Below are positions 1-26,864 of a stretch of DNA of 26,864 nucleotides, in pieces. The notes beneath the pieces are model-generated. The model searched no databases and was not told the origin of the DNA. It saw nothing but the letters and a program-made list of their open reading frames with translations. Source of the stretch: a virus. A program made the position numbers and the translations under genes. Positions within the stretch are counted from its first letter, which is position 1; every line of letters starts with the position of its first letter. The stretch spans positions 1-26,864 of the IMG/VR virus record IMGVR_UViG_3300031851_000146. One strand, 5' to 3'.

Positions 1-1
1 T

Positions 2-481
2 GCAGCATCTACTACTTCAAACATTGATGCTTATCTTGTTTATAGTTCAATTGATGGAAGTGATTATGGTTTGATTTCTATTGTACCACCTGATGACTTT
101 GCTGCTTCAATGAGCATTATTGATAATTCATTTGATGAAACAGGGACACAAGCATATCGCGTATATGCAGTGAAATATGGTATTCTATCAAGTGCTACTA
201 CAGCGAGTGTTTCTTATACAGTTTCTTCTGCTGAACCTACGACGATGAGTGTCGTAAACCTTAACAACGCTTATTATGTACAATGGAATCCACCAAGTTC
301 TAATGCAAGATTTGTCACAGCATATAATGTTTATAAACATGAGCATGCGACACAAAGTAGCTTGAGTAGGAGTTCAGCATCTTTAATTTATTCTGGAATG
401 AACACAAACTATATGTATCAGATTAGCGGAACTAATAATAATAACTTCCACCAATTTTGGGTAGAAACAACTATAGCATAA
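2..481 (+). CDS. C-terminal part of a virion protein with fibronectin type III-like domains (5' truncated)
   Basis: The frame is open from the first bases of the window to the TAA at 479-481, so this is the 3' end of a longer gene; a TTG at 71 is only an internal codon. The visible ~159 residues show two Ig-like units. One ends with YRVYAVKYG. The other contains YYVQWNPPSS followed by VTAYNVYKHE, the spacing of aromatic and Trp residues expected of fibronectin type III folds. Such domains are common on phage tail and fibre proteins, where they are thought to bind carbohydrate weakly or act as spacers. The next two large genes are fibre-like, which supports a tail or adhesion role. Full length and N-terminal domain are unknown. 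Confidence 0.7.
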   Translation, partial: AASTTSNIDAYLVYSSIDGSDYGLISIVPPDDFAASMSIIDNSFDETGTQAYRVYAVKYGILSSATTASVSYTVSSAEPTTMSVVNLNNAYYVQWNPPSSNARFVTAYNVYKHEHATQSSLSRSSASLIYSGMNTNYMYQISGTNNNNFHQFWVETTIA

Positions 482-482
482 G

Positions 483-641
483 ATGGAATACGATTTGGAA
501 CATTGGCAAGAAATCAAGAGCCAACGAGAAGAGGATTTGAGTTTAGAAATGTTGAGAGATGAGGATGATTATCTTATAAATCTTTTAAAAGAATCATTGT
601 CCGAAGCTGAGTTAAAAATAGAACAACTTACTGATGTCTAA
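483..641 (+). CDS. Small acidic coiled-coil protein, unknown function
   Basis: A 52-residue ORF starting ATG one base after the preceding stop and overlapping the next start by 8 nt. It fills the gap between two virion genes exactly. The protein is highly charged (many Glu, Asp and Lys) with leucines spaced as in an amphipathic helix, and no hydrophobic segment. Position and tight coupling argue for a real gene, perhaps a small tail or fibre chaperone or an accessory virion protein. That role is inferred from location only. Confidence 0.6.
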   Translation: MEYDLEHWQEIKSQREEDLSLEMLRDEDDYLINLLKESLSEAELKIEQLTDV

Positions 642-2382
642 ATTTAAACATGAAGTATTAGAACGAGGAGATATAATCTCTATCGTAGGTGCTGGCCAAA
701 CTGATTACGGTCAATACAGGCATATCTTACCTCTTTTTAAAGGGGGACACGATAATACAACTGTTGATAGTAGTAGCGGTGATTATGATGGAGGTGATCG
801 TGTAATTGGATTTCCTAATGGTATAGAAATAGACGGTGATCTTATTTTTACTGTTGGTTGGGGAGATGGATTCGCTGTTCGTCGATTAAACAATGATGGT
901 ACATTAACTAAAATTTATCACGATAATAATTTCTTGTACCGTGATACTACAAGCACATATAACCACCTGCAAAGTGTAGCTATTGACAAAGTAAATAAGA
1001 AAGGCGTTGTAATGACCTACAATGTCTATGGTTACACTACATTTGATTATAGTGGTTGTGTGGATGGTGGTACTACTTTTGTTAAAGATGCTAGACCTAC
1101 GCACACTAATCCAACAGATTTTATTGACCCATCTGGAACTAACTCGCGAGCTGATGGGTATGTGAGAAGAGTAGGAACTTCTTATACTTCAGGATTAGCT
1201 GCTGCTGGAGAGTGGATTTACGCAGGAGAGCATGACACTAGACATTACAAAAGAATTCCTAGAAGAAACCTAAGAACAGGAGCGCAAGAGTTTATAGGTA
1301 ATAGTTCAGGAACAGGTGATCTAAAATCTGGATCAGCCACAATAGATAGAAGTGGGTATAGATATTGTTTGTTTTACGACGAAGTGAATGATAGAATGTT
1401 TTGTTTCCCCTTCTATAACGGCAACTTCATTGTTGTATATGATGCTTCTACTGCTAATCCTGAGTTAGTATGGTGTGATATTGCAGATGCAGGTCATGGC
1501 GATGATGGTTACGAGCAAGGATTACATATACCTGATCCTTCAGGTTCTCCAAATAGAATGTGGATAGGTGGCAGCAGTCGTATTTTAGATATAGATATAA
1601 CGCCGTGTTTAACTGGTAGCGCACCAACAGTACATAATGTCATTTATATGTCAGCTCTTGATTCGTATTCAAATCACTTTAGATTCGGAACCAAGTATCA
1701 AAAAACTAGTGGAACTCCAATGGACAAGGTTCCGGGATATACTGATATGATTCACATTCAGTCTGATCGTGGTTATTTCGAGGCAAGAGGATGGATAGAT
1801 ACAGATAACAACCACGCTTCCGTTTTCTCCAGAAGATCTAACATAACAGAAGATACCTCAACTGGTGGTAGAGGTAGAAGTATTGATACAGATTATGGAC
1901 AACCTATGATTCTCATGGAGTCTGCTAATGGTAGTAAATACTGGATACACACTGGTTATAGCGGGTCTGATGGGCATAGATTCCATACTTATGCAGAGAG
2001 CGTAAAGCCAATGGAGCTAATAGGAAACTGGGAGATTGTTTATGGAACTTATACTTTGGAAAACAGCGCGAGTGTTGATTCGGTTTTTTTATCAAATGTG
2101 GATAAGTTTAATATTCCAAGCAGTTGTTCACTAACAGTATATGTTTCCAACAATAATGGATCAACTTGGGAAACTTACAATTTAGCATCTACGACTGCTC
2201 ATGCATTTACATCATCAGGAACACAACTTAGAGTTAAGCTCTCTGCTTCAGGCCATCCTAATAAGGCTCCTTACTATGACGGTACGGAAGGTCATTTGAC
2301 AGTAAGTTATTGCTCACTTCATGCAGCAGCAAAAGACTCCAACATTAAATTTAAGATAAATAGAAAAAGGTTAAGGCACTAA
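634..2382 (+). CDS. Probable virion adhesin / tail-fibre-like protein, 582 aa
   Basis: A long ORF with no recognised enzyme motif. It is rich in Gly, Asp, Asn, Ser, Thr and aromatic residues and poor in long helices, consistent with a beta-structured phage surface protein. Segments such as NGIEIDGDLIFTVGWGDG and GFAVRRLNNDGTL have the strand-turn-strand rhythm of beta-propeller or beta-helix repeats. A separate C-terminal module near residues 500-580 (SLTVYVSNNNGSTWETY) looks like a beta-sandwich. It lies between an FN3-like protein and the large fibre, and its start overlaps the small coiled-coil ORF. A receptor-binding or tail-spike-type role is plausible but unproved; no depolymerase catalytic triad could be picked out. 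Confidence 0.6.
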   Translation: MSKFKHEVLERGDIISIVGAGQTDYGQYRHILPLFKGGHDNTTVDSSSGDYDGGDRVIGFPNGIEIDGDLIFTVGWGDGFAVRRLNNDGTLTKIYHDNNFLYRDTTSTYNHLQSVAIDKVNKKGVVMTYNVYGYTTFDYSGCVDGGTTFVKDARPTHTNPTDFIDPSGTNSRADGYVRRVGTSYTSGLAAAGEWIYAGEHDTRHYKRIPRRNLRTGAQEFIGNSSGTGDLKSGSATIDRSGYRYCLFYDEVNDRMFCFPFYNGNFIVVYDASTANPELVWCDIADAGHGDDGYEQGLHIPDPSGSPNRMWIGGSSRILDIDITPCLTGSAPTVHNVIYMSALDSYSNHFRFGTKYQKTSGTPMDKVPGYTDMIHIQSDRGYFEARGWIDTDNNHASVFSRRSNITEDTSTGGRGRSIDTDYGQPMILMESANGSKYWIHTGYSGSDGHRFHTYAESVKPMELIGNWEIVYGTYTLENSASVDSVFLSNVDKFNIPSSCSLTVYVSNNNGSTWETYNLASTTAHAFTSSGTQLRVKLSASGHPNKAPYYDGTEGHLTVSYCSLHAAAKDSNIKFKINRKRLRH

Positions 2383-2386
2383 TATC

Positions 2387-5300
2387 ATGGCAACAGTAAC
2401 TTCATCAAAAAGACAACTAACACACACCTCTAATACTTACGAAAGTAATGGAGATGTTACTATAGGAGGTAACCTGAATATCAATGGTACTACTACGACT
2501 ATTGATACAGCTAACCTATTAGTTGAGGATAAGAATATAATTATCGGTGATGTGTCATCTCCTACTGATAGTACAGCAGACGGTGGTGGAATTACCTTGA
2601 AAGGAGCTACAGATAAAACGATTAACTGGGTTAACTCGACAGATTCTTGGACATCTAATCAGAAATTCTCTGCTCCCAGTTTAACATTAACAGGTTTAAC
2701 CACTTCTTCAGAAACAACTGCTTTGCTTATTAACGCTAGTAATCAGGTTGTTAAAAGGACTCTTGGGTCTAATGCATTTAATAGTACTTCATTTTTAACT
2801 GGAAACCAAACTATTACATTAAGTGGCGATGTAAGTGGGTCAGGAACGACTTCAATTTCAGTTACGGTTGCTGACGATTCACACAATCACGTTATCTCTA
2901 ATGTTGATGGTTTGCAGTCTGCATTAAATGGTAAGTTGAGTACATCAGGTAAGGCTGCGGATTCGGAACTTCTTGATGGTATTAATAGTACGAGTTTTGC
3001 ACGGACTGACGCTGCGGATACATTTAGCCAAAGAATTCGTTTTGATAATTGTAGTACCAACAACCATGACAATATGGCAGTTAGCACCCAGAATCTGGGT
3101 GGGCTTGAAGTTTTCAACAGTGGATCAGGCAATGACGCTTTTATGGCTTTCCATACTTCTAGTGACTATGCCGTGTATTTTGGATTAGACGCAGATAGCA
3201 ACAAATTATCTGTAGGTGGTTGGTCATTGGGAGCTAATAAGTATGAGATTTATCATTCTGGAAATAAACCCTCTCTGGCTACACTAGGTTATACTGGAGC
3301 GACTAACGCTAACTATATAACCAACAATAACCAGCTTACCAACGGTGCTAATTATATTACTGGAAACCAAACTATCACATTAAGCGGTGATGTAAGCGGG
3401 TCAGGAACGACTTCAATTTCAGTTACGATTGCTGACGACTCTCATAATCACATTATCTCTAATGTTGATGGGTTACAAAGTGCGCTAGACGGAAAGGCTA
3501 CAGCAGGTGATGAAAACATCATTGATGGCGCAGCATCTATTTGGAATGCTGATGGTGATGGTGATGTATTTGATTATAACGATTCAAACCCAACACATAA
3601 TGGCAAATCAACTGGAGCTGTACTTAACATTCGTGGAGACGGTACTAATGATCATTCGCTTGTAAGAGCAGGTATATTCACATCTAATCACGTTTCTACT
3701 GCTAATGGATATTATGTTGGAACCCTTTTAGGAACATCTAATTCTACTACTACGCAGGTAATTAATGGTTCTGGTGAATGGACAGGAAGTGTTATTCCTG
3801 CTGCAAAGCTTAGTACGGCGACTACACAATCCTCAAGCGAGAATAGCACCAAGATAGCAACGACTGCTTATGTAAAATCTCAAGGTTATGTAACATCAAG
3901 CGGGAATACTGTTATCGGAACCGATTCTGATATTAACACATCTGGTGCTACTGTCATTGATCAGTTGAATATGACAGATGGCGTGATCCAATCACACAGC
4001 ACACGGACCCTGACCCTCGCCAACCTTGGTTACACTGGAGCCACTAACGCTAACTATATAACCAACAATAACCAACTTACCAACGGTGCTAGTTACTTAA
4101 CAACATCAGGTAAAGCTGCTGATTCACAAAAGCTTGATGGTATTGATTCTCTTAGATTTCCTTATGCTCTTACTGGAACTTTAGGAAGCACAAATACATT
4201 TGTTACTGATGGTGGGATAGGGGCCGATAATATCACACGTTCGATGTTCTACAGGGACAACGGTAACCAGTTTGGAACTATTGGATTCAATGCACAACAC
4301 GCCACCTCCACAGGTTATTCTTGGCAGATGGCTAGCACTAGCTATTCCGATGCTTCGGCTATTCAAGCACGAGTTAAAAACAATGGAACTTGGTCAAGCC
4401 CTGTAACAATTTGGAATAGTGGCAACGATGGATCTGGTTCTGGGTTAGATGCTGATACACTTGATGGGCTACAACTAAATAGCGATGATAGGAATGACAG
4501 CGCAAATGTAGTGTGTAGAACGCAGGGTAATGGGTATGCTTATTTTGGCTGGATAAACACAACATCAGGTAATAATAGCACTACAGCTATAAGTAGAATC
4601 TATGCATCCCATGATGGTTTTATTCGCTACTATACACCTGCGAACTTTGGAGCGCAGATTGGCTCTCATATTAGTTATAATGATTTAACTAATAAACCAT
4701 CAATTCCATCACTCTCAGGATATGCAACAGAATCATATGTAGGAACACAGATATCTAATCTAGTTAATGGTGCGCCAGCAGCGTTGGATACACTTAATGA
4801 GTTGGCAGCAGCAATTGATGATAATGCAAGTTACGCTGCGTCTATCACTACTGCATTGGCTGGGAAGCAGGTAGCAGGAACATACAATACCATTATCGGA
4901 ACCGATTCTGACATCAATACGTCTGGGGCTACGGTTATAGATCAGTTGAATATGACAGATGGTGTGATCCAATCACACAGCACACGAACACTGACACTTG
5001 GAGATCTTGGTTATACTGGAGCCACTAACGCAAACAACTACTCATTGCCAGCAGGATCTAGTTCGACACGGGGTGGTTTCAAGATTGGATATACTGAGAG
5101 CGGTAAATATTACCCCGTTGAAGTCGATTCTTCAGAGAAGATGTTTGTTAATGTTCCTTGGACTGATACAAACACTAACACAACCTACTCTGCTGGGACG
5201 GGGATCACGTTAAGCGGAACTACGTTTTCTCTTACGGATACAGCTTCGAAGGCAAACCTAAGTGGGGCAACCTTCACTGGTGATGTTACAATTGGTAATG

Positions 5301-7285
5301 GATCTGCTGACACGAACCTTCACATTAAAAAATCGGATAATAATGTTTCTGATCATATTGTTTTCTATAACGGAACAACTCGTGTTGGTGAGATTGGGGT
5401 TGAAGATACAACTTGGTTGAGAATTAACCAAGAGACAGCTAAAAATATTTATACCCCACGATATATTCGTGCTGATGGTGGGTTCTTTGTTGATGGATCA
5501 TCTAAAGGCATTAATGGTTCTGGGAACTTTGTTGGAGGTACAATTACTGGAGCGAGTGATGCGAATGTTTCCAACTGGAATACCGCATATGGATGGGGGA
5601 ACCACGCTTCTGCTGGTTATGTCACTTCAAACACTCAACTTTCGACTGAGCAAGTTCAAGACGCTGTAGGCGCGATGCTTTCAGGCAACACTGAAAGTGG
5701 GATTACAGTAACCTACGATGATACCAATAATGAGATTGACTTCACAGTTGCATCTCAGACTGACCAGAACTTCACTACCGCATTAAAATCTAAGTTAGAC
5801 GGTATCGCTACTAGTGCTAACAACTATTCGTTGCCACTTTCCTCCAGTTCGACACGAGGTGGAGTTAAGATTGGGTTCACCGAAAGTGGTAAAAATTATC
5901 CAGTAGAACTTGATTCGTCGGAGAAGATGTTTGTTAACGTACCTTGGACAGACAACAATACAACTTACTCAGTAGGAGATGGTGGATTAACTCAAAAAAA
6001 CTTTACGTCTACGCTTAAGACTAAGTTAGATGGTATTGCAACTGGTGCTACAGCTAATACTGGAACACTTACCTCTGTCGGTTTATCGGTCGGAACTGGT
6101 CTAGATGGGGGAGGAACTGTTACTGGCTCCAGCGGTAGCTTTAATTCTATCACATTAGATCTATCAGAACTAACTGATATGACTGGTGGTATTGACCCAT
6201 CTGTTGACGAAATCATTCTTCTTGATAATGGTGCTGAAAGAAGAAAGCGATTCGCTGAAATTTTTGGGTCTAATGCTTATAACTCTACTACGATTCCTAC
6301 TAATAACAACCAGCTTACTAACGGTGCTGGGTATGTAACCTCAAGTGGTAACACAATTATCGGAACAGACTCTGACATCAATACGTCTGGGGCTACGGTT
6401 ATAGATCAGTTAAATATGACAGATGGGGTGATAACCTCACATTCTACAAGGACAATAACCCTTGCAAACCTTGGTTATACTGGAGCAACTAACGCTAACA
6501 ACTATTCGTTACCACTTTCTTCTAGTTCGACACGAGGTGGTGTTAAGATTGGGTATACCGAAAGTGGTAAAAATTATCCAGTCGAACTTGATTCGTCGGA
6601 GAAAATGTTTGTTAATGTCCCTTGGACTGATACAAATACCGATACAAATACGACATACTCCGCTGGTAGAGGTCTAGATCTTAGCGGGACTGAATTCCAA
6701 TTAGAGACTGATCTCCGAGATAGTATTAGTTATATTGGTTACGATAGTAATGATTACATTCAGTGGTCAAATAACAGTTCTGTTAGAGCGGTAGTCGCAG
6801 GGACACAAAGATTTATTGTTGGTACTTCTGGTATTGATGTTACAGGAAATGCTACTGCTGACACTTTTAGAACTGACACTAATAATGTTAATTATAATTT
6901 AATTACACGGAACCATAGTAGTAACACCCTATATGTTCAAGCTGCTCAATCGAATAGCACACAAGGCATCGCTTCATTTAGGTATGGTAGTACCGCAGCA
7001 GCACAAGGAACTGAGGTTCTAGCGGTGAGAAGAAATTCTAGCTACTTTGCTAATACTAAATTAGGAATTGGCACTACTAATCCGAGTACAGCTCTTGATG
7101 TGAGCGGGACTATTCACCAGACAATATACAATGCGACTAGCTTGCCGTCTGCTTATCCAGCAGGTCAGAGGGCATTTGCTTACAGCTTCTATCCTTTAGC
7201 GACTTCTCACGGATCTGTTGTAAGTACAAACGGTAGTTATGTAGTACCAGTTTACTCTGACGGTTCTTCGTGGAGAGCAGGTTAA
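2387..7285 (+). CDS. Long tail fibre protein with repeated modules, 1632 aa
   Basis: This Gly/Ser/Thr/Asn-rich protein starts 4 nt after the previous stop. The N-terminal region (about residues 15-90) contains NGDVTIGGNLNINGTTTT and VEDKNIIIGD, a pattern I recognise from structural proteins of T4-like marine phages. The body holds motifs that recur several times: SGDVSGSGTTSISVT with SHNHVISNVDGLQSALNGK, LGYTGATNANYITNNNQLT, and SSSTRGG-KIGYTESGK. These behave as beta-repeat fibre modules with His-x-His and LDGxxxx units like those of trimeric phage fibres. The C-terminus (from about residue 1560) switches to a different non-repeated domain that may be the receptor tip. Repeats are nearly identical at DNA level in places. 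It is probably the main host-recognition fibre; no separate assembly chaperone is visible next to it. Confidence 0.8.
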   Translation: MATVTSSKRQLTHTSNTYESNGDVTIGGNLNINGTTTTIDTANLLVEDKNIIIGDVSSPTDSTADGGGITLKGATDKTINWVNSTDSWTSNQKFSAPSLTLTGLTTSSETTALLINASNQVVKRTLGSNAFNSTSFLTGNQTITLSGDVSGSGTTSISVTVADDSHNHVISNVDGLQSALNGKLSTSGKAADSELLDGINSTSFARTDAADTFSQRIRFDNCSTNNHDNMAVSTQNLGGLEVFNSGSGNDAFMAFHTSSDYAVYFGLDADSNKLSVGGWSLGANKYEIYHSGNKPSLATLGYTGATNANYITNNNQLTNGANYITGNQTITLSGDVSGSGTTSISVTIADDSHNHIISNVDGLQSALDGKATAGDENIIDGAASIWNADGDGDVFDYNDSNPTHNGKSTGAVLNIRGDGTNDHSLVRAGIFTSNHVSTANGYYVGTLLGTSNSTTTQVINGSGEWTGSVIPAAKLSTATTQSSSENSTKIATTAYVKSQGYVTSSGNTVIGTDSDINTSGATVIDQLNMTDGVIQSHSTRTLTLANLGYTGATNANYITNNNQLTNGASYLTTSGKAADSQKLDGIDSLRFPYALTGTLGSTNTFVTDGGIGADNITRSMFYRDNGNQFGTIGFNAQHATSTGYSWQMASTSYSDASAIQARVKNNGTWSSPVTIWNSGNDGSGSGLDADTLDGLQLNSDDRNDSANVVCRTQGNGYAYFGWINTTSGNNSTTAISRIYASHDGFIRYYTPANFGAQIGSHISYNDLTNKPSIPSLSGYATESYVGTQISNLVNGAPAALDTLNELAAAIDDNASYAASITTALAGKQVAGTYNTIIGTDSDINTSGATVIDQLNMTDGVIQSHSTRTLTLGDLGYTGATNANNYSLPAGSSSTRGGFKIGYTESGKYYPVEVDSSEKMFVNVPWTDTNTNTTYSAGTGITLSGTTFSLTDTASKANLSGATFTGDVTIGNGSADTNLHIKKSDNNVSDHIVFYNGTTRVGEIGVEDTTWLRINQETAKNIYTPRYIRADGGFFVDGSSKGINGSGNFVGGTITGASDANVSNWNTAYGWGNHASAGYVTSNTQLSTEQVQDAVGAMLSGNTESGITVTYDDTNNEIDFTVASQTDQNFTTALKSKLDGIATSANNYSLPLSSSSTRGGVKIGFTESGKNYPVELDSSEKMFVNVPWTDNNTTYSVGDGGLTQKNFTSTLKTKLDGIATGATANTGTLTSVGLSVGTGLDGGGTVTGSSGSFNSITLDLSELTDMTGGIDPSVDEIILLDNGAERRKRFAEIFGSNAYNSTTIPTNNNQLTNGAGYVTSSGNTIIGTDSDINTSGATVIDQLNMTDGVITSHSTRTITLANLGYTGATNANNYSLPLSSSSTRGGVKIGYTESGKNYPVELDSSEKMFVNVPWTDTNTDTNTTYSAGRGLDLSGTEFQLETDLRDSISYIGYDSNDYIQWSNNSSVRAVVAGTQRFIVGTSGIDVTGNATADTFRTDTNNVNYNLITRNHSSNTLYVQAAQSNSTQGIASFRYGSTAAAQGTEVLAVRRNSSYFANTKLGIGTTNPSTALDVSGTIHQTIYNATSLPSAYPAGQRAFAYSFYPLATSHGSVVSTNGSYVVPVYSDGSSWRAG
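2798..3471 (+). repeat. Two-copy 113-nt in-frame repeat in the fibre gene (2798-2910 and 3359-3471)
   Basis: The stretch encoding the SGDVSGSGTTSISVT ... NVDG module occurs twice with only scattered, mostly third-position differences. Copies start with actggaaaccaaacta and end with aatgttgatgg, and both lie in the same reading frame. This points to duplication or recombination within the fibre gene. Confidence 0.85.
3911..6499 (+). repeat. Three-copy ~144-nt in-frame repeat in the fibre gene (3911-4054, 4892-5035, 6356-6499)
   Basis: Each copy encodes IGTDSDINTSGATVIDQLN followed by MTDGVI, SHSTRT and LGYTGATNAN. Copies 2 and 3 share long identical runs (the segment around acatcaatacgtctggggct), whereas copy 1 is more diverged and has other synonymous codons. 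The repeat is dispersed rather than tandem, with unrelated modules between copies. Confidence 0.85.
5033..6630 (+). repeat. Three-copy 134-nt in-frame repeat in the fibre gene (5033-5166, 5819-5952, 6497-6630)
   Basis: Each copy encodes NNYSLP, SSSTRGG, KIG(Y/F)TESGK, YPVE(V/L)DSSEKMFVNVPWTD. In the first and third instances this module directly follows the 144-nt module, so the two together form a larger cassette present at about 4892-5166 and 6356-6630. The second instance stands alone, which suggests module shuffling. Confidence 0.85.
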
Positions 7286-7287
7286 TA

Positions 7288-7315
7288 TTGAAAATAAAAT
7301 CAAAGAAACTATAAT
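7288..7315 (+). promoter_or_regulatory. Sigma70-like promoter for the glycan operon, -10 almost touching the start codon
   Basis: TTGAAA (7288-7293), a 16-nt spacer and a perfect TATAAT (7310-7315) fill the gap after the fibre stop codon. Only 5 nt separate the -10 box from ATG 7321 and no Shine-Dalgarno sequence is present. Transcription would start at or next to the start codon. Confidence 0.65.
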
Positions 7316-7320
7316 ATATT

Positions 7321-7665
7321 ATGCCAATTACAAAAGAAACACCATTAGTGATCCCAGCAAAAGCAGAGAAAACTCTCCCGCATACATGGGTATCAGAGCT
7401 TGTTGTTAATGCTCCTAATGCCTCAGATGGTTATATGAGCTTAAAGCTTACTGCATTTGATTCAGATTCTGATGAAGATCCAAGTTCTGAAAATTCAGAA
7501 ATACTTCATTTAGACTTTTGGGAAGTTGTCGCTAACGTTCCAGAAGCAGCTACTGCTATGCAATCTGTATTTGATGCGATACCAGCTATTGAATCATACT
7601 ATAAAGAAGGAATATTAGAAGAAGCTCCTATAGAAGAAGATGCCGAAGAAGTCGAAGGTGATTAA
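7321..7665 (+). CDS. Acidic hypothetical protein, 114 aa, first gene of glycan operon
   Basis: I do not recognise a family. The protein begins with a beta-rich segment (residues ~20-60, including TWVSELVVNAP and GYMSLKLTAFDSD) and ends in a strongly acidic tail (EEAPIEEDAEEVEGD). There is no signal peptide or membrane segment. It starts 6 nt after a strong promoter-like sequence and its 3' end overlaps the glycosyltransferase ORF by 26 nt. It follows the tail fibre, so it could be a small fibre accessory or structural protein co-expressed with the glycan enzymes. Confidence 0.65.
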   Translation: MPITKETPLVIPAKAEKTLPHTWVSELVVNAPNASDGYMSLKLTAFDSDSDEDPSSENSEILHLDFWEVVANVPEAATAMQSVFDAIPAIESYYKEGILEEAPIEEDAEEVEGD

Positions 7666-8377
7666 CTATTATTTTATGGTTTGCGAAGCTCTTCATGAGA
7701 AGAGAACTAAACCATTGTATAATACTGTCATTAAAAGAATCAAAGATTGTGAAGATAATTTTTATCTTTTGGGAGGAGTTGAAGCAATTGATGAAATTCC
7801 AGTAATAAAGGTTTGCGATCTTGATGACTACCATTCTTGTGTTGAAAAAATAGAATCAGTATTTAAGAAAGATTGGTGTGATGCTGATTGGCACATAATT
7901 TGTGACGATGATACTTTCATCCACACTGAGAATTTAAATTTATTTATAAGTAAATTGCCCGAAGATAATTTGAGAATATATTGCTCCCAGCTTTACGAAG
8001 ATAGCGTTGGTATATTCGGAGGGGCTGGCATTTTAATGAATGATAAAACTTTTAAATTGATCAAGAAATTTGTAAAAGAAAATGGATGGAAAGAAAATAG
8101 ACATTTTCAAAGTCATTCTGACATAGCATTGTCGCAAATGTGTTATCGTTTAAATAGGAAGCTAAAAGCTGCGAATAAAAAAAATGATAAAATATATGTT
8201 GTTAACCCCAAGCCAATGTATTCTTTTAATAATGATACAATGAAAAAAAGTCAAAAGTTAATCAATATAAAGAAAGATCTTATCACCGCACACATTAAAG
8301 ATATGCAATATATCTGGACTGACTTTAATGAACAAGAATGCCCTTACCAATCGTTAGAAAATGCCTTTTGTAGATAG
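7640..8377 (+). CDS. Fringe-like (GT31-type) glycosyltransferase
   Basis: A 245-aa protein with the landmarks of Fringe/beta-1,3-galactosyltransferase folds: a DDD metal-binding motif at residues 89-91 in WHIICDDDTFIHTENL, and GGAGILMN at residues 127-134, which matches the GGAG(I/Y) segment of C1GalT/Fringe enzymes. A downstream SHSDIALSQMC resembles their catalytic acidic loop. It should transfer a sugar from a UDP-sugar to a glycan acceptor; donor and acceptor cannot be read from sequence. The chosen start overlaps the previous gene by 26 nt. An internal ATG at 7676 would remove the first beta strand (KVINYYFMV), so the longer form is preferred. It opens a tightly coupled series with the sulfotransferase, GT2 and UDP-galactopyranose mutase genes. 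A phage-borne GT31-like enzyme is unusual. Confidence 0.75.
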   Translation: MPKKSKVINYYFMVCEALHEKRTKPLYNTVIKRIKDCEDNFYLLGGVEAIDEIPVIKVCDLDDYHSCVEKIESVFKKDWCDADWHIICDDDTFIHTENLNLFISKLPEDNLRIYCSQLYEDSVGIFGGAGILMNDKTFKLIKKFVKENGWKENRHFQSHSDIALSQMCYRLNRKLKAANKKNDKIYVVNPKPMYSFNNDTMKKSQKLINIKKDLITAHIKDMQYIWTDFNEQECPYQSLENAFCR

Positions 8378-8954
8378 TGATAAAACATTTGCCTTTGTGC
8401 ATATTCCAAAATGTGGAGGTAGATCTATTAAAAAAGTTTTTAATATTACAAAGCATAACCACTATGGGATATCTGAACTGGGGTTCAATCCTACTGATTA
8501 CTGCCCTAACTTATCTGTAGATGATTTGTTTAAATTTGCGTTTGTCCGTAACCCTTGGGATAAATTTGTCAGTGCATATGAATACCTCAAAAGAGGGGGA
8601 ATACCTCGTTATGACAGACCTAAAACACTAGCGATTAAACAAGAATATCCAAAGTTCAAGGATTTTATACTTGCGAAACATGTTTGGGAACAATGGATTT
8701 TTTTCAAACCACAATTAGATTTCATTACTGTAGACGGATCAATTAAAACAGATTTTGTGGGTAGGTTTGAAAATTTTCAAAATGATTTTGATTTTGTTTG
8801 TGATCAAGTCGATACTCCTAGAGTAAAACTTCCTCATGTAAACGCAACAAAACACGCTCATTATACTGAATATTATGATGATCAATTGATAAAGGTTATT
8901 GAGAGAACTTTTTCAGAGGATATAGAAACGTTTAAATACAGATTTGGCGATTAA
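8361..8954 (+). CDS. Sulfotransferase, Sulfotransfer_2-like family
   Basis: This 197-aa protein carries both PAPS-binding elements of carbohydrate sulfotransferases: the 5'-phosphosulfate loop HIPKCGGRS at residues 14-22 and the 3'-phosphate loop FVRNPWDKFVSAY starting at residue 61. The family transfers sulfate from PAPS to hydroxyl or amino groups of sugars. The C-terminal part (GRFENFQNDFDFVC, LPHVNATKH, HYTEYYDD, FSEDIETF) is shared with a second paralogue at 26001-26585. It overlaps the GT31-like gene by 17 nt and shares one base (TAATG) with the GT2-like gene, so the three are translationally coupled. The likely substrate is a glycan built by its neighbours. PAPS would have to come from the host, as no PAPS synthesis gene is visible here. 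Confidence 0.85.
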   Translation: MPFVDSDKTFAFVHIPKCGGRSIKKVFNITKHNHYGISELGFNPTDYCPNLSVDDLFKFAFVRNPWDKFVSAYEYLKRGGIPRYDRPKTLAIKQEYPKFKDFILAKHVWEQWIFFKPQLDFITVDGSIKTDFVGRFENFQNDFDFVCDQVDTPRVKLPHVNATKHAHYTEYYDDQLIKVIERTFSEDIETFKYRFGD

Positions 8955-9739
8955 TGGTTACTTTTATTATATGTGTTAAACATTACGAAAACTGTCATTC
9001 ATACAATGATACTTGGGATTTATTAGAAAATACTTTAGTTTCTGTTTTCGGTCAGCTAGATAAAAGATTTGAGGTTATAGTGGTTTCGAATAAGACATTA
9101 AATGAATTCCCAGATAATCCCAAAATTAAAGACATAAAGTTTGTAGAAGTTGATTGGCTCCCTCCATCATTATCCAATGCTTGGCAAATAGGTACTCAAG
9201 TAAGTGTCGATGATGGGATGCGCCAAATTAGATTAGATAGAGGTACTAAATATATTTTGGCTTTAAATGAAGTTGATGATGATAATTACGTTATGTTTGT
9301 TGATGCGGACGACTTCATACATAGAGATTTAGTTAGAACTATTCATAATTCAAACAAAGATTTTTTAAGAATAAATAAAGGTTTTAAAATGGGTATAGAC
9401 GATACGTTTAAACGTGTTGGTGATTTTAATAAAAGATGTGGCACTTGTAATATAACTAAAGCAAGCATACTTAAAAAACAAATTGATTTTAAAAATGTCA
9501 ATCTAAGTTCATGCCAGAATACTATAATCAAATCTACACAAAATTATTATTTGATAAAAGTTATCGGATCTCATGCATTGTCATGGGACTATTTTAACCA
9601 TAAAGGTTATGAAGGTGGGGATATTGAGTTTAGAGCAGCGATATACAACTGCTCTCATAATGAGCAACACTCAGGTAAAGCTAATTTAAAGTACTCTCAG
9701 GAAATTAGTAAGAGTATGAGATTGCATTTTAACATATGA
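8954..9739 (+). CDS. GT2-type (GT-A fold) glycosyltransferase
   Basis: The 261-aa protein begins with the strand-helix of a GT-A nucleotide-sugar fold (VTFIICVKHYENC), has a mid-domain beta strand RFEVIVVSN at residues 38-46, and the DxD motif as VMFVDADDF at residues 113-121. This order is typical of family 2 glycosyltransferases, which attach a sugar from an NDP-sugar. A histidine-rich tail (SWDYFNHKGYEGGD and beyond) may serve acceptor binding. It is AT-rich: one spot-counted 60-nt line (9361-9420) has 27% GC. It sits between the sulfotransferase and UDP-galactopyranose mutase; a galactofuranosyl donor is therefore possible but not shown. Confidence 0.75.
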   Translation: MVTFIICVKHYENCHSYNDTWDLLENTLVSVFGQLDKRFEVIVVSNKTLNEFPDNPKIKDIKFVEVDWLPPSLSNAWQIGTQVSVDDGMRQIRLDRGTKYILALNEVDDDNYVMFVDADDFIHRDLVRTIHNSNKDFLRINKGFKMGIDDTFKRVGDFNKRCGTCNITKASILKKQIDFKNVNLSSCQNTIIKSTQNYYLIKVIGSHALSWDYFNHKGYEGGDIEFRAAIYNCSHNEQHSGKANLKYSQEISKSMRLHFNI

Positions 9740-10728
9740 AGTTTGCTATTGTTGGTTGCGGTTTAAGTGGGATAACAAGTGCGCGATTGCTAAAAGATCA
9801 AGGGCATGAAGTCCAGATTTTTGAATCTCGCAATCATATTGGAGGCAACTGCTATGACAGTAATGTGTGTGGAACTATCATGCATAACTATGGTCCTCAT
9901 ATTTTCCATACTGATGATGAAGAGGTTTTTAAATTTTTGTCTAAATATACAGAATGGACCCCGTTACATTACAGACCAATAGGTCGTACAATAATTGGAG
10001 ATATACCTCTTCCTTATAGCGATAAAGGTTGTGAGGAGGCTATTGGATTTAAACTTACAGAACAAGAAGTTGTTGATCTTGTCTTTTGTGATTATAGCGA
10101 GAAGCAGTGGGGAGTTCCATTTAATGAGATCCCATCAAGCATAACGAATAGAATCCCCAAGACGAAGGGTTATGAAAGCCCAACTTGGTTTGAAGGACAA
10201 AAATATCAATGCGTACCGAAAGAAGGATACACAAAGATGTTTGAAAAAATGCTTGATGGAATTGAGATCTTCTTAGGTTGCTCTAAAAACGATTGGAAAA
10301 ATTCATCTTATGACAGGTTGATTTATACAGGCAAGATAGACGAATATTTTGATAATTGTTACGGGAGTCTACCATATAGAACCCTTGATTTCGAACACAA
10401 GGTAACCTCTAAAAAACAAAATACCTTGGTTTTCAATGAGTGTAATTATAGCAATCCTTGGACTCGCCAATATGATCATTCGTATTTTACAACTGACCAT
10501 AGTGGTTTGACAGTCATAACGAGAGAGTATTCAAGAGATGCTAAAGAGAACGATATTCCTTTTTATCCTATCCCTTGGGGCGACCCACACAAAAAATATA
10601 AGAACTATAAAGCACTAGCAGACAAGGAAAAAAATACAATTTTTTTAGGCAGATTAGCTCAATATAAGTATTTAGATATGTGGATGGCCATAAAACACGC
10701 ATTTCTGAAAATAAAAAAAATAAATTAA
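9736..10728 (+). CDS. glf: UDP-galactopyranose mutase
   Basis: This flavoenzyme interconverts UDP-galactopyranose and UDP-galactofuranose, supplying Galf for cell-surface glycans. Diagnostic features are the N-terminal FAD-binding GCGLSG (residues 7-12), the acidic end of the second strand in IFESRNHIGGNCYD (28-41), the UGM-specific NYGPHIFHT (51-59), and YQCVPKEGYTKMFEKML in the second half. At 330 aa it is shorter than the usual 360-390 aa of bacterial Glf, mostly through a compact mid-section. It overlaps the GT2-like gene by 4 nt (ATGA), so substrate supply and sugar transfer are probably co-expressed. Galf is absent from many bacteria, so the phage may introduce this sugar to its host or virion. 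Confidence 0.93.
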   Translation: MKFAIVGCGLSGITSARLLKDQGHEVQIFESRNHIGGNCYDSNVCGTIMHNYGPHIFHTDDEEVFKFLSKYTEWTPLHYRPIGRTIIGDIPLPYSDKGCEEAIGFKLTEQEVVDLVFCDYSEKQWGVPFNEIPSSITNRIPKTKGYESPTWFEGQKYQCVPKEGYTKMFEKMLDGIEIFLGCSKNDWKNSSYDRLIYTGKIDEYFDNCYGSLPYRTLDFEHKVTSKKQNTLVFNECNYSNPWTRQYDHSYFTTDHSGLTVITREYSRDAKENDIPFYPIPWGDPHKKYKNYKALADKEKNTIFLGRLAQYKYLDMWMAIKHAFLKIKKIN

Positions 10729-10746
10729 GATTTGAGTGTTAATTTG

Positions 10747-10774
10747 TTGAATTATTCTTAGCGTAACCTATAAT
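10747..10774 (+). promoter_or_regulatory. Sigma70-like promoter before the lysis region
   Basis: TTGAAT (10747-10752), a 16-nt spacer and a perfect TATAAT (10769-10774) lie in the 55-nt gap after glf. The -10 box ends 9 nt before ATG 10784, with no Shine-Dalgarno sequence, so the transcript would have a leader of only a few bases at most. Confidence 0.7.
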
Positions 10775-10783
10775 CAGTTACAT

Positions 10784-10972
10784 ATGAACGAAATTACAAT
10801 TACCTTACAAGAAAACGAGGCTAATGCACTTCTTCAGATCATTGATGTCGCTGTAAAAGCTCAAGGACTCCAGATTGCTGAAGCAGGTTCTTTCCTTGCT
10901 ACTAAAATTCAAGAGCAAGCAAAATCGCAATTGCCACAAGCAGAAGCAGAGGCTCCAACAGAAGGCGAATAA
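10784..10972 (+). CDS. Small conserved-looking phage protein, 62 aa
   Basis: A short acidic protein made almost wholly of predicted helix (ITLQENEANALLQIIDVAVK, then a Gln/Ala-rich helix) with a Glu/Ala/Pro tail. It has no membrane segment. I recall similar 60-70 residue proteins in marine phage genomes but know no function. It is the first gene behind a strong promoter-like element and lies 2 nt upstream of the endolysin, so it may be an expression leader or a regulator of lysis; both ideas are inferred. Confidence 0.7.
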   Translation: MNEITITLQENEANALLQIIDVAVKAQGLQIAEAGSFLATKIQEQAKSQLPQAEAEAPTEGE

Positions 10973-10974
10973 AA

Positions 10975-11607
10975 ATGCGTTTTTCTGGTAAAGATCAGAT
11001 CGTCAAAGAGGTTCAAAAAAAACTTGGCCTTAAAGCTGACGGGATTGATGGCCCCGCTACATGGAAAATGATTTGGGAGAATCTTGTCCATGAGGACAAA
11101 GGTGAGCCAGAAAAGCCAGAACTGCCAGTCCAAGAATTTAAAGAGGACTACCCTGAAGTTTACAAAGCTTCTCCAAACCAGTCTGGGACGATAAGACCTA
11201 AGTATGTGATTCTGCATCATAGCAGTGGGAGTCATGATGGGACTCGTTCATGGATTTTAAATGCTGCATCCAAAGTTAGTTACCACTATCTTATTGCGCC
11301 TGATGGATCTCGTACACAATTTGTTTATGATAAGAAAAGAGCTTGGCATGCTGGGAGATCTTCTTGGAAAGGTGTGGGCGGTCTAAATGGTCATAGTATC
11401 GGTATTTCTTTTTATGGGGATACCAACAAACGCACACCAAGTGCTGCTGAAATTGATTCCGCTGCCAAGAAATGCAAATACCTTATGGATAAATTTGACT
11501 TTGGGATTGACAATATTCTAACGCACAAGATGATTGCTCCTAATAGGAAGAATGACCCTTCAGATGAGACTTATCAAAAGGTTATCAATCGCATTAAAGA
11601 GCTTTAG
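10975..11607 (+). CDS. Endolysin: N-acetylmuramoyl-L-alanine amidase with peptidoglycan-binding domain
   Basis: The enzyme cleaves the bond between MurNAc and the first L-Ala of peptidoglycan, releasing progeny at lysis. Residues ~5-37 form a short peptidoglycan-binding unit (VQKKLGLKADGIDGPAT). Residues ~75-200 are an Amidase_2/PGRP-like domain: YVILHHSSG with candidate zinc ligand His81 or His82, SYHYLIAPDG, WHAG at 124-127, NGHSIGISFYG, a second ligand His184 in LTHKMIAPNRKNDPSD, and Asp194. A Pro/Glu-rich linker joins the domains. No signal peptide is visible, so export would need a holin; a holin-like gene lies at 12752. It starts 2 nt after the preceding gene. Confidence 0.93.
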   Translation: MRFSGKDQIVKEVQKKLGLKADGIDGPATWKMIWENLVHEDKGEPEKPELPVQEFKEDYPEVYKASPNQSGTIRPKYVILHHSSGSHDGTRSWILNAASKVSYHYLIAPDGSRTQFVYDKKRAWHAGRSSWKGVGGLNGHSIGISFYGDTNKRTPSAAEIDSAAKKCKYLMDKFDFGIDNILTHKMIAPNRKNDPSDETYQKVINRIKEL

Positions 11608-11626
11608 AGGGTAGTTCATAGAAAAA

Positions 11627-11661
11627 GGCGGGTCCACCCTTGACATATCGGTGGACTCGCC
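11627..11661 (+). promoter_or_regulatory. 12-bp inverted repeat with a consensus -35 box in its loop
   Basis: Arms 11627-11638 and 11650-11661 pair over 12 bp with one G-U, around an 11-nt loop. The loop contains TTGACA (11640-11645). There is no U-run on the + strand, so it is not a standard terminator for the endolysin; on the minus strand the stem would be followed by five Us. It ends 9 nt before ATG 11671. Possible -10 sequences are ATTAAG (spacer 16) or TAAGAT (spacer 18). It could be an operator or promoter, an RNA structure protecting the endolysin mRNA end, or a reverse-strand terminator. Confidence 0.5.
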
Positions 11662-11670
11662 ATTAAGATC

Positions 11671-11967
11671 ATGAGTCAAGAGATAATGAATATTAACGTG
11701 GATCGTCACGACATTTTTGATTATGTTGTAGGAAATGCTACCTATGATCCAATTGAAAAATGCATTGATCCGACATTATATGAAACATATGGGGATTTTA
11801 TCCTCAAAATTTCAGGTCAAGAATATATATATCAGCTAGAAGATTACCAACGTTTCTATAATGAAATGTTTAAGTTGAAAACAAAGGCACTCAACATGCA
11901 AACCTCCGAAATTTTAAGGCTTTGTGAGGAAATTGAAGAGATCGCTCCTAAAATGGTTAGTCTATGA
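11671..11967 (+). CDS. Hypothetical protein, 98 aa
   Basis: I do not recognise the family. The N-terminal half contains conserved-looking aromatic and acidic residues (HDIFDYVVGNATYDPIE, YETYGDFILKISGQEY). The C-terminal half is a probable amphipathic helix (FKLKTKALNMQTSEILRLCEE). It has no membrane segment. It overlaps the MazG-like gene by 4 nt (ATGA), so the two are translationally coupled. The start lies 9 nt after a 12-bp hairpin, without a Shine-Dalgarno sequence. Confidence 0.7.
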   Translation: MSQEIMNINVDRHDIFDYVVGNATYDPIEKCIDPTLYETYGDFILKISGQEYIYQLEDYQRFYNEMFKLKTKALNMQTSEILRLCEEIEEIAPKMVSL

Positions 11968-12332
11968 AATACGAAGAGTTAAGTGAATTAGTAATTAACT
12001 GGGGAGAAGATAAAGGTATCTTTAACAAATCTACTCCATTGCGCCAACTAGATAAGACGCAAGAAGAGCTTGATGAAACAAGAGAAGCTTTAAAGAAGCT
12101 AAATGATTTTGATTATCAACGTGATCTGATGGAAAATATTGGAGTGCCTACTCCAACTAAAGAGGATATTCTTGCAGAAGTTAAGGACGGTATTGGAGAT
12201 ATGCTAGTCACCATTGTTTTATTGGCTAAGATGGTTGATATGGATACGGTTGACAGCTTGGATGCTGCATATAGTGTGATTAAAAAGCGCACAGGTAAGA
12301 TGGTAAATGGACAATTTGTAAAAGACCAGTAA
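11964..12332 (+). CDS. MazG-like nucleotide pyrophosphohydrolase
   Basis: A 122-aa all-helical protein with the metal-binding pattern of the MazG superfamily: QEELDETRE at about residues 32-40, followed by EVKDGIGDML at about 74-83 (EExxE ... ExxxxxxD type). The family hydrolyses NTPs or dNTPs, in some phages also the alarmone ppGpp, to monophosphate plus pyrophosphate. The length fits single-domain phage forms. Together with ThyX and a DUF1599-like protein in this window it suggests control of nucleotide pools during infection. It overlaps the upstream gene by 4 nt. Confidence 0.8.
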   Translation: MKYEELSELVINWGEDKGIFNKSTPLRQLDKTQEELDETREALKKLNDFDYQRDLMENIGVPTPTKEDILAEVKDGIGDMLVTIVLLAKMVDMDTVDSLDAAYSVIKKRTGKMVNGQFVKDQ

Positions 12333-12343
12333 TTGGAGGAGAA

Positions 12344-12571
12344 ATGTTGGTAATGGACGGATACAGTGACTGTGTTGTCGGGGTAGTAGAAAGATTTGGT
12401 CAGGAAGAAATTCTCTGCTACGATAAAGAAAAAGTGCTTTGCAAACTGGAATCTCAAGGTATGAATAGAGATGAAGCAGAAGAGTTTTTCTATTTCAACC
12501 AATTGGGAGCATGGATGGGAGATACTACTCCATGTTTTTTATCAAAAAACTACATTCTAGAAGACAGTTAA
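12344..12571 (+). CDS. Conserved phage protein, 75 aa, with strong ribosome binding site
   Basis: The sequence MDGYSDCVVGVVERFG, KVLCKLESQGMNRDEAEEFF and FNQLGAWMGDTTPCFL matches a small protein family I recall from many phages; its function is unknown. GGAGGA at 12335-12340 is one of the few strong Shine-Dalgarno sequences in the window. It fits ATG 12344 with short spacing; a second ATG at 12353 matches where the conserved part begins, so the true start could be either. Four cysteines are visible; a metal site is possible but unproved. Confidence 0.75.
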   Translation: MLVMDGYSDCVVGVVERFGQEEILCYDKEKVLCKLESQGMNRDEAEEFFYFNQLGAWMGDTTPCFLSKNYILEDS

Positions 12572-12572
12572 A

Positions 12573-12701
12573 ATGAAAAAAGTAAATACTTACCAAGCAA
12601 AGAAGAAGATTAGACGTAAAGGCGTACATGCTAAAAGCAAGACCTCTAAGAATAAAAACTCCACGAACTACAAAAAACCCTATAATGGGCAGGGTCGATA
12701 A
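12573..12701 (+). CDS. Small strongly basic protein, 42 aa
   Basis: ATG at 12573 follows the previous stop by one base. The protein is packed with Lys and Arg and ends NYKKPYNGQGR. The Lys/Arg-Gly-Val-His-(Ala/Ser)-Lys core and the YKKPYxGQGR tail resemble, from memory, a small protein family in T4-like marine phages. Charge and size suggest binding to RNA, DNA or the ribosome, which is inference. Its last codons form the first arm of a GC-rich hairpin (12687-12711). Confidence 0.75.
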   Translation: MKKVNTYQAKKKIRRKGVHAKSKTSKNKNSTNYKKPYNGQGR

Positions 12702-12734
12702 TTCCCTGCCCCATAGCTTGGTGTAATAAGCTAT
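12687..12734 (+). other. Two tandem hairpins between the basic protein and holin-like genes
   Basis: The first hairpin pairs gggcaggg (12687-12694) with ccctgccc (12704-12711) around a 9-nt loop that contains the stop codon of the upstream gene. The second pairs atagctt (12713-12719) with aagctat (12728-12734) around an 8-nt loop. Neither is followed by a U-run, so they are not typical intrinsic terminators. They may act in transcript processing, mRNA stability or control of the holin-like gene. Confidence 0.6.
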
Positions 12735-12745
12735 ACAAACAAAAT
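12718..12745 (+). promoter_or_regulatory. Weak promoter candidate before the holin-like gene
   Basis: TTGGTG (12718-12723), a 16-nt spacer and CAAAAT (12740-12745) sit 6 nt before ATG 12752. The boxes are poor matches, but spacer and distance to the start codon equal those of the stronger promoters in this window. It overlaps the second hairpin. Confidence 0.3.
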
Positions 12746-12751
12746 ATTGTT

Positions 12752-12955
12752 ATGGATATTATTGAGATTATTACATCATTCGTTGAAGATCAGGCTTGGT
12801 TTAACTGGGCTTGTGCTGTTATTGCTGCTGCTAGTGCATTTGCTGCTGCAACCCCAACTCCAAAAGAGGGAACTTGGCTCTCAAAAGCTTATAAAATCGT
12901 AGATTTTCTCAGCGTTAATTTCGGTAAAGCGAAAGACAAGGGAGATAAAAAGTAA
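12752..12955 (+). CDS. Small membrane protein, holin candidate
   Basis: A 67-aa protein with one strongly hydrophobic Ala-rich segment at about residues 18-34 (WACAVIAAASAFAAATP), a second weaker hydrophobic helix (IVDFLSVNFG) and a Lys/Asp-rich C-terminal tail. Size, topology and charged tail fit phage holins, which permeabilise the inner membrane so the endolysin can reach peptidoglycan. The endolysin is 1.1 kb upstream on the same strand. The segment TPTPKEGTWLSKAYKIVDFL resembles holin-like proteins I recall from marine phages. No Shine-Dalgarno sequence is present. Confidence 0.65.
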   Translation: MDIIEIITSFVEDQAWFNWACAVIAAASAFAAATPTPKEGTWLSKAYKIVDFLSVNFGKAKDKGDKK

Positions 12956-12979
12956 GATTAAGACATCTTAATCTAAATA
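12956..12979 (+). promoter_or_regulatory. 18-nt palindrome followed by a CTAAATA motif
   Basis: gattaaga (12956-12963) and tcttaatc (12966-12973) are perfect inverted copies separated by 2 nt. They are followed by CTAAATA (12973-12979), 8 nt before ATG 12988. A CTAAATA-like element is known as a late promoter motif of T4-like cyanophages, so this could be a late promoter with an operator, or a weak hairpin. It is a single occurrence in front of one gene. Confidence 0.35.
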
Positions 12980-12987
12980 ATCAAGCC

Positions 12988-13113
12988 ATGAGGGTAATTT
13001 TCTTATCTGCTATTACATCTTTTTTTTGTTACTCTGCTATCACGCATAAAGTAGAAGCGAAGCAGAAAGAAAAAGAGAAAGAAAAGGCAAAAAAAGAACA
13101 AAAAGAAAAATAA
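12988..13113 (+). CDS. 41-aa protein with hydrophobic N-terminus and Lys/Glu tail, spanin-like candidate
   Basis: The first ~19 residues (MRVIFLSAITSFFCYSAIT) form a signal-anchor or signal peptide. The rest (from HKVEAKQKEKEKEK) is a highly charged helix. A membrane-anchored charged helix next to a holin-like gene and an endolysin suggests a lysis accessory protein such as a very small inner-membrane spanin, but it is much shorter than known i-spanins and no partner is visible. A terminator follows 23 nt after the stop. Confidence 0.55.
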   Translation: MRVIFLSAITSFFCYSAITHKVEAKQKEKEKEKAKKEQKEK

Positions 13114-13135
13114 ACTCAATTTAAATTATTTAAAA

Positions 13136-13160
13136 GCCGTCCTTCGGGACGGTTTTTTTT
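13136..13160 (+). terminator. Rho-independent terminator of the lysis region
   Basis: ccgtcc (13137-13142) and ggacgg (13147-13152) form a perfect 6-bp stem with the stable TTCG tetraloop, followed by eight Ts (13153-13160). This is the clearest intrinsic terminator in the window and separates the lysis region from the sugar-nucleotide operon. Confidence 0.93.
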
Positions 13161-13171
13161 ATTATTAGCTA

Positions 13172-13199
13172 TTGAATTTTTATACGTTTTGGCTAAAAT
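13172..13199 (+). promoter_or_regulatory. Sigma70-like promoter for the sugar-nucleotide operon
   Basis: TTGAAT (13172-13177), a 16-nt spacer and TAAAAT (13194-13199) lie just after the terminator and 6 nt before ATG 13206. No Shine-Dalgarno sequence separates promoter and start codon. Confidence 0.65.
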
Positions 13200-13205
13200 T
13201 AGTCA

Positions 13206-13580
13206 ATGAAGTTAGAACCTGTATTTTCAAAAGTACAAAAACACGCTAAGGGATGGGGGGAAGAAATTTGGATCACTAATAATGATTTGTATTGTGGTAA
13301 GATTTTGAAGTTCAATGAGGGTGCGGAGTTTTCTATGCATTACCATGTCAAGAAAGAGGAGACTTGGGCTGTTATGCAAGGGAAATTGATTTTAAAGTAT
13401 TATGATTTGGGTAATGCGGAAGAAAAACAGGTTGAGTTGAACGAAGGAGACACTGTTCATTTGCGACCATGTATTCCTCACAAGCTTATAGCTCTCAAGG
13501 ATTCTAAAGTTTTTGAAGTTAGCACTCAACATTTTGAGTATGATTCTTATAGAATCCAAAAAGGAGACTCACAAAAATGA
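13206..13580 (+). CDS. Cupin protein, mannose-6-phosphate isomerase type II-like
   Basis: A 124-aa single-cupin protein. It has the metal-site pattern HYHVKKEE (His45, His47, Glu51 or Glu52) and a second motif HLRPCIPHKL with His92. The opening KGWGEEIWITNNDLYCGK is like that of sugar-phosphate isomerase or epimerase cupins found in surface-glycan loci. It heads the four-gene operon and overlaps the kinase by 4 nt (ATGA), so a role in making or isomerising the sugar phosphate is likely. Its substrate cannot be assigned. AAGGAG at 13561-13566 near its end is the ribosome binding site of the next gene. Confidence 0.8.
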   Translation: MKLEPVFSKVQKHAKGWGEEIWITNNDLYCGKILKFNEGAEFSMHYHVKKEETWAVMQGKLILKYYDLGNAEEKQVELNEGDTVHLRPCIPHKLIALKDSKVFEVSTQHFEYDSYRIQKGDSQK

Positions 13581-14323
13581 AAATATTAATTATCGGAGAA
13601 TCTTGTTTAGATATTTTTATTTATGGTTCTGCTGACCGATTATGCCCAGAAGCTCCAGTCCCTGTTTTTAAACAAGAGGATGCAGTTACTTTTATGGGTA
13701 TGGCCTCAAACGTCCATAGAAATGTCATTGCTTGCCTTAATGATTTAGGTAAAGAAGCAGAAGTAGATATTAAAAGCAATAAAAGCACTGGAGCAAAGGC
13801 TAGATATATTGACTCTAGCTCCAATCAAATGTTTTTGCGGGTTGATTCAGACGATTACAAAGAGATTAATAAAATAAAATTAAAAGAAGCAAATGTGTGG
13901 TCTTATGACGCTGTAATCGTTTCTGATTACAACAAGGGATACCTTACAGATAGAGATTTGAAATATATTGCAGATAATTCTCAAATGTCTTTCTTAGACA
14001 CTAAGAAAAAATATAATTCCGATTGGGCTAATTCATTTGACCTAATCAAAATCAACAGAAAGGAATACAAAGAGAATGGATTTAAAGGGATGGGTATGGA
14101 TAACCTTATTGTTACTTTGGGGGGTGAGGGATGTAGGTTCAGAGGAAAGAAACACCCTTTGAAATCTGTGTCTCAAGTAAGAGATGTGAGTGGTGCTGGA
14201 GACACTTTCCTTGCTGCTTTCGCGACTAATTATTTATTTAATCAAGATATAGATTTAGCTATTGATTATGCTCAGATTTGCTGTAGCATCGTCGTCAGTA
14301 AAGCTGGAACAGCAACGATATGA
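13577..14323 (+). CDS. PfkB-family sugar kinase, HldE/RfaE N-domain-like
   Basis: The 248-aa protein has GESCLDIFIYG at the N-terminus, RLCPEAPVPVF (residues 21-31, compare RLSPEAPVPV in HldE), SDYNKG (116-121), the NRKEY segment (160-164), the nucleotide-site strand IVTLGGEGC (178-186), and the PfkB signature DVSGAGDTF (203-211) with catalytic Asp209. HldE's first domain phosphorylates D-glycero-D-manno-heptose 7-phosphate at C1. This copy is shorter than the ~315-330 aa domain, mainly in the lid region, so substrate may differ. It lies directly before a stand-alone version of HldE's second domain, so the bacterial fusion is split here. Confidence 0.8.
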   Translation: MKILIIGESCLDIFIYGSADRLCPEAPVPVFKQEDAVTFMGMASNVHRNVIACLNDLGKEAEVDIKSNKSTGAKARYIDSSSNQMFLRVDSDDYKEINKIKLKEANVWSYDAVIVSDYNKGYLTDRDLKYIADNSQMSFLDTKKKYNSDWANSFDLIKINRKEYKENGFKGMGMDNLIVTLGGEGCRFRGKKHPLKSVSQVRDVSGAGDTFLAAFATNYLFNQDIDLAIDYAQICCSIVVSKAGTATI

Positions 14324-14796
14324 ATCACCCTAAAATAGTTGATACATCTACGATCATGCACCGTTTTTCAATGGGAACGGAAAAGATGGCTTTTACGAAC
14401 GGTTGCTTCGACTTATTTCATGCAGGTCACGCGCACCTTCTCCAATCAATAAAAGAAGATTTACCTGACGATTACAAACTAGTTGTTGGTGTGAATGGAG
14501 ATGAAAGTGTTAAGAAAAATAAGGGTTCAGAAAGGCCCATTATTAGCCAAGAGCAGAGAGCTTTCCTTGTGGCTTGCAATGAGTGTGTTGACTACGTTTT
14601 CGTATTTAATGAAGCAACAGTCTCTGGTTACCTGAGACACTTAAAGCCTTCTCGTTGGTATAAAGGGGGAGATTATAGTATCACTACATTACACCCCGCT
14701 GAGAGAGCAGAGTGTGGGCAAACAGAGGTATATTTCATTCCATTCTCTGAAAATATAAGTGCTACCCAGATTATAACAAAAATTAAAAAATTATGA
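14320..14796 (+). CDS. Sugar-phosphate adenylyltransferase, HldE/RfaE C-domain-like
   Basis: This 158-aa nucleotidyltransferase has TNGCFDLFHAGH (residues 26-37, the HxGH active site), VGVNGDESV (56-64), the ERPI segment (71-74), KGGDYS (115-120) and a C-terminal SATQII (147-152). The last two correspond to KGGDY and STTxII of HldE, which sets it apart from glycerol-3-phosphate or choline-phosphate cytidylyltransferases. In HldE this domain joins AMP to heptose 1-phosphate to give ADP-heptose. A ~25-residue N-terminal extension is present. It overlaps both neighbours by 4 nt, so kinase, transferase and phosphatase are translationally coupled. Confidence 0.82.
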   Translation: MNHPKIVDTSTIMHRFSMGTEKMAFTNGCFDLFHAGHAHLLQSIKEDLPDDYKLVVGVNGDESVKKNKGSERPIISQEQRAFLVACNECVDYVFVFNEATVSGYLRHLKPSRWYKGGDYSITTLHPAERAECGQTEVYFIPFSENISATQIITKIKKL

Positions 14797-15101
14797 AAAC
14801 TTTTATCGTAGATATTGATGGGACTATTTGTACCGACAGTCGGGGTAGCTATGAGTTAGCTCGTCCTATGAAAGCTCGTATTGAGTATTTTAATGGATTA
14901 TTTAATAGCGGGAATAAAATAATCTACTGGACAGCTAGAGGGGCTAACTCAGGTAAAGATTGGTCAGAGTTTACAAAGAAGCAACTTGAAGAGTGGGGAG
15001 TCAAATATACTGAGTTAAGAACAGATAAACCAGCATATGACTTTTGGATTGATGACAAGGCTTACAATGGGAATAGGTTCTTTGATGAACTTTATCTTTA
15101 A
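14793..15101 (+). CDS. Small HAD-family phosphatase
   Basis: A 102-aa HAD protein with the DxDGT nucleophile motif (VDIDGTIC, Asp7 and Asp9), motif II in IIYWTARG, and motif III acidic residues in FWIDDKAYN. It lacks a cap domain, as in compact phosphatases of capsule and LPS loci. In the ADP-heptose route a HAD enzyme (GmhB) removes the C7 phosphate between the kinase and the adenylyltransferase steps, and this gene could fill that role, although it resembles generic capsule-locus HAD proteins more than GmhB itself. It overlaps the adenylyltransferase by 4 nt and ends convergently against a minus-strand gene (4-nt overlap). Confidence 0.78.
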   Translation: MKTFIVDIDGTICTDSRGSYELARPMKARIEYFNGLFNSGNKIIYWTARGANSGKDWSEFTKKQLEEWGVKYTELRTDKPAYDFWIDDKAYNGNRFFDELYL

Positions 15102-15790
15102 TCTCCTCCACCTGATCCCTCCTCCGCAGAACCACTTGGAACGAAAAAGTAAATATTGCTTCCCTCTGTCGTTATTCTTACTTGATTACCTTCTTCTGGG
15201 TCTTCACATAACGCTCTATATTCAATAAGGCCATTAGCATCTAGAGAACTAAGCGGTTTCATAACTCCATGACCTACTCCCTCATCACTTCCATCCTGAA
15301 ATTCATCAAAATGTTGCACATGGCCCCTAAGATGTAGGTGAATATTTTCTCTTAGGTAGATTTCTTGAGGAGTCCCGCCTTCTACTTCGCACACATCTAG
15401 ATAATATTCGGCTGGACTAACAAGTGTGACTTCTTCTCCTTCTATCTGACTGTCAGCTGCAAAATTAGTAAATGTTGAGCCTCCATCCGATTGTTTTAAA
15501 ATTTCTGCATTAAAAATCGCTCCATTATGATGGTCAAATTCAATTTTTAATTGGAAAGTTTCTTTATCTTCTTCGATGTCGTGGCTTAGTCCTCCGACTT
15601 CAACCCTTTTGCCACCATTAGCGTAATCAAAAATGAAACCTTTATTAAATTTTAATTGAAATTGTTTCTTTGCGTTATCACTGAATCCAGTCTGGATTGC
15701 TTGAGGCATAAAAGGGTTTGTATACAGTGTAAATGACGAACTGTCTGCTGGAGACGAGTTCATATGAAATGTATTGCTGGACTCGCTCAT
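15098..15790 (-). CDS. Hypothetical, probable beta-structured virion protein, 230 aa
   Basis: No family recognised. The protein is acidic with alternating beta segments (FQLKFNKGFIFDYANGG, TFQLKIEFDHHNG, IHLHLRGHVQHF) and a Gly/Ser-rich end (SGSAEEGSGGGD), the look of a virion or fibre-associated beta-sandwich. There is no signal peptide. Its start overlaps the preceding minus-strand gene by 4 nt (ATGA), so both are co-expressed. Several His residues cluster in LHLRGHVQHF; metal binding is possible but unproved. Confidence 0.6.
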   Translation of the reverse strand: MSESSNTFHMNSSPADSSSFTLYTNPFMPQAIQTGFSDNAKKQFQLKFNKGFIFDYANGGKRVEVGGLSHDIEEDKETFQLKIEFDHHNGAIFNAEILKQSDGGSTFTNFAADSQIEGEEVTLVSPAEYYLDVCEVEGGTPQEIYLRENIHLHLRGHVQHFDEFQDGSDEGVGHGVMKPLSSLDANGLIEYRALCEDPEEGNQVRITTEGSNIYFFVPSGSAEEGSGGGD

Positions 15791-16086
15791 ATATTAAGAA
15801 TGTTTATGACCTCTCCATTTTCACTCAAATGATAAAGATGGTCGAAGTGACTAAAATTATTATAGTTAATACATTTAATTTCTTTTTCTGGAGATTCTGG
15901 ATTCCTACCTAAAAAATATTTTTTACCTCCAGCCTTCAGGCTACCATCAGGCCAGAGGAATTGTTTCTCTGCGAAAAAGCAATCTTTTAGCTGGGTGTTA
16001 TGCCATGTTTCGATGTAAGCAAATTCGTTATCGAAATCGTGTCTTTTGGTTTCGATTTCTAATTTCTTTTTAACAATCGTTTTCAC
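15787..16086 (-). CDS. Hypothetical protein, 99 aa, GTG start
   Basis: I do not recognise the family. The N-terminus is basic (KTIVKKKLEIETKRHDF) and is followed by an aromatic-rich region (EFAYIETWHN, CFFAEKQFLWPDG, YNNFSHFDHLYHL). The GTG start at 16086 is supported by a promoter whose -10 box ends 6 nt upstream, matching the geometry seen at other genes in the window. Translationally coupled to the gene at 15098-15790. Confidence 0.65.
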   Translation of the reverse strand: MKTIVKKKLEIETKRHDFDNEFAYIETWHNTQLKDCFFAEKQFLWPDGSLKAGGKKYFLGRNPESPEKEIKCINYNNFSHFDHLYHLSENGEVINILNI

Positions 16087-16092
16087 TAAAAG

Positions 16093-16120
16093 ATTTTATA
16101 GAAAAATATATAAAAATCAA
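16093..16120 (-). promoter_or_regulatory. Sigma70-like promoter for the 16086 minus-strand gene
   Basis: On the minus strand, TTGATT (16120-16115), a 16-nt spacer and TAAAAT (16098-16093) end 6 nt before the GTG at 16086. The -35 box abuts the stop codon of the upstream gene. No Shine-Dalgarno sequence is present. Confidence 0.6.
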
Positions 16121-16477
16121 TTATTCTTTTTCTTCTTTCTCTTCTCCTTTATGTTTGCCCTCTTTTTTCATCTTTTCGATGATTTTCTTTTGGAGAGCAG
16201 GTGGAAGTTTTTTTTGCTTTTCGGTCAGTTCTCCCTTGCTATCGTCCATCATCATGGCTCGCATTTTACCATATTGCACAGCACAAGCACTGTAAGTCTC
16301 CTTGTCTCCCATTCCAGCGGTATCTGTGAATGTCTTATCTTCCATAGCGCACATGCTCATATATGATTTATAAACAGCAGCTTCTGCTTCAGAATATTTC
16401 TTGGCGATAGTGACTTCCATTTCTCCAGCATCATTGACGCTAGCCTGACTTTGTAAGGGATTTTCGAAATTATCCAT
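16121..16477 (-). CDS. Hypothetical acidic/basic helical protein, 118 aa
   Basis: No family assigned. The N-terminal part is acidic and helical (SEAEAAVYKSYMSMCA) and includes a Met-rich segment (YGKMRAMMMDD). The last ~35 residues are a strongly charged Lys/Glu helix (LQKKIIEKMKKEGKHK and a Glu-rich tail). Such composition occurs in phage head scaffold-associated or internal virion proteins and in DNA-binding accessories; none can be chosen. It ends exactly where the promoter of the next minus-strand gene begins. Confidence 0.6.
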   Translation of the reverse strand: MDNFENPLQSQASVNDAGEMEVTIAKKYSEAEAAVYKSYMSMCAMEDKTFTDTAGMGDKETYSACAVQYGKMRAMMMDDSKGELTEKQKKLPPALQKKIIEKMKKEGKHKGEEKEEKE

Positions 16478-16524
16478 AGTATAATTGGGTTACATTATTA
16501 TAATACACCAGAAACATTAAATAA

Positions 16525-17295
16525 ATGGAAAAAGTAGCTTTCTTAAATTTGACCATAAATTCTTTCACCCAAAACAATGTTTGGAAAAAATTTATCGACG
16601 GTGGTAGTAATGATATATATAATTTATATTTGCACTCCAAGTTTAAAGCTCCAAGCTTGTTTTCTGATTATCAGATAGAAAATATTGTGCCAACAGCTTG
16701 GGGTCATTTCTCATTAGTTGAAGCTACTATAGAATTAATGAAAGCAGCTTTGGAAGATGAGGGGAACGAGTACTTTGCCTTAATTAGTGATTCTCATTTC
16801 CCCTTGTATGATTTGGATTCTACAGTAAATTTAATAAAAGAAAGGTATAAAAAAATGACCTTCACAAAACATTTCAGCTTTCATACGAAAGTTAAAAGTC
16901 AAAAAATATTCAGAGAAGGAGTTAGGGGTTATAATTTTGGAGAATATAATGCAGTTTGTCAGTTTTTCGTTTGTCGCAGAAAAGATGCGATTAGGTTTGT
17001 TGAGACTTTTGATGATTGGGCTAAGTATTTCGTAAAGAATAAGGTTATTTTTGCCGATGAATTTTATTTTTGGGGAATTGCAAAACAGTTGGGTATGGAT
17101 TTTGAGATGGGACAAGCTACAACCTATTCTGATTGGAGTATAAGGAAAGATTCGAAGGGTAATGTTGGCAGGAATCCAAGGGCTTTTAGTAAAATTAGCA
17201 AAGGTATGGTTGACACTTATCGTAAAGATGGGTATCTCTTTGTCAGGAAGATCGTGCCTTCCACTTTTGTGATGGTAGATCCTTTAAATTATTAA
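16525..17295 (+). CDS. Core-2/I-branching-like (GT14-type) glycosyltransferase
   Basis: A 256-aa protein whose central block reads VPTAWGHFSLVEATIELMKA (residues ~57-76), then YFALISDSHFPLYD, CQFFVCRRKDAIRF and ADEFYFWGIAKQLG. This order (WG-x-SLV, Y-x-LISDS-x-PL, QF-x-V-x-R-x-A, DE-x-YF) matches the Branch family of beta-1,6-GlcNAc and xylosyl transferases and their bacterial relatives. It would add a branch sugar to a glycan acceptor. It is the third glycosyltransferase fold in the window. Upstream is a 47-nt divergent region containing TATAAT (16499-16504) without a clear -35. It is immediately followed by thyX, with which it is probably co-transcribed despite the unrelated function. Confidence 0.75.
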   Translation: MEKVAFLNLTINSFTQNNVWKKFIDGGSNDIYNLYLHSKFKAPSLFSDYQIENIVPTAWGHFSLVEATIELMKAALEDEGNEYFALISDSHFPLYDLDSTVNLIKERYKKMTFTKHFSFHTKVKSQKIFREGVRGYNFGEYNAVCQFFVCRRKDAIRFVETFDDWAKYFVKNKVIFADEFYFWGIAKQLGMDFEMGQATTYSDWSIRKDSKGNVGRNPRAFSKISKGMVDTYRKDGYLFVRKIVPSTFVMVDPLNY

Positions 17296-17304
17296 TTGAA
17301 AAAA

Positions 17305-17922
17305 ATGGATAATACAGTAGAATTATTAGGATACTATGGTAGTGACGAAGTAATTGCTTGTAGTGCTTGGACATCAACTTCAAGAGACTTAGATGAAAAG
17401 AAAAGACAGAGAATTCCGAAGCTCATCGACATGCTTTGGAGCAATGGACACGAGACCCCTTTTGAAAAAGGTAGCGTCCATTTTCTTGTTGATTGCGATA
17501 TTGCCAGTCATATTCATTTACTTAAGCATAGATTATCTTCTCTCAATGCAGAATCGGCACGATACAAGGAACTAAAAGAGGATAAAACTTTCATCCCTGA
17601 TGATTGGCCAGAGTTCTGGCAGCAACAATTAAAGCAATATACTGCGGATGGTAATAGACTTTACCATAAATGCCTTGCTGATCTTGAACCAGAGTTGGGT
17701 CGCAAACGAGCAAAAGAATCCGCACGTTTCTTTAAAACTTACAATAGTCGTATTCAAGCAGATGTCCAGTTCAACATGAGATCGTTCGCAAACTTCCTTA
17801 AATTGAGGAATAGTGAACACGCTCAAAAGGAAATCAGAGAAATTTCTCAGAAAATGCTTGATCTAGTAAAGAATATTGAAGATAATCCATTTAGATACAC
17901 TCTAAATAGTTGGGGATATTAA
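17305..17922 (+). CDS. thyX: Flavin-dependent thymidylate synthase
   Basis: ThyX makes dTMP from dUMP using FAD, NADPH and methylene-tetrahydrofolate, and is common in phages. The ThyX motif is present as KHRLSSLNAESAR (residues 74-86), fitting the xHRx7S signature with Lys in the first position, which is usually Arg or Gln. The C-terminal FAD-binding block is NMRSFANFLKLRNSEHAQKE. At 205 aa it is slightly short but complete. ATG 17305 is preferred to the in-frame TTG 9 nt upstream. With the MazG-like and DUF1599-like genes it forms a nucleotide-metabolism set typical of lytic phages that remake dNTP pools. Confidence 0.95.
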   Translation: MDNTVELLGYYGSDEVIACSAWTSTSRDLDEKKRQRIPKLIDMLWSNGHETPFEKGSVHFLVDCDIASHIHLLKHRLSSLNAESARYKELKEDKTFIPDDWPEFWQQQLKQYTADGNRLYHKCLADLEPELGRKRAKESARFFKTYNSRIQADVQFNMRSFANFLKLRNSEHAQKEIREISQKMLDLVKNIEDNPFRYTLNSWGY

Positions 17923-17925
17923 ATT

Positions 17926-18162
17926 ATGCAAATTAAAAAAATTGAACTGCGCTCTCTTCAGCAAGTTCGCACTTATGAGTTAGAAGACGGGGATATCATT
18001 GATAACTTTGGTTCTATCGAAAGATTCAAAAAGATCCTTGATGATTCCGAACAGCCTACAGAGGAGGAAGATGAAATGTTATCTAGCATTCTGAGTCAAT
18101 GTCCAGTAGAGGAAGATAATATTTTAGGTGGGATTGAAGAGTCATTTTTTGAATACGAATAA
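17926..18162 (+). CDS. Small acidic protein downstream of thyX, 78 aa
   Basis: Unknown family. It opens with a beta-rich basic stretch (MQIKKIELRSLQQVRTYEL) and becomes very acidic (EQPTEEEDEMLSSIL, PVEEDNILGGIEESFFEYE). No membrane segment. It begins 3 nt after the thyX stop and belongs to the same + strand transcript. Confidence 0.7.
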   Translation: MQIKKIELRSLQQVRTYELEDGDIIDNFGSIERFKKILDDSEQPTEEEDEMLSSILSQCPVEEDNILGGIEESFFEYE

Positions 18163-18172
18163 ATTGCGGATT

Positions 18173-18367
18173 ATGGAATACGCTTATATAAATACAGTTG
18201 TCAACAACCAGAAGAAAAATAATGCTTCTCTCGTTTACTTCCAGATTAGTTCTGATGACGGAAGGCATTTTTTATTCACAGAGAATGAATTGAAAAGGGC
18301 TGAAGCTCGTGCAAAAAAGAATCCAGAAGATATTAAGGTGCGAGAAATAACATTTACTAAAGATTAG
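18173..18367 (+). CDS. Small hypothetical protein, 64 aa
   Basis: ATG 18173 lies 10 nt after the preceding stop; a longer in-frame version from a GTG at 18128 would overlap that gene by 35 nt and is less likely. The protein has two beta segments (YAYINTVVNNQ, ASLVYFQISSDDGRHFLFT) and an Ala/Lys/Arg helix (ENELKRAEARAKKNPED). Unknown function. Confidence 0.65.
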   Translation: MEYAYINTVVNNQKKNNASLVYFQISSDDGRHFLFTENELKRAEARAKKNPEDIKVREITFTKD

Positions 18368-18371
18368 TTTG

Positions 18372-18749
18372 ATGTCTAAAACTCCTGATAATTTCATTAG
18401 ACCACCATTTCAAGATCCTGTCTGTGAAAATAAATCTTTTATTCGTTTAGAGCATTCGTCATTGCGTTATTATTTAGATGATGCTTGCTTAAAGCTGCAT
18501 CGAACTGATGGTCCAGCGGTTATTCATAATAATGGTTGTATAGAATATTGGAATTTTGGGCAGCTACATAATATTTCTGGCCCAGCAATCAGAACCCCCA
18601 TTGGCACAAAGGTTTATTATTTATTCGGACGCAGACTCGACCATGAAAAATGGTTATATTGGAAGGAGAGATATTCGCTTGACAATTCCGACACAAATAG
18701 TGTAATAAAAGTTCATGAAAATAACTGGCAAGCAGGAAGTTCAAATTGA
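18372..18749 (+). CDS. DGPA/MORN-like repeat protein, 125 aa
   Basis: The centre contains LHRTDGPAVIHNNGCIEYW, then FGQLHNISGPAI, then KVYYLFGRRL. This LHR-x-DGPA ... W-x-x-G-x-LH pattern is a short beta-hairpin repeat I recall from proteins of many phages and large viruses, usually of unknown function; only about two units are present here. ATG 18372 is preferred to the TTG just before it. Its 3' end overlaps the next ORF by 35 nt. Confidence 0.65.
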   Translation: MSKTPDNFIRPPFQDPVCENKSFIRLEHSSLRYYLDDACLKLHRTDGPAVIHNNGCIEYWNFGQLHNISGPAIRTPIGTKVYYLFGRRLDHEKWLYWKERYSLDNSDTNSVIKVHENNWQAGSSN

Positions 18750-18966
18750 AATCTCTGAAGGTCAAAGGCATTTGATTGCTCTTGATTATATTTCAGAGGT
18801 ATTTGATTGGGACTCAGACTACTTTATTGAAGGAGGTTGGGTGATTAAGCGTGACATAGCTCACACTTCACACTCATTTGAGATTAAGAATAAAGTCAGA
18901 GAGGCCACTAAGCAGGATCAGTGCTTGTATGACATCTTTAAAACTTTGAAAAGGCAGGTTTTCTAG
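18715..18966 (+). CDS. Conserved-looking phage protein, 83 aa
   Basis: The protein reads MKITGKQEVQIEISEGQRH, then DYISEVFDWDSDYFIEGGWV, HTSHSFEIKNKVREATKQD. It resembles a small family I recall from T4-like marine phages, function unknown. It overlaps the DGPA-repeat gene by 35 nt and shares its CTAG stop sequence with the convergent minus-strand gene at 18963. Confidence 0.65.
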   Translation: MKITGKQEVQIEISEGQRHLIALDYISEVFDWDSDYFIEGGWVIKRDIAHTSHSFEIKNKVREATKQDQCLYDIFKTLKRQVF

Positions 18967-19499
18967 TCGTTCTTTTGGCCTTTAGCTCTTTCGATTTGAT
19001 CAGAGGTAGGCGCACCTTTGTCACCTTTCTTCCTCATCTTTTCACCAGAGCCTCTTTTGATTCGCTCTTTCTTTTTCCTGATGTTTTCCCACAGGCTACT
19101 GTCAGACTTTTCTTTTTCTTTTAGGATCTCGTCATGACGCTTCATAAACGCCTTGTGATCTGGGCCAGCCATATACAAAGTCTCTCCGTCTTCTGTTGTA
19201 TGAGTGTGAATACCTTTTAATCCCATCTTTTCAGCATCCTTCATTGCTTCTTCTTTTGTCTTGAAGTAATGTTTTTTTACATCAGGAGATGCCTTTGAGA
19301 AAAATAAAATGCTATCTTTCCCATTTAATGGATCGCTAATCACTATGGACGCTTTACTTTCAGCCTTCTCAAATTGAGAGTAACAAACAGCAGATCTCTG
19401 CTTATCATCTTGAAATTCTTTTTTGTCTGTAAGATCTACAATACAGCGACTAACAAATTCAGATTTTTTTTCTCCGTTGTTTGGCGTTGGCAATGGCAT
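18963..19499 (-). CDS. Conserved phage protein, probable structural or maturation-associated, 178 aa
   Basis: The N-terminus MPLPTPNNGEKKSEFVSRC followed by KQRSAVCYSQF is a short module I recall at the start of assorted virion and protease-associated proteins of marine phages. The middle (HYFKTKEEAMKDAEKMGLKG, IHTHTTEDGETLYMAGPDH, KAFMKRHDEIL) is a second module with Met, His and acidic residues. The C-terminal ~60 residues are Lys/Arg/Asp-rich and probably flexible. TATACT ends 5 nt before the ATG on the minus strand, but no good -35 is seen. Function unknown. Confidence 0.65.
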   Translation of the reverse strand: MPLPTPNNGEKKSEFVSRCIVDLTDKKEFQDDKQRSAVCYSQFEKAESKASIVISDPLNGKDSILFFSKASPDVKKHYFKTKEEAMKDAEKMGLKGIHTHTTEDGETLYMAGPDHKAFMKRHDEILKEKEKSDSSLWENIRKKKERIKRGSGEKMRKKGDKGAPTSDQIERAKGQKND

Positions 19500-19568
19500 A
19501 TTTTAGTATACACGAAAAAGTCCCAAGTTTAAACAGAATTTTGCCAAATAAGGAAGTGACAAATCGGC

Positions 19569-20441
19569 TTACGAAAAATAATATTCGATGGCATCATTTG
19601 AAATCGGAAATGTATAAGAAAATTCTAATGATGCATTATCGTCTAAAGAATGAGAATGGTTTACAGAATTTAAAAAACAATTGTGAACTTTTATATTTAA
19701 ATTTGGATTTGTAGAAGCAGAACCCAAAGCAGTTTCTGACATTACAAAAGTAAAGTTTCCTTTTTTAGCAATTAAGCTTGATAAATCTAAAGTCTCTTCA
19801 ACTTTATTTTTAAGAATAGATATATTTAAAGATCCTTGTGCTGGTAGTACAGGGTATCTTCTTTTCGCTCCTCGTTCTCCGACTCTGATTGTGGGTCTTC
19901 TCTCTATGCCTACAGAAATAGATGCAGATTGGATTGGGTAGTCTGTAGAGTTTATGCCCTCAGTTAAGGTTGTGGTTAGAGTTATATTTTGTGGTCTAAA
20001 AATATTTATCTTAGAAGAATCTATATCTGCATCTTCATATGACTCTGACGAATCTACAGACAAGGAATCACACTGATATCCATAGTTGCCTATAGCGAAT
20101 TCTCCGACGTTAAAATCCAATGAAAAGTTTGTGAGGTTTGCTTTATTGAAAGTGGTTTCAGAAGTAGCATCTTTTAGTTTTATACTAGACTCATCTGAAC
20201 TCAAAAACTTCAAGTAGTTCCCATCCTTGTCTAAAACATGATCATTTACAATAAATTCTATAGATGTATCAATGGGCTGGTCTGCTGTTAAAATATAATC
20301 CTCTTGTTTGTAAGACCCTAGTTTCCTTAGCTCTTGAACATTTTTTGGGTTCTCATAGTTGAAAGACTGAACGCCCCTAATTAAAGTGCTATCAATATAG
20401 ACTTGGCTCTCATGAGAATGAACTCTTGTTACAGAAGGCAT
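19569..20441 (-). CDS. Probable virion structural protein (tail-tube-like), 290 aa
   Basis: A beta-rich, Ser/Asn/Asp-rich protein without enzyme motifs. Features include an N-terminal SQVYIDSTLIRGVQSFNYE, a middle section ISVGIERRPTIRVGERGAKR and a C-terminal ASLEFSYTFPISND. The alternation of long strands and short loops, and the repeated query-like units, fit a phage tail tube or baseplate beta-barrel protein; exact assignment is not possible by eye. A terminator separates it from the upstream minus-strand operon, so it needs its own promoter, which is not evident (only TAATATAAG before the ATG). It is followed 69 nt later by the gene at 18963-19499. Confidence 0.6.
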   Translation of the reverse strand: MPSVTRVHSHESQVYIDSTLIRGVQSFNYENPKNVQELRKLGSYKQEDYILTADQPIDTSIEFIVNDHVLDKDGNYLKFLSSDESSIKLKDATSETTFNKANLTNFSLDFNVGEFAIGNYGYQCDSLSVDSSESYEDADIDSSKINIFRPQNITLTTTLTEGINSTDYPIQSASISVGIERRPTIRVGERGAKRRYPVLPAQGSLNISILKNKVEETLDLSSLIAKKGNFTFVMSETALGSASTNPNLNIKVHNCFLNSVNHSHSLDDNASLEFSYTFPISNDAIEYYFS

Positions 20442-20455
20442 ATCTTATATTACAC

Positions 20456-20488
20456 AAAAAACCCACTCCCAGAGGAAGCAGGTTTTTA
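20456..20488 (-). terminator. Probable terminator ending the minus-strand nuclease operon
   Basis: Arms aaaaacc (20457-20463) and ggttttt (20481-20487) enclose an inner imperfect stem (ctccc/ggaag). Read on the minus strand it ends in six Ts (20461-20456). It lies between the nuclease-like gene and the tail-tube-like gene. The A/T-rich arms mean it could also work on the + strand. Confidence 0.65.
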
Positions 20489-20512
20489 AAGTAAATGAAT
20501 TTTTAATCGTTT

Positions 20513-21031
20513 TTACTTGATCTTGCGCCCATAATGATTCACAAAACTTTGCAGACCGTCTAAATCTTTGTATTCAATCTCATACCTAGCCTGATCATAG
20601 GTAAAATTATTAGTTTTTGTTCCAGCTTTCTTTAGTTTAGCTATTTGGAAAAACCTTTCTTTAGAGATCACTCCGCAAATCCAAACTTTGCTGAAGTCAT
20701 TTTTGACTCTATTGAAAATATAATAATCAGCTGGCCTCTTCTTCTGCTCCTCATATAAAGTGGCACTATAATAACCTAAAGGTTTTGAGTTGCAACCTTG
20801 GGACTTAGCATCCAGAGACATTGAATTAAAATGAAAATCAACATTTAAATCGTCGCTGTATTTAATGTTAGGGAATTGATGGTTGATACATACTTCAGCT
20901 AAATAGCCTGTAGTTTTTTGCCGATCACTGTTAAGCCTATGAGTTCCTCTGTCTCCAAATCTTTCAGCAGCTTCTGAGGTTCTCCTCTTAGCTTCTTCCC
21001 ATATTTCTGGGGTAACTTTTACTTCAATCAT
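20513..21031 (-). CDS. PD-(D/E)XK-like nuclease candidate, 172 aa
   Basis: The pattern TTGYLAEVCINHQF (Glu on a helix), then DLNVDFHFNSMSLDAKSQG (Asp on a strand, followed by D-x-K), then ADYYIFNRV and VWICGVISKERFF fits the core of PD-(D/E)XK nucleases: E ... D(x)n(D/E)xK and a following strand. Such phage enzymes act as Holliday-junction resolvases, host-DNA nucleases or restriction-like enzymes. The catalytic set would be Glu in LAEVC, Asp in NVDF, and Asp and Lys in LDAK. It overlaps the DUF1599-like gene by 8 nt. A RuvB-like ATPase is 1.8 kb away on the other strand, so a role in branched-DNA processing is a reasonable guess only. Confidence 0.6.
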   Translation of the reverse strand: MIEVKVTPEIWEEAKRRTSEAAERFGDRGTHRLNSDRQKTTGYLAEVCINHQFPNIKYSDDLNVDFHFNSMSLDAKSQGCNSKPLGYYSATLYEEQKKRPADYYIFNRVKNDFSKVWICGVISKERFFQIAKLKKAGTKTNNFTYDQARYEIEYKDLDGLQSFVNHYGRKIK

Positions 21032-21362
21032 CTGTTTTTTTAAGTTCAGATCTTTGTTCCATAAGCATTGCTTTAGCTAATATCGCGTAATTTACGATAT
21101 CATCGCAAGCATCTTCGACACTCTCATTTGAGACCTTCAACTCCTTGTCATTTGTGAAAGACCTAATCCTCTGGATCTTATCAATAACTCTAAGCAGTAA
21201 GCCTTGCACTGGATCAATCCCAAGGACAGATGCAGCGTTAAAATTAGCGAAAGGATCAGTGGCTTTTTCTCCACCAGTATAATCGCTATTTTTTTGTCTC
21301 ATGATTCTCCTGCAAGTTTCGCAGGTTTCTTCATGCAGTTCTAGTAGTTCTTCAGTTGTCAT
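21024..21362 (-). CDS. DUF1599-like (nucleotide-modification-associated) protein, 112 aa
   Basis: The protein contains KNSDYTGGEKATDPFANF (residues ~24-41), GIDPVQGLLLRVIDKIQRI, and an acidic helix VEDACDDIVNYAILAKAML. This pattern (K-x-x-DYTG, DPFxNF, DKxxR, D-x-DDxxNY) matches an all-helical family found in phages and linked to nucleotide metabolism or modification, related in fold to MazG-type pyrophosphatases. Conserved acidic residues in the last helix could bind Mg2+. It overlaps both neighbours (8 and 11 nt), so it is in the middle of a coupled operon. Confidence 0.68.
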   Translation of the reverse strand: MTTEELLELHEETCETCRRIMRQKNSDYTGGEKATDPFANFNAASVLGIDPVQGLLLRVIDKIQRIRSFTNDKELKVSNESVEDACDDIVNYAILAKAMLMEQRSELKKTDD

Positions 21363-21597
21363 AAGATTTTTTTTCTTCCATTTTTTGGATGTGCTTCTCC
21401 CAGATATCTCCAGTTTCGTATTCTTTTATTTTTACTTTCGCCCTCTCGACTCTTTGTAAAGCTAAGTTGGCTCTTGCTGACCAATATATTTGGAATGGAA
21501 ATTTAAACCAGCAGATTAATCCAACTACAACCCCAAGGGGTATTCCGACTACAATTGATCCAATTATTATTAAACAGTTTTCAAATTTTTCTCTCAT
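21352..21597 (-). CDS. Small membrane protein with helical tail, 81 aa
   Basis: One long hydrophobic segment at residues ~8-32 (CLIIIGSIVVGIPLGVVVGL) is followed by aromatic residues at the interface (FKFPFQIYWSARANL) and a basic/acidic cytoplasmic-type helix ending MEEKKSYDN. Function unknown. Its ATG overlaps the stop of a 41-codon membrane ORF upstream (ATGA), and its end overlaps the DUF1599-like gene by 11 nt. Confidence 0.65.
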   Translation of the reverse strand: MREKFENCLIIIGSIVVGIPLGVVVGLICWFKFPFQIYWSARANLALQRVERAKVKIKEYETGDIWEKHIQKMEEKKSYDN

Positions 21598-21719
21598 AAA
21601 TTAAAGTATTCTTTTATTAAAATTAGTAGTATAGAAACCCAAAGTCCAATAGCATATCCAGTAGATAAAGCGAAAATTGTGTTTCCGAATATTATTTTTT
21701 TTATTTTACGGTATACCAC
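21594..21719 (-). CDS. Membrane microprotein, 41 aa, GTG start
   Basis: In the gap between the genes at 21701 and 21597 the minus strand holds an ORF VVYRKIKKIIFGN, then TIFALSTGYAIGLW and VSILLILIKEYFNL. It has a basic N-terminus and one transmembrane segment. The only start in frame is a GTG at 21719, overlapping the end of the upstream gene by 19 nt, and its TGA overlaps the next ATG by 4 nt. The coupling at both ends suggests a real gene, but with no ATG and no homologue recalled it remains tentative. Confidence 0.45.
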   Translation of the reverse strand: MVYRKIKKIIFGNTIFALSTGYAIGLWVSILLILIKEYFNL

Positions 21720-22198
21720 TTTGGCTTTTCGCTGTATTTCCATTTTGCCATATAGGATTTATCGTGATTGTAATACTCACGATACTTTTCGACAACAGAA
21801 AGAGTTTCGAAGTTTGGTAGTTGTCTGCATCTCTGGTCTTGAGCAATCGCTACAGCAAATTCTGTTTGCTCTTGTTTATCGAAGTTCAAGTGATGTTTGT
21901 TCTCCAGAATCCAAATAAAAGTATCTGTGCTTTTGTGACGCTTGCCGTATCTTCTAGTATATTCGTTAAGTAAAGCTGCTGTATGCTGAACAAGCCACTC
22001 AAAGTTACCACGAGACTCTCTGGCCCAGATTGCAGAGGGGTGATTGTAATGAGTCTTTTTGTATGGGGCTTCAAGATCCTGCATCCAGAATGTAGTGCAG
22101 AGAAGCTGATTGCATTCAAGAATCATCTTGACACAATGTTTGTCGCAATGCTGGCGAGCAGCAATTTCGGGATCTTTATCTAAACAGAATATATTCAT
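21701..22198 (-). CDS. Conserved phage protein of unknown function, 165 aa
   Basis: The sequence begins MNIFCLDKDPEIAARQHCDK and continues HCVKMILECNQLLCTTFW, then THYNHPSAIWARESRGNFEW. I recall relatives with the pattern LDxDPxxAAxxxCDxHVxKMxxExxQxL in many phages, annotated only as hypothetical. Conserved Cys/His/Asp near the start and the HPSAIWAR segment suggest an enzyme or nucleic-acid-binding fold. It starts 9 nt after a promoter -10 box and heads an operon running to the terminator at 20456. Confidence 0.7.
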   Translation of the reverse strand: MNIFCLDKDPEIAARQHCDKHCVKMILECNQLLCTTFWMQDLEAPYKKTHYNHPSAIWARESRGNFEWLVQHTAALLNEYTRRYGKRHKSTDTFIWILENKHHLNFDKQEQTEFAVAIAQDQRCRQLPNFETLSVVEKYREYYNHDKSYMAKWKYSEKPKWYTVK

Positions 22199-22207
22199 GT
22201 CTGGGCT

Positions 22208-22235
22208 AATTTAAACGCTTAAAAATTGAAGTCAA
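22208..22235 (-). promoter_or_regulatory. Sigma70-like promoter for the 22198 minus-strand operon
   Basis: On the minus strand, TTGACT (22235-22230), a 16-nt spacer and TAAATT (22213-22208) end 9 nt before ATG 22198. The -35 box overlaps the stop codon of the upstream gene. No Shine-Dalgarno sequence. Confidence 0.6.
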
Positions 22236-22450
22236 GCATCTTTTCCTTCATTTGTGTGCAGGGCTACTTCAATCTCATGTCTAGCAAATCGTAATCCAAT
22301 CACTAGAAAGTCCCAAAGATCGCGATCATATCTCTCGCTTAATCCTAATTTTTTCTTAGTTTCTTGGTAAAGAACGTTCTGTGCTTCTTTTAATTCAAGC
22401 ATTCTCTCCTTAGCTTGGTCTAACGTTTTTAATTTTTCTTCTGAGGTCAT
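22232..22450 (-). CDS. Small helical protein, 72 aa
   Basis: The start is taken at ATG 22450 (MTSEEKLKTLDQAKERMLEL), not at the TTG 15 nt upstream, because the promoter -10 box GAGAAT ends 7 nt before it. The protein is charged and helical, with a likely coiled coil in the first half (KTLDQAKERMLELKEAQNVL) and the segment RDLWDFLVIGLRFARHEIEV in the second. Unknown function; transcribed divergently from the metalloprotease-like gene. Confidence 0.65.
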   Translation of the reverse strand: MTSEEKLKTLDQAKERMLELKEAQNVLYQETKKKLGLSERYDRDLWDFLVIGLRFARHEIEVALHTNEGKDA

Positions 22451-22457
22451 TAATAAT

Positions 22458-22485
22458 ATTCTCAATGTTTTGCGACCTTAGTCAA
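22458..22485 (-). promoter_or_regulatory. Sigma70-like promoter for the 22450 minus-strand gene
   Basis: On the minus strand, TTGACT (22485-22480), a 16-nt spacer and a weak -10 GAGAAT (22463-22458) lie 7 nt before ATG 22450. The 57-nt divergent gap also serves the + gene at 22508, for which no good promoter is seen. Confidence 0.5.
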
Positions 22486-22507
22486 GATCAAAGTGTAATT
22501 ATTTAAG

Positions 22508-22801
22508 ATGAAGAGACTTTCTTTCGTTGAGGTTTTAAATGTTAAAATAAAAATCATTTACGAGGAAATGGAAGATTGGGGTGAATGTTTATTCGATGAA
22601 AAGACAATTAAATTGAATAAAAAATGCTTAAAAGACCCAGAGCAGCATTGGTGGACGTTGGTTCATGAAGTGACTCATGTGATATTTGAGATGACAGGTA
22701 TAGCCTTTATGGAGAATAATGATGAGGAAGCGTATGTTCGATGTGTAGAAAATTTAGTCATTCCTTGGGTACTGAAACACAACGAGTTAAGAAAAAAGTG
22801 A
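22508..22801 (+). CDS. HExxH metalloprotease-like protein, 97 aa
   Basis: The zincin motif HEVTH is at residues 53-57 in WWTLVHEVTHVIFEMTG, followed by a downstream acidic helix NNDEEAYVRCVENLV whose Glu73 or Glu74 could be the third zinc ligand. This compact layout resembles the catalytic core of ImmA/IrrE-type or SprT-like phage metallopeptidases, without any DNA-binding or substrate domain. An intracellular role is likely, because there is no signal peptide; possible targets are a host repressor or a phage protein. The gene starts a + strand series leading to the RuvB-like ATPase. Confidence 0.7.
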   Translation: MKRLSFVEVLNVKIKIIYEEMEDWGECLFDEKTIKLNKKCLKDPEQHWWTLVHEVTHVIFEMTGIAFMENNDEEAYVRCVENLVIPWVLKHNELRKK

Positions 22802-22820
22802 TTTTTTAATCAAAAAGGTG

Positions 22821-22848
22821 TTGACCCGCTTGAGAATTCTGATATTCT
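22821..22848 (+). promoter_or_regulatory. Sigma70-like promoter for the RuvB-like gene
   Basis: TTGACC (22821-22826), a 16-nt spacer and TATTCT (22843-22848) end 6 nt before ATG 22855. No Shine-Dalgarno sequence lies between. Confidence 0.6.
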
Positions 22849-22854
22849 CTGGGC

Positions 22855-23787
22855 ATGGAAATCAACAAGATATTCAAAGAAGCAATTGGGCAAGAGTCAG
22901 TCAAGCGCACTTTGAGTGTGTTCATTGACTCTTACAAGGCGACAAACCGTTTGCCGTTTATTAACCTCACTACCCAGAAGGGTGGAGGTAAAACCTTCTT
23001 TGCTCGTAAGTTCCGCGAGGCTCTTGAGCGTCCAGATGGCACTCGTCCTCCAATGCTTGAGATTAACGGCAAGACAATCAGAAACGCTCGTGCGTTTTTT
23101 GAGCAGGTTTACCCATTGTGGGTTGAGCATAGTGCTTTTCTTTTCATTGATGAGGGACACAACATCCCCAAGGACTTGCAGGAAATTTTCTTGACAGCAC
23201 TGAACGTGGACAAAAATCCAGTTAGGACTGTTACTACAGAAGAGGGGACTTTCACATTTGATTTTTCGAAGCTTTCGCTTTGCATGGCGACAACAAATCA
23301 AGAAAAGCTTTGTGAGCCACTGAGAGATCGACTTAGAGATATTTCTTTTGAAGATTACTCTGGGGAAGAGCTTTACAAAATTTTCGAATCTAATCTAGAA
23401 AAAAAGGTGCAGATTGATCCTGCAACGAAGCAGGAGATCGTTTCTGTATTGAGAGGAAACCCAAGGGATGCTGTAGTCAAAGCTCAGGACGCTCAGACCT
23501 ATGCCTCCGCTACCAAGCTGAAAGTCTTCACAAAGACTGTCTGGTCTGAGTTCTGCGTAGCTATGGGAGTCAATCCGATGGGCCTCTCTAACTCTGAGCT
23601 TCAGATTGTGAAGACCCTAAAAGAAAGGGGAGCGATGACGCTCAATGGCCTCTCCTCTGTCACTGGCTATCAGAAGCAAGCTATCCAGAGAGACTATGAG
23701 CAGATCCTAGTGAGGAAGAACTTGCTAGAGATAGATGTCAAGAGAAAACTTACCAGACAGGGTATGGCATTTGCTCAAACAATTTAA
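22855..23787 (+). CDS. RuvB-like AAA+ ATPase
   Basis: The 310-aa protein has a Walker A loop in QKGGGKT (residues 41-47), Walker B LFIDEGH (96-102), sensor 1 ATTN (145-148), an arginine-finger region EPLRDRLRD (154-162), sensor 2 in RGNPRDA, and a C-terminal winged helix (ERGAMTLNGLSSVTGYQKQA ... LTRQGMAFA) in the place of RuvB's. RuvB drives branch migration of Holliday junctions. Start IFKEAIGQESVKRTL also follows the RuvB opening (IGQ). RuvA and RuvC are not visible, so it may use a host partner or work as a phage loader/helicase. Coding sequence is more GC-rich (50% in the 23641-23700 line) than the glycan genes (27% in the 9361-9420 line). Confidence 0.82.
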   Translation: MEINKIFKEAIGQESVKRTLSVFIDSYKATNRLPFINLTTQKGGGKTFFARKFREALERPDGTRPPMLEINGKTIRNARAFFEQVYPLWVEHSAFLFIDEGHNIPKDLQEIFLTALNVDKNPVRTVTTEEGTFTFDFSKLSLCMATTNQEKLCEPLRDRLRDISFEDYSGEELYKIFESNLEKKVQIDPATKQEIVSVLRGNPRDAVVKAQDAQTYASATKLKVFTKTVWSEFCVAMGVNPMGLSNSELQIVKTLKERGAMTLNGLSSVTGYQKQAIQRDYEQILVRKNLLEIDVKRKLTRQGMAFAQTI

Positions 23788-23798
23788 TGAAAAAAAAC

Positions 23799-23826
23799 TT
23801 GACCCTAAGATAAAACCTACTATTAT
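23799..23826 (+). promoter_or_regulatory. Sigma70-like promoter for the 65-aa gene
   Basis: TTGACC (23799-23804), a 16-nt spacer and TATTAT (23821-23826). The -10 box directly abuts an ATG at 23827 and lies 6 nt before the ATG at 23833. The 6-nt distance equals that at other promoters here and favours 23833 as the true start. Confidence 0.62.
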
Positions 23827-23832
23827 ATGACC

Positions 23833-24030
23833 ATGAACGACGAACTGGACATTGACTTTACTAAGATCGACATTGCAGTCAACGGCGAGAAGATCAAAGC
23901 AGAGAACCTTTGGGAACTCATTGGTGGCTTGGAGAAAGCTCTCAAAGAGGCAGAGGTGATTGATTATGACGATACTCTTGAGGTTCTCTCCAGAGAAGCT
24001 AGTGCAGTCGTGTCGAAGTGCGGATACTAA
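23833..24030 (+). CDS. Small acidic protein, 65 aa
   Basis: MNDELDIDFTKIDIAVNGEK is followed by NLWELIGGLEKALKEAE and an acidic segment IDYDDTLEVLSREA. No family recognised and no membrane segment. The start at 23833 is preferred to the overlapping ATG at 23827 because of the promoter spacing. Early-type small gene behind the RuvB-like ATPase. Confidence 0.65.
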   Translation: MNDELDIDFTKIDIAVNGEKIKAENLWELIGGLEKALKEAEVIDYDDTLEVLSREASAVVSKCGY

Positions 24031-24065
24031 TCTCCTAAACAAAAAAAAACAAACCAACTAATAAA

Positions 24066-24284
24066 ATGGCAAAACGTGGAAGACCCAAAGGTGGCACATC
24101 ATTTGTGAACATCAACCTAGAGCAACTGAACGACTTGTTTGGTAGAAAGCAGACAATCCCTGTATCAAGAGTTTGGCTGGAGAAATTAAATGTTGTTATT
24201 GACTCTGCTCCTACAGCAGTAGTTACCAGCAGCGAAGCTCCTACAGAAGAGGCATCAAAGATTGACATCAAGCTTGAAGCATAA
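24066..24284 (+). CDS. AT-hook-like N-terminus small protein, 72 aa
   Basis: The N-terminus AKRGRPKGG carries the RGRP core of an AT-hook, which binds the minor groove of AT-rich DNA. It is followed by TSFVNINLEQLNDLFG and TIPVSRVWLEKLNVV, a segment I recall in small proteins of marine phages with unknown function. The C-terminal third is Ser/Thr/Glu/Ala-rich. DNA binding is inferred from the AT-hook-like residues only. It shares one base with the next start (TAATG). Confidence 0.68.
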   Translation: MAKRGRPKGGTSFVNINLEQLNDLFGRKQTIPVSRVWLEKLNVVIDSAPTAVVTSSEAPTEEASKIDIKLEA

Positions 24285-24478
24285 TGTCTGAAGTTAAAAC
24301 ATATAACGTCTACAGTCGTAAGGGCGATTGGATGGGCGGGTATTCAACTGACCTTGAGAAAGTGAATCCCTCCATCAATTGCTTGGAGATGGCAAAGCAA
24401 AATGCTATACAATGTAAAGGAAAAGTCATGGCACTTTTTCAAGATGGATCAGAAAAAGAAATATACCCAGAAAAATGA
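24284..24478 (+). CDS. Small hypothetical protein, 64 aa
   Basis: MSEVKTYNVYSRKGDWMGGY and a helix INCLEMAKQNAIQCKGKVMA are visible; the rest is charged. No family recognised. Translationally coupled on both sides by 1-nt and 4-nt overlaps. Confidence 0.62.
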   Translation: MSEVKTYNVYSRKGDWMGGYSTDLEKVNPSINCLEMAKQNAIQCKGKVMALFQDGSEKEIYPEK

Positions 24479-24681
24479 AATTAACATATGAACCAACGAC
24501 AGATAACTGGTCTTCGAAGAAAGACCCAAGATTCATGCAAAGCACTTTGAGTCTTGAGCATCCAATGGATGACATGACCCTTACAGACTTTATGGATACT
24601 ATGGTTGTCCCTATGCTGAAGTCTATGGGCTACTCTCAAGTGAGTATTAACTCAGTCATTAATACAGATGACGATGCTTAA
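24475..24681 (+). CDS. Small acidic protein, 68 aa
   Basis: MKLTYEPTTDNWSSKKDPRF is followed by the acidic-hydrophobic helix DDMTLTDFMDTMVVPMLKSM and an acidic end (NTDDDA). Unknown function. It overlaps the previous gene by 4 nt (ATGA). Confidence 0.62.
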   Translation: MKLTYEPTTDNWSSKKDPRFMQSTLSLEHPMDDMTLTDFMDTMVVPMLKSMGYSQVSINSVINTDDDA

Positions 24682-24702
24682 GTTCTAGTTGATTATTAAA
24701 AA

Positions 24703-25122
24703 ATGAAAACAAAATTATTCCTAGCGACAGCACTCCCGCTTTGGGGTCTTGCAACTTGGCACTGTATCAAGGAGCCAAAAACTCAAACCAAGATTGAAAC
24801 TCGTCTTGTGTATCCAGAAAAGGTTGAGGCGTGTGTATCTCTGACTAAATTTCAACTTGAGAAGATGCTTAGTCATTTCAATGAGGACGATCATCCCTCT
24901 GAGATGAAGCGTTTTAAAAGCTTGGTCAAGAGAGAGGGGACCAGATGGAGAATCTCCTCGACTCACTTAGCTAAAGGTGCAGAGAAGTATCCTCTTCCAG
25001 ATGGTAAGTTCTTTGTTGTCGATGCTTCTTTCATTGACTATCATGGAGACTTCAAGGATTGTATTAACTACGCTCACAGTTATAAAGACAATCACGAATA
25101 TATTGTGGTATCGGCTAAGTAG
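24703..25122 (+). CDS. Signal-anchored hypothetical protein, 139 aa
   Basis: The N-terminus (MKTKLFLATALPLWGLATW) has a basic start and a hydrophobic segment of about 15 residues, a signal peptide or membrane anchor; Cys21 does not sit in a good lipobox. The remainder is soluble-looking with four further aromatic-rich segments such as YPLPDGKFFVVDASFID and a Cys/His/Tyr-rich end (CINYAHSYKDNHEY). An extracytoplasmic location is inferred; function unknown. Confidence 0.65.
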   Translation: MKTKLFLATALPLWGLATWHCIKEPKTQTKIETRLVYPEKVEACVSLTKFQLEKMLSHFNEDDHPSEMKRFKSLVKREGTRWRISSTHLAKGAEKYPLPDGKFFVVDASFIDYHGDFKDCINYAHSYKDNHEYIVVSAK

Positions 25123-25130
25123 AAAATATT

Positions 25131-25397
25131 ATGGAGCAGGAAAAAAGAGAAATAGCAGCGGAATTCGATGATAAAGCATTCGAAGTTGCTAAGTTTATTC
25201 AACAACTTGCCAAGATTCAAGAAGATTGGTTGGAAGGACTTTGTAAAAAAGCTAAAGAAAAAGGCTTGGTTAAAGGCTTCGAAGAAGAGGATCGCTGGCC
25301 GTTCCCCAGTGAGTTAGAAGATTGGCTCTTTGATTACTGTTATAACGGAAAGTTGGATCAGTCGTTCAGTGAATACTGTGATTCGTTGATGGGATAA
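25131..25397 (+). CDS. Small acidic helical protein, 88 aa
   Basis: Charged helices (FEVAKFIQQLAKIQEDWLEG, KKAKEKGLVKGFEEED) precede a Trp/Tyr-rich end (RWPFPSELEDWLFDYCYNG). No family recognised. It starts 8 nt after the preceding stop. Confidence 0.6.
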   Translation: MEQEKREIAAEFDDKAFEVAKFIQQLAKIQEDWLEGLCKKAKEKGLVKGFEEEDRWPFPSELEDWLFDYCYNGKLDQSFSEYCDSLMG

Positions 25398-25401
25398 AGA
25401 A

Positions 25402-25566
25402 ATGAATGTAAAAAGATTGTGGAGAATATGGGCTAGGACAATGGGTCAAAAAATCTCAGATGATGGGAAAGAAGCAGACATTGCAGCAGCCATTAGAACT
25501 TTTTGGTGGCTAATCCATATCACAACTTGCGGGTTCATTATTGCAAATACAATTAGACATTGGTAA
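25402..25566 (+). CDS. Conserved small membrane protein, 54 aa
   Basis: The protein has a basic N-terminus MNVKRLWRIWARTMG, an acidic middle (KISDDGKEADIAAAIRTF) and one transmembrane segment (WWLIHITTCGFIIANTI) ending RHW. This exact layout resembles a small membrane protein widespread in T4-like cyanophages, function unknown. ATG 25402 is 4 nt after the preceding stop, and the stop is one base before the next ATG. Confidence 0.75.
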   Translation: MNVKRLWRIWARTMGQKISDDGKEADIAAAIRTFWWLIHITTCGFIIANTIRHW

Positions 25567-25567
25567 A

Positions 25568-25810
25568 ATGAAAAACAAATTTAAATTATTTTTAGATAAA
25601 CTCAAGCGATCTATGTTTGGGAAGGAATCGACTCTTGATTTAAAACAAATTTTGAATCCTCCAAGTTGGAGAGAGAGGCAGATCCAGAATCAACTTATCG
25701 ACAAGGAATACGAAGAGGCTCTACAAGCTAAAGATCCTCACTGGTCAGATAGATATGATAAAGACTTTGAGAATGTCAAGAAAGAAGTAGTTAGGGTAAG
25801 AGAATCATGA
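25568..25810 (+). CDS. Small charged protein, 80 aa
   Basis: ATG 25568 immediately follows the membrane-protein stop; earlier in-frame codons would overlap that gene. The N-terminus is basic (KNKFKLFLDKLKRSMFGK); the rest is mixed charge (NPPSWRERQIQNQLIDKEYE, HWSDRYDKDFENVKKE). Function unknown. It overlaps the next ORF by 4 nt. Confidence 0.62.
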   Translation: MKNKFKLFLDKLKRSMFGKESTLDLKQILNPPSWRERQIQNQLIDKEYEEALQAKDPHWSDRYDKDFENVKKEVVRVRES

Positions 25811-25905
25811 ACAAAAGCGAACTTGTTTTAGCAATATTTCTTGCCATAATATTATTCATGATGTATCGCCTTGGTTTATTGGAAGATATTTTTGATACAT
25901 TTTAA
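25807..25905 (+). CDS. Membrane microprotein, 32 aa
   Basis: ATG 25807 overlaps the preceding stop (ATGA). MNKSELVLAIFLAIILFMMY forms a single transmembrane helix, followed by an acidic tail ending DIFDTF. Its stop lies 12 nt before the tRNA. Coupling and clear membrane helix favour a real gene, but its size makes this tentative. Confidence 0.55.
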   Translation: MNKSELVLAIFLAIILFMMYRLGLLEDIFDTF

Positions 25906-25906
25906 T
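25879..25906 (+). promoter_or_regulatory. Promoter candidate for the tRNA-sulfotransferase-tRNA unit
   Basis: TTGGAA (25879-25884), a 16-nt spacer and TTTAAT (25901-25906) lie 11 nt before the first tRNA base. It overlaps the 3' end of the microprotein gene. Boxes match consensus at 4 and 5 of 6 positions. Confidence 0.4.
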
Positions 25907-25917
25907 TTTTTATTTTC

Positions 25918-25994
25918 GGCTGTGTAGTCCAATTGGCAGAGACAACGGACTTAAAATCCGTCCAGTATGAGTTCGAATCTCATCACAGCTACCA
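25918..25994 (+). tRNA. tRNA with anticodon UAA (tRNA-Leu), short variable loop, CCA encoded
   Basis: The acceptor stem pairs ggctgtg (25918-25924) with cacagct (25984-25990; first pair G-U). The anticodon stem acgga/tccgt encloses the loop cttaaaa with anticodon TAA at 25952-25954, reading the Leu codon UUA. The T stem atgag/ctcat encloses ttcgaat. The D stem has three good pairs and a mismatch. Discriminator base A and CCA are encoded. The variable region is only 5 nt (25962-25966), whereas bacterial tRNA-Leu normally has a long variable arm, so charging or identity may be unusual. Confidence 0.9.
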
Positions 25995-26000
25995 ATTTGT

Positions 26001-26585
26001 ATGATTAGTCATAAAGATAAATTTATATTTATACATATACCTAAGTGTGGTGGTACTTCGATAGAGAGGTTTTTTTTATCCCAATATGGTATAAGTAATG
26101 ATTGGACAAGGGAATACCCTTTGGAAGCATTGCCAATGAAGGTGAGAGCTGAATTCAACATTGGGTTTAAGCAGTCGCAACACATGTCTTTAAGGAATTT
26201 TACATTAGAAAAGCAGGAAGAATATTTTTCTTTTACTTTCGTCAGGAATCCTTGGGACAGGATAATGTCTTCTTACTTATATTCCAAGAGGCTTGGTTAT
26301 GAGTTTACTTTTAAATCTTTTTTTAATTCTCCTGTATTTGAGAGTCACTGCAAACCGCAATCTTATTTTATCAATAAAAATATAGATTTTATAGGTAAGT
26401 TTGAGGATCTACAAGGAGACTTCGATTTAGTTTGCGAAAATTTGGGGATTGAATCCAAACAATTACCGCATGAAAACAAAACGGTTCATAAGCATTATAC
26501 TGAATGGTATACTGATGAAAATAAAAAGCTGGTTCAAGATAAGTATTCTGAAGATATAGAAGCTTTTAATTACAAATTTGGATAA
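26001..26585 (+). CDS. Second sulfotransferase, Sulfotransfer_2-like family
   Basis: The 194-aa protein carries the PAPS 5'-phosphosulfate loop HIPKCGGTS (residues ~12-20) and the 3'-phosphate loop FTFVRNPWDRIMSSYLYSK. The C-terminal half (GKFEDLQGDFDLVCENL, LPHENKTVHKHYTEWY, YSEDIEAFNYKFG) lines up with the paralogue at 8361-8954, with conserved GxFExxQxDFDxVC, LPHxNxTxH and SEDIExFxYxFG. A different N-terminal middle section suggests another acceptor. It sits 6 nt after one tRNA and 7 nt before the next, so it is probably processed from the same transcript. Its ATG has no Shine-Dalgarno sequence. Confidence 0.85.
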   Translation: MISHKDKFIFIHIPKCGGTSIERFFLSQYGISNDWTREYPLEALPMKVRAEFNIGFKQSQHMSLRNFTLEKQEEYFSFTFVRNPWDRIMSSYLYSKRLGYEFTFKSFFNSPVFESHCKPQSYFINKNIDFIGKFEDLQGDFDLVCENLGIESKQLPHENKTVHKHYTEWYTDENKKLVQDKYSEDIEAFNYKFG

Positions 26586-26592
26586 TAAAAAT

Positions 26593-26668
26593 GCGCTTGT
26601 AGCTCAGTGGTTAGAGCAGGGGTCTCATAAACCCTTGGTCGCGAGTTCGAATCTCGCCGAGCGCACCA
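26593..26668 (+). tRNA. tRNA with anticodon CAU (tRNA-Met, tRNA-Ile2 not excluded), CCA encoded
   Basis: The acceptor stem pairs gcgcttg (26593-26599) with cgagcgc (26658-26664). The anticodon loop ctcataa carries CAT, and the arm gcgag/ctcgc with loop ttcgaat is a standard T arm. The D loop agctcagtggttagagc is typical of elongator tRNAs. Discriminator A and CCA are encoded. CAU may read AUG as elongator Met, or AUA if its C is modified to lysidine; parts such as ttggtcgc are also found in tRNA-Ile2. Confidence 0.93.
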
Positions 26669-26678
26669 ATAAATTAAC

Positions 26679-26707
26679 TTGACAACTAAACCAACTTCTA
26701 TTAGAAT
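26679..26707 (+). promoter_or_regulatory. Sigma70-like promoter after the tRNA-Met
   Basis: A perfect TTGACA (26679-26684), a 17-nt spacer and TAGAAT (26702-26707) end 8 nt before ATG 26716. No Shine-Dalgarno sequence is present. Confidence 0.68.
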
Positions 26708-26715
26708 ATATTAGC

Positions 26716-26864
26716 ATGAAAACGTCAGATCAAATCTCATTAGTAATTGACTCATTAGAGACCTCAGTAAATCAATTAAAACGATTAAAAAATAACTTAT
26801 CAAGCTCTGAGCTTATTTCTAGTGCTGAGTTAGAGGTTTCTAGTTCTGAATGTACTTCTAGTGC
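26716..26864 (+). CDS. N-terminal part of a Ser-rich coiled-coil protein (3' truncated)
   Basis: Starts 8 nt after a strong promoter-like sequence and remains open to the window edge. The first ~30 residues are an amphipathic helix (KTSDQISLVIDSLETSVNQL). The visible end is a repeated Ser-Ser-x-Glu unit (SSSELISSAELEVSSSECTS) whose DNA repeats tctagt at 26818, 26839 and 26857 (21 and 18 nt apart). The repeats likely continue beyond the window. Function unknown. Confidence 0.65.
   Translation, partial: MKTSDQISLVIDSLETSVNQLKRLKNNLSSSELISSAELEVSSSECTSS

Follow-up and report, generated by a model that had tools for sequence, protein, structure and literature searches.

A predicted glycan-modifying gene cassette that appears to be exchanged with the tail fibre tip among related marine phages

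Genes and signals at the locus

The window, that is the whole stretch of 26,864 nucleotides analysed here (IMG/VR record IMGVR_UViG_3300031851_000146, positions 1 to 26,864), carries four genes for predicted glycan-modifying enzymes at 7640-10728, and as a sequence-only reading of this DNA had proposed, all four are present there in overlapping frames and form one operon; the enzyme identities and the glycan-modifying role that it assigned also hold at the level of sequence. The same reading placed the cassette right after the tail fibre, which is correct in that the genes are near the fibre gene, but one gene for a small acidic protein intervenes. The features are the following:

2387..7285, + strand: fibre gene, long tail fibre of 1632 aa (PHROG tail fiber, 2.6e-10)
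7288..7315, + strand: sigma-70-like box TTGAAA-16-TATAAT before the cassette operon, doubtful
7321..7665, + strand: small acidic protein of 114 aa, open frame, first gene of the operon
7640..8377, + strand: GT31 gene (Fringe / core-1 beta3-galactosyltransferase-like), 245 aa
8361..8954, + strand: ST1, carbohydrate-type sulfotransferase (PF03567), 197 aa
8954..9739, + strand: GT2 glycosyltransferase gene, 261 aa
9736..10728, + strand: UDP-galactopyranose mutase (UGM), compact viral form, 330 aa
10747..10774, + strand: sigma-70-like box TTGAAT-16-TATAAT before the next operon
26001..26585, + strand: ST2, second sulfotransferase (PF03567, 3e-19), between tRNA-Leu and tRNA-Met

The fibre is presumably the receptor-binding protein. 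The acidic gene, located between it and the cassette, shares 26 nt with the GT31 gene; within the cassette, the overlaps are of 17 nt (GT31/ST1), 1 nt (ST1/GT2) and 4 nt (GT2/UGM).

Regarding expression, the box at 7288 scores highest among the 71 sites found in 18.5 kb, a total equal to that expected by chance, and it occurs in the window and in contig L004 while being absent from the other relatives; given that most relatives lack the box and that such boxes show no excess in the region, the argument for early expression drawn from it was dropped. The box at 10747 is kept in several relatives, including the cassette-free L185, and the T4-type late promoter TATAAATA occurs no more often than by chance. 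As for the host, two proteins of the 118-kb relative G001, its DNA polymerase and its putative portal, had none but remote matches among isolates; L232, a contig binned in a Flavobacteriaceae MAG, has the same locus, binning being weak evidence for a phage contig.

Enzymes of the cassette

The first enzyme belongs firmly to the GT31 family, for which a beta-1,3 linkage is predicted. The protein alone matched Pfam Fringe at 0.02, below threshold, while the family profile matched the core-1 galactosyltransferase (C1GalT1) in the PDB at 9.4e-22, its relatives included a Fringe match at 1.5e-20, and Foldseek paired its fold with Manic Fringe (3.8e-8). The motifs DDD89-91 (DxD-type), GG127-128 and D161 are invariant, the fold is GT-A, and dN/dS is 0.09-0.26. 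The GT2 protein is marginal by sequence (PF00535, 3.3e-5, 24.3 bits against a cut-off of 23.3) and clear by predicted fold, with SpsA at 1.4e-8 and TarP at 5e-7; V116-D117-x-D119-D120 is invariant (DxD; GT-A fold), with dN/dS of 0.08-0.29.

ST1 matches PF03567 at 1.9e-16 and phrog_3347 at 8e-22, and gave no PDB match when searched alone; its PAPS motifs, K17, R63-N64-P65 and S71 (5'-phosphosulfate loop and 3'-phosphate site), are conserved across 191 relatives, and its dN/dS is 0.12-0.19. ST2 is 45% identical to it. Concerning the supply of PAPS, no APS kinase was found in G001, and an APS-kinase-like match occurs in three other sulfotransferase-bearing phages.

The UGM is recognised by PF03275 (E 3.5e-55) and by UGM in the PDB (5.7e-60). 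Residues matched to 1wam by alignment, namely G7, G9, G12, H55, W125, R139, R244, Y312 and D314, are conserved in 68 viral UGMs; we take them to include the FAD-binding GxGxxG, the catalytic arginines (R174 and R280 in K. pneumoniae) and the active-site His, Trp and Tyr. The viral enzymes are about 30 residues shorter, the span from GGN to QWG being 87-88 in 57/57 of them versus 118-120 in five cellular ones; hence the full-length helical domain of solved bacterial UGMs, which is usual and not strictly defining, is absent here. Judged on these traits, the window UGM is a variant of the family in a compact viral clade. Its sampled cellular relatives share only 34-39% identity, and given the deletion of about 30 residues that it shares with the other viral enzymes, the gene is unlikely to have been taken up recently from a host.

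This bears on the origin of the cassette, which the sequence-only reading had regarded as acquired from elsewhere because it is very AT-rich relative to the RuvB-like region. The AT-richness is real (GC of 30-36% in the cassette genes, with a window mean of 37%), but the outlier is in fact the RuvB-like gene (45%), and the genes for GT14 (listed below), o290 and ST2 are as AT-rich as the cassette; with this unexceptional bias and a UGM of the viral clade, recent uptake is unsupported. Nor do the genes look like what is left of a host locus that was captured and is now decaying, the outcome that had been named as a refutation of the cassette: AT-richness, and one relative that retains just the UGM 3' end, would suit such decay, but catalytic residues are invariant, frames are intact in about ten relatives, and selection is purifying, with dN/dS of the cassette genes (0.06-0.29, unsaturated pairs) well below 1, so that decay is scarcely credible.

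A sulfated, possibly Galf-containing glycan had also been considered unusual for a phage; UGMs and sulfotransferases in themselves are not unusual in phages. The same UGM family occurs in Aeromonas, Agrobacterium/Rhizobium and Streptococcus phages (88 records; PMC6630229); of the phage UGMs listed, none exceeds about 38% identity to that of the window, which is compact, with a 30-residue deletion. What sulfotransferases do in phage genomes has been described as unclear (PMC10580990). Assignment to a defence system was rejected, PADLOC returning only the FAD motif of the UGM.

Exchange together with the fibre tip

The cassette recurs, its frames intact, in about ten contigs from related marine phages, most of which have a second, tandem sulfotransferase and one of which has GT25 instead of GT2. 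Comparison of these contigs with cassette-free relatives made use of the following features:

10684..10728, + strand: right boundary of the exchanged unit at the 3' end of the UGM gene, with a remnant in the cassette-free L185
10975..11607, + strand: amidase endolysin (PHROG amidase, 6.6e-24), downstream backbone marker and anchor for locus comparison
13206..15101, + strand: separate NDP-sugar cluster of cupin, PfkB kinase, nucleotidyltransferase and HAD phosphatase (Pfam; HAD by PHROG, 5.8e-26)
16525..17295, + strand: GT14 (Core-2/I-branching-like) glycosyltransferase, backbone gene (PF02485, 2.2e-19)

The unit exchanged begins within the final ~50-75 codons of the fibre gene (about 7066), continues through the acidic gene, and finishes at the UGM stop codon. 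On its left side, DNA identity between the window and L257 is 91.7% up to 7065 and is then lost; on its right side, L185 retains a remnant of the UGM 3' end (40/46 nt match, the next best place in the window giving 27/46), and its homology with the window is back at 10725, by the UGM stop. The exchangeable fibre tip ends with PVYSDGSSWRAG and is common to the cassette-positive contigs, whereas L185, L256 and L257, the three contigs that make up the cassette-free sample and of which two are near-identical, have different tips, a diverged acidic gene and no cassette. GT31, ST and UGM accompany the acidic gene in 10/10 contigs, a count that includes L003, identical to the window, and L006/L007, which appear to be a single phage; the acidic protein, for which no Pfam or PHROG family was matched, is 80-100% identical among these ten and 31% identical to that of cassette-free relatives. 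Contig L264, which has the tip-motif end and lacks the cassette, was set aside because it is an unrelated phage whose match to the fibre or the acidic gene does not extend past 22 residues.

Presence of the cassette is independent of backbone descent, since the cassette-free L185 is closer to the window (87% identity in the amidase, 95% in o98) than the cassette-bearing L086 (57% and 84%). Fibre tip, acidic protein and glycan enzymes therefore probably form a module that is inherited and exchanged as one, to which we give a probability of about 0.8 from these comparisons.

The other sugar genes of the window behave differently: the NDP-sugar cluster is present in cassette-free relatives too (L185, L162, L163, L166), and so is the GT14 gene (L185, L163, L166). 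This cluster fits the description of the LPS/capsular polysaccharide clusters of jumbo cyanophages of the P-SSM2 type, composed of cupin, PfkB, nucleotidyltransferase and glycosyltransferase genes that occur sporadically and are polymorphic among related phages; the passage of PMC7824862 that describes them names no UGM, GT31 or sulfotransferases and no tie to a fibre tip. The window phage, with its Pol III alpha-type polymerase, is of another lineage.

Known modules and possible roles of the glycan

The closest parallel is the llp-oad (hrs) module of T5/BF23, in which a receptor blocker adjoins the receptor-binding gene and is exchanged with it between related phages (PMC4728585, PMC9586334), as the cassette is in the small sample available here; the T5 protein Llp, a lipoprotein, acts by blocking a transporter in the outer membrane, whereas the cassette encodes predicted glycan-altering enzymes. 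A further parallel is TarP, the GT2 transferase of Staphylococcus wall teichoic acid, which shares the fold of the cassette GT2 with 13-16% identity in the fold alignment; TarP is phage-encoded and alters a receptor glycan, but its acceptor is Gram-positive, and it is a prophage-borne, single gene. The parts of the cassette are known separately, and their tip-coupled combination appears to be new.

Gain and loss of the cassette along with the fibre tip suggests that the glycan concerns host recognition, and the cassette may be the enzymatic half of a host-recognition module. UGM would produce UDP-galactofuranose, GT31 and GT2 (or GT25) would transfer sugars, one of them plausibly Galf, and one or two sulfotransferases would add sulfate from host PAPS. 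The glycan would be placed on the host envelope polysaccharide bound by the matching tip, and neither progeny nor related phages would then attach to infected cells or debris, a receptor conversion like that of T5 Llp, achieved through sugar chemistry. Sugar identity, linkage, acceptor and purpose of the glycan are presumptive in this scheme. No PF02397-type initiating transferase was found in G001, G004 and G007, so a lipid-linked acceptor would have to come from host machinery. Phage glycan clusters are thought, in a passage of PMC7824862, to block rival phages. By analogy with these systems, a host receptor as the target converted by the cassette is our tentative choice, at slightly less than even odds: exchange with the tip lends support to a role in host recognition, but exclusion factors are usually early, whereas the structural and lysis genes around the cassette look late and the promoter box of the cassette itself lacks conservation.

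The tip coupling fits equally well with decoration of the virion, in which the enzymes would add sugar and sulfate to the fibre tip of the phage itself or to its acidic protein, altering adhesion, stability or host recognition. The fibre tip and the acidic gene are exactly what the exchange unit includes, the operon, which lies behind the late fibre gene, overlaps with the acidic gene, and the cassette proteins have no strongly hydrophobic stretch (maximum 19-residue Kyte-Doolittle of 0.36-1.24), so that action on cytosolic proteins is possible; glycosylated mycobacteriophage capsids and tail tubes are also cited in a passage of PMC12619734. On the other hand, a literature search found no sulfated or Galf-bearing phage virion, and the companion sugar genes, which in phages of this group also include sugar-nucleotide and heptosyltransferase-like genes, look envelope-directed; this explanation is a close rival of receptor conversion, if less probable. 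In a more specific form of virion decoration, the phage would put a sulfated Galf glycan on the tip or the tip-associated acidic protein, and the virion would bind receptors through a sulfated glycoconjugate, the enzymes for which are passed on with the tip gene; this form is unlikely.

Fibre regions recombine readily, and such recombination is seen here as well; the tip linkage might thus be hitch-hiking at a hotspot beside the fibre gene, with the enzymes serving a general modification of the envelope (capsule/LPS, for lifestyle or grazing) unrelated to recognition. L029, L049 and L055 indeed have sulfotransferases and UGMs in larger glycan clusters with other enzyme sets. The 10/10 association with the acidic gene and the independence from backbone distance, small as the numbers are, exceed what loose linkage would give, and we consider this explanation improbable. 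Finally, phage transferases able to hypermodify DNA are cited in a passage of PMC12619734, and the window encodes a ThyX-type thymidylate synthase, but glycosylation of phage bases against restriction is very improbable: a pyrimidine hydroxymethylase was not recognised among the proteins scanned, and neither a carbohydrate sulfotransferase, nor a UGM, nor coupling to the fibre tip is expected for base modification.

In conclusion, the compact UGM clade circulates among phages, and a cassette swapped with the fibre tip provides a concrete connection, open to experiment, from the sulfated glycans that phages make to host recognition, with the tip and the acidic gene as a marker for finding further such cassettes.

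Cassette genes and their products

In the window, a virus record of 26,864 bases, the region that begins with the long tail-fibre gene is arranged as follows:

2387-7285, long tail-fibre gene, with its last ~50-75 codons coding for the tip
7321-7665, small acidic gene
7640-10728, cassette of four genes (GT31 glycosyltransferase, sulfotransferase ST1, GT2 glycosyltransferase and UDP-galactopyranose mutase, UGM)

Regarding the cassette, its four open frames are present as given in the sequence-only reading, with overlaps of 17, 1 and 4 nt between successive frames; the acidic gene, which precedes them and shares 26 nt with the first, had been omitted. The cassette had also been singled out as AT-rich, and it is so, but not uniquely, as other AT-rich stretches exist. 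Two products were clear from sequence in Pfam, namely UGM (PF03275, 3.5e-55) and ST1 (PF03567, 1.9e-16); the GT2 match was marginal (3.3e-5), and the Fringe match of the first gene, taken as a single protein, was under the cut-off (0.02). Diverged relatives of the latter were gathered from viral contigs and aligned: DDD, GG and D positions are invariant throughout this family, nine of its members match Fringe (up to 1.5e-20) and six Galactosyl_T, and its profile matched a core-1 beta-1,3-galactosyltransferase in the PDB (9.4e-22). The AlphaFold2 model of the first gene product (pLDDT 83) matched Manic Fringe and C1GalT1 (~1e-8 to 1e-7), and that of the third (pLDDT 84) the GT2 enzymes SpsA and TarP. 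With these family, profile and fold matches for the weaker genes, the cassette therefore contains one GT31, one sulfotransferase, one GT2 and one UGM.

As for their integrity, UGM keeps its catalytic arginines, histidine, tryptophan and tyrosine, assigned via alignment to a solved enzyme, unchanged across 68 viral sequences, and the sulfotransferase residues of the PAPS site are likewise conserved across 191 relatives. Pairwise dN/dS was 0.09-0.26 for GT31, 0.12-0.19 for the sulfotransferase, 0.08-0.29 for GT2 and 0.06-0.09 for UGM (unsaturated pairs), compared with 0.04-0.10 for the neighbouring amidase.

Probable exchange together with the fibre tip

Contig L185 has a backbone close to that of the window (amidase 87%, o98 95%), and its locus consists of the fibre, with a different end, a diverged acidic gene (31%), a small gene and the amidase, with no cassette. 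Between its acidic and small genes lie 46 nt, 40 of which match the UGM 3' end (the second-best location in the window matches at 27); DNA homology restarts at 10725, and no UGM was found elsewhere on this contig. In L256 and L257 the fibre is 92% identical to that of the window as far as position 7065, beyond which they have another tip, an acidic gene at 31% and no cassette. Conversely, GT31, sulfotransferase and UGM occur in all 10 contigs that have a closely related acidic gene; where contigs in this group show the tip motif, they likewise carry the cassette, and L086 has it despite a more distant backbone (amidase 57%). The comparison as a whole rests on a small sample: among the cassette-free contigs, L256 and L257 are nearly the same, and among those with the cassette, L003 is identical to the window and L006 and L007 seem to represent a single phage. 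The simplest reading is an exchange unit that starts within the final portion of the fibre gene and finishes at the stop codon of UGM.

Phage UGMs are already known (PMC6630229), as are phage sulfotransferases, whose function is described as unclear (PMC10580990), and glycan clusters of phages (PMC7824862). The open-licence papers searched contained no cassette of sulfotransferase, GT31 and UGM tied to a fibre tip, and this combination appears new.

Origin and distribution among phages

In cellular genomes, namely 196 from the order of G012 and 185 from the class of G013, one phage contig in a bin being set aside, the best UGM identity was 34-39%; 80 viral loci reach 57-100%. About 30 residues between the GGN and QWG motifs are absent in 57/57 viral UGMs, the spacing being 118-120 in five cellular ones; the gap of this compact viral clade falls in the helical domain. 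Therefore, against this cellular comparison, UGM seems to circulate among phages. It is 68-69% identical between the window and L004, L006 and L012, against about 80-97% for the flanking genes, which points to a possible exchange of UGM alleles inside the cassette.

Viral contigs contain relatives of all four genes, and one phage group has a recurrent order: fibre, acidic gene, GT31, ST1, (second sulfotransferase), GT2, UGM, small gene and amidase. In L083, a GT25 enzyme (PF01755, 4.2e-15) replaces GT2, directly preceded by a second sulfotransferase. Downstream of UGM, L097 encodes LamG lectin-like proteins, as do L086 and L093 by similarity; one-family tandem proteins adjoin the fibre or UGM in L097 (1932-4554, all three matching LamG lectin-like domains) and L166 (2898-4339). 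Less related phages have larger glycan clusters with sulfotransferases adjoining GT31 relatives or UGM, and the clusters of phage contigs L027, L055 and L215 hold four to six sulfotransferase-like genes each. The window has a second sulfotransferase (26001-26585, 45% identical to ST1) between tRNA-Leu and tRNA-Met genes.

From their gene content and companions in searches, we infer that these phages are marine. L232 and L233, contigs of a Flavobacteriaceae MAG with this locus, are likely phage contigs within the bin, and give a weak hint of Flavobacteriaceae as host.

Substrate supply and target

No PF02397-type initiating transferase was found in G001, G004 or G007, nor an APS kinase in G001, which suggests that the host would have to supply both acceptor and PAPS. 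Three sulfotransferase-bearing phages have APS-kinase-like domains (G007:40043-40285, G008:98183-98434, G009:99878-100120) and may thereby raise their own PAPS supply.

The enzymes may modify a host glycan recognised by the tip; the closest precedent is llp of T5 and BF23, which adjoins the receptor-binding gene and is exchanged with it (PMC4728585, PMC9586334). Slightly less favoured is their action on the tip or the acidic protein itself, for which glycosylated mycobacteriophage virions are the closest precedent (cited in PMC12619734). At 13206-15101, the window has genes for a cupin, a PfkB kinase, a nucleotidyltransferase and a HAD protein, which look like an NDP-sugar pathway of the heptose type and are kept in the backbone with or without the cassette. 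The host glycan is slightly preferred as the target because this phage group also has envelope-type sugar genes, which occur in cassette-free relatives too.

Follow-up and report, generated by a model that had tools for sequence, protein, structure and literature searches.

A four-gene phage operon that may encode a variant ADP-heptose pathway with a cupin in place of GmhA

Described sugar clusters and the bacterial heptose pathway

Sets of sugar genes have been described in cyanophages. The clusters T4-GC 304, 305, 307 and 308 were reported to co-occur and to be perhaps functionally linked (Sullivan et al. 2010, PMC3037559). The cyanophage 'LPS' set formed by T4-GC 304, 305, 306, 307 and 308, present in P-SSM2 and S-SSM7 and in a similar form in S-CAM1, contains the same four families as the operon analyzed here plus an epimerase, and lies beside tail-fibre and sugar genes. 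The proteins of the window (the whole DNA stretch analyzed, 26,864 bases) are ~25–48% identical to those of this set, the gene order is different, and no pathway was given in the earlier work. In jumbo cyanophages, Iyer et al. 2021 (PMC7824862) described sugar clusters of the same enzyme types, with cupin-fold isomerases, PfkB kinases, HIGH nucleotidyltransferases (NTs) and HAD phosphatases leading to NDP-sugars. Heptose, HldE and the use of a cupin for GmhA are not named there, and the word heptose is absent from the texts of both papers.

The bacterial GmhA-HldE-GmhB-HldD pathway is the other system for comparison. In cells, the isomerization of sedoheptulose 7-phosphate is usually performed by GmhA, which is not related to cupins. 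Like this pathway, the operon has an HldE-type kinase and NT and a HAD phosphatase, an HldD-like protein is found in relatives, and the proposed chemistry has the same order. In contrast, HldE is split in two, the kinase is short (~248 aa), a cupin stands for GmhA and an EcbF/PNKP-like HAD for GmhB, and HldD lies outside the fragment.

According to our preferred reading, to which we give a probability of about 0.72, the operon encodes four consecutive enzymes leading from sedoheptulose 7-phosphate to ADP-heptose, with the cupin in the role of GmhA and the small HAD in that of GmhB, and the product probably enters a glycan of the virion or of the infected cell. Gene content, conserved active sites, the interchange of GmhA and cupin in cellular genomes and the co-occurrence of the genes were observed directly, whereas each of the reactions, the nucleotide of the product (ADP) and its fate are inferred. 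Using a metal site like that of D-lyxose isomerase, the cupin would convert the ketose into the aldose, i.e., sedoheptulose 7-phosphate into heptose 7-phosphate. The kinase would then phosphorylate C1 of heptose 7-phosphate, the small HAD would remove the 7-phosphate and the NT would transfer AMP to give ADP-heptose. In relatives, the HldD-like epimerase would complete the pathway, which is best read as a complete variant of the ADP-heptose route in which non-homologous proteins replace GmhA and GmhB.

Operon layout and the enzymes after the proposed isomerase step

The earlier note on this DNA described a four-gene operon with 4-nt overlaps, resembling ADP-heptose synthesis with a split HldE. 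Four plus-strand ORFs of the expected families are indeed present at 13206–15101, and a 4-nt overlap is found at each junction of cupin, kinase, NT and HAD (Table 1). The catalytic motifs of all four proteins are intact and are kept across the viral homologues. The transcription signals require a correction. A single promoter and a terminator had been assigned to the operon. The promoter-like site is at chance level by scan (nine found versus 8.1 expected), though its hexamers are invariant, with a variable spacer, in the 11 aligned relatives. The terminator is located upstream and closes the previous unit; no plus-strand terminator was found between the operon end and 15400, and an opposite-strand gene converges there. 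In the region 13172–13206, the end of the conserved -10 box and the cupin ATG are only 6 nt apart (6–7 nt in relatives of the window clade), which suggests that the operon transcript is leaderless.

Table 1. Features of the operon and of the window, and archaeal loci with fused genes.
Feature	Position or locus	Strand	Remarks
Intrinsic terminator	13132–13157	+	5' of operon; ends preceding unit; kept in 8/11 relatives
Probable promoter TTGAAT-16-TAAAAT	13172–13199	+	after terminator; hexamers kept in 11/11 aligned relatives
Cupin ORF	13206–13580	+	124 aa; Cupin_2
PfkB kinase ORF	13577–14323	+	248 aa; PfkB/rfaE domain I; short HldE N-domain-like
Nucleotidyltransferase ORF	14320–14796	+	158 aa; cytidylyltransferase-like/rfaE domain II
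Small HAD phosphatase ORF	14793–15101	+	102 aa; EcbF/BcbF/PNKP-like
Sulfotransferases, paralogous	8361–8954 and 26001–26585		galactose-3-O-sulfotransferase-like; PHROG 3347
UDP-galactopyranose mutase	9736–10728
Core-2/I-branching glycosyltransferase	16525–17295
Pyrimidine dimer DNA glycosylase, denV-like	21701–22198	-	PF03013
Archaeal fusion loci	L308, L311, L327; L284, L286, L288, L293, L301, L302, L294		types: HldE-type kinase-GmhA, HldE-type kinase-cupin, GmhB-cupin-NT

The kinase resembles the N-terminal domain of HldE, as the note had stated. The best NCBIfam model is rfaE_dom_I (TIGR02198; 122.5 bits, E 1.9e-35), at a score below the curated cut-off of 345. Its AlphaFold2 model (pLDDT 90) is closest, among solved structures, to Burkholderia HldA (4e84), with a Z score of 23.9, 2.4 Å over 235 residues and 31% identity. 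Ribokinases score Z 22–23 at 16–18% identity, the E. coli enzyme (16%) being within 1 Z unit. A PEAPVPV motif near the N-terminus is shared with HldA in the alignment with 4e84, and the catalytic GAGD (D209), R21 and the P24–P29 region are kept in 148 homologues. The protein is shorter than HldE domain I by ~65 residues, mostly after the GMASN segment. It is proposed to be a heptose 7-phosphate kinase.

In the kinase tree, the kinases of phages and Patescibacteria form one clade, separate from the long HldE kinases. Six Patescibacteria-type genomes have GmhA, and in these no protein other than the short kinase clearly matches rfaE_dom_I; its gene lies 1.4–9.4 kb from gmhA. Four of these six loci additionally contain GmhB, an NT and an HldD-like epimerase. 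The short kinase is thus linked to the heptose pathway by evidence that does not depend on phages. In four other short-kinase genomes, the cupin is present without GmhA. The Patescibacteria short kinases of L105, L111, L118, L124 and L126 are nested among those of phages (100* for the group), which suggests a transfer of the gene from phages to Patescibacteria or the reverse.

The NT was likewise recognized as similar to the C-terminal domain of HldE. Its best NCBIfam model by far is rfaE_dom_II (TIGR02199; 133.6 bits, E 4.4e-39, below the curated cut-off of 181.5), and the HxGH motif (H34–H37) is well conserved, with H34/H37 in 97–99% of 111 homologues. It is proposed to be a heptose 1-phosphate adenylyltransferase. 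The placement of kinase and NT in unrelated families, which the note had envisaged as a refutation, did not occur in the profile searches.

The phosphatase is not GmhB-like. No similarity to GmhB models or sequences was found; the matches are confined to EcbF-BcbF, BT0820 and PNKP-like models, and the nearest PDB chain (9iqw) is a capsule biosynthesis protein. The HAD residues D7, D9, T47, K79 and D88 are present, in the motifs DxDGT, T, K and DD, and the protein is proposed to be a heptose 1,7-bisphosphate 7-phosphatase equivalent to GmhB. The label "phosphoheptose isomerase" of PHROG 1238 is a misnomer for this protein, which has HAD motifs and no SIS domain. This label and that of PHROG 7851 (the cupin) are widespread in phage annotations, among them the P-SSM2, S-CAM1, P-TIM68 and Bellamy records. 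Some reported phage gmhA genes may thus be this HAD.

HldD had not been seen in the fragment, and it is indeed absent from the 26,864 bases. Nevertheless, three relatives of the window clade (L025, L031 and L033) carry an HldD-like epimerase about 5–6 kb upstream of the cassette (about 5.8 kb in close relatives). Cyanophages also encode an epimerase of this kind. For eight cassette-associated epimerases, TIGR02197 (HldD) is the best model (1e-54 to 1e-70; 185–237 bits, below the cut-off of 274.6), while GalE scores are ≤98 bits.

The scores of the kinase, the NT and the HldD-like proteins, none of which reaches its NCBIfam curated cut-off, speak against a heptose pathway, as does the shortening of the kinase. 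An unlikely alternative is that the enzyme logic is the same but the phage enzymes have shifted to another sugar, such as a hexose or octose phosphate, so that a different NDP-sugar is made. The loss of part of the HldE domain from the kinase would agree with this, as would the transketolase, class II aldolase or further epimerases added in several phage clusters and the cyanobacterial hosts lacking LPS heptose (PMC4515613). However, the eight accompanying epimerases tested were all HldD-like, the same short kinase is the partner of GmhA, GmhB and HldD-like proteins in Patescibacteria, and the archaeal cupins that occupy the GmhA slot are nearly identical to the phage cupins in their active-site residues.

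The cupin and the GmhA slot

The cupin has a complete metal site, formed by H45, H47, E52 and H92. In an alignment of 32 diverse sequences, eight residues are invariant (K32, H45, H47, K50, E52, H92, E104 and D113). They match, in the same order, the metal and sugar contacts of the Thermofilum D-lyxose isomerase TsLI (K62, H75, H77, K86, E88, H143, E156 and D163; PMC8378251), with K32, K50, E104 and D113 corresponding to sugar contacts. The D-lyxose isomerases 2y0o, 7nzo and 3kmh have the cupin fold and the eight contact residues in common with the window protein, which is shorter, ~22% identical, and has a 7-carbon sugar phosphate as its proposed substrate.

Two points speak against the assignment: the substrates of D-lyxose isomerases are unphosphorylated sugars, and the cupin fold is functionally promiscuous. 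A profile search against the PDB detected D-lyxose isomerases, with an alignment to 2y0o, and L-ribose isomerases; quercetinases scored better over shorter stretches. The predicted model (pLDDT 95) superposes on D-lyxose isomerase with Z 14.9 and 2.4 Å over 110 residues. Its best structural matches include CapF, oxalate decarboxylase, quercetinase and an archaeal phosphomannose isomerase, and since CapF and phosphomannose isomerase score at least as high as D-lyxose isomerase, the fold alone cannot settle the role. At the family level, the score is 23.7 against PF07385 (cut-off 20.8), over 46 positions only, and 15.5 against NF051472 (D-lyxose isomerase), whose curated cut-off is 350; WbuC-like and CapF-like cupins score similarly. 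An RmlC-type epimerase was also considered and is less likely, given the complete metal site and the isomerase-type lysines.

The archaeal operon context is more telling than the fold for a role equivalent to GmhA. Some archaeal MAGs encode an HldE-type kinase-cupin fusion beside a true GmhB and an NT, with no GmhA, and 279 genomes of that phylum (DPANN-type) were therefore profiled. The kinase was present in 67 of them: the cupin without gmhA in 19, gmhA without the cupin in 33, both genes in one and neither in 14. This near mutual exclusion has a Fisher p of 5e-7, with GmhA and cupin thresholds set after inspection of the lists and with genomes that are incomplete, mutually related MAGs. Within 4 kb of the archaeal kinase, 16 cupins and 32 gmhA were counted, and never both. 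Two loci match slot for slot: the order in L285 is cupin, HldD-like, kinase and GmhB-NT, and in L315 it is GmhA, HldD-like, kinase and GmhB-NT. Kinase-cupin fusions occur in seven archaeal loci and parallel kinase-GmhA fusions in three, and in L294, GmhB, cupin and NT are fused in one protein. On the kinase tree, which is a quick tree, the state of this slot changed between cupin and GmhA at least 11 times, and sister pairs differ in it. In these cellular, non-phage genomes, the GmhA slot of HldE/GmhB/HldD operons is filled by cupins of the same subfamily, with nearly identical active-site residues, and not by the phage gene itself.

The same pattern was found when 67 de-duplicated NT-bearing loci were compared. 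Cupin and gmhA occur together in two, with 43 loci having only the cupin, 10 only gmhA and 12 neither (p 1e-4, negative association). Small HAD and gmhB are never found together (40 HAD only, nine gmhB only and 18 neither; p 1e-4, negative), and cupin and small HAD go together, with an odds ratio of 60 over all 107 loci. An independent cupin scan located a kinase at ≤5 kb in 18 of 30 clusters. Ten records, with a cupin lacking a nearby kinase and their close kin, were inspected further; in six of them a kinase is encoded at another site, and these six include every one of the five records of ≥50 kb. Kinase-less viral cupins were therefore discarded as evidence against a role in the pathway, as long records have the kinase elsewhere.

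The absence of a SIS-fold GmhA from the operon, seen in the earlier note, stands, as the cupin fold has no SIS-fold homology to GmhA; the missing step itself is most likely covered by the cupin, to which that note gave no role, in view of the slot exchange in archaea. It is improbable that the cupin is an accessory protein (a sugar epimerase, a dioxygenase or a binding protein) and that the host supplies heptose 7-phosphate to three phage enzymes. The PHROGs name, cysteine dioxygenase, and the similar scores of WbuC-like and CapF-like cupins speak for such a role. Against it stand the archaeal data, in which cupin and GmhA swap slots, exclude each other and form parallel fusions, and the invariance of K32, K50, E104 and D113, which are not metal ligands. 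Moreover, hosts such as marine Synechococcus, with an LPS without heptose (PMC4515613), may not supply heptose 7-phosphate. We consider "cysteine dioxygenase" (PHROG 7851) a misnomer for what appears to be an isomerase-like cupin.

With slightly less assurance than for the operon as a whole, we regard the cupin as the probable representative of a second class of sedoheptulose-7-phosphate isomerases, not homologous to GmhA but repeatedly exchanged with it and common to phages, Patescibacteria and DPANN-type archaea, by which phages would make their own ADP-heptose, sometimes in hosts without LPS heptose. No earlier assignment linking this cupin to GmhA or phosphoheptose isomerase was found in the open-access literature, subscription papers being outside the scope. 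The assignment would give a testable enzyme role to a family labelled cysteine dioxygenase in databases and would fill a missing step in the heptose pathways of archaea and phages. If true, pathway searches that use GmhA as a marker miss many heptose producers.

Spread among viruses and possible use of the product

Marine phages commonly carry this gene set, and the operon is not peculiar to the window virus. In scans of viral contigs with at least 600 matches each for kinase and cupin, and after removal of identical kinases, all four genes were found together at a minimum of 57 different loci in viruses. Ten gene orders occur among the matches listed, and the four genes are contiguous in at least 36 loci. 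Such a recurrence is not due to chance. The same families are clustered in P-SSM2, S-CAM1, S-SSM7, S-T4 and P-TIM68. That the sugar genes are non-selected filler, the "stuffer DNA" raised for the LPS genes of large cyanophages by Sullivan et al. 2010 (PMC3037559), is very improbable given catalytic residues kept in 73–148 homologues, this tight co-occurrence with repeatedly reshuffled order and the conserved promoter hexamers.

ADP-heptose is a sugar donor and also a ligand of animal innate immunity. Besides the operon, the window encodes a tail fibre, a GT2, two sulfotransferases, a mutase and a Core-2-type glycosyltransferase, which together suggest glycan building; the operon product is therefore probably used for a glycan of the phage particle or of the cell that it infects. 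The LPS of marine Synechococcus contains neither heptose nor KDO (PMC4515613). Cyanophage hosts thus offer no obvious heptose sink, and in cyanophages incorporation of the sugar into an ordinary LPS core is unlikely. The product may instead become part of a glycan of the virion or serve a change of the cell surface imposed by the phage, or the sugar specificity may have drifted. The proposed reading turns a vague marine-phage "LPS gene" cassette into a defined pathway, and raises the question of the purpose of phage ADP-heptose where the host LPS has no heptose.

The window virus itself is probably not a Kyanovirus, as no known phage has a terminase more than 28% identical to that of the virus's closest large relative. 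A megablast of the window against known phages gave no match. The endolysin resembles those of alphaproteobacterial phages (38%), and the matches of the clamp-loader-like protein, endolysin and terminase are distant and point to different hosts.

Further sugar genes accompany the cassette. In the viral clusters L044, L046, L057, L066 and L073, a second, longer sugar cupin (~220 aa) is coupled to a second small HAD (~128 aa), at about 0.8–3.2 kb. At L101:5884-7133 and L136:10192-11438, a SIS-domain protein is followed by a HAD-NT fusion and an epimerase, beside the kinase-NT-cupin set; these three genes are possibly a second NDP-sugar module.
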